Of a DNA stretch of 44,231 nucleotides, positions 1 through 44,231 are shown one piece after another. The DNA comes from Alphaproteobacteria bacterium (GTDB lineage: Bacteria > Pseudomonadota > Alphaproteobacteria > SHVP01). The stretch lies in NCBI GenBank assembly GCA_016869765.1, contig VGES01000028.1, forward strand, positions 1-44,231, in the 5' to 3' direction. Numbering within the stretch: position 1 is the stretch's first letter; each line of letters starts with the position of its first letter. The notes under the pieces were generated by a model, which made no database searches, was not told where the DNA came from, and saw nothing but the letters and a program-made list of their open reading frames with translations. The position numbers and the translations under genes are program-made.

Positions 1-94
1 CCAAGTGACGTGCCTCTTCATAGGTTAGCGCCGCAGCCTCGCCCAAGAGAAGGCTTGTCACGGCGAGCGCTATCGCAAGGCCCAATCTCAACAT
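1..94 (-). CDS. Exported protein, N-terminus only (runs off left edge)
   Basis: An ATG at 94 on the minus strand has a GGAG about 6 nt upstream. It opens 31 codons reading MLRLGLAIALAVTSLLLGEA and then AALTYEEARHL before the window ends. The first ~22 residues form a classic signal peptide: one Arg, then a Leu/Ala-rich core and small residues. The mature start 'LTYEEARHL' resembles the start of DUF1800 proteins (typically TYEEARHLLxRTGFG), but nine residues are too few to assign a family. It is divergent from the sterol-desaturase-like gene. Confidence 0.55.
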   Translation of the reverse strand, partial: MLRLGLAIALAVTSLLLGEAAALTYEEARHL

Positions 95-183
95 GCGAAC
101 TCCGTGAACTGACACCTCCGGGTCATACTACACCTGAGCTGGGGTGGATGCGTTCTCGGCGCCTTGAAGAGCCCTGTAGCGCC

Positions 184-1035
184 ATGTTAACCACGACCGC
201 GATGGAAGCTTTGCTCGCGCACGAACCTTGGATTCGCGGAATTTGCTCAGCCGCCGTTCTCGTGAGTGTCGCAGTGTGGGAGGCCGTTCACCCGGCCCGC
301 CAGCTACTTTTCTCGCGCTGGCGTCGCTGGCCGTCGAACCTCGCGGTGATGGCGATCGGGGCCTTCGCCGTGCGTGCGTTGTTCCCCATCGCCGCCGTCT
401 CGCTTGCGGCGGTATGCGGCGAACGTGGCTGGGGCCTACTCAACGTTCTGGAGCTCCCTGGCTGGGCCTCCTTCTTGATCGGGTTCGTTGTACTCGACCT
501 TGCGATCTACTTGCAGCACGTCATTTTTCACGCGGTGCCCGTGCTGTGGCGTCTGCACCGAATGCACCACATCGACCTCGATTTCGATGTAACGACGGGT
601 GGCCGCTTTCATCCGTTCGAAATACTGCTATCGATGCTTCTAAAGATGGCCGTCGTTTTGGCGATTGGCCCCAGCGCTGCGACCGTTTTGATCTTCGAGG
701 TCGTCCTAAACGCGACGTCGATGTTCAACCACGCCAATAGCGAACTGCCAAGAAACCTCGATCGTGCCCTGCGGTGGCTCGTCGTCACGCCGAACATGCA
801 TCGGATACATCATTCCGCCGAACCAACCGAGACCAACAGCAATTTTGGGTTCAACCTTCCTTGGTGGGATCGTCTGTTTGGAACCTACCGACGGGCTGCG
901 TCCGCTGAGACTGCCGCGATGAAGATCGGGATCGACGAGTTTCGTGAACCGAAGGAGCTGACACTCGGCGTAATGCTCCTGCGCCCTTTTGCGGGTTCCG
1001 TTGGGAAATACCCGATTGGACGAAGGGGGAGCTAG
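184..1035 (+). CDS. Sterol desaturase / fatty acid hydroxylase family membrane protein
   Basis: A diiron membrane hydroxylase of the FA_hydroxylase (sterol desaturase) superfamily, which uses O2 to hydroxylate or desaturate a lipid. The His clusters appear in the expected order: QHVIFH, then HRMHH, a further GGRFHP, and near the C-terminus NMHRIHH, with hydrophobic membrane segments before and between them. The substrate cannot be read from the sequence. The frame stays open upstream to position 10, but that part has low-complexity, non-family sequence and overlaps the divergent gene. ATG 184 is chosen; ATG 202 or 148 are possible. The stop overlaps that of the convergent CHAP gene by 4 nt (CTAG). 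Confidence 0.85.
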   Translation: MLTTTAMEALLAHEPWIRGICSAAVLVSVAVWEAVHPARQLLFSRWRRWPSNLAVMAIGAFAVRALFPIAAVSLAAVCGERGWGLLNVLELPGWASFLIGFVVLDLAIYLQHVIFHAVPVLWRLHRMHHIDLDFDVTTGGRFHPFEILLSMLLKMAVVLAIGPSAATVLIFEVVLNATSMFNHANSELPRNLDRALRWLVVTPNMHRIHHSAEPTETNSNFGFNLPWWDRLFGTYRRAASAETAAMKIGIDEFREPKELTLGVMLLRPFAGSVGKYPIGRRGS

Positions 1036-1613
1036 CCAGCGCGGCCAGACCGGGGACGAGCCCGGGCTCTTTCCGGCGTCCCCTGAGCCGCAATCGAGTC
1101 GAGCTCGCGTTCGACGTCGGCGGTCTGTGCCTCTTTGAGGGCGCCGCTCGCCCAAGGGCCTCTCCCGCTTGGGTATATGAAGCCATACGTCTTGTAGGGT
1201 GACCCATGCTCGGCGACTGGCCCATACCATACCCGCACCGTCGTCCAATCATTGGACGAGGAGACGTCGACGACGGAAACTGCGCGGCTAACGCGGCCGC
1301 GCGAACCACCCCAGTTGGCATGGTCGACAAGAACCTCGCGCGGACCAAGAACCCGGCGCACCACTGCGACGTGCCCGTAGCGCATCGAGCCGGTGCGTTT
1401 GAATACGAGAACGGAACCCGCGGTCGGCACCGGCCCGCGCTCAAAGCGGCCCTTGGCGTTTTCCCACCACATCCAGGCATCACCTCGGATGGGCAACCCC
1501 GTGGCCGCTTTGGCAAAGTCGACACATTGGACATAGAGGGAGCGAGCCGGAACCGAGGCTGAGGCCGCCATCGGAGCCGACACAATGACGGCACACAGCA
1601 AGACAAACGCCAT
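1032..1613 (-). CDS. Exported CHAP-domain cysteine peptidase/amidase
   Basis: A secreted CHAP-fold (NlpC/P60-like) protein of about 193 aa, probably an amidase or endopeptidase acting on peptidoglycan. A signal peptide (MAFVLLCAVIVSAPMAASAS) is followed by the CHAP core. The nucleophile Cys lies in YVQCVDFAK, the His in RYGHVAVV, and the polar third residue in VDHANW. WENAKGRF and GSVLVFKR are typical of the domain. About 40 C-terminal residues rich in Arg, Ala and Glu have no recognised fold. A TTG at 1673 would add 20 residues, but ATG 1613 places the signal peptide correctly. It is a single gene, convergent with the desaturase. Confidence 0.82.
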   Translation of the reverse strand: MAFVLLCAVIVSAPMAASASVPARSLYVQCVDFAKAATGLPIRGDAWMWWENAKGRFERGPVPTAGSVLVFKRTGSMRYGHVAVVRRVLGPREVLVDHANWGGSRGRVSRAVSVVDVSSSNDWTTVRVWYGPVAEHGSPYKTYGFIYPSGRGPWASGALKEAQTADVERELDSIAAQGTPERARARPRSGRAG

Positions 1614-1799
1614 CAACGAGCTGCTACCGCGGTAGAGCAGACGTCCCTCCCCTGTTGCGCCACCATTCCCCAACGGCGACGCCGCTGTGTCGCTGCTCCA
1701 GCTATTTGAGTCAAGGAAAAAGACCGGATCGAACGGAGTTATGCACAGGCCCGCGACAGCGGAGCGAAACCGTTCGAAGCAAGAAACGCCACCCGTCGA

Positions 1800-3491
1800 C
1801 TAGCGCTCCGCGAGAAACCGATCGAGCACTTGTCGCCGAGACTCATAGCCGGCATCGAGTGTTGCGATCTCGGCCGCTCGGAACAATTTCGCGACCTGTG
1901 GCATTTTCGCGTGGGCTGGGTGCCATGGCTCCGCGCACAGCATGACAGGAACGCGAACGCGCCGGAAACGGGACGCCGAATCGTAGCGCAGTGAAGCGTC
2001 GATCGGTAGATGATATGTGGCGCCACTCTTGAGGATCTCTAGAGCACGCCGGTGCAGGAGCTCGGGCGAAAAGTCAAAGGGACGCTTCAAGGCCGTTACC
2101 GCCGTCCGCGCGAACCAAGGCCAGAAAAGATAGTGGTCTCGAACCATCAGCCAGGTCCGATAGAGGTGAGCGCCGTCCCACTCTGGTTTGATCGATGGAC
2201 AGTATCGATCGAGAAATTCCCTTCGCTCGCGAGTGGTCAACACGACGACATCTTCGAGCACAAGCCGCCCGACGACCTTCGGAAACGCAGCGGCAAGTTC
2301 TACCGCAATTGGAACCGCTAGCCCTCTGGCCGCAATGTCCACTCGGCGTATACCGAGGCCGCCCAAGCCTCGTCCGATTGCCTGTGCAAAGTCGAACACC
2401 CTCGGCAATCGTTGTGGAAGAGGATCGGAATCGCCGGTCCCCGGCAGATCGAAAGCGAGCACAGGCCGATCACGTGCCAACTGTCTGACCGCCTCTGTCA
2501 CCATCGCGGATGAACCGGGCAAGTCATGAAGGAGCAGCAGTGGACGCCTCTCTGCTCGCCCGAAGAAACCTCTTACCCTCACCTGTCCGGACGGCAGATC
2601 GATGTAGGTGACGCCCGGTCGCCCAGCGAGTTTCAGCGACTCGATATCCTCTGGGGGCGTACCTCTGGCATATTTGGCGAAGGCCCGTGCAATCGCGGCG
2701 TAGATATCCTTCGGCCGCGACGACGGCACCCAGACCACCTGTTGGTGACGCCGTAAGCTCTTGAGCGTCTTCAGGGCGGGCGAAAGCAAGGTATCGTCCC
2801 TGCGCCCCAAGAACGTGATCGGCCCGAGCACCCGTTTGATTGTGGCGACCGCATCCTGGCCGAACGCGGAATTGTATCCGTGCCGGTAATGGTCACCGGC
2901 ACGAAGAAAGCCCATCGTGCGGTCTTGCAGTTCTTCCGCCTGCGGCATCCCTCGAAGTCGACGACCAGTCTCGTCGCGACGATACCAGGGGAAGAATGTG
3001 CGGTGGTCGCGAATTCTCGTCCAGAGGGCGGCCAAGTGACCTCCATCCCACACAGGCCGATATCTCGGCGCGTAGTAGCGTAAGAACTCTCTCCGATCCC
3101 GCGGCGAAAAGATCGGCAACCCGTTCAGAACGAGGCCCGTGGTCAGCGTTGGGTGTCGTGCCCCGAACGCGAGCGCGATTGCCGCTCCGGTATCGAGCCC
3201 GTATATCGGACATGGCGGCATGGCGAGCACAGCAAACGTTTCCGCCAATGCGTCGGCAAAGACGCGAGCATCGACCCTCGATACCGAGAGCGGATCAGAA
3301 TCGCCGAACCCCGGCGTATCGAACGCAAAGACCGTGAACCGCGGGGAGAGTGAGCGAATAAGGTCGACGTAGGCGCCCGAATGCATCGGCGATTCGTGCA
3401 GCAGTACGACAGGCGACCCGTCGCCAGCCCGCCGGTAATGAACGAACCTGCGCCCGACCGGCACATAGCGTCGAGCGATCTCATGTCCCAT
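1800..3491 (-). CDS. Tandem alpha/beta-hydrolase fusion with non-canonical catalytic sites
   Basis: A 563-aa protein made of two alpha/beta-hydrolase folds in tandem (about residues 1-275 and 295-563). The halves are clear duplicates: both carry REFL-x-RY, WDG-x-HL, RDH and a PW motif in the same order in the cap region, and both have a LLH[ED]-P start and an FD-x-P-G-x-GDSDPL loop. Half 1 has GLDTG at the nucleophile elbow (Asp100 where Ser is usual). Half 2 has AARGLA, with Arg389 at the aligned position. The C-terminal catalytic His is missing in both (SSRPKD and DAGYES instead). The function is unknown; it may be a pseudoenzyme, a binding protein or a catalyst of a different type. The start is set at ATG 3491 because the longer frame would run into the divergent gene. 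Confidence 0.8.
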   Translation of the reverse strand: MGHEIARRYVPVGRRFVHYRRAGDGSPVVLLHESPMHSGAYVDLIRSLSPRFTVFAFDTPGFGDSDPLSVSRVDARVFADALAETFAVLAMPPCPIYGLDTGAAIALAFGARHPTLTTGLVLNGLPIFSPRDRREFLRYYAPRYRPVWDGGHLAALWTRIRDHRTFFPWYRRDETGRRLRGMPQAEELQDRTMGFLRAGDHYRHGYNSAFGQDAVATIKRVLGPITFLGRRDDTLLSPALKTLKSLRRHQQVVWVPSSRPKDIYAAIARAFAKYARGTPPEDIESLKLAGRPGVTYIDLPSGQVRVRGFFGRAERRPLLLLHDLPGSSAMVTEAVRQLARDRPVLAFDLPGTGDSDPLPQRLPRVFDFAQAIGRGLGGLGIRRVDIAARGLAVPIAVELAAAFPKVVGRLVLEDVVVLTTRERREFLDRYCPSIKPEWDGAHLYRTWLMVRDHYLFWPWFARTAVTALKRPFDFSPELLHRRALEILKSGATYHLPIDASLRYDSASRFRRVRVPVMLCAEPWHPAHAKMPQVAKLFRAAEIATLDAGYESRRQVLDRFLAER

Positions 3492-3581
3492 GACCTTGAC
3501 CTCCGCCCCAGAAACAAGAGTCAGTCTATCGTCATTCTGCCCGACGTTGAGCGAAGTGCCCCTGCCCAATAGTATTCTTCG

Positions 3582-4565
3582 GTGCGAGCCATTCAGTACG
3601 AACAGTTCGGCGATCCGGCGACGGTCCTCGCGATCGTGGAGGAACAGGTCGAAGCGCCGCGGCCAGACGAAGTCGTGATCGCCGTCGAAGCAACCCCGGT
3701 GATGTTGAACGATCTGTATCACGTCAATGGCAAGGCCGACTTTCGGCGCCCGTTGCCGGCGGTGCCGGGAAACCAGGGCGTTGGACGGATCGCCGCGGCT
3801 GGCGCCCAGTCGGGCTGGCGAGAAGGCGATCGAGTCTTCTTGCCGAGCAAAGGGGGCACGTGGCGCGACCGCATCCTATGTCCAGCGACTGGATTGTTCC
3901 GAGCCCCTGAAGGAGGCGACCCGGTTCAGTTGTCGCTGGTATCAGGGAATCTGCTCACTGCCTATCTGATGCTGCGATACATCCGCCCTCTCCACGCTGG
4001 CGAGTGGATCGTTCAGAACGCCTCCAACTCGAACTGCGGCGGATATGTCATCCGCCTTGCACGCGCCTGGGGAATGCGGACGGTGAACATCGTTCGGCGC
4101 CCTAGCTTGGTCGACCCGCTCAAGAAAATGGGAGCAGACGCTGTGGTGCTTGACGACGAGCATCTGACGGAAGCTGTCCAAGCTGCAACGGGTGGCGCTC
4201 CCATCCTCCTCGGTCTTGACGCCGTTGCCGGCGCCGCCACGGATCGCATGGCAAGGTGCCTAGCGCCAAACGGTATCGTCGCCACCTACGGATTCATCAG
4301 CAGCACGGAGGCCCGTATCTCGGTCGCGGCTATGATGTTCAACGCGATCTCCCTGATCGGGTTTTTCAAGAGCCGGACCTTCGCGGAGCAAACCAGGGAG
4401 CGGCAGCGCGAGATCTATGACGAGATGGGACGAATGGTTGTCGACGGACGAGTTTGGGGCGAGATAGCCGGAGTGTTTCCGTTTTCATCGTTTGGTGAGG
4501 CGGTGAGGCTCGCGGCCCAGACCGGAACAGGACGACACGGCAAGGTCATTCTCGTCCCGCAATGA
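3582..4565 (+). CDS. MDR-family NAD(P)H-dependent oxidoreductase, enoyl reductase-like (MECR/ETR type)
   Basis: A zinc-free medium-chain dehydrogenase/reductase of 327 aa. It begins at GTG 3582 (MRAIQYEQFGDP), matching the start of trans-2-enoyl-CoA/ACP reductases of the MECR type. The family signature PAVPGNQGVGRI lies near residue 65. The Rossmann domain begins around IVQNASNSNCGGYVIRLAR and contains the VGR-like segment NIVRRPSLVDPLKKMGAD; VQNASNS is characteristic of MECR. It probably reduces an activated C=C bond with NADPH. The flavoprotein that follows is 30 nt downstream on the same strand, so the two probably share a transcript. It is divergent from the tandem hydrolase across 90 bp that must hold both promoters. 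Confidence 0.8.
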   Translation: MRAIQYEQFGDPATVLAIVEEQVEAPRPDEVVIAVEATPVMLNDLYHVNGKADFRRPLPAVPGNQGVGRIAAAGAQSGWREGDRVFLPSKGGTWRDRILCPATGLFRAPEGGDPVQLSLVSGNLLTAYLMLRYIRPLHAGEWIVQNASNSNCGGYVIRLARAWGMRTVNIVRRPSLVDPLKKMGADAVVLDDEHLTEAVQAATGGAPILLGLDAVAGAATDRMARCLAPNGIVATYGFISSTEARISVAAMMFNAISLIGFFKSRTFAEQTRERQREIYDEMGRMVVDGRVWGEIAGVFPFSSFGEAVRLAAQTGTGRHGKVILVPQ

Positions 4566-4595
4566 CTCTTCGGGTGAACGAGCGAGGGAACGATC

Positions 4596-6113
4596 GTGTC
4601 AGCAAAGGATATGGGCCATGATTGGTCGGAGAGCGCCGATGTCGTCGTGCTTGGTTTTGGCTTGGCGGGAGCTGTTTCGGCCATTGTCGCAAGCGACCAG
4701 GACTCGTCGGCCGACGTCCTGATCGTTGAGAAAATGCCGGAGCGTTTCGTTGGCGGCAACAGCCGCGCCTCTGGCCAGACGATCTTCTGCCCGACGGACC
4801 GGGATGCGTTGCGACGTTACAAGATGGCAATGGATGAGCCCAATCCGCTTCCTGGCCCGGTGCTCGAGGCCTGGCTCGACGAGGTCGTCGTGCTTGAGGG
4901 TTGGCTCACGACGATGGCCTCCGCCGTAGGCCATCGTTACGTTCACACCAACCGCGGCAATGCCAATAGCGTCTTGGTCGAGTTTCCGGAGTTTCCTGGA
5001 TCCGAATGCGTGAAGTTCAATTCGACCATCGAGCCGAACCCGAGCGGCGTTTGGAATTGTTTTCATCGCCACGTCGAAAAGCGGCGCATCCGGACGCTCT
5101 TCGAAAGCGCGGCCACCAAACTCGTCCAAGATCCAGACACTCGGGAAGTCCTCGGCGTTGAGGTCACATCTGGAAGCGTGCGCCGAGCTATCCGCGCCAA
5201 GCGCGGTGTTGTCTTGTGCACCGGCGGTTTCGAGAACAACCTCGCTATGCAGCGGAACCTATGGGGCGTAGATCGCGTCTACACCCTCGGGACGCCAGGA
5301 AATACTGGGGACGGCCTCAAGATGCTACAGCGCGCGGGGGCGGATCTCTGGCATGTGCGCAACGTCACGCAGTCGGGAGGCTTCTGGCCTGCGTTCAAGG
5401 TGCCGGAATTCGAGGCAGCGTTCATGCGCCGGAGCCGGCTCACGCACTTCAGCTTCATCGAGATCGCGCGCGATGGTCGCCGGTTCAACAACGAGACCAC
5501 GCCTTATCGACTGCGCCATGCCAAGCAACTGATTCATGGCCGTTGGGTCGACGCGCCACACGCCTATGTCACGCCAGCCTACATGATCATGGACAAAGCC
5601 ATGATGGACGCGGCCCCCCTCGTCGGCTGGTTCAGCCATCCGATCGGTTGGAATTCCGTCGTCCTCGGCTACGAGTGGAGCGCCGATAACCGAAAGGAAC
5701 TTGGTAGCGGTTGGATCAAGCAATGCGACTCGATTGCCGCGATCGCCCAGGAGACCGGGATCAAAGAGGCTACTCTTGGGCGGACTATCGCGGAGTACAA
5801 CCAGTCCTCTGCAGAAGGAATAGATCGGGAATTCGGACGACCGGCAGGCGAGATGCTCCCACTCGCAGGGCCGCCCTATTTTGTCATCGAGATCGTACCC
5901 GCGATCGTCTCGACCACCGGGGGCGGCCGCCGCAACGCCCATGGGCAAGTTCTCGATCACGATGGCAGGGTGATCCCGCGGCTCTATGAGGCAGGAGAGC
6001 TCGGCGCAGCCAATCCCAATCTCTATCAGTCCGGTGCCTTCTTGACGGACTGTTTGGCCTTCGGCCACATCGCCGGACGGAATGCTGTCAGAGAGCGTCC
6101 CTGGGCGAACTAA
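4596..6113 (+). CDS. FAD-dependent dehydrogenase, fumarate reductase/tricarballylate dehydrogenase-like
   Basis: A 505-aa FAD_binding_2 flavoprotein related to the fumarate reductase flavoprotein, 3-ketosteroid dehydrogenase and TcuA. The N-terminal dinucleotide fold reads VVVLGFGLAGAVSA, followed by acidic VEK and GGNSRASGQ, the loop that typically contacts FAD. ARDGRRFNNE and the C-terminal YEAGELGAANPNLYQSGAF are family signatures, the latter closing the FAD site. The start is GTG 4596. It oxidises or reduces a C-C bond next to a carbonyl or carboxylate; the exact substrate is not visible. No TcuB-like membrane partner is present, so the tricarballylate role is only a resemblance. Likely co-transcribed with the enoyl-reductase-like gene upstream. 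Confidence 0.8.
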   Translation: MSAKDMGHDWSESADVVVLGFGLAGAVSAIVASDQDSSADVLIVEKMPERFVGGNSRASGQTIFCPTDRDALRRYKMAMDEPNPLPGPVLEAWLDEVVVLEGWLTTMASAVGHRYVHTNRGNANSVLVEFPEFPGSECVKFNSTIEPNPSGVWNCFHRHVEKRRIRTLFESAATKLVQDPDTREVLGVEVTSGSVRRAIRAKRGVVLCTGGFENNLAMQRNLWGVDRVYTLGTPGNTGDGLKMLQRAGADLWHVRNVTQSGGFWPAFKVPEFEAAFMRRSRLTHFSFIEIARDGRRFNNETTPYRLRHAKQLIHGRWVDAPHAYVTPAYMIMDKAMMDAAPLVGWFSHPIGWNSVVLGYEWSADNRKELGSGWIKQCDSIAAIAQETGIKEATLGRTIAEYNQSSAEGIDREFGRPAGEMLPLAGPPYFVIEIVPAIVSTTGGGRRNAHGQVLDHDGRVIPRLYEAGELGAANPNLYQSGAFLTDCLAFGHIAGRNAVRERPWAN

Positions 6114-6145
6114 GGAGGCGTACAGCGCCGATCCAGGATGCTGCG

Positions 6146-7009
6146 TCACGCCTCGAGGTGGCGTGGCCGAAGATGTTCGACGATGATTCCGCCTCGGCGC
6201 CCAATCACGAGCGACACGACGTATAGCGCTCCCGCGCATAGGACGATCGCCGGTCCCGACGCTACGTCCCCATGAAACGAGATCAATAGCCCCGTGTAGC
6301 TGGATGCCAGGGCCATTGCGACGGCTGAGAGAATTTGGCCGCTGACCGAGCTTGCCCAGAATCGTCCCGAAGCAGCCGGCAGCATCATCAACCCGACAGC
6401 CATCAGCGTTCCCAACGCCTGGAACGCAGCGACAAGACTCAAGACCACGAGTACGAGAAACGCCGCATGATACCGCCCACCATGCGCGTGGACCGATTTC
6501 AGGAATTCGGGGTCAAAGCACTCGGCCAGTAGCGGTCGGTAAATGATGGCGAGACCTACGATGCTGACAGAGCCAATTGATGCCACCAATAGAAGAGCAT
6601 GATCATCGACCGCAAGGATCGAACCGAACAGAAATCTCATTAGGTCTACGTTGGTCCCGAAGGAAGAAACGATCAGGACGCCGACCGCGAGGGAAACCAG
6701 GTAGAATGCGGCGAAGCTCGCGTCCTCGCGCAGCGGGGTCCAGCGCGTGACGAGACCGGCCAAAACGGCGACTATCAGTGCAGCGACCATCCCGCCAATC
6801 GTCAACGCAGAAAGCGAAAGCCCCGCGACAAGGAATCCCACCGCCACGCCGGGCAGCAACGCATGGCTCATTGCGTCGCCGACGAGGCTCATTCGGCGCA
6901 ACACGAGCCACACGCCTACCGCCGGACAACAGAACGACAGGGCGATCGTCGCCGCGAGGGCACGACGCATGAATGCGTAGTCGATGAATGGGGCGTATAG
7001 GATGTCCAC
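6146..7009 (-). CDS. znuB: Zinc/manganese-type ABC transporter permease (ZnuB family)
   Basis: A 287-aa integral membrane protein of the ABC-3 (ZnuB/MntB/TroC) family. It starts with GTG at 7009, directly abutting the stop of the ATPase gene. Eight or so hydrophobic segments are evident. The LRRMSLVGDAMSHALLPGVAVGF stretch, with its GD-x-M-x-HALLPG core, is the family signature, and VGLMMLPAASG is the later conserved helix. It forms the inner-membrane channel for Zn2+ (or Mn2+) import. Zinc is favoured because a Zur-like box precedes the operon. No periplasmic binding-protein gene is adjacent. Confidence 0.85.
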   Translation of the reverse strand: MDILYAPFIDYAFMRRALAATIALSFCCPAVGVWLVLRRMSLVGDAMSHALLPGVAVGFLVAGLSLSALTIGGMVAALIVAVLAGLVTRWTPLREDASFAAFYLVSLAVGVLIVSSFGTNVDLMRFLFGSILAVDDHALLLVASIGSVSIVGLAIIYRPLLAECFDPEFLKSVHAHGGRYHAAFLVLVVLSLVAAFQALGTLMAVGLMMLPAASGRFWASSVSGQILSAVAMALASSYTGLLISFHGDVASGPAIVLCAGALYVVSLVIGRRGGIIVEHLRPRHLEA

Positions 7010-7744
7010 TTAGGGTCGCTCACAGATCTCGGCATCCTGGCGCCAAGCCTCGGCCATGGTCCGTGCCCGCTGTTCGTTCTCCGCGGTCAGGACGTCGTGG
7101 GTTGGACCCCAAGCAAGACACTCGCGTGCGAGATAGAGGGCATTGGGAAAATAGGCACGAACCTGATCGTGGTCATGGAGTACGGCGATCACGGTCCGCG
7201 ACTCTCCGTGCCATCGTTCCAGAACAGCGATCAAGTCCTCCGTCGTCCGACGATCGAGAGCGGCGAACGGTTCATCGAGGAGAATGATCGAGGCGTCCTG
7301 CAGAAGTAGGCGAGCGAAAAGGACGCGCTGCAATTGTCCCGTCGACAGTGTGCCGACGGGGCGCTCTTGAAACTCGTCTAGTCCAACAATGGAAAGAGCG
7401 TGGTTAGCGTCCTCGACCATCCGCCGCGAGTAGCGACCAAATGGCCCCACTCGGGTCCAATGTCCGAGGAGCACGACTTCTAGTACCGATATCGGGAAGC
7501 TTCGGTCCAACGCCGACTGTTGAGGAAGAAAAGCGACACCTGCCCCGTGCTCACCGACATGAATGCGCCCCGAGTCGACGGGATGCAGACCGCTGATCGC
7601 CTTCAGGAGGGTGCTCTTGCCCGCCCCATTGGGCCCAACGACGGCTGTAAGGGTCCCCGAATCGAATGTGCCCGAAACGTGATGCACCGCAGGGTGTCGC
7701 CCGTAAGACACGGTCACATCGGTCAGGCAAAGCGAGGCACCCAT
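7010..7744 (-). CDS. znuC: Zinc/manganese-type ABC transporter ATP-binding protein (ZnuC family)
   Basis: The 244-aa ATPase subunit of the metal importer. Walker A is GPNGAGKST, the signature is LSTGQLQR, Walker B is IILLDEPFAALD, and the switch His is in AVLHDHDQ. LSTGQ rather than LSGGQ is common in this metal-import subfamily. ATG 7744 is preferred. The frame continues to a TTG at 7876, but that extension overlaps a separate 40-aa ORF, and a ZnuC fold begins right after MGASLCLTDVTVSYG. No Shine-Dalgarno precedes ATG 7744; translation is probably coupled to the small ORF, whose stop lies 2 nt upstream. The permease begins immediately after its stop. Confidence 0.85.
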   Translation of the reverse strand: MGASLCLTDVTVSYGRHPAVHHVSGTFDSGTLTAVVGPNGAGKSTLLKAISGLHPVDSGRIHVGEHGAGVAFLPQQSALDRSFPISVLEVVLLGHWTRVGPFGRYSRRMVEDANHALSIVGLDEFQERPVGTLSTGQLQRVLFARLLLQDASIILLDEPFAALDRRTTEDLIAVLERWHGESRTVIAVLHDHDQVRAYFPNALYLARECLAWGPTHDVLTAENEQRARTMAEAWRQDAEICERP

Positions 7745-7746
7745 GA

Positions 7747-7869
7747 CTAGGTCAAGGCCCACCACACGCTGAGCCAAATCACGGCTACCGCGAACGTGAG
7801 AGCCAAAGTCCGACGGACAGTGCCGGCTGCGAAGACGGCTGCGCCCATGCGGAGACCGGATTGCTCCAT
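7747..7869 (-). CDS. Small membrane protein (40 aa) heading the zinc importer operon
   Basis: ATG at 7869, preceded by AGGAG about 10 nt upstream, opens a 40-codon frame that stops with TAG 2 nt before the ATPase start. The product begins MEQSGLRMGAAVFAAG, then has TVRRT, then one hydrophobic segment (LALTFAVAVIWLSVWWALT) to the C-terminus. It would be a single-pass membrane peptide with a short cytoplasmic head. The Zur-like operator is only 24 nt upstream, so this is the first reading frame of the transcript and probably couples translation of the ATPase. No family is recognised. It could be a leader peptide or an accessory subunit. Confidence 0.5.
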   Translation of the reverse strand: MEQSGLRMGAAVFAAGTVRRTLALTFAVAVIWLSVWWALT

Positions 7870-7892
7870 TGCCCAATGCTCCTGGCGTCGAC

Positions 7893-7905
7893 GTTATATC
7901 ATAAT
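7893..7905 (-). promoter_or_regulatory. Zur-like operator upstream of the zinc importer operon
   Basis: GTTATATCATAAT is an imperfect palindrome (4 of 6 arm positions pair) matching the proteobacterial Zur core GTTATAnTATAAC at all but two arm positions. It shares 10 of 13 bases with the perfect copy at 34234. It lies 24 nt upstream of the first ORF of a ZnuCB operon, in A/T-rich DNA where a promoter is expected. Zur with bound zinc would repress here. This is inferred from sequence similarity and context. Confidence 0.6.
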
Positions 7906-7927
7906 TCTTGCGGCAAACTTTTTTGCC

Positions 7928-8725
7928 TCATAAAGAGAAGCCTCGCCCAACCGTAAGGCATAGGCAGCCTTCACGGCCAACGGCACGGGGGCCAGAATCC
8001 TGACCCGTCGCGGTCGCCCACGACGCGAAAGTTCCAACCTCCCAAGACGTGTTGGCCAAGCGCATGGAGCCTGCGACGACGTATGCCCAGCCGCGCTCGG
8101 TAAACGTGAGCGACAGATTGCGAGATGGCCACGACGGGGGAAGGTAAACCAAAACGACCGGGTCGATGCCCCCGCCTCCCGGCGACTCTCGACTGAGGAC
8201 TTTGGTCGAAACCCCGTCAAGACTCGGATGATCCACCCAGTCCAGACTCTCGGTGTCGATTACGACCACTTGAGTCGCCGAAAACGGAGCCACACCGGAG
8301 GGGCCGCTGAACGGTACCTGTTCACTCTCGAGCGGATCCGCCTCGAACTCCCCCCCGTGAGAGGTCCAGATGAGGAATTCGCATCCTGTCACCGACTTCG
8401 CCTCGGGGTGCCGCCCGTGGATGCTGAACGGAGGCCGATCCATGAACGTACCACGCCGAAACTCAACGAAATGCCCTTCGGTGTCGGCCACGTCGTTGAA
8501 CTCCCAACTCGGGAGGTGCCCCCATAGGAACAAGAAGGTCTCTCGAACAGATCGATGATATCGACGTGCGGGCTGCGGAACGGACCCAGGAAAGACGTAG
8601 CGACGATGGACGTAGCTCCCGGTGCGTTTGTCGGTCGCAAGCACCTTGCGAATGGACCCTGGCAAGGCATGGGGCTCCCAAGGAATTCCGTCGCTTTGAC
8701 GTATCATTAGACCGGACATGCGCAC
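7928..8725 (-). CDS. Bicupin-like protein of unknown function
   Basis: A 265-aa soluble protein that looks like two beta-barrel (cupin-like) halves. The first has RRYHRSVRETFLFLWG (HxxxE) and a later IHGRHPEAKS. The second is the C-terminal half with LTFTERGWAYVVAGSMRL and VGTFASWATATG, resembling a cupin strand pair with a degenerate metal site. It resembles DUF4437/'cupin domain-containing' proteins only loosely. The start is GTG 8725 (GTGG about 8 nt before); ATG 8719 or 8707 are alternatives. It lies on the same strand as the zinc operon, with its stop about 20 nt before the Zur-like box. Its 5' end is 43 bp from the phage remnant. Confidence 0.55.
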   Translation of the reverse strand: MRMSGLMIRQSDGIPWEPHALPGSIRKVLATDKRTGSYVHRRYVFPGSVPQPARRYHRSVRETFLFLWGHLPSWEFNDVADTEGHFVEFRRGTFMDRPPFSIHGRHPEAKSVTGCEFLIWTSHGGEFEADPLESEQVPFSGPSGVAPFSATQVVVIDTESLDWVDHPSLDGVSTKVLSRESPGGGGIDPVVLVYLPPSWPSRNLSLTFTERGWAYVVAGSMRLANTSWEVGTFASWATATGQDSGPRAVGREGCLCLTVGRGFSL

Positions 8726-8768
8726 AGTATTGCCACCGCGCTTGTCTAGAGGGCAATGAAAATCCGGA

Positions 8769-9035
8769 TCAGTCCGCGCGCCACACGGCGCGCTCCAGGT
8801 TGGTGATCCGGCGGCCGTGCTCCTCGAGGGAGCGGTGGTCGGCGGCGGCGGTGATGCGGTCGGCGGTGACGACGTCGATCAGCTTCTTGACGTCGCCGCG
8901 CAGGTCCAGGAACGCCCAGACCGCCATGGCGGCGATGATCGCGGCCAAGGGCACGCCGACCGAGGCCATGGCGCGGGCCATCAATTGCAGTTGCGGCGAG
9001 CCGTTCGCCTTCTCCACCTTGTCGCGCAGGCTCAT
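8769..9035 (-). CDS. Phage small membrane protein, possibly holin-like
   Basis: An 88-aa protein: a polar head (MSLRDKVEKANGSPQLQ), one membrane helix (about residues 24-44, ASVGVPLAAIIAAMAVWAF), then a charged heptad-rich tail (RSLEEHGRRITNLERAVW) likely to form a coiled coil. It starts with ATG 9035, overlapping the previous stop by 4 nt. Position after tail fibre genes and topology suggest a lysis role (holin or spanin-like), but no family was recognised. It is the last gene of the phage fragment. Confidence 0.6.
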   Translation of the reverse strand: MSLRDKVEKANGSPQLQLMARAMASVGVPLAAIIAAMAVWAFLDLRGDVKKLIDVVTADRITAAADHRSLEEHGRRITNLERAVWRAD

Positions 9036-9397
9036 GTCGTCCCCCCGTCTTGGCGCCAGGCCCGCCCGGTGGCGAGCACGCAGGTCGCGCCGTAGCGGTT
9101 GGTGGCGGTGACGGTGAACCCGCCCAAGGGCGAGGTCCAAAGCTCGATCACGCGCACCCCGCCCTCTTCCAGGCCGCCGGCCGCGGCGCGCTCGCCCGCC
9201 TGGCCGAGGATCTGCGCCATGGTCGTGCGATCGCCGCACAGGCCCACGGCGCTGGGCGGTGGGGCCGCGGCGCAGGCGGCGAGCGCCACCGCAAAGAGCA
9301 CGAGGCACGATGCCCCCCTCGCTCGCTGTCGCGAGCTTCTCCCCCCGGAACGGGGGGAGATCAAGAGGGGGGAGCCGTGCGAGAGCAGGTGCGTCAT
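9032..9397 (-). CDS. Phage lipoprotein-like small protein carrying an in-frame palindrome
   Basis: A 121-aa frame opening at ATG 9397, overlapping the preceding stop by 4 nt. Residues ~30-42 form a hydrophobic run ending VALAAC, a plausible lipobox with the Cys followed by small residues. The rest (LCGDRTTMAQILGQ, GGFTVTATNRYGATCVLATG) is a compact domain with paired Cys, of no known family. The first ~25 codons contain a 60-bp nested palindrome (9313-9372) that keeps the frame. Either the element was inserted in frame, or translation really starts downstream at a GTG just before the hydrophobic run. Confidence 0.55.
   Translation of the reverse strand: MTHLLSHGSPLLISPRSGGRSSRQRARGASCLVLFAVALAACAAAPPPSAVGLCGDRTTMAQILGQAGERAAAGGLEEGGVRVIELWTSPLGGFTVTATNRYGATCVLATGRAWRQDGGTT
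9313..9372. repeat. 60-bp nested palindromic element (three-way-junction fold)
   Basis: Outer arms CCCCCCTC (9313-9320) and GAGGGGGG (9365-9372) pair perfectly. Inside them are two perfect hairpins: GCTCGC-TGTC-GCGAGC (9321-9336), and a 10-bp stem TCTCCCCCCG/CGGGGGGAGA with a 3-nt loop (9338-9360). The structure resembles dispersed palindromic elements (REP-like) of alphaproteobacteria. It is 60 bp long and keeps the reading frame of the small phage gene it lies in. No second copy was seen in this window. Confidence 0.7.
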
Positions 9398-9762
9398 GGT
9401 TTTGGATGCGCCGCTTTGATCGCGGCGATGTTTCCCAGGAGCGCCTCGAACTCGGGCGTGCGATTCGCGGCCAAGGAAACGCGCATCGCCTCGACCTGCG
9501 TGATCAGCACGTCGAGTACGTCACCAACGACGCGCTCGAAGCTGCCGGCATCCGTGGGCACCTTGGCCAGCTCGCGCTTGTAAGCCGCGGCGCGGCGAGC
9601 GCGATAGTCGGGCGCCGGCAGTTTGGCGAACTCGGTCAGCGTCGCCCCGATCAACGGCGCCCCGCCCTCGCGCCATTTCTGTTCGAAGTACGCATCTATT
9701 TCATGCGGCGCGAGCGCCCGCCCAGCGATGGCGCGCTCGGTAGCGGTCAGGGTGTAGTCCAT
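9394..9762 (-). CDS. Phage hypothetical protein (122 aa)
   Basis: A soluble, mostly helical 122-aa protein beginning MDYTLTATERAIAGR, with a strong ribosome site (GGAAGGAGAG) 6 nt before ATG 9762. Charged helices (ERVVGDVLDVLITQVEAMRV) suggest an oligomerising coiled coil. No family was recognised. It sits between the tail fibre and lipoprotein-like genes and overlaps the latter by 4 nt, so it belongs to the phage late transcript. Confidence 0.6.
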   Translation of the reverse strand: MDYTLTATERAIAGRALAPHEIDAYFEQKWREGGAPLIGATLTEFAKLPAPDYRARRAAAYKRELAKVPTDAGSFERVVGDVLDVLITQVEAMRVSLAANRTPEFEALLGNIAAIKAAHPKP

Positions 9763-9786
9763 AAGGGGCTCTCCTTCCTTACCCGA

Positions 9787-10683
9787 TCAACCAGCCAGCG
9801 AAATACGCGTGGTGCACCAGCGAACCACCAGCATCGTGACCCACACGTAGTAGCTGGTGTTGGCCGCCTTGGCGCCGGTATCGAGCCCGCCCTGGTTGGT
9901 ACCGACCGCCCAGGCGGCATCGAGCTGCTTGACCAGGGTCGACGACAGGATCATGTCGACCGTGTCGGCGCCATCGCGGCACACGCCCGAGCCGATGTCG
10001 ATGTCGTTCGAGGGGTCGGTGCCGTTCAGCGCGAGTGACAAACCGACCAACGCATCGCGACTGTTGGCGGCGGCCAGTGTCTCGCGGCCAGCAGCGGCGG
10101 TGGCGGCGCCGAACAGTGACTTGCCCGTCGTCCCGCCGCCCAGCGTCGTCAGCGCCGCGTCGGCCGAGGCATCGTCGACCACGGTCTGCATGAACGTGCT
10201 GATCGGCACGCCCGAGCCGGGCGGCGGGCCCCACAGCAGTCCGTTGGCCGCGGCGTTGACGCCCAGGAACTGCGAGGCGACCAGGGTCGGCAGTTGCAGC
10301 GAGGTCGTCCCGGTCGAGGGCGGCTGCACCAGCGTGCGGTCGATCAGCTCCTTGAGCTGGAGCACCTGCATGATGGTCTGGTCGAGCTGCTTCTCGAGCG
10401 AATCGGACGACAGGGGCCCCTGGGTCGGGATGTCGGTGGGCTGGGTGTAGGGCACGGCGCGGATCAGCGTCACCTTGGTGCCGTTGGCCGGCGCGGTGGT
10501 GAATGTGACGTTGCCGCCGGCATCGTTGCCGACGCCCGAGACCGAGAACCCCGAAGACTGCAGCACGTCGGCCAAGTAGACGCCGAGGTGCGTCGCATCG
10601 TCGATGCGGAACTGGTAGGCGAACGCGGTCTGCGATCCGTTCGCCGTGTAGTTGTTACGGTTGGTGGGGGACGTAAGTGTCAT
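9787..10683 (-). CDS. Phage tail fibre protein, T7 gp17 N-terminus type, C-terminally shortened
   Basis: A 298-aa tail fibre. The first ~130 residues (NRNNYTANGSQTAFAYQFRI, VTLIRAVPYTQPTD, LEKQLDQTIMQVLQLKELID) match the T7-type fibre N-terminal domain that attaches to the tail. A collagen-poor shaft follows, then SRDALVGLSLALN and LDAAWAVGTNQGGLDTGAKA, a segment frequent in alphaproteobacterial phage fibres that is usually followed by a longer domain. Here it ends soon after SYYVWV, and the adjacent frame continues AGGSLVHHAYFAGWLIG, suggesting a frameshift or deletion that removed the receptor-binding tip. ATG 10683 has GGAGG upstream and overlaps the previous stop by 4 nt. Confidence 0.7.
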   Translation of the reverse strand: MTLTSPTNRNNYTANGSQTAFAYQFRIDDATHLGVYLADVLQSSGFSVSGVGNDAGGNVTFTTAPANGTKVTLIRAVPYTQPTDIPTQGPLSSDSLEKQLDQTIMQVLQLKELIDRTLVQPPSTGTTSLQLPTLVASQFLGVNAAANGLLWGPPPGSGVPISTFMQTVVDDASADAALTTLGGGTTGKSLFGAATAAAGRETLAAANSRDALVGLSLALNGTDPSNDIDIGSGVCRDGADTVDMILSSTLVKQLDAAWAVGTNQGGLDTGAKAANTSYYVWVTMLVVRWCTTRISLAG

Positions 10684-12184
10684 CGGACGGCCTCCGTCGG
10701 TCGCAGCCAGAACGTCTGGCGGTTTTGTTGTTCGATGCGGCGCTCGAAGCGGCGCAGGAAGCCGGGGTTCAAGGCTTCCTGGACCTGGTAGAGCACCAGG
10801 TAGTCGAGCGCAGGCTTGACGTAGAACAGGTTGAGGAACGGCGTGTGGCTCAGCGCCGCCTGGAACGCCTCGGCCGAGGGGTCCTGGCCCTGCTTGGCCT
10901 GGTTCCACAGACCGACCACGTCACCCACGGTGCCGGCGGTGGGCCCGAGCGCAGTCTCCCAGAACGAACGTCCGAAGCGCGAGAACTCGCCCACCAGAAA
11001 ATCGCCGTAGATGCCGGCGCCGCCGCCCTGCAGGAACGCCGCGGCCCAGGTCTTGGGGTCGGTGGGGTCACGCGGGTTGCGGCCCTTCACGAGATCCTTG
11101 GCGCTCATCGCCAGATAGCCGAGCGCGGTCGCCGCCACCATCATGTGGACGATGCCGGCGGTGGCGCCGGCGCCGCCCTGGCCGCCGTAGAGCTCTCGCC
11201 CCCAGGCCTTGGTGATCACCGCGGTCGGGAACGCCTTGAACTGGGTGAACAGACGCAGCGCCGAACCGACGACTGTGCCCGGCCGCTGACCCTGCAGGAG
11301 AATCGCGCGTTCACGCGCCCCCGGCCGGATCACGGCGAAGTCGGCGCGATCGGCGTAGTAGCCCTGCAGCGCCAGGCCGAGGTCCTGGCGGTACGCCTCG
11401 CGGAGCTGGACGGCACGCCGCGGCAAGGCGCCTTGGAGTTCGGCGACCCGAGCACGTCTTCAATAAGCGAGTGCGCGCCGAACGCGTCGTGGTAGTCCAT
11501 CCACGCATCGGCGTCCTTGAAGTGCAGCAGCCGGCTCTGCGACAGCCGCTTGGCCAGGTTGCCCGGGCCCTTGAACGCCGGGTCCTTGAAACCCTGGAGG
11601 CCGTCGGGGGTGAGGTGGATGCCCGAGACCAGCGCGTCGTAGACCGAGCGCAGGAAGGCTTCCGGCTCGGCAATGCCCTCGACGGTGCGGGCCTCGAGCA
11701 GCGGTGTGATCGTGTCCCGCCAGGCGGTGTAGCCGGCGCGGCGCAGCCGATCGGGGTCGTGGCTGGTGCGGGCGATGTAGCCCTCGTAGCGCCCGATCCA
11801 GGCGCCGGCACGGTTGAGGCCGTCGACCGCCAGCACCTGGTAGCGGTGGACGACCTGGGCGATGGTGCGCGCCTCGACCGAATCGGTGACACCCGTAGGA
11901 TCACCGCGGGACAGGGCATGCAGCTCGCGGGCGATCTCGCGATCGAGCGCGCCGCCGCGGGTCGCCTCGAACAAGTGCGCGCGGTCGAGGTCGGCCGCGA
12001 GCCCGGCCAGGTAGGTGCGCTCGAGGGCCAGGCCCTCGGCATCGACCGAGCGGCGGGAACCGGCAAACGGCGTATTGACGCCGGCGAGGCGCGCCGCCAT
12101 GCCGCGCACCGGGTTGGGCGTGGTACTTCGGGCACTATCGGACCACTGAATTGAGCCGTCGCCCCATTTCACCCGCCCGGTCAT
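10680..12184 (-). pseudogene. Phage internal virion-like protein, frameshifted/deleted
   Basis: Two consecutive frames belong to one gene. The 5' part (from ATG 12184, MTGRVKWGDGSIQ) reads through YHDAFGAHSLIEDVLGS to about 11445. The 3' part resumes in another frame (ELQGALPRRAVQLREAYRQD) and continues with RPGTVVGSALRLFTQFKAFP and a glycine-rich membrane-like segment to the stop at 10680. FGAHSLIEDVLGS and TQFKAFP are typical of large internal virion proteins of podoviruses found in alphaproteobacterial prophages. Those proteins are usually much longer, so sequence has been lost at the frameshift and possibly upstream. ATG 12184 overlaps the stop of the truncated DUF6671-like frame. Confidence 0.6.
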
Positions 12185-12408
12185 CGCGCCTTGCGGATCG
12201 CCACCTCCCACGGGCTGCCGACCCGTTCGACCTCGCCCGAGAACGTCCCGAGGCGGTCGGTGTCCAATCCTTCGGGCACGACCAATTCGAGGCCGAGCGC
12301 TACCCTCAACGGGCGAGCGAACACCCGCTCCTTCCCGTGCATGGTGGCGAGCACGGCTCGGCGTTGACGATAGCGCTGCAAACCCCGATCCCCCTCAGGT
12401 GTGCGCAA
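12181..12408 (-). pseudogene. Truncated DUF6671-like protein interrupted by phage DNA
   Basis: A 75-aa frame containing RAVLATMHGKERVFARP, LDTDRLGTFSGEVERVGSP and ending EVAIRKAR. This pattern (ATxHGKE near the N-terminus, then DTDxLGTFSGEVxR) matches the start of DUF6671 proteins as I recall them. Those continue for a further ~200 residues, beginning with a Lys-Ala helix exactly where this frame stops. The break coincides with the ATG of the phage gene. The rest of the gene is not at the other phage edge, so the insertion was accompanied or followed by deletion. TTG 12408 is the only upstream start in frame. Confidence 0.5.
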
Positions 12409-12453
12409 TCGAATGGAATACGATCTTAGCCCGACATGACCGCGCCGCCCAGA

Positions 12454-13614
12454 TCACTCGGCCGCGTTTTTGGCCTTCCCGGCGTGGCGGTCGATCTGGA
12501 CCTGTTGAGCATTGCGGCCCGCCGCTTTGAAGTGATCCTGACTGCGGCGCACCCAAGCGTAGGATTGCTCCCGCAGGGTGTTTTGTCCCTGGAACCTCGG
12601 GAACACGTGGCGCGCGATCAACTCGTAGGACTTGAGCTTGGCTTCGAACGTCGCCCAGTTCGTATCGGTGATCAGAAAGCACCCGAAGCCCCCCGACGCC
12701 TGCTCGAGTTTCTCGACTTGGCGAATGCAGTCGTCCGGCGTTCCAACCACCGCGCGCCCGATCGCGACGAGGTGAGCGATCGGGTCGCCCTTGCGTTCCG
12801 GTGGCACCATGGGATGGGTCGCAACGTCGTCGAAGTACTGGATCCATTCCCCGATGCCATGACGAACATCCGCCAGCGCCTGCTCCTTGGTTTCGGCGAT
12901 GTGAACGAGACCGACCATGCGCCAGTCCTCGCGCGCCATACGGTGGCCGTGCTGAGCCGCGGTGTCATTGGCGATCTGCCAGTTCTTGGCGGCCGCGGCG
13001 AGAGCCTCGGGGGCCGTCGCACCGAGGGAGAGCAGTCCGGTACCGAACTTGCCGGCCGCGCGTGGGCCGGAGGGGGTCACGACGCAGGCGGTACACACCT
13101 CCATGGGTTTCCCACCGTAAGGCCGCAACTGCAGCACCGCGTCCTTGAGCTCGAACCAGTCCGTTTTATAGGTAACGGTCTCCCCGCGGAACAGGCGCAT
13201 CATGCAGTCGAGCGCCTCTTCCATCATGTCGCGTTGGCGCTCGGGCTTGAGACCCATCATCATCGCGTCGGAGACAAGCGCTCCCGGGCCGGCCCCGAAC
13301 ATCGCCCGGCCGCGCGTCATGTGATGCAACTGCATCATGCGGTCGGCGAGAATGAGCGGATGGTGATAGGGCAGCGAACTCACGCCCGTGCCCAGCTTGA
13401 TCCGCTTGGTGCGCTCCGCGAGCGCGGCGATCACCAACTCGGGCGAGGCGATCACCTCGGCGCCAGCCGAATGGTGCTCGCCGATCCACGCCTCGTCGAA
13501 ACCGAGCGCATCAAGATGCTCGACCAGCTGCATGTCGCGTTCGATGCACAATGTCGGGTTTTCACCAACCGGATGGATCGGTGGAATGAACGTGCCGAAG
13601 CGCAAGTGACCCAT
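12454..13614 (-). CDS. LLM-class (luciferase-like) flavin-dependent monooxygenase
   Basis: A 386-aa TIM-barrel flavoprotein of the bacterial luciferase superfamily. It begins LRFGTFIPPIHPVGENP and contains DEAWIGEHHSAG, the EHH motif typical of alkanal/limonene-type monooxygenases, then IKLGTGVSSLPYHHPLILADRM, GRAMFGAGPGAL and a C-terminal GTPDDCIRQVEKL. It uses FMNH2 from a separate reductase to oxygenate its substrate. ATG 13614 has GGAG 8 nt upstream. It is the last gene of the Mo-hydroxylase/amidohydrolase operon, 48 nt after its neighbour, suggesting it acts on the same substrate or a product of it. The substrate is unknown. Confidence 0.85.
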   Translation of the reverse strand: MGHLRFGTFIPPIHPVGENPTLCIERDMQLVEHLDALGFDEAWIGEHHSAGAEVIASPELVIAALAERTKRIKLGTGVSSLPYHHPLILADRMMQLHHMTRGRAMFGAGPGALVSDAMMMGLKPERQRDMMEEALDCMMRLFRGETVTYKTDWFELKDAVLQLRPYGGKPMEVCTACVVTPSGPRAAGKFGTGLLSLGATAPEALAAAAKNWQIANDTAAQHGHRMAREDWRMVGLVHIAETKEQALADVRHGIGEWIQYFDDVATHPMVPPERKGDPIAHLVAIGRAVVGTPDDCIRQVEKLEQASGGFGCFLITDTNWATFEAKLKSYELIARHVFPRFQGQNTLREQSYAWVRRSQDHFKAAGRNAQQVQIDRHAGKAKNAAE

Positions 13615-13662
13615 AGCGTTTCTCCAGGAACCTCTGCTCGCGGAACCGGCGCAGGTTCGCGA

Positions 13663-15393
13663 CTATCGTGGTCCGGCCGTACCCGATCGGACAAGGCGCC
13701 CGGGAAGAGCGCCGGTATGTTCGCCGTTCTCGAACACGGGCGTTCCCGCGACCGTAGTCATTCGGTAGCCGTCGACGTACTGAATCAAACGCCGCCCCCC
13801 GGCTGGAAGGTCATAGGCCAGCTCGGGCGCGTGGAGTCGCAATCCCGCGTAGTCGATCAGGTTCAGGTCGGCGCGGAGGCCGGGTGCGATCGTGCCGCGA
13901 TCGGTGAAACCAAAAAAAGCCGCGGTGTCCTGGGTCTGGCGTTTGATCACCCACTCCAGCGGTAACCGCTCGCCGCGGTGCCGGTCGCGGGCCCAATGCG
14001 TGAGCATGAACGTGGGAACGCTGGCATCGCAGATCACGCCGCAATGCGCCCCGCCGTCGCCGAGGCCGACGACCGTGCCCGGCTCGGTGAGCATGGCGCG
14101 CAGCGGTTCGTGATCGCCCGTAACGTAGTTCGTCACCGGGAAGTACAGCAACCGTTCGCCGTTGGCACCGGTCAGATAGTCGTAGGCGAACTCGGCTGGG
14201 GATTGGCCGGCCTTGGCCGCCAGCGCCATGATGCTGCTCTCGGCCCCAGGTTCGTAGTCGGGCGGATCACCCAACACGTATAAGCGGTCCCACCGCGTCG
14301 CGGTATGGCGATGCTGCGGCTGCATGATGTCGAGCAACGTATCGGACAGGCCCTCGGCCAAAATCGCGCGCCGGATCGCCGGATCACGGAGCTTCGCCAA
14401 GCGCTCCTTCGGGTCGAGCTTGGCCAACGAGGCAAACGTTGCTTTGGCGGTGAACGGCGTCAGCGAGGTCTGCAGACCGAGAATGAGGCCAACCGGGCGA
14501 CCGGCAATCTGAGCGCTGACGGGGAGTCCGTCGGCCTTGGCGGCGCGTACGCCATTGAGCAAGCGCCGCCAGCGTTGCGGATCATTGAGACGATCCGTCA
14601 GGAGGAACCACACCGGTCGCTGCGTCTCCCGCGCGAGATCACGGAGCCAGGAGAACTCCTCGGCCTCGTCGGCGAAATCGCTCAGCATGCCGAAAGCCCC
14701 GATTCCGGTCGTCTTGATGGCTTCGGCGATCCCCAACAATTCTTCAGTTTTCGCGAAATAGCCGGGAACGTGAGCCCCCGTCATCGTCTTGTGCAGCTCC
14801 GTGCGCGAAGTCGTGAACCCGAAGGCTCCCGCGCGCAGCCCTTCTTCCGTAAGTTTGCGCATGACCGCGATGTCTTCGGGTGTTGCGGCCTCGTGACGTA
14901 GCGCCCGTTCGCCCATCACGTAGACCCGCAACGGGTGGTGCGGCATCTGGGTGCCGATGTCGATCGTACGCTTTCGTCGCTCGAGGGCCGAGAGGAACTC
15001 GGGGAACGTCTCCCAATCCCACTCCAGGCCCTCGGCGAGCGCGATGCCCGGAATGTCTTCGACACCCTCCATCAGGTCGATCAGTGCGGCATGGTCCCTC
15101 GGACGACAGGGCGCGAACCCGACACCGCAGTTGCCCATGAGGATCGTCGTCGTGCCATGCCAGGACGATGGCGCCAACATCGAGTCCCACGTCGCCTGGC
15201 CGTCGTAATGCGTGTGAACGTCGACCCAGCCGGGAGTCAGCAGGAGGCCTTCGGCGGCCACCTCGCGTCGTCCTGGCCCGGCCTTACCGCCGACCGCGGC
15301 GATACGCTCGCCGTCGATCGCGACGTCACCGGTGAATGGAGGTCGCCCCGTGCCATCGACGATGGACGCGCCACGAAAAACGATGTCGTGCAT
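13663..15393 (-). CDS. Amidohydrolase, N-acyl-D-amino-acid deacylase family
   Basis: A 576-aa metal-dependent amidohydrolase (D-aminoacylase/DAN family). The N-terminal small beta domain (DIVFRGASIVDGTGRPPF) leads to the metal motif GWVDVHTHYDGQ. GNCGVGFAPCRP carries the Cys that commonly ligates metal in D-aminoacylases. Later come VVGLGDGGAHCGVICD (metal-binding Asp region) and GTIAPGLRADLNLID, the usual closing strand. It hydrolyses an amide, ureido or cyclic-amide C-N bond. Sharing a transcript with a molybdenum hydroxylase suggests ring opening or deacylation of an N-containing compound, but the substrate cannot be read. Confidence 0.85.
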   Translation of the reverse strand: MHDIVFRGASIVDGTGRPPFTGDVAIDGERIAAVGGKAGPGRREVAAEGLLLTPGWVDVHTHYDGQATWDSMLAPSSWHGTTTILMGNCGVGFAPCRPRDHAALIDLMEGVEDIPGIALAEGLEWDWETFPEFLSALERRKRTIDIGTQMPHHPLRVYVMGERALRHEAATPEDIAVMRKLTEEGLRAGAFGFTTSRTELHKTMTGAHVPGYFAKTEELLGIAEAIKTTGIGAFGMLSDFADEAEEFSWLRDLARETQRPVWFLLTDRLNDPQRWRRLLNGVRAAKADGLPVSAQIAGRPVGLILGLQTSLTPFTAKATFASLAKLDPKERLAKLRDPAIRRAILAEGLSDTLLDIMQPQHRHTATRWDRLYVLGDPPDYEPGAESSIMALAAKAGQSPAEFAYDYLTGANGERLLYFPVTNYVTGDHEPLRAMLTEPGTVVGLGDGGAHCGVICDASVPTFMLTHWARDRHRGERLPLEWVIKRQTQDTAAFFGFTDRGTIAPGLRADLNLIDYAGLRLHAPELAYDLPAGGRRLIQYVDGYRMTTVAGTPVFENGEHTGALPGRLVRSGTAGPR

Positions 15394-15477
15394 TATGGCC
15401 TCGATTGGCTGTACGGCGGCTAGCCCGCCCCGAGCCCAGCTAGCCTATCGCAATCCACGGCACCACGACCAGCAGGG

Positions 15478-15726
15478 CTATCCCCCGCCGATCTTGGGGA
15501 TCAGCACAATTTCGCTGTCGGGTTTCAATTGGGTCGCATAGGCGTCCTGGAAAATCTCTCCATCGATGGCAATCGCCATGCCTTCCTCGACCTGTCGGCC
15601 GAGACCGGGAAACCGACGATCGAGTTCGAGGACGAGGCGGCGAAAGGTCGTCGCCTCGACCGCGATTTCGTTCTCCCCGCCCGTGAAGCGTTGTGCCGCC
15701 GATCCGGCAAACACGACGCGCGGCAT
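15478..15726 (-). CDS. MoaD/ThiS-family ubiquitin-like protein
   Basis: An 82-aa beta-grasp protein: MPRVVFAGSAAQRFTGGENE at the start, hydrophobic helix (RRLVLELDRRFPGL) in the middle, and C-terminal KPDSEIVLIPKIGGG. The Gly-Gly end is the conserved tail that MoaD-type proteins adenylate and thiocarboxylate to carry sulfur for molybdopterin synthesis. It starts 6 nt after the Mo-subunit stop, in a Mo-enzyme operon, so it may donate sulfur to the cofactor or be a dedicated paralogue; no MoaE is present. Confidence 0.8.
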   Translation of the reverse strand: MPRVVFAGSAAQRFTGGENEIAVEATTFRRLVLELDRRFPGLGRQVEEGMAIAIDGEIFQDAYATQLKPDSEIVLIPKIGGG

Positions 15727-15732
15727 CGGCCG

Positions 15733-18006
15733 CTATTTCGCCTTGCGCAGCGCCGCGCGCAGGTTGGGCGGGGACATCGGCAATTGCGTCATACGTATCC
15801 CGGTCGCCGCGCGCACCGCGTTGGCGACGGCGGCCATCGGTGGAACGATTGGCACCTCACCCACACCGCGCGCGCCATAAGGATGCGACGGGTTGGGCAC
15901 CTCCACCATCACCGCATCGATCATCGGCAGGTCCGAGGCCACGGGGATGCGATAGTCGAGGAAACCCGGGTTCTCGAGACGCCCCTTGGAGTCGTAGACG
16001 TACTCTTCGTTGAGGGCCCAGCCGACCCCCTGGGCGACGCCGCCCTGGATCTGGCCCTCGACGTAACTCGGGTGTATCGCCCGCCCGACGTCCTGCACCG
16101 CCGTGTAGCGCAATACGGTCACATAGCCCGTCTCGGGATCGACTTCGACATCGCACACGTGCGTGGCGAAGCCCGCCCCCGGGCTCTGGGCGTTGAGCGA
16201 GACTTCGGCCCCGATAGGTCCGCCGGTCTTGCCTGCCTTCTCAGCGATCTCTTTCAGCGTCAACGGCTGGAAATTGCCGGCGTTGGCGCCGGCCGGGTGG
16301 GCCGCCCCGTCACGCCAATCCACAGCCTCAGGACTGATGTCCCAAATCATGGCCGCTCGGCGTTTCAGGTCCTCGACCACCTTCTCGGCCGCTTGTATCG
16401 TCGCGAGCCCGGTTGCAAAAGTCACGCGGCTGCCGCCGGTCATGAAGGTGAATCCGATCGACGCCGTGTCGCCGACGATGCAGCGCACCCGTTCGATCGG
16501 GATCCCCAGCACCTCGGCCGCCTGCATCGCCATCGAGGCGCGCGAGCCCCCGATGTCCGGGTTGCCCGAGACCACCGTGGCAGTCCCGTCTTCCGCGATG
16601 TGGACAGCGGCACTCGACTCCCCGCCGACGTTGAACCAATAGCCCGAGGCGACACCCCGCCCCTGATTGGGCCCGAGCTTGATCCCGTAGTGCGTGTGCT
16701 TCTTCGCGGCCTCCAGCGTTTCCACGTACCCGATGTTCTTGAGCATCGGACCGTACACGGTCTTGGTCCCCTCGCGGGCTGCGTTCTTCTCCCGCAGAGC
16801 GATCGGGTCCATGCCGAGCTTCTGGGCCAATTCGTCCATCGCACTCTCGACGGCATAGGACGAAATCGGCGCCCCGGGCGCGCGGTAGGCTGCGACCTTG
16901 CATCGATTCGAGACAACGTCGTAGCCGGTCACGCGTACGTTCTTGAGATCGTACATGGCAAATGCGGTCATACAGCCAGGACCAACGGGCGATCCCGGAA
17001 ACGCACCGGCCTGATACTTGAGCAACGCTTGAGCCGCCGTGATGCGACCGTCTTTCTTGGCACCGATCTTTACCTCCATCGACGCACCCGACGTCGGGCC
17101 AGTGGCGCGGAACACTTCTTCCCGATTCATCACCATTTTCACGGGGCGTCCCGAGATACGCGCCATCGCGAGCGCCAACGGTTCGAGATAGACCAAGGTC
17201 TTGCCGCCGAATCCGCCGCCGATCTCGGCCGGGATCACCCGCAGATTGGAAATCTCGATACCGAGCAGCTTGGCGCAGTACGCCCGCACCATGAACTGCC
17301 CCTGGCTCGAGGTCCAAACCATGGCCTGGGAGTCGGCACCCACGGTCGCCACGCAGGCGTGTGGCTCGATGTAGGCCTGATGCACAGGCTTGGTCGTGTA
17401 ACGACCTTCGACCACGATGTCGGCTTCTTTGAAGCCCTGATCGACGTTGCCGATTTCGAAGTGAATCCGCTTCGCGACATTGGACGGTTTGTTCGGCTTT
17501 GGCTCGACCCCCGCAGTGATCAAGTCGTCATGCAACAGCGGCGCGCCCGGCGCCATCGCCTCGTCGACATCGATCACGTGAGGCAACACCTCGTAGTCGA
17601 CAGCGATCAGCTCGATGGCCTCGTCGGCTATGGCCGCCGACGTCGCGGCGACCGCGGCGAGTGCGTGCCCCTCATAGAGCACCTTGTCGCGCGCCATGCA
17701 GTTGCGCGAAAGATCGCGGAAGTTCATCGGCCCTTCGCCCATGAACGCTTCTTCCGAGGGAATATTGGGGAGATCGGCCGCAGTGATCACGGCGAGGACG
17801 CCTTTGAGCGCCTTGGCCCTGCTCGTGTCGATCTTGCGGATGCGGGCGTGCGCGTGCGGGCTGCGTTTGACCTTGCCGACCAACATTCCCGGCATGGCCA
17901 GGTCGGCGCCGAAGGCGGCTCGGCCGATGACCTTGTCGACGCCATCGGGCCGGATCGGCCGGGTGCCAACGACTTTCAGTTCGTCTTTGCGCTTGATGAC
18001 GGTCAT
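15733..18006 (-). CDS. Molybdenum hydroxylase large (Mo-pterin) subunit, xanthine dehydrogenase family
   Basis: A 757-aa molybdopterin-binding subunit of the xanthine dehydrogenase/CoxL family, the catalytic part that hydroxylates a carbon next to N using water. Seen in order: an N-terminal RPDGVDKVIGRAAFGADLAM domain, GGGFGGKT (Moco contact), AYRAPGAP (the form II/xanthine-type loop; carbon monoxide dehydrogenases of form I carry AYxCSFR) and a C-terminal GARGVGEVP with the glutamate expected of the active site. It therefore should not be a form I CO dehydrogenase. It overlaps the 2Fe-2S gene by 4 nt. The substrate (purine, N-heterocycle or aldehyde) is not evident. Confidence 0.88.
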   Translation of the reverse strand: MTVIKRKDELKVVGTRPIRPDGVDKVIGRAAFGADLAMPGMLVGKVKRSPHAHARIRKIDTSRAKALKGVLAVITAADLPNIPSEEAFMGEGPMNFRDLSRNCMARDKVLYEGHALAAVAATSAAIADEAIELIAVDYEVLPHVIDVDEAMAPGAPLLHDDLITAGVEPKPNKPSNVAKRIHFEIGNVDQGFKEADIVVEGRYTTKPVHQAYIEPHACVATVGADSQAMVWTSSQGQFMVRAYCAKLLGIEISNLRVIPAEIGGGFGGKTLVYLEPLALAMARISGRPVKMVMNREEVFRATGPTSGASMEVKIGAKKDGRITAAQALLKYQAGAFPGSPVGPGCMTAFAMYDLKNVRVTGYDVVSNRCKVAAYRAPGAPISSYAVESAMDELAQKLGMDPIALREKNAAREGTKTVYGPMLKNIGYVETLEAAKKHTHYGIKLGPNQGRGVASGYWFNVGGESSAAVHIAEDGTATVVSGNPDIGGSRASMAMQAAEVLGIPIERVRCIVGDTASIGFTFMTGGSRVTFATGLATIQAAEKVVEDLKRRAAMIWDISPEAVDWRDGAAHPAGANAGNFQPLTLKEIAEKAGKTGGPIGAEVSLNAQSPGAGFATHVCDVEVDPETGYVTVLRYTAVQDVGRAIHPSYVEGQIQGGVAQGVGWALNEEYVYDSKGRLENPGFLDYRIPVASDLPMIDAVMVEVPNPSHPYGARGVGEVPIVPPMAAVANAVRAATGIRMTQLPMSPPNLRAALRKAK

Positions 18007-18482
18007 CGCTTTGCCCTCATTTCTGCGGCCGCGTCGAGCACGGCCCGAATCACTTTGTCATACCCAGTGCAACGGCAGAGATTTCCCGCCAGCCAGTAAC
18101 GGGCTTCGCTCTCGGTCGGATTCGGGTTCCGACCCAGGAGCGCCTTCGTGGCAACGATCAGCCCCGGTGTGCAGAAGCCGCACTGCAACGCGGCATGCTC
18201 GAGGAACTTGCGCTGGATGGGGTGCAACTCCCCGCCGTTGGCCACACCCTCGATCGTCACGATCGAACGCTCGCGCGCTTCCGCCGCCAACATCAAACAG
18301 GCGCACACGAGACGACCATCGACGATGACGCTGCAGGCCCCGCAGTCGCCCGACCCGCATCCCTCTTTGCTGCCCGTCAGGTTCAACTCATCGCGCAGCA
18401 CATCGAGAAGCGTGTGATCGGACGCGCAGAGAAACTCGACCGCTTCGCCGTTGACCGTAGTGGTCACATGAATCTTACTCAC
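18003..18482 (-). CDS. Molybdenum hydroxylase 2Fe-2S subunit
   Basis: A 159-aa electron-transfer subunit with two [2Fe-2S] clusters. The plant-ferredoxin type domain has EGCGSGDCGACSV and a fourth Cys in LVCACL. The C-terminal helical domain has QCGFCTPG and CRCTGY. Length and cysteine pattern are complete for the family. ATG 18482 overlaps the FAD subunit stop by 4 nt, and its own stop overlaps the large subunit start by 4 nt, so the three subunits are translationally coupled. It passes electrons from the Mo site to FAD. Confidence 0.9.
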   Translation of the reverse strand: MSKIHVTTTVNGEAVEFLCASDHTLLDVLRDELNLTGSKEGCGSGDCGACSVIVDGRLVCACLMLAAEARERSIVTIEGVANGGELHPIQRKFLEHAALQCGFCTPGLIVATKALLGRNPNPTESEARYWLAGNLCRCTGYDKVIRAVLDAAAEMRAKR

Positions 18483-19351
18483 CGTCGTTCTCCTGCGCGC
18501 TGAAATGCGATCGCCGCCGCGCGCCGGGCGAGGACGCCCGCCACCTCGGTACGGAACTCGACCGTGCCGCGTTTGTCATCGATGGGCTTACAGGCCCGCC
18601 GCGCGGCCGCGTCGAGCACGGCTAGCACCTTGTCGTCGAGCTTCTTGCCAACGAGGGCTGCGGCGGCGTCCGGCACGAGCACGGCCGTGGGCGCCACGGC
18701 GCCAAGGGCAACATGGGCCGCAGTGCACACGCCACCTGCGTCCAACGTCACGTTGACACCGGCGCCGACGACGGCAATGTCCATTTCGGTTCGTGGAATG
18801 AAGCGCAAATACGCGTCGGCCGATCGCGGCGGGCGTTTCGGCAGGCGAAACTCGATGACGAATTCATCGCGCGCAAGCGAGGTTTTGCCCGGGCCCGTGG
18901 CGATCGCCTCGACGGCGACCTCGCGCTGACCCTTGGGCCCGGCGACGACCGCCACGGCGCGCGCAGCGATCAGCGCGGGAACACTGTCAGCCGCCGGCGA
19001 GGCATTGCACACGTTGCCGCCGAGTGAGGCGCGTCCTTGAATCTGAGTGGAACCGATGAGGTTGGCCGCTTCGACCACCCCGGGCCAAGCACGAACCAGC
19101 CCATCATGGTCGCCAAGCTCGGCGCCTGGTGTCGCAGCACCGATCACAAAGCTGCCGGCCTGTTCTCGAATTCCGATCAAGCCCGGGACTCGCTTTGTGT
19201 CGATTACGACATCCGCCTTCGTGCGCCCGGAACGGACCTGGACCAACAAGTCAGTCCCGCCGGCCAATATCTTCGTGACACCCTTGGTCGAGGCGAGCAA
19301 ACCAACGACATCCTTCACGGTCGTCGGTGCCTCGTAGCGGAAACTAGGCAT
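18479..19351 (-). CDS. Molybdenum hydroxylase FAD-binding (medium) subunit
   Basis: A 290-aa FAD_binding_5/CO_deh_flav_C subunit. It begins MPSFRYEAPTTVKDVVGLL and carries KILAGGTDLLVQVR and GASLGGNVCNASPAADS (TIGGN-type motif), both FAD contacts. The C-terminal domain follows from about residue 175. It is the first gene of the operon: ATG 19351 has an excellent ribosome site (GAGGGGGAGGA) and about 106 bp of non-coding sequence upstream. Electrons leave the complex from this FAD to an unidentified acceptor. Confidence 0.9.
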   Translation of the reverse strand: MPSFRYEAPTTVKDVVGLLASTKGVTKILAGGTDLLVQVRSGRTKADVVIDTKRVPGLIGIREQAGSFVIGAATPGAELGDHDGLVRAWPGVVEAANLIGSTQIQGRASLGGNVCNASPAADSVPALIAARAVAVVAGPKGQREVAVEAIATGPGKTSLARDEFVIEFRLPKRPPRSADAYLRFIPRTEMDIAVVGAGVNVTLDAGGVCTAAHVALGAVAPTAVLVPDAAAALVGKKLDDKVLAVLDAAARRACKPIDDKRGTVEFRTEVAGVLARRAAAIAFQRAGERR

Positions 19352-19457
19352 TCCTCCCCCTCATTGTTCGTTCGGCTCCGCCGCGCCCCGCGGGCCGCCG
19401 GCAACTCTCGTTGATGCGACGAGAAAACACAATCTAGATGGTTTGGGCCCTGCCCAC

Positions 19458-20018
19458 CTAAAACTTGGGCGGTCGGCCGAAAACGCGCCTCACGGCTGGG
19501 AGGAAGTGATCGAGCGGCGGCACCTGAAACGACGGATCGAACGCACGCTGATCCCACGTCGCGAAACGCACCGCCGCTTCATACCAGGGCTCACCCAAGT
19601 GCCGCTCGCGAGCATGGCGATCGCGTCCAAGATGGTGCGCCGAATAGTAGCTCTGAAAAACCGTGTGGTTGACGAGGAGCCAATAGTTCGTGTCCGAGAT
19701 GAACGGGCGCAGCATCTCGGCCACCACCCGGCCGTGGGTATAGGGTGAGACGTAGTGCGCAACGTCGTGGAATAGGGCGCAAACGACAGTCTCTTCGTCG
19801 GCACCGTCCCGTTCGGCGTAGGCCGCCGTCTGCAGATTGTGCGTGTACATGTCGACCAGCAACGGTCCCTCATGCCCGCGTTGAGTGTGGAGTAGGTCGA
19901 TGAGATGCTCCCAGGCCCGCTCCTTCTCCTCGGCCAAGTAAGGGGCAAGAATCTGATGATCCTCCTTGCTCGAATGTTCGAGCCAGGAAAATGCGACTTT
20001 CTTGACCATGTCCGGCAT
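19458..20018 (-). CDS. HD-domain phosphohydrolase, COG4341-like
   Basis: A 186-aa metal-dependent HD protein. YTHNLQTAAYAERDG, CALFHDVAHYVSPYTHG (HD motif plus third His), NHTVFQSYYSAHHLG and a late DQRAFDP supply the His/Asp ligands in the order seen in PhnZ-related, COG4341-type proteins, which tend to act on phosphonate or organic amine-like substrates. ATG 20018 with GGAGG 7 nt upstream is chosen; the longer frame crosses the divergent gene's 5' region. The stop is 106 bp from the Mo operon start. It is divergent from the peptide-type binding protein, so a functional link with that uptake system is possible but unproven. Confidence 0.75.
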   Translation of the reverse strand: MPDMVKKVAFSWLEHSSKEDHQILAPYLAEEKERAWEHLIDLLHTQRGHEGPLLVDMYTHNLQTAAYAERDGADEETVVCALFHDVAHYVSPYTHGRVVAEMLRPFISDTNYWLLVNHTVFQSYYSAHHLGRDRHARERHLGEPWYEAAVRFATWDQRAFDPSFQVPPLDHFLPAVRRVFGRPPKF

Positions 20019-20164
20019 GAGTCGGCCTCCATCCCGCTTGGCCAAGCTACCACGACAACCGCGGCAGTGCTCATTTGCTGCACTGCACCAAGGAAGCCCC
20101 GCCGTGCCAACCAGTGAAGAACAAGCGTATCCTCGACGCGCACGTCGATCGCCAGGGGGAAACC

Positions 20165-21694
20165 ATGAATGGGCGTAAGGCATGGTGGGCAGCAATGGTC
20201 GCTGCCTTGGCCAGCGGGCTGAGCGCTTCCGCTTCAGCACAGCAACTTCGCGTCGCAATCGTCGAGACCCCTGCGGTGCCCTGGAAGGGTGCCGCGTTCG
20301 GTTCCCCCGCTTGGTACAACGCCGCCCTTTGGGAGACGCTGACGCGGCCGGGCGATGGTGGCGTGACGCCAATCCTGGCGACCCGTTGGCGCAACCTCGA
20401 CAAGGACACTTGGCAATTCACGATTCGGCCCAACGTCTCGTTCACCAACGGCAAGCCGATCGACGCCGCGGCCGTTGCGGCCAATATCAACGCTTTCCTC
20501 GACGACGGAGGAAGAACGACCCCCTTAGGCGGCGGCGCCCCGCCATTGCGACGCGTGCTCGGGCCCGCGCGCGCCGTGGATGCCGCAACCGTCGAAGTGA
20601 AGACCCGCGTCCCTAGTCCGACCTTCGACAATGAAATCGGCCTCCTGCCCATCATCGAAGTCTCGGCCTATCAGGAGATGGGCGAGCAACGCTGGGCGGC
20701 GGCGCCAGTGTCCTCGGGACCCTACAAGATCAAAGAGATCCGAACCGGTGAGACCGAGTTCGTACCGCATACAGGGTCCTGGCATCCTGGCAAGGTCCCG
20801 AGTCTCCTCATTCGCGAGATCCCTGAGCGTGCCGCGCGCATTCAAGCCGTTCAATCCGGACAGATGCACGTGGCTCTCGGATTGAACATCGATGCGTTCA
20901 CCAACATCGAAAGCGCTGGCCACGCCATCTATACCGCACCGGCCCCGAACGTCGCGGCCATCGCCCTGATGACCGAACGAGCAGGATCACCCTTCAAGGA
21001 TATCCGCCTTCGCCATGCCGCCAACCTCGCGATCGACAAGGACAACATCGTCAAGAACCTGCTGCGTGGACGGGCGGTGCCTGCTAGTCAGCCGGCCCTT
21101 CCTGGCATGTTGGGTTACAACCCGGATGTGAAGCCCTACGCCTACGATCCCGATCGCGCGAAACGCCTTCTGTCGGAGGCCGGCCACCCGAACGGCTTCA
21201 AAACGACGATCGAAGCCGTGACCGGAAGCGCAACCGCCGATACCGAGATCTACCAGCAGGTCGTCCTCGACCTGAAACGAGTGGGGATCGATGCGGAGGT
21301 GATCCCGCTACGTCTCGCCGACTGGGTTGCGAAGTTTTCAGGCGGGGGGCCGACCGCGACCGACGTGACGTTCAAGGACTGGGCCTTCGGTTGGGGCTAC
21401 ACGTTGAACAATGGCGATCCGATGCAGGGCTACACCACCCACTGGTGCGACCGCAAGCCGACCTGGTACTGCAACGAGAGCCTCAGACCTCGGGTCGAGG
21501 CGGCGCGCAACGAGTTCGAGACGGACAAGCGCGGAAAAATGATCCAGGAACTAATGAAGCTGAGCGCCGAGGACGCGCCCGTCATCTTCCTGGTGAATCA
21601 GATCGAGGTGGTGGCCCTGCATCGGGACGTTCAGAACTTCCAGATGCTGTATCGCTACATCAACTATGGCGAAGTCAATCTGAAAACCCGATAG
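20165..21694 (+). CDS. ABC transporter periplasmic binding protein, peptide/nickel (SBP_bac_5) type
   Basis: A 509-aa exported binding protein. Residues 1-28 are a signal peptide (WWAAMVAALASGLSASASA, cleaved before QQLRVAI). The mature part has PILATRWRNLDKDTWQFTIR, FTNGKPIDAAAV, SSGPYKIKEI, and LPGMLGYNPDVKPYAYDPDRAK, the family pattern of DppA/OppA/NikA. The ATG at 20165 has an AGGGGGA site; the upstream frame to 20075 is not part of it. No permease or ATPase genes of the matching class lie nearby, so it either works with a distant transporter or serves a receptor role. Methyltransferase A starts 13 nt after its stop. Confidence 0.85.
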   Translation: MNGRKAWWAAMVAALASGLSASASAQQLRVAIVETPAVPWKGAAFGSPAWYNAALWETLTRPGDGGVTPILATRWRNLDKDTWQFTIRPNVSFTNGKPIDAAAVAANINAFLDDGGRTTPLGGGAPPLRRVLGPARAVDAATVEVKTRVPSPTFDNEIGLLPIIEVSAYQEMGEQRWAAAPVSSGPYKIKEIRTGETEFVPHTGSWHPGKVPSLLIREIPERAARIQAVQSGQMHVALGLNIDAFTNIESAGHAIYTAPAPNVAAIALMTERAGSPFKDIRLRHAANLAIDKDNIVKNLLRGRAVPASQPALPGMLGYNPDVKPYAYDPDRAKRLLSEAGHPNGFKTTIEAVTGSATADTEIYQQVVLDLKRVGIDAEVIPLRLADWVAKFSGGGPTATDVTFKDWAFGWGYTLNNGDPMQGYTTHWCDRKPTWYCNESLRPRVEAARNEFETDKRGKMIQELMKLSAEDAPVIFLVNQIEVVALHRDVQNFQMLYRYINYGEVNLKTR

Positions 21695-21707
21695 GCACAG
21701 GACGACC

Positions 21708-22919
21708 ATGGCCAAACAGAGTTATCCGATCGTATCGGGCGTGACACGACACCCGATGATGGCGCTTCCCACCCATGACGATCATTCACGTCAATTGTTT
21801 GCCCAGTCGTTCATGAACGAGATGAATGGATCCTATGGCGCCGGCAACAAAGTGCTCTGGGACCGCAAAGTCCGTTCGCAGTACGTCCGTGAACATCGGC
21901 GTGAGCCGGAGCATGTGGGCGACGTCCGCCGAGCGTTGTTGCGCGAGCCCTACACGCAGTACTGGAGTTCCCTGAAACGTTGCGCCAGGGAGATGTCCTA
22001 TGAATCCGTGGGACCGATGGTCGAGCGCCAACTCCCGACGTTGATTGATCGCGCGCGCGCCTACAGGACGTCCAATCGTCGTCTCGGCAGCCTCGCGCTC
22101 GATCCCAACCTAAGGGCCCCTCGCTACGTGAGCGCCGTGCATTACCACGCCAAACCCGGCGGCTATCTCAGCGAACTCACGGAAGACGATGTCTTTGCCG
22201 GCGCCGAGTACGACTGCACATACTTCCTGACCGGCACGCGACCAGCGCTGGTGGGCGGCAAAGCGGAAGCCGAAAAGACCGCAGCGCGCCAACGCTGGGG
22301 GGCCTACGGCCCGTTGGGCGATGGCTATGCGGCCGCCGTCGGAGCCTGGGCCGAAGTGGAGTTTCCATCGTTTCGCCCACGTCGCATTCTCGATCTCGGT
22401 TGCACCATCGGTCACAACACCCTGCCCTGGGTCGATCTCTATCCGCGTGCCGAGGTTTACGCCATCGATGTGTCGGCGCCTTGTCTACGTTACGCTCACG
22501 CCCGCGCCGAGGCGCTAGGGCGTCGGGTACATTTTTTTCAGGAGACGGCTGAGCGCACGACATTCTCCGATGGATATTTCGACCTCGTTGTATCGACAAT
22601 GCTGCTCCACGAGCTGACGGTCTCCGTCATTCACCGCATCTTCGCGGAATGCTTCCGCCTGCTCGCGCCGAACGGCCTCATGCTCCACGCCGACATGGGA
22701 CCGGCCAAGGACATGGACATGCTATCCCAGATTTTCCAGCTGGATTGGAATACCCATTTCAACGCGGAACCGTTCATCACCAAGCTCTCGGAGCTTGATC
22801 TCAGCGATGTCGCGGCCAAAGGCGGATTCGCGACCGATGACACGTTTCGCGGCTACGCCCCATCCACACAGCCCGGATCGAGCGCCAAGTACCACTTCTT
22901 CGGCGCCAGGAGGCGCTAG
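21708..22919 (+). CDS. SAM-dependent methyltransferase A with long N-terminal extension
   Basis: A 403-aa class I methyltransferase. The Rossmann core starts around residue 225: ILDLGCTIGHN (motif I), VYAIDVSAPCLRYAHAR (post-I acidic loop), FDLVVSTMLLHEL and FRLLAPNGLMLHADM. The ~200-residue N-terminus (with REPYTQYWSSL, VERQLPTLIDRA and ELTEDDVFAGAEYD) matches the N-terminus of methyltransferase B at 31195 but no domain I know. The substrate is unknown; the core resembles small-molecule enzymes. It directly follows the binding-protein gene (13-nt gap). The stop overlaps the convergent GST stop by 4 nt. Confidence 0.8.
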   Translation: MAKQSYPIVSGVTRHPMMALPTHDDHSRQLFAQSFMNEMNGSYGAGNKVLWDRKVRSQYVREHRREPEHVGDVRRALLREPYTQYWSSLKRCAREMSYESVGPMVERQLPTLIDRARAYRTSNRRLGSLALDPNLRAPRYVSAVHYHAKPGGYLSELTEDDVFAGAEYDCTYFLTGTRPALVGGKAEAEKTAARQRWGAYGPLGDGYAAAVGAWAEVEFPSFRPRRILDLGCTIGHNTLPWVDLYPRAEVYAIDVSAPCLRYAHARAEALGRRVHFFQETAERTTFSDGYFDLVVSTMLLHELTVSVIHRIFAECFRLLAPNGLMLHADMGPAKDMDMLSQIFQLDWNTHFNAEPFITKLSELDLSDVAAKGGFATDDTFRGYAPSTQPGSSAKYHFFGARRR

Positions 22920-23554
22920 TAGCGGTCGGCGTCGACCTGGCGCACCTGCCAGGCCTTCTCCGCCATTGGACGAGCAAATACGGCCGCCTCCCAGCGCTTC
23001 AGATTGGGGTATGGCCCGAGGTCGATCGGCCCACCGCGGCGAGGCCGGAAGAACATGGCCGCCACGTTGAGATCGGCAATCGTGAACCGATCACCGACGA
23101 GGTAGATCGTACGCGCCAGTTGAGCGTCGAGAACGGCGAACAGCGGCTGCAATTCGCTCCACGCCTTTCCGGCGACCTCGGCGTTTCGGTCGGGCGGATC
23201 GTTGATGTAGGTGTTGTAGGCGAACTGGCCGAGTGGTCGCTCGAGCTGCAAAGCAGACCAGAAACTCCACTGGGTCATGAGGGCGTCCTCACGCAGGCCC
23301 TTCGGCGCCATTGCCCCGCCCTGCTTCTTCGCAAGGTAGAGATTGATCGCCATAGTCTCCCACAGGATGAAGTCACCGTCCTGAAGGCAAGGGACACGTC
23401 GGTTCGGGTTGATGGCGCGATAGGCTTCGCTGTAGATCGAGTTGTCGTGCCAGCCGATCGGCACACGTTCGTAGGGAATTCCAAGCTCCAACGCCGCCCA
23501 GATGTTGGCGATCGAACGCGAAAACGCGACTCCATAGATCTTGACCGTCGACAT
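22916..23554 (-). CDS. Glutathione S-transferase family protein
   Basis: A 212-aa GST. Thioredoxin-like N-domain: VKIYGVAFSRSIANIWAALELG, then NPNRRVPCLQDGDFILWETMAINLYLAKK, where VPCL and the E-T pair (normally ES) bind glutathione. The helical C-domain carries IYLVGDRFTIADLNVAAM, the family signature with its conserved Asp. ATG 23554 with GGAGGCCCC is chosen. It lies 10 nt downstream of the TTC38-like gene, forming a two-gene operon. It likely conjugates or isomerises an electrophile. Confidence 0.85.
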   Translation of the reverse strand: MSTVKIYGVAFSRSIANIWAALELGIPYERVPIGWHDNSIYSEAYRAINPNRRVPCLQDGDFILWETMAINLYLAKKQGGAMAPKGLREDALMTQWSFWSALQLERPLGQFAYNTYINDPPDRNAEVAGKAWSELQPLFAVLDAQLARTIYLVGDRFTIADLNVAAMFFRPRRGGPIDLGPYPNLKRWEAAVFARPMAEKAWQVRQVDADRY

Positions 23555-23564
23555 GGGGCCTCCT

Positions 23565-24956
23565 TCAGGCGGTACGCAGTTCGGCGGTTTTTGTTCGCGC
23601 CGCGCCGGCTTGTTTCGAGTCACCGAGCGCCTCCAGAACATCGGCATAGTTCGCCCAGGTTGTGGCGCTCGTCGGTCGCTGGGCCAGTCGCTCGGCGAGG
23701 AGCGCCCTAGCGAGAGGATTCCGTTTACCCCTAATCGCCGCCTCGATCAGCATCAGAACCCAAACGTCCCGCTGCGCATGGCTTCCGCCGATCGGTTGCA
23801 GGCCATAGCGGATCGGCAGCATGCGGTCGATCACCGAAGCGAAGTCGCCGCGACGGTAGGCGATGATCGCCTCGGCCAACGGCTTCCCCACATGCCGCAG
23901 CGCGCGCTGCTCGTAGTGCGCCTCGTCATCGGGCAAGGTCGCCATCGCCCCGACCATCGCGCTCGCCGCTTCGAACTTGCCGCCCGCCACCAACGCCATC
24001 ACGTAGTGCATGTCGGGAAACGCCATCAAGTGATCCCTGGCACGCGTCTCACAGCGCGTCGTCAACTCGACCCAGCGATCGCCCACCGCCACGCCGCGAT
24101 CCTCCAGACGCCACAGCAACGCGACCGCGTTGGTGATGTCGAGGTACTCATCGGATTTGTCGGCTCGCACCCGCGTATCGTAGAGCTCGAGGCACGCCTC
24201 GTACTGACCGAGTTCGTAGTGGTAGAGGCAACGATGCCACCACATGTGGTACGCGAAGTTGTTGCAAGCCGACCAGTGACGTTCGAGCCCATCGAGGAAC
24301 GACAGTCCCTCGCGGACACGTCCCGTCATCTCGAGAACGTGTGCGACAGCATGGACCGACCAGGTGTCGTCGGGGTGCCGCGCGACCGCTAGACGCCCAA
24401 AGCGCTCGGCCGCCGTGTAGTCGCCGCACTCCTCGAGACCGAACGCATACATGCCGTGGAGAAACGGAAGGTCCGGATCATCGCCTGCCCAATACGGCAG
24501 GACGCGCGCGATCGAGTCGCGAACCCGGGCCGATTGGCCCATGTAGAACTGGGTGAAGTGTCCCAGTCGGAGCGCGAGCATGTCGTGCGGATGGTCGACG
24601 AGAATCTGATCCCAGCACGCGATGGTTCGTGCGTAGTCCCCAGCTGCCCACGCGGCCAGCGCTGCGACGTGGCCACGTTCGCGTTCCGTTGCTCCCTGCT
24701 TGGCGATCCGCGCCTCGGAATCGGCCACGGCCTTACGGGCCCGCTCCTCCAGCCCCGGTACGGCGAACAATTTGAAGAAATAACCGCGAAGAATGTGAGC
24801 GAGCGGCATGTCGCCGTCGGCAGCGAACAACGCCTTCAGCTTGTCGCCGGTGTCGCGACGAAACTCGAGGTAGGCGAGAACCGCATCACTGAAACGGTCA
24901 GCCGCTTCCTGACCTACGGTCGTCAGCGGGTTCCCCCAACGGTCGACGGCCATCAT
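23565..24956 (-). CDS. TPR-repeat protein, TTC38-like
   Basis: A ~463-aa soluble protein built of helical (TPR-type) repeats, like the TTC38 family. LAAWAAGDYARTIACWDQIL, LPFLHGMYAFGLEECGDY, WSVHAVAHVLEMTGR and the W-x-x-x-x-NNFAYHMWWHRCLYHYELG segment are family hallmarks; the VHAVAH and WHRCLYHYE motifs are strongly conserved. The biochemical role is unknown in bacteria; a carrier or scaffold role is usually assumed. Start ATG 24956 (GGAG close upstream); ATG 24953 or GTG 24965 are alternatives. It precedes the GST gene by 10 nt and is divergent from the MFS gene. Confidence 0.75.
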   Translation of the reverse strand: MMAVDRWGNPLTTVGQEAADRFSDAVLAYLEFRRDTGDKLKALFAADGDMPLAHILRGYFFKLFAVPGLEERARKAVADSEARIAKQGATERERGHVAALAAWAAGDYARTIACWDQILVDHPHDMLALRLGHFTQFYMGQSARVRDSIARVLPYWAGDDPDLPFLHGMYAFGLEECGDYTAAERFGRLAVARHPDDTWSVHAVAHVLEMTGRVREGLSFLDGLERHWSACNNFAYHMWWHRCLYHYELGQYEACLELYDTRVRADKSDEYLDITNAVALLWRLEDRGVAVGDRWVELTTRCETRARDHLMAFPDMHYVMALVAGGKFEAASAMVGAMATLPDDEAHYEQRALRHVGKPLAEAIIAYRRGDFASVIDRMLPIRYGLQPIGGSHAQRDVWVLMLIEAAIRGKRNPLARALLAERLAQRPTSATTWANYADVLEALGDSKQAGAARTKTAELRTA

Positions 24957-25053
24957 GCACTCCACTGTCCTGTTGCCACGGAGATCCGGATTCCATGCTA
25001 TGGCGAAGCATGGCTTTCAGGTAAGACCGCTTGTCGCGGGCACAGGGCACCAA

Positions 25054-26283
25054 ATGGCGGAACGGCACGACCTCACGTCGATCGAGTCCTCTTATTCCTG
25101 GCGCCGCCTGGGCGCCGCCGCTGCGATCGGTACGGTGGGTGGCGTGGGCATGTGGTCCGTCGTGGTCATCTTGCCGGCCATTCAGGCGGAGTTCGGAGCG
25201 GCCCGCGGTGATGCTTCGATGCCCTATGCCGCCAGTATGGTGGGATTCGCAATCGGCGGCGTCCTCATGGGACGGCTTGTCGACCGCCTCGGGATAGTTC
25301 GGCCGCTGCTTGCCGGGGTCGTGGCGCTTGGGATCGGTCATCTTCTCGCGGCTCAGGCGTCGTCGCTGTGGCAATTCGCCCTGGCCCACGCCCTGTTCGT
25401 CAGCATGGTTGGCGGCGGGGTCATGTTCGGGCCGCTGATCGCGGATACTTCGCAGTGGTTCGATCGCAATCGTGGCATCGCCGTGGCGCTGTGCGCGTCC
25501 GGCAATTACGCCGCCGGTGCGGTTTGGCCGCCGCTCATCCACTACGCGGTCGAACAATTCGGTTGGCGCTTGTCGCTGATTGGATTGGGAGTGATCTGCG
25601 TAGTCATTGTGTTGCCACTCGCGTCCGTGCTGAGGCGGCGCCTCGATACCATGGCAACGACGACAACCGTGCCAATGCCCCTTGGCGACCTTGGCCTAGC
25701 TCGGTCACGACTGCTCCTGCTCCTCTGTCTGGCTGGAGTCGGCTGTTGCGTCGCGATGTCCATGCCACAGGTTCACATCGTTGCGTACTGTGGCGATCTC
25801 GGTTACGGGGTTGCGCGCGGCGCCGAGATGTTGTCGGTGATGTTGGGCTTCGGGGTTACGAGTCGCATCATTTCCGGACTCGTGGCCGATCGCATCGGCG
25901 GCCTCACCACGCTTCTGATCGGGTCGTTGCTGCAGATGTCGGCCCTCGTCCTCTATTTCTTCTTTGATGGCTTGACGTCGCTTTACGTGATCTCCGCCCT
26001 GTTTGGGCTGTTCCAGGGCGGCATCGTGTCGACCTATGCCGTCGTCGTACGCGAGTACTTCCCGCCGGCAGACGCGGCAACGAAATTGGGCCTGATCTTG
26101 ATGGCGACGCTGTTCGGGATGGCCGTGGGCGGGTGGCTATCCGGATTGATCTTCGATTGGACGGAGTCCTACCGCGCCGCATTCCTCAACGGCATCGGCT
26201 GGAACATGATCAACGTATTGATCGTCGCATGGTTGCTGTGGCGAGTCCGCGCGCCAGGGTCGCGCCGCCTGTTGGCCGCTTGA
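25054..26283 (+). CDS. MFS transporter (OxlT/MCP-like)
   Basis: A ~410-aa major facilitator protein with about 12 hydrophobic segments. The inter-helix loop 2-3 motif appears as GGVLMGRLVDRLGIVRPL, and the matching loop in the second half is SGLVADRIGGLTTLL. WFDRNRGIAVALCASGNY is the TM4-5 pattern common in the monocarboxylate/oxalate-formate group. The substrate cannot be inferred. ATG 25054 is chosen because the upstream part of the frame (from 24955) is unlike a membrane N-terminus. It is divergent from the TTC38-like gene and 69 bp before the next gene. Confidence 0.85.
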   Translation: MAERHDLTSIESSYSWRRLGAAAAIGTVGGVGMWSVVVILPAIQAEFGAARGDASMPYAASMVGFAIGGVLMGRLVDRLGIVRPLLAGVVALGIGHLLAAQASSLWQFALAHALFVSMVGGGVMFGPLIADTSQWFDRNRGIAVALCASGNYAAGAVWPPLIHYAVEQFGWRLSLIGLGVICVVIVLPLASVLRRRLDTMATTTTVPMPLGDLGLARSRLLLLLCLAGVGCCVAMSMPQVHIVAYCGDLGYGVARGAEMLSVMLGFGVTSRIISGLVADRIGGLTTLLIGSLLQMSALVLYFFFDGLTSLYVISALFGLFQGGIVSTYAVVVREYFPPADAATKLGLILMATLFGMAVGGWLSGLIFDWTESYRAAFLNGIGWNMINVLIVAWLLWRVRAPGSRRLLAA

Positions 26284-26352
26284 CAAGTATTACCGTGACT
26301 CGGCGCGGCCGATCCGCTACGGTTCGCCGCCAATTTTGATCCGAGGGGGACC

Positions 26353-27624
26353 ATGAAATTCGTATTTCGCGCGTTCACACTGACCGCCCTGCTGCTGTTG
26401 GCTCTGCCTATGGCGGCAAACGCCCAACAGACCTGTCCGATCAAACTCGGCGGGATTTTGCCGATCACGGGATCGTTGGCCTCGATCGGCAAGCCGATTT
26501 CGGATGCCGCGCAGATGGCGGTCGACGACATCAACAAGGCCGGCGGCATCAAAGGTTGCCAAGTCGAGTTCATTCTTCGCGACGATCAAACCCAGACGCC
26601 GGTGGCTCTGGACGCCGCCAAGTTCCTGATCGAGGTACAGAGAGTGCCAGCGATCATTGGACCGGTCCCGAGCGCCGCCGCGATCCCGATGGCGAGCACC
26701 TTCGCGGTGCAGTCGAAAGTCGTACTTTCGACTTGCTGCGCCACGTCCCCCACGCTGACGACACTCGCGCAGGAAGGAAAGTCTGGCGGCTATTTCTTCC
26801 GGACCCTGCCGACGACCAAAACGCAGGCCTATTCGCTGGCGCGGATCGCCATCGAGGCCGGCTATCGTCGAACCTCCGTGGTCTGGGCCAATAACGACAA
26901 CGGCCGCTTTACGTTCAGCGATTTCCAGAAGGCGTTCGAGAAGTTGGGCGGCAAAGTCGCTGCCGACGCTTCGTTCAACGAGAACCAACCGTCCTACCGT
27001 GCCGAGGTACAGAAGGCACTCGGCGGCAACCCCGATTCAGTGTTGTTCATTGCGTTCCCGCAGGATGGCGCAACGGTCGTCCGCGAGTGGCTGCAACTCG
27101 GCGGCACGCAGAACATGCTCGTGATCAATGGCCTGCGCTCCGAGGAGTTCATCAAGGCCGTCGGTCCGCGCTTCCTGCAGAAGATGATCGGCTACGACGT
27201 GGCCCAGGTGAAGGGCCCGTCGGTCGATGCCTTCAACGCGGCTTGGAACACGAAGTTCGGTCGTGCCCCGGCGACGCCAGGCCTGCACTCGACCTACGAC
27301 TCGGTTATGGTCGTCGCCTTGGCCATGCAGTTGGCCAAGGAGGTCAACGGCACCGAGATTCGCGACAACATGCGAAAGGCTCTCACGCTCAACGGTGAGG
27401 TGGTCTTCCCAGGGAGCGACGGCTTCAAGAAGGCCAGTGACCTGATCAAGGCAGGTAAGGCCATCCGCTATGTCGGCGCCACCGGGCCGCTGCAATACGA
27501 CCAATACGGCGACGTCTCTGCCCCAACGATGCAATGGAAGATCGATGCCGATGGCAAGATCGTCGAGGGCGGAACTCGAACTTTGGACCAGGTGCAGGAG
27601 CTGTTCAAGCAAGTCGACGGCTAG
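26353..27624 (+). CDS. Branched-chain amino acid-type ABC transporter binding protein
   Basis: A 423-aa Peripla_BP_6 (LivJ-like) binding protein. Signal peptide (FTLTALLLLALPMAANA, cut before QQTCPI) is followed by IKLGGILPITGSLASIGKP, DDINKAGGIKGCQVEFI and LRDDQTQTPVALDAAK, the type-I fold hallmarks. The TCCATSPTLTTLAQEGKSGG loop and NDNGRF region line the ligand site. ATG 26353 has GAGGGGGA upstream. It heads a complete transporter operon: binding protein, two ATPases, two permeases. The ligand could be an amino acid, amide or another carboxylate; sequence alone does not say. Confidence 0.9.
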   Translation: MKFVFRAFTLTALLLLALPMAANAQQTCPIKLGGILPITGSLASIGKPISDAAQMAVDDINKAGGIKGCQVEFILRDDQTQTPVALDAAKFLIEVQRVPAIIGPVPSAAAIPMASTFAVQSKVVLSTCCATSPTLTTLAQEGKSGGYFFRTLPTTKTQAYSLARIAIEAGYRRTSVVWANNDNGRFTFSDFQKAFEKLGGKVAADASFNENQPSYRAEVQKALGGNPDSVLFIAFPQDGATVVREWLQLGGTQNMLVINGLRSEEFIKAVGPRFLQKMIGYDVAQVKGPSVDAFNAAWNTKFGRAPATPGLHSTYDSVMVVALAMQLAKEVNGTEIRDNMRKALTLNGEVVFPGSDGFKKASDLIKAGKAIRYVGATGPLQYDQYGDVSAPTMQWKIDADGKIVEGGTRTLDQVQELFKQVDG

Positions 27625-27684
27625 CGGCGACCTCCGGATGCCTTGGTCGCCGCCACGCGCGTCGCCCACCCGCCATCGAGGATC

Positions 27685-27708
27685 GGACCGGCGTTTGAGC
27701 GCCGGTCC
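27685..27708. terminator. Stem-loop between binding protein and ATPase genes
   Basis: GGACCGGCG (27685-27693) pairs perfectly with CGCCGGTCC (27700-27708) around the loop TTTGAG. There is no U-tract, so it is not a canonical intrinsic terminator. A stable hairpin here is commonly associated with transcript-end protection of the binding-protein mRNA, giving it higher expression than the membrane genes downstream. Confidence 0.5.
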
Positions 27709-27795
27709 AGTCCGGCTTGCCGACCCAACCGATACGCTGTGAGAAACCCGACGGCCACCCGAACTCGTGGTTCGGCGCCCTAGCGAGTACCCATC

Positions 27796-28554
27796 GTGCT
27801 GTCCGTCGAACACGTCAGCAAACAGTTCGGGAGCCTTCGTGCGGTCGATGATGTGACCCTGACGGTGAAGGCGAACACCATCACCGGCCTGATCGGCCCG
27901 AACGGCGCGGGAAAGACCACCCTTTTCAATACGATCGTCGGCTCACTCCCGGTCGACCAAGGAACGATTCGGGTTCATGGAGAACGGATCGACGGGCTGA
28001 CCACGGACCGAATCTACGGCAAGGGTCTCGCACGGACGTTCCAAATCCCGCGACCTTTCCCCGAAATGACGGTTCTCGAGAACGTCATGCTGGCGAGACC
28101 ACACCAAAGCGGCGAACGCTTCTGGAACAGCTTGTTCCGCTACGGCCTCGTCAGGCGCGAGGAACAGGAGAACCAGAACCTCGCTCAAGGGGTCCTCAAC
28201 TTCTGCGGCTTGGAACGGGTCACCAATGACCTCGCCAAGACGCTTTCCGGCGGGCAGCAGAAGCTTCTCGAGCTCGCGCGAGTCCTGATGGCCAAGCCCG
28301 CCATGATCCTGCTCGACGAGCCCGCCGCCGGCGTCAATCCGGCCCTTCTCGAGACGCTGATCGAGAAAATCCTGGAACTGCATCGCGGCGGCATCACGTT
28401 CATGATCATCGAGCACAACATGGATATGGTCATGAGCATCTGCCGGCCGATCGCCGTCATGGCCCAGGGCCGGCTGATCGCGGAAGGTGATCCGGATACG
28501 ATCCGAACCGATCCGCGGGTCGTCGACGCGTATCTCGGAAATATTCCTGGCTGA
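27796..28554 (+). CDS. livG: Branched-chain amino acid-type ABC transporter ATPase (LivG-like)
   Basis: A 252-aa ATPase with Walker A GPNGAGKTT, Q-loop FQIPRPFPEMTVLEN, signature LSGGQQKLLELARVL, Walker B ILLDEPAAGVNP and switch EHNMD. Insert FQIPRPF and the C-terminal DPRVVDAYLG are LivG-specific. It starts with GTG 27796, after a 171-bp spacer from the binding-protein gene. Works with the LivF-like partner as an ATPase heterodimer. Confidence 0.9.
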   Translation: MLSVEHVSKQFGSLRAVDDVTLTVKANTITGLIGPNGAGKTTLFNTIVGSLPVDQGTIRVHGERIDGLTTDRIYGKGLARTFQIPRPFPEMTVLENVMLARPHQSGERFWNSLFRYGLVRREEQENQNLAQGVLNFCGLERVTNDLAKTLSGGQQKLLELARVLMAKPAMILLDEPAAGVNPALLETLIEKILELHRGGITFMIIEHNMDMVMSICRPIAVMAQGRLIAEGDPDTIRTDPRVVDAYLGNIPG

Positions 28555-28558
28555 CCCG

Positions 28559-29266
28559 ATGTTGTTGTCTGCCATCGATGTCATCGCGGGATACCAACCG
28601 GACTTGCCGATTCTTCATGGCGTTTCGGTCGACGTTGCGAAGGGCGAAATCGTCGCCATCCTCGGTCCCAACGGCGCCGGAAAATCGACTCTGATCAAAG
28701 CGATCGCCGGGCTTCTGCCGTTGACCGGGGGCCGAATCACCCTGGCTGGCCAGTCGATCGGTGGACTGCCGGCCCATCGGCTGCTCCACGCCGGCGTCAG
28801 CTACGTTCCCCAGATCGGCAATGTGTTCACGACGCTGACGGTGCACGAAAACCTCCGTGTCGCAGCCCATACGCTGTCCGGTCGCTACGCCGATCGCTTG
28901 GAACGTATGTACGCGCTCTTTCCTGACCTCGCGGCAAAGCGCCGGCAACCGGGCCGTCAGCTTTCGGGGGGGCAGCGCCAGATGCTGGCGTTCGCCAAAG
29001 CACTCGTCACCGAACCGAGCGTGTTGATGTTGGACGAACCCAGTGCCGGCTTGGCGCCGAAAGCCGCGGAAACGATCTTCGAAAAAGTCCGGGAGCTGGC
29101 GCAGGGCGGCGTTGCCGTACTGTTGGTCGAGCAGAACGTCAAGTCCGCGTTGCGCTTTTCCGATCGTGCGTTCGTACTGGCGGAGGGGAGGAACCGCCTC
29201 GCCGGAACCGCCGATTCGCTCCGAGCTGACCCTGCTGTTGCCGACATTTATCTCGGGAAGCGCTGA
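28559..29266 (+). CDS. livF: Branched-chain amino acid-type ABC transporter ATPase (LivF-like)
   Basis: A 235-aa ATPase: Walker A GPNGAGKST, YVPQIGNVFTTLTVHENL, signature LSGGQRQMLAFAKAL, Walker B MLDEPSAGLAPK and EQNVKSALRF. The YVPQ...F.LTV.ENL pattern and short length are LivF-type. ATG 28559 lies 4 nt after the LivG stop; the stop (29266) overlaps the LivH start by 1 nt, so translation is coupled. Confidence 0.9.
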   Translation: MLLSAIDVIAGYQPDLPILHGVSVDVAKGEIVAILGPNGAGKSTLIKAIAGLLPLTGGRITLAGQSIGGLPAHRLLHAGVSYVPQIGNVFTTLTVHENLRVAAHTLSGRYADRLERMYALFPDLAAKRRQPGRQLSGGQRQMLAFAKALVTEPSVLMLDEPSAGLAPKAAETIFEKVRELAQGGVAVLLVEQNVKSALRFSDRAFVLAEGRNRLAGTADSLRADPAVADIYLGKR

Positions 29267-30162
29267 TGTTCGGACAAGCCTTGGCTGACGGAATCTTGAC
29301 CGGTGCGATCCTGTCGCTGGGCGCCATCGGGATCACGTTGTGTCTAACGATCTTGCGGTTTGCCAACTTCGCTCACTCGGAACTCATGACCTGGGGGGCG
29401 TATTTCGCATTCACCTTCACGTCGCTCGGATTGATGGGGTCTCCCCTCGGGCCGCTTACCTTTGGTTGGGGCTTTCTGCTAGCGACCCTCATTGCAGGTG
29501 CGCTGACGGCTTGTCTGGCGCTTGTGGTCGATCGCACAGTCTTTCGGCGCCTGCGAAACAAGAACGCTACCCGCTTGACCTTGATATTCGCGTCGTTCGG
29601 TGTGGCTCTCGTCTTGCGCCACGTCGTCGTGCTCATCTTCGGCCCGCAGGTCGAGTACTACAGTCGGGAGCTGCAGATGGCGGTTCTACTGCTCCCGGGC
29701 GTTCGGGTGATGCCCGACCAGTTCTTTGTCCTAGGTCTGACGGTCGCCCTCGTCGTGCTCTTACAGCTTTTCTTGACCCACACGCGGCTGGGGCTCGCCA
29801 TGCGCGCGACCGCGGAGAGCCCGATGCTGGCACAGGTCTCGGGCATCGAGGTCACGCACGTGATCGCCTGGACCTGGGTCGTGGCGGGATTGTTGGCGGC
29901 CGCAGGGGGCGTGTTCTTCGGTCTCACGGTGCAGATGCGGCCGGAGATGGGCTTCAACCTCCTGCTTGCCGTATTCGCAGCCTCGATCATCGGTGGGTCC
30001 GGCAGCCTGTTCGGCGCCGTACTCGGTGGTCTGATCGTCGGCCTGTCGGAGAACCTCGCGACACTCGTCGTACCAACCAGTTACAAGCAGGCGGTTCCCT
30101 TTCTTTTGCTCGTGGTCATCCTCTACTTCCGACCGCAGGGCCTGATCGCGGCGAAGACCTAG
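29266..30162 (+). CDS. livH: Branched-chain amino acid-type ABC transporter permease (LivH-like)
   Basis: A 298-aa permease with about eight membrane segments. Family signature GLAMRATAESPMLAQVSGI (the cytoplasmic coupling loop, with its AxxxxxxAxxxGI pattern) and GGSGSLFGAVLGGLIVGLSE are present. Completes the transmembrane pore with the LivM-like protein. Starts at ATG overlapping the LivF stop. Confidence 0.9.
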   Translation: MFGQALADGILTGAILSLGAIGITLCLTILRFANFAHSELMTWGAYFAFTFTSLGLMGSPLGPLTFGWGFLLATLIAGALTACLALVVDRTVFRRLRNKNATRLTLIFASFGVALVLRHVVVLIFGPQVEYYSRELQMAVLLLPGVRVMPDQFFVLGLTVALVVLLQLFLTHTRLGLAMRATAESPMLAQVSGIEVTHVIAWTWVVAGLLAAAGGVFFGLTVQMRPEMGFNLLLAVFAASIIGGSGSLFGAVLGGLIVGLSENLATLVVPTSYKQAVPFLLLVVILYFRPQGLIAAKT

Positions 30163-30170
30163 GTGTTTGC

Positions 30171-31133
30171 GTGATTGGCGAACTCTCGTACCTGATTTTT
30201 TTTCTGATATTCGTGAGCATCTTCGCGATCGCCGTACTCGGCTTGAACCTGCAGTGGGGCTTCACAGGACAGTTCAACGCCGGTGTTGTCGGGTTCTTCG
30301 CCGTCGGTGCATACGCGATGGCCATTCTCACTGGACCCACGCAGCCACGCCTTCCCGATCAAGCCTTCCAGGTTTCCGGAATTGGACTCCCCTTCGCGCT
30401 CGGTTTGTTGGGAGCCATCGGTGTTTCGGCAGCCATCGCCTACGTCATCGGGCTGGTGACCGTTCGCCTTCGCCACGACTATCTCGCGATCACGACGTTC
30501 GGGATCGCGATCGTCATCCACCTGGTGACGATCAATTTCGAGTCGCTGACCGCCGGTACGCTCGGGTTCGTCGGCATTCCCCGGCCGTTGGCCTCGACCT
30601 TCGCGACTCCTTTCGCCCACAACGTGGCCTACCTCGCAATGATGTTCGCGATCACGGGCGCCGTTTTCTGGGGGCTCGAACGGATCGTGCGTTCGCCCTG
30701 GGGACGGGTACTGAAGGCCGTTCGTGAGGATGACGTGGCCGCGATTGCCGTCGGCAAGAACGCCGATCGCTACCGCCTCGAAGCATTCGTCATTGGATGT
30801 GCGTTGATGGGTCTCGCCGGAGCGCTCTACGCCGCCTATATCGGATCCATCAGCCCGTTCGATTTCCTGCCCATCATGACGTTCCAGATTTGGACCATGA
30901 TGATCGTGGGCGGCAGCGGCAACAACCGCGGGGCCCTGCTCGGGGCGCTCGTGGTCTGGGGCCTTTGGACCTCCTCGGGGGCGCTGGTCTCGCAGGTGGT
31001 GCCCGCCAAATTCCAAGCCCAGGGGGGCGCCATCCAGGTCATCCTGATCGGCTTGGTGCTGGTGGGGACTCTCCTGTTCCGACCCCGCGGCCTGATCGGC
31101 GAGGAGCCCAAGGTCTCCCGCTACGTGGACTAG
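30171..31133 (+). CDS. livM: Branched-chain amino acid-type ABC transporter permease (LivM-like)
   Basis: A 320-aa permease. It starts at GTG 30171, 8 nt after the LivH stop; a longer frame upstream overlaps LivH and is not coding. The coupling loop WGRVLKAVREDDVAAIAVGKNADRYRLEAF contains the family's AxREDxxAAxAxG motif. LNLQWGFTGQFNAGVVGF is the LivM N-terminal signature, followed by VTVRLRHDYLAITTFG. It ends with the expected RPRGLIG-type tail. Methyltransferase B begins 61 nt later. Confidence 0.9.
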   Translation: MIGELSYLIFFLIFVSIFAIAVLGLNLQWGFTGQFNAGVVGFFAVGAYAMAILTGPTQPRLPDQAFQVSGIGLPFALGLLGAIGVSAAIAYVIGLVTVRLRHDYLAITTFGIAIVIHLVTINFESLTAGTLGFVGIPRPLASTFATPFAHNVAYLAMMFAITGAVFWGLERIVRSPWGRVLKAVREDDVAAIAVGKNADRYRLEAFVIGCALMGLAGALYAAYIGSISPFDFLPIMTFQIWTMMIVGGSGNNRGALLGALVVWGLWTSSGALVSQVVPAKFQAQGGAIQVILIGLVLVGTLLFRPRGLIGEEPKVSRYVD

Positions 31134-31194
31134 CAGGCACGCCGCCCAGGCGCAGTGGTGCTAAACTGGCGCCCTGAATCAACGCGGAGCGCCC

Positions 31195-32379
31195 ATGTCC
31201 AACCTCAAGAACATCGACGACGTTTTCGAGCCGACGCACGACGAGGTGTCACGCCAGCGCTTCGTATCGATCCTACGCAAACGCGTCCTCGGGGAATTCG
31301 CCAAGGACATGCAGACGGTATACAGCCATACCGTCGAGCCCCGATGCGAACGGAAAAACGGACGCAAACCCAAGACTGGTATCGAAGTTCGCAAGGCGAT
31401 GTTGGACCAGCCGATCTTTCAGGAATGGAGCGCCCTACGTCACAACGCTCAGCTCATGACGTGGTGGTCCGTCCAGCCCGCAGTGGAGCGCAAACTCCCG
31501 GAGTTCATCCAGGTCGCCAAAGACGCGGCGGCGGCGACCCCGGCCGGCGGGTCCCTGCGATTGAACCCGAGCACCGCCATTCCTGCAACGGTCACCGAAC
31601 TCGACGTCCACCTGATGCCGGGCTGCTTTCACAGCGAGCACTTAGCAGATGATGTCGCACAGGGTGCGGTACTGCAGCACGGCGGCAGGGTCTTTTCCGG
31701 CGCCCTGACGCGGGGCGGCTCCAACAGCGGGTGGGGCGCGACGACGGCGCGGGCCTTGAAGATCAAGTTCCCCGACTTTGCGCCCAAGTCCTACCTCGAC
31801 CTCGGCTGCGCGGTCGGCAAGGAGATGTTCAAGGTCATCGAGGTCTATCCGGGAATGGACAATCACGCGATCGACGTCGGGGCGCCCGTGTTGCGCTACG
31901 CCCATGCGCGCGCCGAAGCTACAGGCGTCCGCGTGCACTTCCGCCAACAGAACGCCGAGACGCTGGACTATCCCGACAACTCGTTCGACTTCGTGACCTC
32001 GAGCTTCTTTTTCCACGAGATCAGCGTCAAGTCGAGCAAGGCGATTCTCAAGGAAGTGTTCCGCGTGCTGAAGCCGGGTGGCTTGATGATCAACCAGGAA
32101 CTGATCCCGGTCTCGCTGGTCACCGGTCCATACGAGGACTTCGTGATCGACTGGGACGCCTACTACAACAACGAGCCGTACTACTATCAGTTCCGCCACC
32201 AGGACCTGCGCACGCTCTTTGCCGAAGCCGGGTTCAAACCCAAGAACTATCTGCAGTTCCGCATCCCGATGTACGGCACCTGCCCCGATGCCACGTTCGC
32301 AGCCGCCGTGCGTGGTGAACCGGTGCCGCCGAGCGGCGCCCATGGGCCGCGCTGGTTCTCATTCGGGGCCTGGAAATAG
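31195..32379 (+). CDS. SAM-dependent methyltransferase B with long N-terminal extension (paralogue of A)
   Basis: A 394-aa class I methyltransferase, paralogous over its whole length to the gene at 21708. Core from about residue 198: SYLDLGCAVGK (motif I), NHAIDVGAPVLRYAHARAEA, FDFVTSSFFFHEI, FRVLKPGGLMINQEL. LRYAHARAEA is identical in A. The N-terminus (SRQRF, VERKLPEFIQVA, GSLRLNP, DDVAQGAV) aligns with that of A, a ~190-residue domain I do not recognise. ATG 31195 has GGAG 6 nt upstream. It follows the LivM-like gene on the same strand by 61 nt and abuts the convergent fossil permease. The substrate is unknown. Confidence 0.8.
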   Translation: MSNLKNIDDVFEPTHDEVSRQRFVSILRKRVLGEFAKDMQTVYSHTVEPRCERKNGRKPKTGIEVRKAMLDQPIFQEWSALRHNAQLMTWWSVQPAVERKLPEFIQVAKDAAAATPAGGSLRLNPSTAIPATVTELDVHLMPGCFHSEHLADDVAQGAVLQHGGRVFSGALTRGGSNSGWGATTARALKIKFPDFAPKSYLDLGCAVGKEMFKVIEVYPGMDNHAIDVGAPVLRYAHARAEATGVRVHFRQQNAETLDYPDNSFDFVTSSFFFHEISVKSSKAILKEVFRVLKPGGLMINQELIPVSLVTGPYEDFVIDWDAYYNNEPYYYQFRHQDLRTLFAEAGFKPKNYLQFRIPMYGTCPDATFAAAVRGEPVPPSGAHGPRWFSFGAWK

Positions 32380-32775
32380 CTACAGCGTCGGCGCGGTGCG
32401 GCCCGGCGGAAGTTGGGCGGACCCGATCGGAGCCGGATCGAATGCGAGATGGAGTGCTAACGCCAGTATGGTGATAGCGGCAACCGGCCAGACGATAAGG
32501 CGCGGGGATTCGAGCAGGAAGGCGCGGTACACCCAGACCATGCCGCCCCAATCGGGCTGACCGGTGTCGGCCCCCAGTCCGAGAAACGCCAAGCCAGCGT
32601 AACTGACGACGACCTTGGCGAGATCCTAGCTGAGATGGGACCGAAGGTGCGGGACCACGGCGGGAAACACGTGGCGCCACGCCAATCCGGTCTCTCCAAC
32701 GCCCAGCGCGGAAGCAGCCAGGAGGTAGGGCTCACGTCGCAGCACCATTGCGCTCGCTTGTTCGGTTGAGACCGT
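32380..32775 (-). pseudogene. 3' fragment of a Nik/Opp-type ABC permease with internal stop
   Basis: The frame reads LRREPYLLAASALGVGETGL, WRHVFPAVVPHLRSHLS, an in-frame TAG near 32629, then DLAKVVVSYAGLAFLGLGAD, QPDWGGMV and a final membrane helix. REPYLLAASALG...RHVFP is the coupling motif of NikC/DppC-type permeases, and LAFLGLGAD is the next helix. The amber stop and absence of the N-terminal half show it is dead. It is fused upstream to the 5' fragment of the binding-protein gene by a deletion. Confidence 0.75.
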
Positions 32776-33124
32776 GCGCCACCTCGAACGCCGTAACCAG
32801 GCTTCCATCGGAAAACCGCCGACCATCGGCAAGGTGACCGCGCCACGAGCCGTCGCTTTCCCGCTGTAAGGATTTGGCGAGCGACGGAACGATCTGACCC
32901 AGGCGATCGACGGTGAACAGGTTTTCGGCAACTCCGTGAGATACCAGGGCCCAACCCGCAGATCCTTCCGCGGGATCGAGCCCGGTCGCGAGAAAGGTCT
33001 GCCCAACGATGAGCCATTCAACGCCCGAGGCCGGTCCGATCGTCGCCGAGCTCAGCGCTAGAGACACTGCCGCCCCAACGACCAGCGCAACACAGGAACG
33101 CCACTTCCGCACGGCTTGTCTCAC
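32732..33124 (-). pseudogene. 5' fragment of a peptide/nickel-type binding protein gene
   Basis: GTG 33124 (overlapping the GTPase stop as GTGA) opens a frame with a signal peptide (CVALVVGAAVSLALSSATIG) followed by EWLIVGQTFLATGLDPAEGS, LFTVDRLGQIVPSLAKSLQR and GRRFSDGSLVTAFEVAHGLN. This is the first ~100 residues of an SBP_bac_5 protein (NikA/DppA-like, normally ~500 aa). Past that it degenerates and stops at 32732, while another frame picks up permease sequence. Its coupling to the COG0523 gene and the Zur-like box suggests the intact transporter was zinc-regulated. Confidence 0.7.
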
Positions 33125-34179
33125 GGCCTTTGGCTCGTGCTCGTCAATCCGTCCTCGTGAAACGGCTTCAGCGTAGAACGCAAGAGGTCCTCATCCATGT
33201 TGCGGGTAATGAACACGATCCGCGTACGCCGATCGGCGCTCGGCCAACGCTCGAGCGCGACCGCGGGATGGAAGACGTGTTGCACCCCGTGAATGACCAC
33301 AGGGGCCTCGAGACCTGCCACGTTGATGACGCCCTTGACCCGCAGGAGGTCGGCCCCACGGAACAACAGAAGCGTTTCCAGCCAGGCCTCGAAGGCGCTC
33401 GGCGCCATCGGGCGATCGAGGGTCAGGCAGACAGCCCGAATTCTCTGGTCGTGGCGATTGACGTCGTGACCAAGATGATCATGGTGGGCATGGCTCGACA
33501 CCGCCTCGGCTCTGAGCCAGGCCTGGACATCGGGGTGTTTTGCCCCCGGGTCGAAAAGACCGACGCCGAACAAAGCCTCGGCATCGACGGAGCCATTACT
33601 GACGGGCAACCGAGGCGCTGCCGCATTAAGGTCGGACAGACGACGGTGAAGTTGTTCGATGGCTGCGACGGTCGCCAGATCCGTCTTTGTGATCAAGAGG
33701 CGGTCGGCGACGGCGGCCTGCTTTGCCGCCTCCGGTTGGCGCGCGATCGTGTCAGCGCCGTTGACGGCATCGACGGTCGTGATCACCCCGTCGAGCCGAT
33801 AGCGCCGCGCGATCGCCGGCTCGGTCATCAACGTGTGAAGGATCGGCGCGGGGTCGGCCAAACCCGTGGTCTCGATCACGACGCGGCGAAACCAGGGTTT
33901 TCCCTGGCGCGCAAATCTCCACGTGGCCTCACGCAGGCTTTTGCTCAGATCGCCACGAATCGTGCAACACAAACAACCGCTCGACATCTCGACGACGAGA
34001 TCGTCACGGCTTTCACTGACCAGATCGTGATCGATGCCGATTTCGCCGAACTCGTTGATCAGCACCAGCGTATCGCGCAAGGCCGGCTGACGAACCAGAT
34101 GATTGAGAATCGTCGTCTTGCCGCTGCCGAGAAAGCCGGTCAACACCGATACCGGGATCACTTCAGCGCCCAAAGGCAT
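33121..34179 (-). CDS. COG0523 (CobW-family) GTPase metallochaperone
   Basis: A ~352-aa G3E GTPase. Walker A GFLGSGKTTILNHLV, the metal site SSGCLCCTIRGDLS (CxCC), switch ETTGLADPAPIL, ITTVDAV, and TKTDLA for guanine recognition. A His-rich linker (SSHAHHDHLGHDVNRHD) precedes the CobW_C domain, as in zinc-responsive members (ZagA/ZigA type). ATG 34179 is chosen; TTG 34230 would add 17 residues but overlaps the operator's flank. The Zur-like palindrome lies 55 bp upstream. Likely delivers zinc to client proteins under zinc starvation; cobalt is the alternative. Translation is coupled with the fossil transporter downstream. Confidence 0.85.
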   Translation of the reverse strand: MPLGAEVIPVSVLTGFLGSGKTTILNHLVRQPALRDTLVLINEFGEIGIDHDLVSESRDDLVVEMSSGCLCCTIRGDLSKSLREATWRFARQGKPWFRRVVIETTGLADPAPILHTLMTEPAIARRYRLDGVITTVDAVNGADTIARQPEAAKQAAVADRLLITKTDLATVAAIEQLHRRLSDLNAAAPRLPVSNGSVDAEALFGVGLFDPGAKHPDVQAWLRAEAVSSHAHHDHLGHDVNRHDQRIRAVCLTLDRPMAPSAFEAWLETLLLFRGADLLRVKGVINVAGLEAPVVIHGVQHVFHPAVALERWPSADRRTRIVFITRNMDEDLLRSTLKPFHEDGLTSTSQRP

Positions 34180-34233
34180 TTCCGACGCTACCACCAATGT
34201 CGCGCCCCTTTCCCAACCCACCAGGGTCAATTG

Positions 34234-34246
34234 GTTATACTATAAC
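34234..34246 (-). promoter_or_regulatory. Zur-like operator, perfect palindrome, overlapping a stop codon
   Basis: GTTATACTATAAC is a perfect 6-1-6 inverted repeat matching the proteobacterial Zur core. It lies 55 bp upstream of the COG0523 GTPase start on the minus strand. The stop codon (TAG, 34240-34242) of the upstream BtuF-like gene occupies the centre of the palindrome. COG0523 genes under Zur are well known, which supports function. No -10/-35 assignment is certain. Confidence 0.75.
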
Positions 34247-35028
34247 AGTTCCGGGCCATGAAGCGCTCTGAGGATCGCATCCAGACCGTCCGTCAGCGCA
34301 GCGGGGCCTGGTTGCAAAATGAGCGGCGACTTGATCTCGTGAATCCGTTGCAGACGCACGGCTGGGATCGTATCCCATCCGGGGCGCTCGGCGATCCGCT
34401 CCGGTCGAACCCTTTTCCCACACCACGACGCGAGAATCACCTCCGGAGCGGCGGCAATCACTTGCTCTGTCCGCACAATCCTGTCGGTCGCCGCCTTCCT
34501 GAAGCGCAGATCGGGAAACACGTCGATCCCACCTGCAGCGTCGATCAACTCCCCCACCCAACCGATCCCGGAAATCATCGGATCATCCCATTCCTCGAAG
34601 TAGACCCTTGGCCGAGGGCGTGCCGAGACGCGTTCACGAACGAGCTCAAGACGACGTTCAAGCCCGGTCGCAAGGGCTTTAGCCTCCTGTGCGCGATCGA
34701 CAAGTGCACCCAGGGTCCGGATCATGCCGAGAATTCCGGCGACGTCACGCTGGTTGAAAGCGTGAACCGCAACGCCGGCGCGAATCAGATCGGCGGCGAC
34801 CTCTGCCTGAAGATCGGAAAAGGCGAGCACCAGATCGGGGGCGAGCGCCAGAATTTTGGGAATATCGGCCGAGGTGAAGGCGGCGATTCGGGGTTTCTCA
34901 CGGCGAACGCGGGCCGGCCGCACCGCGTAACCGGTGACCCCGACGATTCGCTCTTCCGCCCCCAGAAGATAGAGCGTCTCCACGGTCTCCACCGTAAGGC
35001 AGACGATTCGTTGTGGAGGAAAGGCCAT
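34240..35028 (-). CDS. Cobalamin/metal-chelate-binding protein, helical-backbone receptor (BtuF-like), no signal peptide
   Basis: A ~262-aa helical-backbone metal receptor (COG0614, BtuF-like). It begins at AFPPQRIVCLTVETVETLYLLG and has the class III pattern: VGVTGYAVRPARVRREKPR, then IPKILALAPDLVLAFSDLQ, VYFEEWDDP, and WVGELIDAAGG with a final RLQRIHEIKSPLIL. There is no signal peptide, as in a group of proteins annotated 'cobalamin-binding protein'. It has no transporter partner here. ATG 35028 has AGGTG upstream; GTG 35034 is possible. It is the upstream gene of the zinc-linked cluster, and its end carries the operator of the next gene. Confidence 0.75.
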   Translation of the reverse strand: MAFPPQRIVCLTVETVETLYLLGAEERIVGVTGYAVRPARVRREKPRIAAFTSADIPKILALAPDLVLAFSDLQAEVAADLIRAGVAVHAFNQRDVAGILGMIRTLGALVDRAQEAKALATGLERRLELVRERVSARPRPRVYFEEWDDPMISGIGWVGELIDAAGGIDVFPDLRFRKAATDRIVRTEQVIAAAPEVILASWCGKRVRPERIAERPGWDTIPAVRLQRIHEIKSPLILQPGPAALTDGLDAILRALHGPELL

Positions 35029-35121
35029 AGTCACCTGTGAGCCGACGTGGGATGAGCCGATGTTCGAGTAAGATCGAGCGCGTCGGACGAGTCAACGGTC
35101 TGGCCACGCCAGGAGGAGACT

Positions 35122-36174
35122 ATGAGCTTCACGGCGAATCGTATCGTATTGGCGTCGCGCCCCAGGGGCGCACCGACGGCCGCCAATTTCCGATTTGAAC
35201 AGTTTTCGCTGCCCGAGGCTCGATCAGGCGAGGTGGTTCTCCAAGTCCTCTACCTGTCGCTCGATCCCTACATGCGTGGCCGGATGGACGAGGGCCCATC
35301 CTACGCCGCTGCGGTCGGCGTCGGCGATCCGATGCCGGGGCAGACTGTTGCACGGGTGATCCGATCACAGGACACGCGGTTCGCTCCAGGCGACTTCGTC
35401 GCAGCCATGACTGGCTGGGTTAGCCACGCGGTCGTTCGGGGCGAGACGCTGCGCAAACTCGACCCCGCCCGCGCCCCGTTGACGTCGGCTCTCGGGGTGC
35501 TCGGCATGCCGGGCCTCACCGCCTACGTCGGGCTACACGACATCGGCCAGCCGCGAGCCGGCGAAACCCTCGTGGTGTCCGCTGCGACTGGCGCCGTCGG
35601 GTCCGTGGTCACGCAACTCGGCAAGCGGAGCGGCCTTCACGTCGTCGGAATCGCTGGCGGCCCTGAAAAATGCCGCCACGCCACCGAAGTGCTCGGAGCC
35701 GATGCTTGTATCGACCATCGGGGCCCTCACCTCCGTGAACGGCTGGCCGAAGCCTGCCCCAGGGGAATTGACATCTATTTCGAGAATGTCGGGGGTGCCG
35801 CCTTGCGCGCCGTTCTCCCGCTCATGAATCAGAACGGTCGCATCGCCGTCTGTGGCCTCATCGCCTGGTACGACTTGGGGAAGCTCGGGGCCGGCACCGC
35901 GGACGGCCCCGACCACCTTCCCGCCGCTTGGCGCCATATCCTGGTCAAGCGTCTGACCGTGCGTGGCTTCATCGTCTCGGACCACTTCGACCGTTTTCCG
36001 ACGTTCCTCAAGGAAGTCGCCCCCCTCGTACGCGACGGACAAATCCGCTATCGCGAGACGATCGCCGAGGGGCTCGAACGCGCCCCCGATGCGTTCCTCG
36101 CGATGCTCAAGGGCGGCAACCTGGGAAAACAGCTGGTGCGCCTCACCGCCGACCCGATCCCTGGTGCAGACTGA
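35122..36174 (+). CDS. NADP-dependent oxidoreductase, CurA/prostaglandin reductase-like MDR
   Basis: A 350-aa zinc-free MDR of the leukotriene B4 12-hydroxydehydrogenase/CurA group. Seen: EVVLQVLYLSLDPYMRGRM near residue 55 (LSLDPYMRGRM is the group signature), GVLGMPGLTAYVGL, VSAATGAVGSVVTQLGKRSG, IDIYFENVGG and GRIAVCGLIAWY. It reduces the alpha,beta-double bond of ketones using NADPH. ATG 35122 has AGGAGGAG 4 nt upstream, an excellent site. The AKR gene follows after 7 nt, so they form an operon. Confidence 0.87.
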   Translation: MSFTANRIVLASRPRGAPTAANFRFEQFSLPEARSGEVVLQVLYLSLDPYMRGRMDEGPSYAAAVGVGDPMPGQTVARVIRSQDTRFAPGDFVAAMTGWVSHAVVRGETLRKLDPARAPLTSALGVLGMPGLTAYVGLHDIGQPRAGETLVVSAATGAVGSVVTQLGKRSGLHVVGIAGGPEKCRHATEVLGADACIDHRGPHLRERLAEACPRGIDIYFENVGGAALRAVLPLMNQNGRIAVCGLIAWYDLGKLGAGTADGPDHLPAAWRHILVKRLTVRGFIVSDHFDRFPTFLKEVAPLVRDGQIRYRETIAEGLERAPDAFLAMLKGGNLGKQLVRLTADPIPGAD

Positions 36175-36181
36175 GGCGCGC

Positions 36182-37021
36182 ATGAAGATATCGACCACGG
36201 CGCTCCCCAGCGGCGAGAAGATCCCGACATTCGGCATTGGCACGTGGCGGATGGGTGAGCAACGCGCCCATCGTCGGGCCGAGACCGACGCCGTTCGCCT
36301 GGCGATCGACCTCGGGGTGACTCTGATCGACACCGCCGAAATGTACGGCGATGGGCATGCCGAGGAAATCGTGGGAGAGGCCATTCGACGCCGTCGCGAT
36401 GGCCTCTTCATCGTTTCAAAAGTCCTGCCGAGCAATGCGAGCGCCAAGGGAACGATTACCGCGTGCGATCGCAGTCTGAAGCGCCTGGGGATCGACTGCA
36501 TCGACCTCTACTTGCTGCATTGGCCCGGCTCACACCCACTGGCCGCAACGATCGGGGCCTTCGAAGAACTCAGGACGAGAAAGAAGATCCGGCATTGGGG
36601 TGTCTCGAATTTCGATCTGCCAGACATGAAGGAACTCTCGGCGTTGGTCCCTGGTGCCGCGTGTGCGAGCAACCAGGTTCTCTACAACCTTGCCCGACGC
36701 GGGATCGAACACAGCCTCGTACCGTGGTCGCTTGCCCGCGGCATGCCGATCATGGCGTATTCGCCGATCGACCAAGCACGCCTGTTGTCGCACCGATCTT
36801 TGAAGGCGGTTGCGACTTCGCTGAACGCGACGCCATCCCAGGTGGCGCTGGCTTGGCTGCTACGGCAGCCCGCGACCATCGTTATCCCGAAGGCGACCGA
36901 CCCCGACCATCTCAGGGAGAATCTGGGGTCACTCGGGATCGCTCTCACCGACCAGGCGCTGCGCGACTTGGACCGCGCGTTTCCGCCCCCTAGGGGACCG
37001 GTTCCTCTCGAAGTCCTTTAG
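36182..37021 (+). CDS. Aldo/keto reductase
   Basis: A 279-aa TIM-barrel AKR. The catalytic tetrad is visible: Asp in LIDTAEMYGDG, Tyr in EMYG, Lys in FIVSKVLP and His in YLLHWPG. GVSNFDLPDM and IPKATDPDHLRENLGSLGI bind the NADPH cofactor. ATG 36182 is 7 nt after the upstream MDR stop. Its 3' end overlaps the convergent hydrolase's 3' end by 32 bp. The substrate may be the MDR's product; this is speculation. Confidence 0.87.
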   Translation: MKISTTALPSGEKIPTFGIGTWRMGEQRAHRRAETDAVRLAIDLGVTLIDTAEMYGDGHAEEIVGEAIRRRRDGLFIVSKVLPSNASAKGTITACDRSLKRLGIDCIDLYLLHWPGSHPLAATIGAFEELRTRKKIRHWGVSNFDLPDMKELSALVPGAACASNQVLYNLARRGIEHSLVPWSLARGMPIMAYSPIDQARLLSHRSLKAVATSLNATPSQVALAWLLRQPATIVIPKATDPDHLRENLGSLGIALTDQALRDLDRAFPPPRGPVPLEVL

Positions 37022-37826
37022 GCGGCGACCAATCACAACCGATGAAGTCGGCGAGCGCCTTGGCGAACTTGTGGCGTTCTGTCGTCACGAGCGCCGGTCG
37101 GGCACCGGCGATCACCGCGTGGCGCGCCCCAGGGATCGATCGCGCCGCATCCGCATCGTCGCTTGCCATCGGATCATGCTCGGCGGACAACACCAGAATC
37201 GGACAGCTCAGCGACCGAAGGGCGGACGATAGGTCGTAGTCGGCGAATGCCCGCACGCCCCAGTGATAACGGGGATAGACGTTGTGGTTTTCCGTGAAGG
37301 CCATCCGCAGCATCGCGTTCTCGCCGTCGGTTCCCCAACGCCGTTGAAACCGGCGCCAGATCGGCAGGGCATGGCGCCCGTCGATCGTTTGCGGCTCGCC
37401 GATCTCGGCGATGTAGGCTCGTTTCTTCGCGCCATCGAGCGGTGGCACGGCCATCGCCACGAAATGGCTGACCCTTCCCGGCCCGACCTGACGGGCAATT
37501 TCGGCGGCGACGGCGACTCCGATCTCGAGCCCGACGAGGGCAAACGTCTTGGCCCCGATCACCTCGATCGCCGCGATGAGGCGGCGCGCATACTCGGCGA
37601 TCGTCAGCGGCCCTGGCGGCGGCGGCGAGCTGCCGTAGCCGGGCATGTCCAAGCCATAAGCGCGGCAGAAATCCCCCATGACCGGGATCGCCCGCTCGTA
37701 TTGCCGGCAGGACAGCGGCAATTGGTGCGCCAGGATGACGAACGGCCCACGGTCGCCGGCGTAGCGGCAGTGAATTTGCTCCTGGGGAGGAGCGGTACGA
37801 AGGTAGAGCCGCTGTTGCTTGATCAT
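36990..37826 (-). CDS. Alpha/beta-hydrolase fold protein with Glu at the nucleophile position (copy 1)
   Basis: A 278-aa paralogue of the protein at 38440. Both begin with a conserved TPAPQEQIH-type segment (here TAPPQEQIHCRY), then HQLPLSCRQYERAIPV and LDMPGYGSSP. The elbow reads LVGLEIGVAVAAE: residue 101 is Glu where Ser is normal. VLSAEHDPM supplies the late Asp, but the usual His (PGAGH) is replaced by AGARPALVTTE. It is therefore not a normal serine hydrolase. It could be a pseudoenzyme or use another chemistry. ATG 37826 is chosen by alignment to the copy; there is no clear ribosome site. Confidence 0.75.
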   Translation of the reverse strand: MIKQQRLYLRTAPPQEQIHCRYAGDRGPFVILAHQLPLSCRQYERAIPVMGDFCRAYGLDMPGYGSSPPPPGPLTIAEYARRLIAAIEVIGAKTFALVGLEIGVAVAAEIARQVGPGRVSHFVAMAVPPLDGAKKRAYIAEIGEPQTIDGRHALPIWRRFQRRWGTDGENAMLRMAFTENHNVYPRYHWGVRAFADYDLSSALRSLSCPILVLSAEHDPMASDDADAARSIPGARHAVIAGARPALVTTERHKFAKALADFIGCDWSPPKGLREEPVP

Positions 37827-37919
37827 GCGCGCCAACAATTGGCTGGTAATGGACCCAGGACTTCGACGGATGATGGCCCAAATTGCCTGGGGACACCATC
37901 CGGGTGCGCTAGCCGTTCC

Positions 37920-38360
37920 TTAGGCGTAGCGGCGCACGACCCGAAGCTCCATTGCCCGATCCGGATGTTCGAGGCCGGAGAATCCGAACTTTCGATACAA
38001 CGCGTGCATGTCGCGCGTGGACAGAGACAATTTCCGAAGTCCCTGGAGGTCGGGGTGTGCCAGAACGCACTTGATCATCCAGGTCGCCAGTCCCCGTCGT
38101 CGATGGCTCTGCAAGACATAGACGTCCATGACATAGGCATAGGTGGCGCGGTCTGTGACCACTCGGGCAAAGCCAATTTGCTTCCCGGCATCCAATAGCC
38201 CGAAACTCAACGAGTTCTCGACCGACTTTTCGACCAGATCGAACGAGATATTCCTCGCCCAGTAACTCTCCTGCGACAGGTACGCGTGGATCGCGGTGAC
38301 GTCGAACCGTGCCACGTCGGTCGTTACGAGGAAATTGCCGTTGTGCCATTCCATGGCCAT
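37920..38360 (-). CDS. GNAT-family N-acetyltransferase
   Basis: A 146-aa GNAT. VTDRATYAYVMDVYVLQSHRRRGLATWMIKCVL contains the acetyl-CoA pyrophosphate loop (R-R-R-G-x-A); LSLSTRDMHALYRKFGF is the closing beta-strand pair with the ALYxKFGF family motif. The N-terminus (HAYLSQESYWARNISFDLVE) is common in the arylamine-like 'YitI' type GNATs. The substrate is unknown. It lies between the two Glu-elbow hydrolase copies, each transcribed outward differently. Confidence 0.85.
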   Translation of the reverse strand: MAMEWHNGNFLVTTDVARFDVTAIHAYLSQESYWARNISFDLVEKSVENSLSFGLLDAGKQIGFARVVTDRATYAYVMDVYVLQSHRRRGLATWMIKCVLAHPDLQGLRKLSLSTRDMHALYRKFGFSGLEHPDRAMELRVVRRYA

Positions 38361-38439
38361 TTACTCATCGTGACGTTGGTGGTAGCTGCCAAATTGAAGC
38401 AGCCGTACTATCTCACGACCTCCAGGGGCCGGTGCCACA

Positions 38440-39237
38440 ATGACGGAACTAAAACAGGCGTACATCCAAACTCCCGCACCGCAGGAGCAGATACACGCGC
38501 GCTTTCTGGGGGATTCGGGTCCGTTCATCTTTTTCATGCACCAGTGGCCGCTGTCCTCGCGCCAGTTCGGCCGCGTGATTCCGTTGCTCGCCGACCGCTA
38601 CCGGGCCTTCGGGCTGGATGCCCCCGGATACGGCATGTCGCCCTCGACCCTCACCCAGCAGGACTTCATCGAATACGCCCGCCGGGTCTTGGATGCGATC
38701 GATGCCCTGGGCGCGCGGCAGTTCGTGCTGGTCGGCGCCGAGATCGGTGTCGGGATCGCCGCCGAGGTCGCCAGGTTGGCTGGCCCCGGACGGGCAACCC
38801 ACCTCTTGGCCCTGGCGGTCCCACCCGTGGACCCCGACGAGCACCGTGGTTTCGTGGCCGAACTCGGCGAAGCCAAACCGCAACAGGACGGCAGCCATGT
38901 CGTCCTCGCGTGGCAGCAGCTCGAGCGACGGCTGGGCAATCACGACCCTTTCCAAATGCAAATGGCCTACACGGAGAAGATGAACATCTTCGGCCGTTAC
39001 CATTGGGGCCTGCGCGCCTACGCCGGCTACGATCTCGCGGCTGGCTTACGGTCCGTCCACTGCCCGACGCTGTTCCTCAGCGCCGAACGCGACCCGATGG
39101 CCAAGCATGCGCCGGCCGCGGCGGCCCTGGTGGCGGGTGCCCGCCATCAGATCGTGCCGGGCGCCCGCCAGACCCTGGCATGGACGGAGCCGCAGACGTT
39201 CGTCGAGACCCTCCGCCGCTTCATCACCAACGACTAG
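38440..39237 (+). CDS. Alpha/beta-hydrolase fold protein with Glu at the nucleophile position (copy 2)
   Basis: A 265-aa alpha/beta-hydrolase fold protein. HQWPLSSRQFGRVIPLL and LDAPGYGMSP mark the core. The elbow is LVGAEIGVGIAAE with Glu101 replacing the catalytic Ser, exactly as in copy 1 (36990). SAERDPM supplies the Asp, but the His near the C-terminus is gone (PGARQTLAWTEP). FGRYHWGLRAYAGYDLA is shared with copy 1, implying a conserved, selected feature rather than decay. ATG 38440; no strong ribosome site seen. It precedes the Cys-repeat protein by 15 nt on the same strand. Confidence 0.78.
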   Translation: MTELKQAYIQTPAPQEQIHARFLGDSGPFIFFMHQWPLSSRQFGRVIPLLADRYRAFGLDAPGYGMSPSTLTQQDFIEYARRVLDAIDALGARQFVLVGAEIGVGIAAEVARLAGPGRATHLLALAVPPVDPDEHRGFVAELGEAKPQQDGSHVVLAWQQLERRLGNHDPFQMQMAYTEKMNIFGRYHWGLRAYAGYDLAAGLRSVHCPTLFLSAERDPMAKHAPAAAALVAGARHQIVPGARQTLAWTEPQTFVETLRRFITND

Positions 39238-39252
39238 TCCCTCGGACGAACG

Positions 39253-39576
39253 ATGTGGGACTCCGTCTGCAAGTGGACACGCGCCTTGATGAACGGGCTC
39301 GTGTTTGGACTCGGTGCGACCGCCGCCCAGGCCCAGGTCCCGCTGGTGAAGAGGGGGGCTTGTGGCAGCGGCTATCACAGCAGTGGCAACTACTGCACGC
39401 CATCGACCTTGGGCGCCCGCCCGGCCATCCCTAAGAGCGGGAGTTGTCGGTCGGGATATCACAACTCCGGCAACTACCGTCTCGCGAGCAGAGACAACGC
39501 GAAGCCGGCGGTTGCCAAAGCTGGTGCCTGCCCCAGCGGTTATCACACGAGCGGCGCCTACTGCCAAAATAACTGA
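39253..39576 (+). CDS. Secreted small protein with three Cys-containing GYHxSG repeats
   Basis: A 107-aa protein with a signal peptide (ALMNGLVFGLGATAAQA) and then three tandem repeats of 28 residues: Cys37, Cys65 and Cys93 open C-x-SGYH-x-SG-x-Y, and each has a second Cys 11 residues later (Cys48, Cys104), except the middle repeat, where Arg76 replaces it. The linker GARPAIPKSG / NAKPAVAKAG is also repeated. It may bind metal or form disulfides in the periplasm. No family is recognised. ATG 39253 or 39289 start. It is 15 nt after the hydrolase and 8 nt before the dehydrogenase gene. Confidence 0.65.
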   Translation: MWDSVCKWTRALMNGLVFGLGATAAQAQVPLVKRGACGSGYHSSGNYCTPSTLGARPAIPKSGSCRSGYHNSGNYRLASRDNAKPAVAKAGACPSGYHTSGAYCQNN

Positions 39577-39584
39577 GGGACCAG

Positions 39585-40535
39585 ATGATCGACCACGTGC
39601 CGTCCACAGCTGCCATCATCGGCCGCGGCCTCATCGGCTGCGCCTGGGCGATCGCGTTCGCCCGCTCCGGCTTCGACGTGGTGTTGGCTGGCGCCGCGGG
39701 ATCAGCGCGTGATCAAGCGATGAGGCGGATCAGCGACGGCCTCTCCGCCCTCGAAGGAGCCGGGCTGATCCCGTCGGCACGTTCTGCCCTGGCACGCGTG
39801 CGGTCGGTTGCATCGATCGACGAAGCGGTTGCGGTGGCGGCAATCGCGATCGAGAACCTGCCCGAGAACGTCGATCTGAAGCGTGCGTGTTTTGCCGCCA
39901 TGGATCGGGTGGCCGCTCCAACGTGCGTCCTGGGAAGTTCGACGTCGGGGATTCCCGCGTCGCAATTTACCGAAGCTCTGGCCGGGCGGAGACGCTGCCT
40001 CGTCACCCATCCCGCGAACCCACCGTTTCTACTTCCCGCCGTCGAGTTGGTGCCCTCGCCTTGGACCGACCTTGAAGCCATGGAGCGCTGCCGCCAGTTG
40101 CTGACCATGGCCGGCATGTCCCCCGTCGTGATGAAGAAAGAACTTCCGGGCTTCGTCATCTCTCGCCTGTTGGCGGCAGTGATCAACGAGGCGATGGGAT
40201 TGGTGGCGCAAGGCTATGTCGATGCCGATGGCGTCGATCGGGCGATGCGTGACGCGATCGGCCTGCGTTGGTCATTCATGGGTCCCCTCGAAACGATGGC
40301 CATCAACGCCCCCGGGGGCTTCGCCGACGCGGCCAACCGTTATGGCCCAGGCCTTCAAGCGATGGGCAAGCAACTGTTCGTAGCCCAGCCTTGGGATTCC
40401 AAGACCATCGCCGCGATCCACGACGTGCTCGTTGCCCGCATTCCCGACGTCGATGCGCGCCAGCGTTGGCGCGACCAGCGGCTGGCCGCGCTCGCGGCCC
40501 ACAAGACCGAAACCACAGGACGCCTCGGCAAATAG
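39585..40535 (+). CDS. 3-hydroxyacyl-CoA dehydrogenase family, lambda-crystallin/L-gulonate dehydrogenase-like
   Basis: A 316-aa NAD-dependent dehydrogenase. NAD site AAIIGRGLIGCAWAIAFARSG (GxGxxG), ENLPENVDLKRACFAAM, SSTSGIPASQF and THPANPPFLLPAVELVPSP match the lambda-crystallin (CRYL1)/L-gulonate 3-dehydrogenase branch of the 3HCDH superfamily (HPANPPxxxPxVELVP). KELPGFVISRLL opens the C-terminal dimer domain. It oxidises a 3-hydroxy acid or 3-hydroxyacyl compound. ATG 39585 has GAGGGA upstream. Confidence 0.85.
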   Translation: MIDHVPSTAAIIGRGLIGCAWAIAFARSGFDVVLAGAAGSARDQAMRRISDGLSALEGAGLIPSARSALARVRSVASIDEAVAVAAIAIENLPENVDLKRACFAAMDRVAAPTCVLGSSTSGIPASQFTEALAGRRRCLVTHPANPPFLLPAVELVPSPWTDLEAMERCRQLLTMAGMSPVVMKKELPGFVISRLLAAVINEAMGLVAQGYVDADGVDRAMRDAIGLRWSFMGPLETMAINAPGGFADAANRYGPGLQAMGKQLFVAQPWDSKTIAAIHDVLVARIPDVDARQRWRDQRLAALAAHKTETTGRLGK

Positions 40536-40615
40536 CGCGCAACGTTGACCGATCGCAATGGCGGGCCGTGAGCGGCGCGCTATTGGTGCAGCTCAAGCAG
40601 CCGAGAGGTATTCCC

Positions 40616-41011
40616 GTGTCCCACTACCATGCCGTCGTCTGGATCGACCATCGCGAAGCGCGCGTCTTCCACTTCAGCGTCGATGACGTGGAGCGTCAGG
40701 TGATCCATCCGGACCGCCCGCACAAGCATCTTCATCACCGTGCCGGAGCGATTGGCCCGGGGCGCGCAGCCGAGGATCAAGACTTCTACAAACACGTCAG
40801 CTACGCCGTTTCGGATGCCGGCGAAGTGTTGGTCGTCGGCCCCGGCCGGGCCAAATTGGAGTTGATCAAACACGTACACGCCCATGAACCGCGCCTGACC
40901 CCGAAAATCGTCGGCGTTGAAACCGTCGATCATCCGACGGACAACCAACTGGTGGCCCACGCCCGGGCCTATTTCAAGGCGGCGGATCGGATGCGGCCGC
41001 AACGGCCCTGA
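40616..41011 (+). CDS. Small 'translational machinery' family protein (eRF1 domain-like)
   Basis: A ~131-aa protein beginning at GTG 40616 (SHYHAVVWIDHREARVFHFS) with GAGAGG upstream. HPDRPHKHLHHRAG, GPGRAAEDQDFYKHVSYAV and VLVVGPGRAKLELIKHV match the proteins annotated 'translational machinery protein', which resemble domain 2 of eRF1/Pelota. The VVGPGxAKxELxxH motif and VGVETVDHPTDNQLVAHAR are conserved. The function is unproven. The longer upstream frame from 40268 lies in the dehydrogenase gene and is not used. Confidence 0.7.
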   Translation: MSHYHAVVWIDHREARVFHFSVDDVERQVIHPDRPHKHLHHRAGAIGPGRAAEDQDFYKHVSYAVSDAGEVLVVGPGRAKLELIKHVHAHEPRLTPKIVGVETVDHPTDNQLVAHARAYFKAADRMRPQRP

Positions 41012-41102
41012 GCGGGCCGCGCGGGACGTTCAAGCACACGCCGGACTAGGCTAGGGTTCACCCCAGGTGATGGCCTGCGACTCTGCGGGCCGAGGGGCGA
41101 TC

Positions 41103-42257
41103 ATGGATCACACTGCGACTCCAGACCACGAAGCGCTGGCCAAGGCCGTGGCCGATCTCTGCCGCCCGTTCGACGACGCCTACTGGCTGGGGGTCGATCG
41201 CGACGCGACGTTCCCGGAGGATTTCTATCGCGCCGTCGCCGATGCTGGCTGGCTGGGGATCGCCATGCCGGAGACCTATGGCGGCGCCGGCCTTGGAATT
41301 TCGGAAGCGGCCGTCTTGATGCGCGCCGTCACACAATCGGGTGCCGGCATGAGCGGCGCCTCGGCCGTTCATATGAACATCTTCGGCGTCCAGCCCGTTG
41401 TGGTGTTCGGCACCGAGGAACAGAAGGCGCGCATGCTGCCGCCCCTCATCCAGGGCCGCGAAAAAGCCTGCTTCGGTGTCACCGAGCCTGACGCCGGTCT
41501 CAACACGACGCGCTTGAAGACCCGCGCCGAACGCAAGGGCGACGTCTACCGCGTCACTGGGACGAAGATCTGGGTTTCGACAGCCCAAGTCGCTCACAAG
41601 ATCCTGCTGTTGGCGCGCACGGCGCCCGCCGAAGGAACCAAGGGCCTCAGCCTCTTTTACACCCTCCTGCGGCGACCGGGCGTCGAGATCCGGGAAATCC
41701 CCAAGCATGGCCGCCATGGCGTCGACTCGAACATCATTCACTTCGACAACGTCGAGATCCCGACCAGCGACTTGATCGGGGTCGAGGGAAACGGCTTTCG
41801 CCAGATTCTTCATGGGTTCAATCCGGAGCGGATCCTGGTCGCCGCGGAGGCCGTCGGCCTGGGACACGCGGCGCTGCAGCGGGCCACCCGCTATGCCAAA
41901 GAACGCATCGTGTTCGATCGGCCGATCGGTCAGAACCAGGGAATCCAGCATCCGCTCGCCCGGTGTTGGATGAACTTGGAGGCGGCCGACCTCATGACCA
42001 AACACGCGGCACGCCTCTACGACAGCAGCGCAGATTGTGGTGCCCAGGCGAACGCCGCCAAGTACCTGGCCGCCGAGGCCGCCTATGACGCTTGCCAGAC
42101 CGCCGTGATGACCCTGGGCGGCATGGGTTACGCGGCCGAGTACCATGTCGAGCGTTACCTGCGCGAATGCCTGATCACGCGCATCGCGCCGGTGAGCCCG
42201 CACATGATCCTGAACTTCATCGCCGAGAAGGTTCTCGGCCTACCGAAGTCGTACTGA
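41103..42257 (+). CDS. Acyl-CoA dehydrogenase
   Basis: A 384-aa acyl-CoA dehydrogenase. Three-domain ACAD fold: helical N-domain (DEALAKAVADLCRPFDDAYW-like start), CFGVTEPDAGLNTTRLKT (FAD/substrate loop), TGTKIWVSTAQVAHKILLLART in the beta domain, and GGMGYAAEYHVERYLREC at the C-domain with the usual G-x-G-Y. FAD-dependent alpha,beta-dehydrogenation of an acyl-CoA. ATG 41103 chosen; the in-frame ATG 41067 gives an unlikely N-terminus. The MDR gene follows 15 nt later. Confidence 0.87.
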   Translation: MDHTATPDHEALAKAVADLCRPFDDAYWLGVDRDATFPEDFYRAVADAGWLGIAMPETYGGAGLGISEAAVLMRAVTQSGAGMSGASAVHMNIFGVQPVVVFGTEEQKARMLPPLIQGREKACFGVTEPDAGLNTTRLKTRAERKGDVYRVTGTKIWVSTAQVAHKILLLARTAPAEGTKGLSLFYTLLRRPGVEIREIPKHGRHGVDSNIIHFDNVEIPTSDLIGVEGNGFRQILHGFNPERILVAAEAVGLGHAALQRATRYAKERIVFDRPIGQNQGIQHPLARCWMNLEAADLMTKHAARLYDSSADCGAQANAAKYLAAEAAYDACQTAVMTLGGMGYAAEYHVERYLRECLITRIAPVSPHMILNFIAEKVLGLPKSY

Positions 42258-42272
42258 CCCGACGGAGTCCCG

Positions 42273-43289
42273 ATGCGCAGTTACCTGGTGCCGGCCACGG
42301 CGCGTGGTCTCGACGATCTCCGTCTCATCGAACGGCCGAGCGTCAAGCCGGGTCCGGGGCAGGTTCGCTTGCGCCCGCGCGCCGCGACCCTCAACGGCCG
42401 GGATCAGTATATCGTCCACGGCACCTATCTCCTGTTCCGATTGCAGCGCGACACCGTGCCCCTGTCGGACGGCGCGGGCGAGATCATCGACGTCGGGCCG
42501 GACGTGACCCGGTTCAAGCCCGGGGATCGCGTCATGACGACGTTCTTTCAGCGCACGCCGGCCGCGATGCCCGAGGAAATCGAACAGCAACTCGGTGGCC
42601 CCCTCGACGGCGTCTTGGCCGAGGAAGTCGTCCTAGATCAGGACGGCGTCGTGCCCATCCCGGGCGACCTCAGTTTTGCGGAGGCCGCCGCCCTGCCCTG
42701 CGCGGCGCTCACGGCCTGGAGCGCCCTGATGGAGACCGGCCGACCGTTGCGCCCAGGGGATACGGTCCTCGTGCTCGGAACCGGAGGCGTCTCGGTGTTC
42801 GGCCTCCAGTTTGCGCGCGCCGCCGGCGCTCGGGTCATCGTCACGTCGTCGAGCGATGCCAAGCTCGCCCGCGCCAAGGACCTCGGCGCTTTCGCTGGGC
42901 TCAACTATCGAACCACGCCCGACTGGCACCAGGAGGTCCTGCGCCTGACCCAGGGGCGCGGCGCCGATTGCATTCTCGAAGTCGGCGGCTATGGAACATT
43001 GAGTCGCTCGATTCAATGCCTGGCGCCCAACGGACGCATCTGCCTGATCGGCGTCCTCGCCGGACCGGGCGAGACCAACAACCTTCACCTGCTGCGTCCC
43101 AAACGAGGCAGCATCCATGGCATCGCCGTCGGCCCGCGCGACATGCTGCTACGGATGAACCGTGCGGTCACGGCCCAGGGCTTGCGACCGGTGATCGACC
43201 GGGTCTTCCCGTTCGACCGCGCCAAGGAGGCCTATCGCGCCCAGGCCGCGGGCGACTTCTTCGGCAAGATCGCGATCGAAATCCCCTGA
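42273..43289 (+). CDS. Zinc-free MDR alcohol dehydrogenase/quinone reductase-like
   Basis: A 338-aa MDR. PLSDGAGEIIDVGPDVTRFKPGDRVM is the conserved N-domain loop. VLGTGGVSVFGLQFARAAGARVI is the nucleotide fold (the VLGTGGVSxFxLQFA signature is typical of the NAD(P)-dependent group). FAEAAALPCAALTAWSALM is the usual mid-segment. The catalytic zinc ligands of true alcohol dehydrogenases are not all visible (no GHE motif), so a reductase role is more likely. It follows the ACAD gene by 15 nt, apparently as an operon. Confidence 0.83.
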   Translation: MRSYLVPATARGLDDLRLIERPSVKPGPGQVRLRPRAATLNGRDQYIVHGTYLLFRLQRDTVPLSDGAGEIIDVGPDVTRFKPGDRVMTTFFQRTPAAMPEEIEQQLGGPLDGVLAEEVVLDQDGVVPIPGDLSFAEAAALPCAALTAWSALMETGRPLRPGDTVLVLGTGGVSVFGLQFARAAGARVIVTSSSDAKLARAKDLGAFAGLNYRTTPDWHQEVLRLTQGRGADCILEVGGYGTLSRSIQCLAPNGRICLIGVLAGPGETNNLHLLRPKRGSIHGIAVGPRDMLLRMNRAVTAQGLRPVIDRVFPFDRAKEAYRAQAAGDFFGKIAIEIP

Positions 43290-43423
43290 CGGGCGACCCG
43301 CGACCGCATCACCTCTTGCGCGGCCACCAGGGACGGCGGCCATCATGATCGGCGAGCGGGTGGCGGACCTGCTGATGCGCCGTTCATGAGAGGATCGAAT
43401 ACCCACTGCCCGGCATGTCTCGA

Positions 43424-44231
43424 TCATCGAGGGTGAGACGGATACGTGACCGCAACCAACAGGTCGTTCTCCGTCCCGAACACGAGTGTGTCGCCGTCCA
43501 CGAAAATGTCCGTCGCGATCGCGCCCGGGAGGGGCGTTCGCACGATCTGACGCAAGCGGCCCTCGCTCAGGCCGAAGGCAATGAGGGTCGTTCGCGATTG
43601 ATCCGGGACGACGATATCCGGCAACCCGTCGCGATCCACGTCGAGGAGAGCGTGCAACCCGAGGGCCGTCGATCCGATGGCATGGTTGGAGACGCCGGGC
43701 ACCGTGTCGCGGTGCACGAGGCCGCGACCATCGAACTCCCACACCCGCAGCCTGCCCCCGATGTGGGGCGTTTCTACGTAGACGACGTCCCGACGGCCAT
43801 TGCCGTCGAGGTCGGCGACCCCCACAGGATTCAACCACCGGCCGGGCCGCCCGATCGGCGGGATCGCCGCGCGCTCAACGAGCCGTCCCTCGACCAGACC
43901 ATAGACGACGATCGCCGCGCCGCCGGCTTGGGTCGATCGAACGACCAGAACCTCGTCGCGCCCGTCACCCTCCAGGTCCACGAGCCGCGGCCTCAAATCC
44001 TCGAAAACCGCATCCTCCGGCAGGTGCACCGACAACGTGTTTCCTTCGGTGGTTGCCACGCGTAGGGCACCCGCTTCCACATCATCGCCGAGCACGCCGT
44101 GCTGGTATCGTCGCGTGGGAGCGGCGAGCCAAGCCCTCGCGATCCTGCTTCCGCCGAGCACAACGTCGCTATGGGGAATCTGATCGGCTTGCCGTTCGGT
44201 CGTCTCCCGGACACAGTCCTGATGAACGGTC
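43424..44231 (-). CDS. FG-GAP/VCBS repeat-containing protein, partial (runs off right edge)
   Basis: The frame is open from the right edge (no stop in the last 70 bp) to the TGA at 43424. Visible parts: RPRLVDLEGDGRDEVLVVRS, VGVADLDGNGRRDVVYVETP and LLDVDRDGLPDIVVPDQS, each a D-x-D-G-x-x-D-(V/I)-(V/Y) calcium-binding FG-GAP repeat. These build a beta-propeller blade. GTG 44161 is merely an internal start; the 5' end, including any signal peptide, lies outside the window. The role is unknown; probably an exported propeller protein. Confidence 0.8.
   Translation of the reverse strand, partial: TVHQDCVRETTERQADQIPHSDVVLGGSRIARAWLAAPTRRYQHGVLGDDVEAGALRVATTEGNTLSVHLPEDAVFEDLRPRLVDLEGDGRDEVLVVRSTQAGGAAIVVYGLVEGRLVERAAIPPIGRPGRWLNPVGVADLDGNGRRDVVYVETPHIGGRLRVWEFDGRGLVHRDTVPGVSNHAIGSTALGLHALLDVDRDGLPDIVVPDQSRTTLIAFGLSEGRLRQIVRTPLPGAIATDIFVDGDTLVFGTENDLLVAVTYPSHPR

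Follow-up and report, generated by a model that had tools for sequence, protein, structure and literature searches.

AztAB-type zinc importers most likely have an accessory subunit: a conserved single-span microprotein encoded ahead of aztA

The window analyzed here, a 44,231-nt stretch of an alphaproteobacterial genome (contig VGES01000028.1; genome G000), encodes a 40-aa membrane protein directly upstream of the genes for an AztAB-like zinc importer. This microprotein is very likely a real, conserved protein, and most likely a small accessory subunit of AztAB-type importers that would bind AztB and affect transport. In its full form, which we regard as probable, the proposal describes an N-in/C-out subunit that is repressed by Zur, coupled to aztA and, in many lineages, equipped with a zinc-binding His tail. 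It builds on computed coding status, conservation, linkage, a single helix, a Zur-like box, His tails, and loss and fusion events, from which we infer the topology, the binding of AztB and of zinc, and the effect on transport. Zinc importers of this class have been described as three-part machines composed of a binding protein, a permease and an ATPase, and we know of no small single-span subunit from a zinc or manganese ABC importer. A fourth conserved component, if true, would change the study of importer assembly and regulation, rhizobia and Neisseria included, and would make testable the notion of a metal importer equipped with a cytosolic acceptor or sensor of zinc of its own; its small size and its absence from Paracoccus-type aztABCD operons would have caused it to be overlooked. 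No published description of the microprotein was found in the open-licence literature, and an earlier account elsewhere is possible; a few database entries list it as a hypothetical protein without a name (Skermanella WP_203101353.1, Thioclava XBA80629.1, Paracoccaceae QEW23251.1).

The microprotein ORF (7747..7869, minus strand; MEQSGLRMGAAVFAAGTVRRTLALTFAVAVIWLSVWWALT) begins with an ATG located 9 nt after an AGGAG ribosome-binding site (7879..7883, minus strand; duplex energy -6.6 kcal/mol) and ends with a TAG 2 nt ahead of the ATPase ATG at 7744. The hydropathy of 1.97 across residues 21–40 indicates one helix (a cut-off of 1.6 is passed by 5 of the 111 ATG ORFs of 30–60 aa in the window), and the AlphaFold2 model comprises a helix spanning residues 4–39 (mean pLDDT 85). 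The arrangement given in the preliminary description, i.e. a small ORF with an AGGAG, one membrane helix and a stop codon 2 nt before the ATPase, is therefore borne out; its remark that the ATPase has no ribosome site holds only in part, as a weak site exists inside the last codons of the small ORF (-5.4 vs -6.6 kcal/mol for the small ORF itself). Searches of Pfam and NCBIfam yielded no match for the window microprotein and none for 56 microprotein cores (0/56 at E 0.01), and the PDB contains no chain resembling it, although structures of ZnuB/MntB-type permeases exist; assignment to a known small-protein family was dropped for want of any match.

The order on the minus strand is Zur-like box, AGGAG, 40-codon ORF, ATPase, permease. 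The ATPase (7010..7744, minus strand, ATG start) scores 210.6 bits against the AztA profile NF040873 (curated NCBIfam cut-off 220), and the permease (6146..7009, minus strand, GTG start) 261.5 bits against the AztB profile NF040871 (cut-off 280); these are the nearest families, both scores are only slightly below the cut-offs, and the ATPase falls inside the AztA clade of the ATPase tree. On the strength of the profile scores, the ZnuC/ZnuB-type naming used previously for this importer is corrected to AztA/AztB-like. No substrate-binding protein gene adjoins the aztAB pair in the window; binding proteins of that family are encoded elsewhere in the genome (G000:C92 and G000:C2:50559-51398) and may act in trans with it. 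Beyond the operon, prophage- or tail-module-like genes occupy positions of about 8770-12200, just upstream of a cupin-like gene (7928-8725).

The microprotein frame is under purifying selection and evolves as coding sequence. For ten Herbaspirillum loci the pN/pS is 0.33 and the NG ratio 0.28, whereas the two alternative frames have ratios of 0.88 and 6.4; 0/500 column shuffles gave a ratio as low as 0.28. Pooling over 18 groups of closely related (congeneric) loci gives a pN/pS of 0.38. The synonymous bias (pN/pS 0.33-0.38), suggested in the preliminary description as a means of judging the frame, is hence present. A chance ORF was rejected on the grounds of this selection and of the recovery of the window ORF in a blind genome search (E 1.2e-5). 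The frame of the ATPase is also open upstream, to position 7876 in the window and likewise in many relatives, and one Bradyrhizobium annotation is extended in this direction, as would be expected if the ATPase truly started at an upstream TTG (a 288-aa form) and the small ORF were a by-product of that frame. We find this scarcely credible: the conservation sits in the frame of the small ORF and not in the upstream frame of the ATPase, the TTG lies 2 nt after the AGGAG, and many relatives have stop codons in the upstream ATPase frame.

Conservation is concentrated in an ungapped 28-residue core, marked by the pattern S/G, 3 residues, Arg, 10 residues, Leu-Trp, 2 residues, Val, 1 residue and Trp-Ala (Arg20, Trp32, Trp37 and Ala38 in the window protein). 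Loci with AztA homologs, drawn from relatives in the class and from named genomes, were inspected upstream of the ATPase, and a core profile built from 14 sequences was used to search 111 loci (706 kb), translated as six-frame segments. In 92 of the 111 it matched immediately ahead of the ATPase; a few of these matches scored below 7.8 bits and were kept for their location and the Arg. Two further loci, L007 and L149, were added by eye. The best match elsewhere reached 7.8 bits, except in L015 (23.7) and L014 (interrupted by a run of N). In a blind search, a 28-column profile of 56 cores was compared with 386 whole genomes of the same class and produced 82 matches in 81 genomes, 79 of them 30–167 nt upstream of AztA on the same strand; a partial match in G293:C67 is probably due to chance, and the one in G153:C19 lies at a contig end. 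Both searches show that frame and core are conserved ahead of the importer ATPase in relatives, which is where the preliminary description had proposed to look. Across 397 Pseudomonadota genomes the microprotein was matched in 49, including 23 outside the class, and all 46 loci inspected adjoin an AztA-like ATPase. The genome of the window itself has two copies, one in the window and one on G000:C92, where aztA, aztB and the gene for a substrate-binding protein come next. Among 139 members the Arg is invariant (139/139) and the other core residues are frequent (W 96%, A 88%, W 83%, L 88%); finding members by profile slightly favors the Arg figure, most loci, however, having been chosen by AztA and not by the ORF. 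Like known small accessory subunits, the microprotein is both co-encoded with a complex and conserved as a protein.

Its distribution follows the phylogeny of the ATPase. Of 127 ATPases placed in a tree, 103 form one clade (support 99/96), and 93 of these have the microprotein; the sister group lacks it throughout. Its presence and absence require 4 changes on the tree vs 30 when shuffled. Within the clade it is missing from L179, from its usual place in the Bradyrhizobium fusion discussed below, and from one group of eight (support 100/99: Paracoccus twice, Klebsiella, Shinella, Sinorhizobium, Qingshengfaniella, Mesorhizobium and Phyllobacterium). AztD is annotated beside the operon in five of these eight, and in a sixth that position is taken by a gene without a name. 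That the AztABCD type of Paracoccus, known from experiments, belongs here may account for the protein having gone unnoticed. AztD (NF038015) has no match in the genome of the window, so that its importer is not of the AztABCD type; the profile matches 3 of the 386 class genomes and none of the 81 that carry the microprotein, and with so few AztD genomes to compare, the tree is better evidence than genome counts on whether the two exclude each other.

The preliminary description had left two readings side by side, an accessory peptide of the importer and a translational leader. If the ORF were a leader only, its translation would bring ribosomes to a weak aztA start and the peptide would have no function; the weak ribosome site of the ATPase in the window and, at many loci of relatives, the overlap (ATGA) or near overlap of the ORF and the start of the ATPase fit this. 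Yet the core residues keep a fixed spacing across loci that differ in the distance from the ORF to the ATPase start, the frame is selected as protein, many members have His-rich tails, and in relatives the ribosome site of the ATPase frequently equals that of the small ORF. Moreover, a leader peptide would be expected to stand immediately before its target gene without exception, and two cases depart from this. In L218 (G024) aztA is preceded at a distance of about 1 kb by an intact core, and the interval contains an EamA-like transporter gene (recognized by eye) and a separate Zur-like box. Six near-identical Bradyrhizobium plasmids carry the core at the N-terminus, apparently as an anchor, of a 447-aa protein with DUF7453/NxxGxxAF repeats, encoded at the far end of the operon after the substrate-binding protein gene aztC, and the one plasmid examined in full has no ORF of the family before aztA. 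The separated locus and the fusion event are each known once; the DUF7453 domain was present in only one of 357 class genomes searched for further fusions. Because of the fixed spacing at a varying gap, the separation in G024 and the fusion, the ORF is not a leader alone, and we consider that reading very unlikely. The accessory peptide, in turn, gains from the protein-level conservation, the purifying selection, the aztA linkage, the separated locus and the fusion; translational coupling between the ORF and aztA may exist besides the protein role. As to annotation, the start given for the Bradyrhizobium fusion gene (L232, 6030-7370) at 6108 is inside the core and removes the anchor, and that given for the ATPase of the same locus (3342-4223) is far upstream of the conserved start; ATPase annotations extended in this way can hide small upstream ORFs.

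The zinc and Zur context suggested earlier is likewise supported. A Zur-like box, ATTATGATATAAC (7893..7905, minus strand; 12/13 motif match), precedes the microprotein ATG by 23 nt, so the promoter of the microprotein operon carries a predicted Zur box. Scanning the window with the pattern RTTATNNTATAAC and at most 1 mismatch, where 0.10 matches are expected from shuffling, returned exact matches at 7893-7905 and at 34234. The second box (34234..34246) is a perfect palindrome directly followed by a gene for a CobW/COG0523-type GTPase (33121..34230, minus strand), and box and gene are probably part of the same regulon. In the 4-Mb genome the exact motif occurs at these two places only, ahead of the AztAB-like operon and of the GTPase. 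More generally, the 13-mer GTTATGATATAAC is matched in at least 11 positions upstream of 33 of 83 microproteins vs 0 of 83 shuffled sequences. The Zur boxes of P. denitrificans tested for Zur binding by EMSA (e.g. GTTACGATATAACAT) also stand ahead of aztA and of a COG0523 gene (PMC5387054). The GTPase encoded at 33121-34230 is His-rich, and a Peripla_BP_2 binding-protein gene adjoins it (34240-35034).

His-rich N-terminal tails, delimited with inferred start codons, were found in at least 22 of 129 distinct members, with a His content of 9.8% of tail residues vs 0.5% of the remainder. The window microprotein has no His; in some His-free members (L007, L130, L149) the downstream ATPase has His residues at its N-terminus. 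The positive-inside rule suggests an N-in/C-out topology, with which the Bradyrhizobium fusion also agrees, and the tails are accordingly predicted to be cytosolic; it is plausible that they bind zinc. In the mechanism we envisage, low zinc would relieve Zur repression of the transcript, the microprotein would be made first, and the 3' end of its ORF would be coupled to the translation of aztA. The helix would keep the protein with AztAB, placing the invariant Arg at the cytoplasmic edge and the Trp-rich end outside. In many lineages the His-rich cytosolic tail would probably bind zinc near the permease exit, and the bound zinc would be either received from the permease or sensed to slow the pump; in lineages without His in the tail, the window included, the microprotein would probably aid assembly or stability. 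Only tentatively do we extend this to an undescribed extra subunit whose tail binds zinc at the permease exit and either relays it or, once cytosolic zinc is sufficient, stops the pump, the periplasmic AztD system being the alternative in the lineage that lost the microprotein. A comparison of AztB between clades with and without the microprotein yielded few candidate columns for a partner surface and none convincing; D135 might possibly be the partner of the invariant Arg. Among permeases that occur with the microprotein, 86% have Asp at residue 135 of AztB (encoded at 6146-7009 in the window); the eight from the group in which the microprotein was lost all have Asn, and the outgroup mostly has Leu.

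Against an accessory subunit it may be said that the AztABCD systems of Paracoccus and Klebsiella manage without the microprotein, and that neither a clear partner surface in AztB nor a similar PDB chain was found. It is conceivable, if rather unlikely, that the microprotein is a zinc-starvation membrane protein co-made with the importer but acting on another target (a sensor, a protease or a periplasmic partner): it is linked to Zur, and the Bradyrhizobium fusion adds a large, probably periplasmic domain. However, the linkage to aztA is nearly without exception and the protein tracks one AztA clade.

Among described systems, AztABCD of Paracoccus denitrificans (PMC5387054) shares with the window the AztA/AztB-like pair, a Zur box ahead of the operon and a COG0523 gene in the regulon, but differs in that its Zur box precedes aztA by 30–44 nt and in having AztD and, in the two Paracoccus species examined, no microprotein. 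ZniCBA of Rhizobium leguminosarum is similarly a Zur-regulated three-gene zinc importer, with a Zur box 153 bp before zniC and a requirement for the -258 to -88 region (PMC12183173). No microprotein has been described there, but relatives with a gap of 154–156 nt between Zur box and gene have a 129-nt microprotein ORF inside it, and this spacing suggests its presence in R. leguminosarum. In Neisseria gonorrhoeae, whose ZnuCBA/MntABC has been described as three genes with the microprotein unmentioned (PMC9280163), the AztA-type ATPase is preceded by a member of the family and a Zur-like box. KdpF, CydX and AcrZ (PMC3618439, PMC6005532, PMC7267776) are comparable as proteins of ~30–60 aa with one helix, tied to a large membrane complex; the likeness is one of size and arrangement, and the His-rich tails are particular to the microprotein family. 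The second microprotein-aztA-aztB-binding-protein operon of the genome (L221; G000:C92 1-9461) has as neighbors genes for threonyl-tRNA synthetase, a cysteinyl-tRNA synthetase-like protein, a second CobW GTPase and a hexapeptide-repeat protein that by eye resembles gamma carbonic anhydrases, and these surroundings look like a zinc-sparing island.
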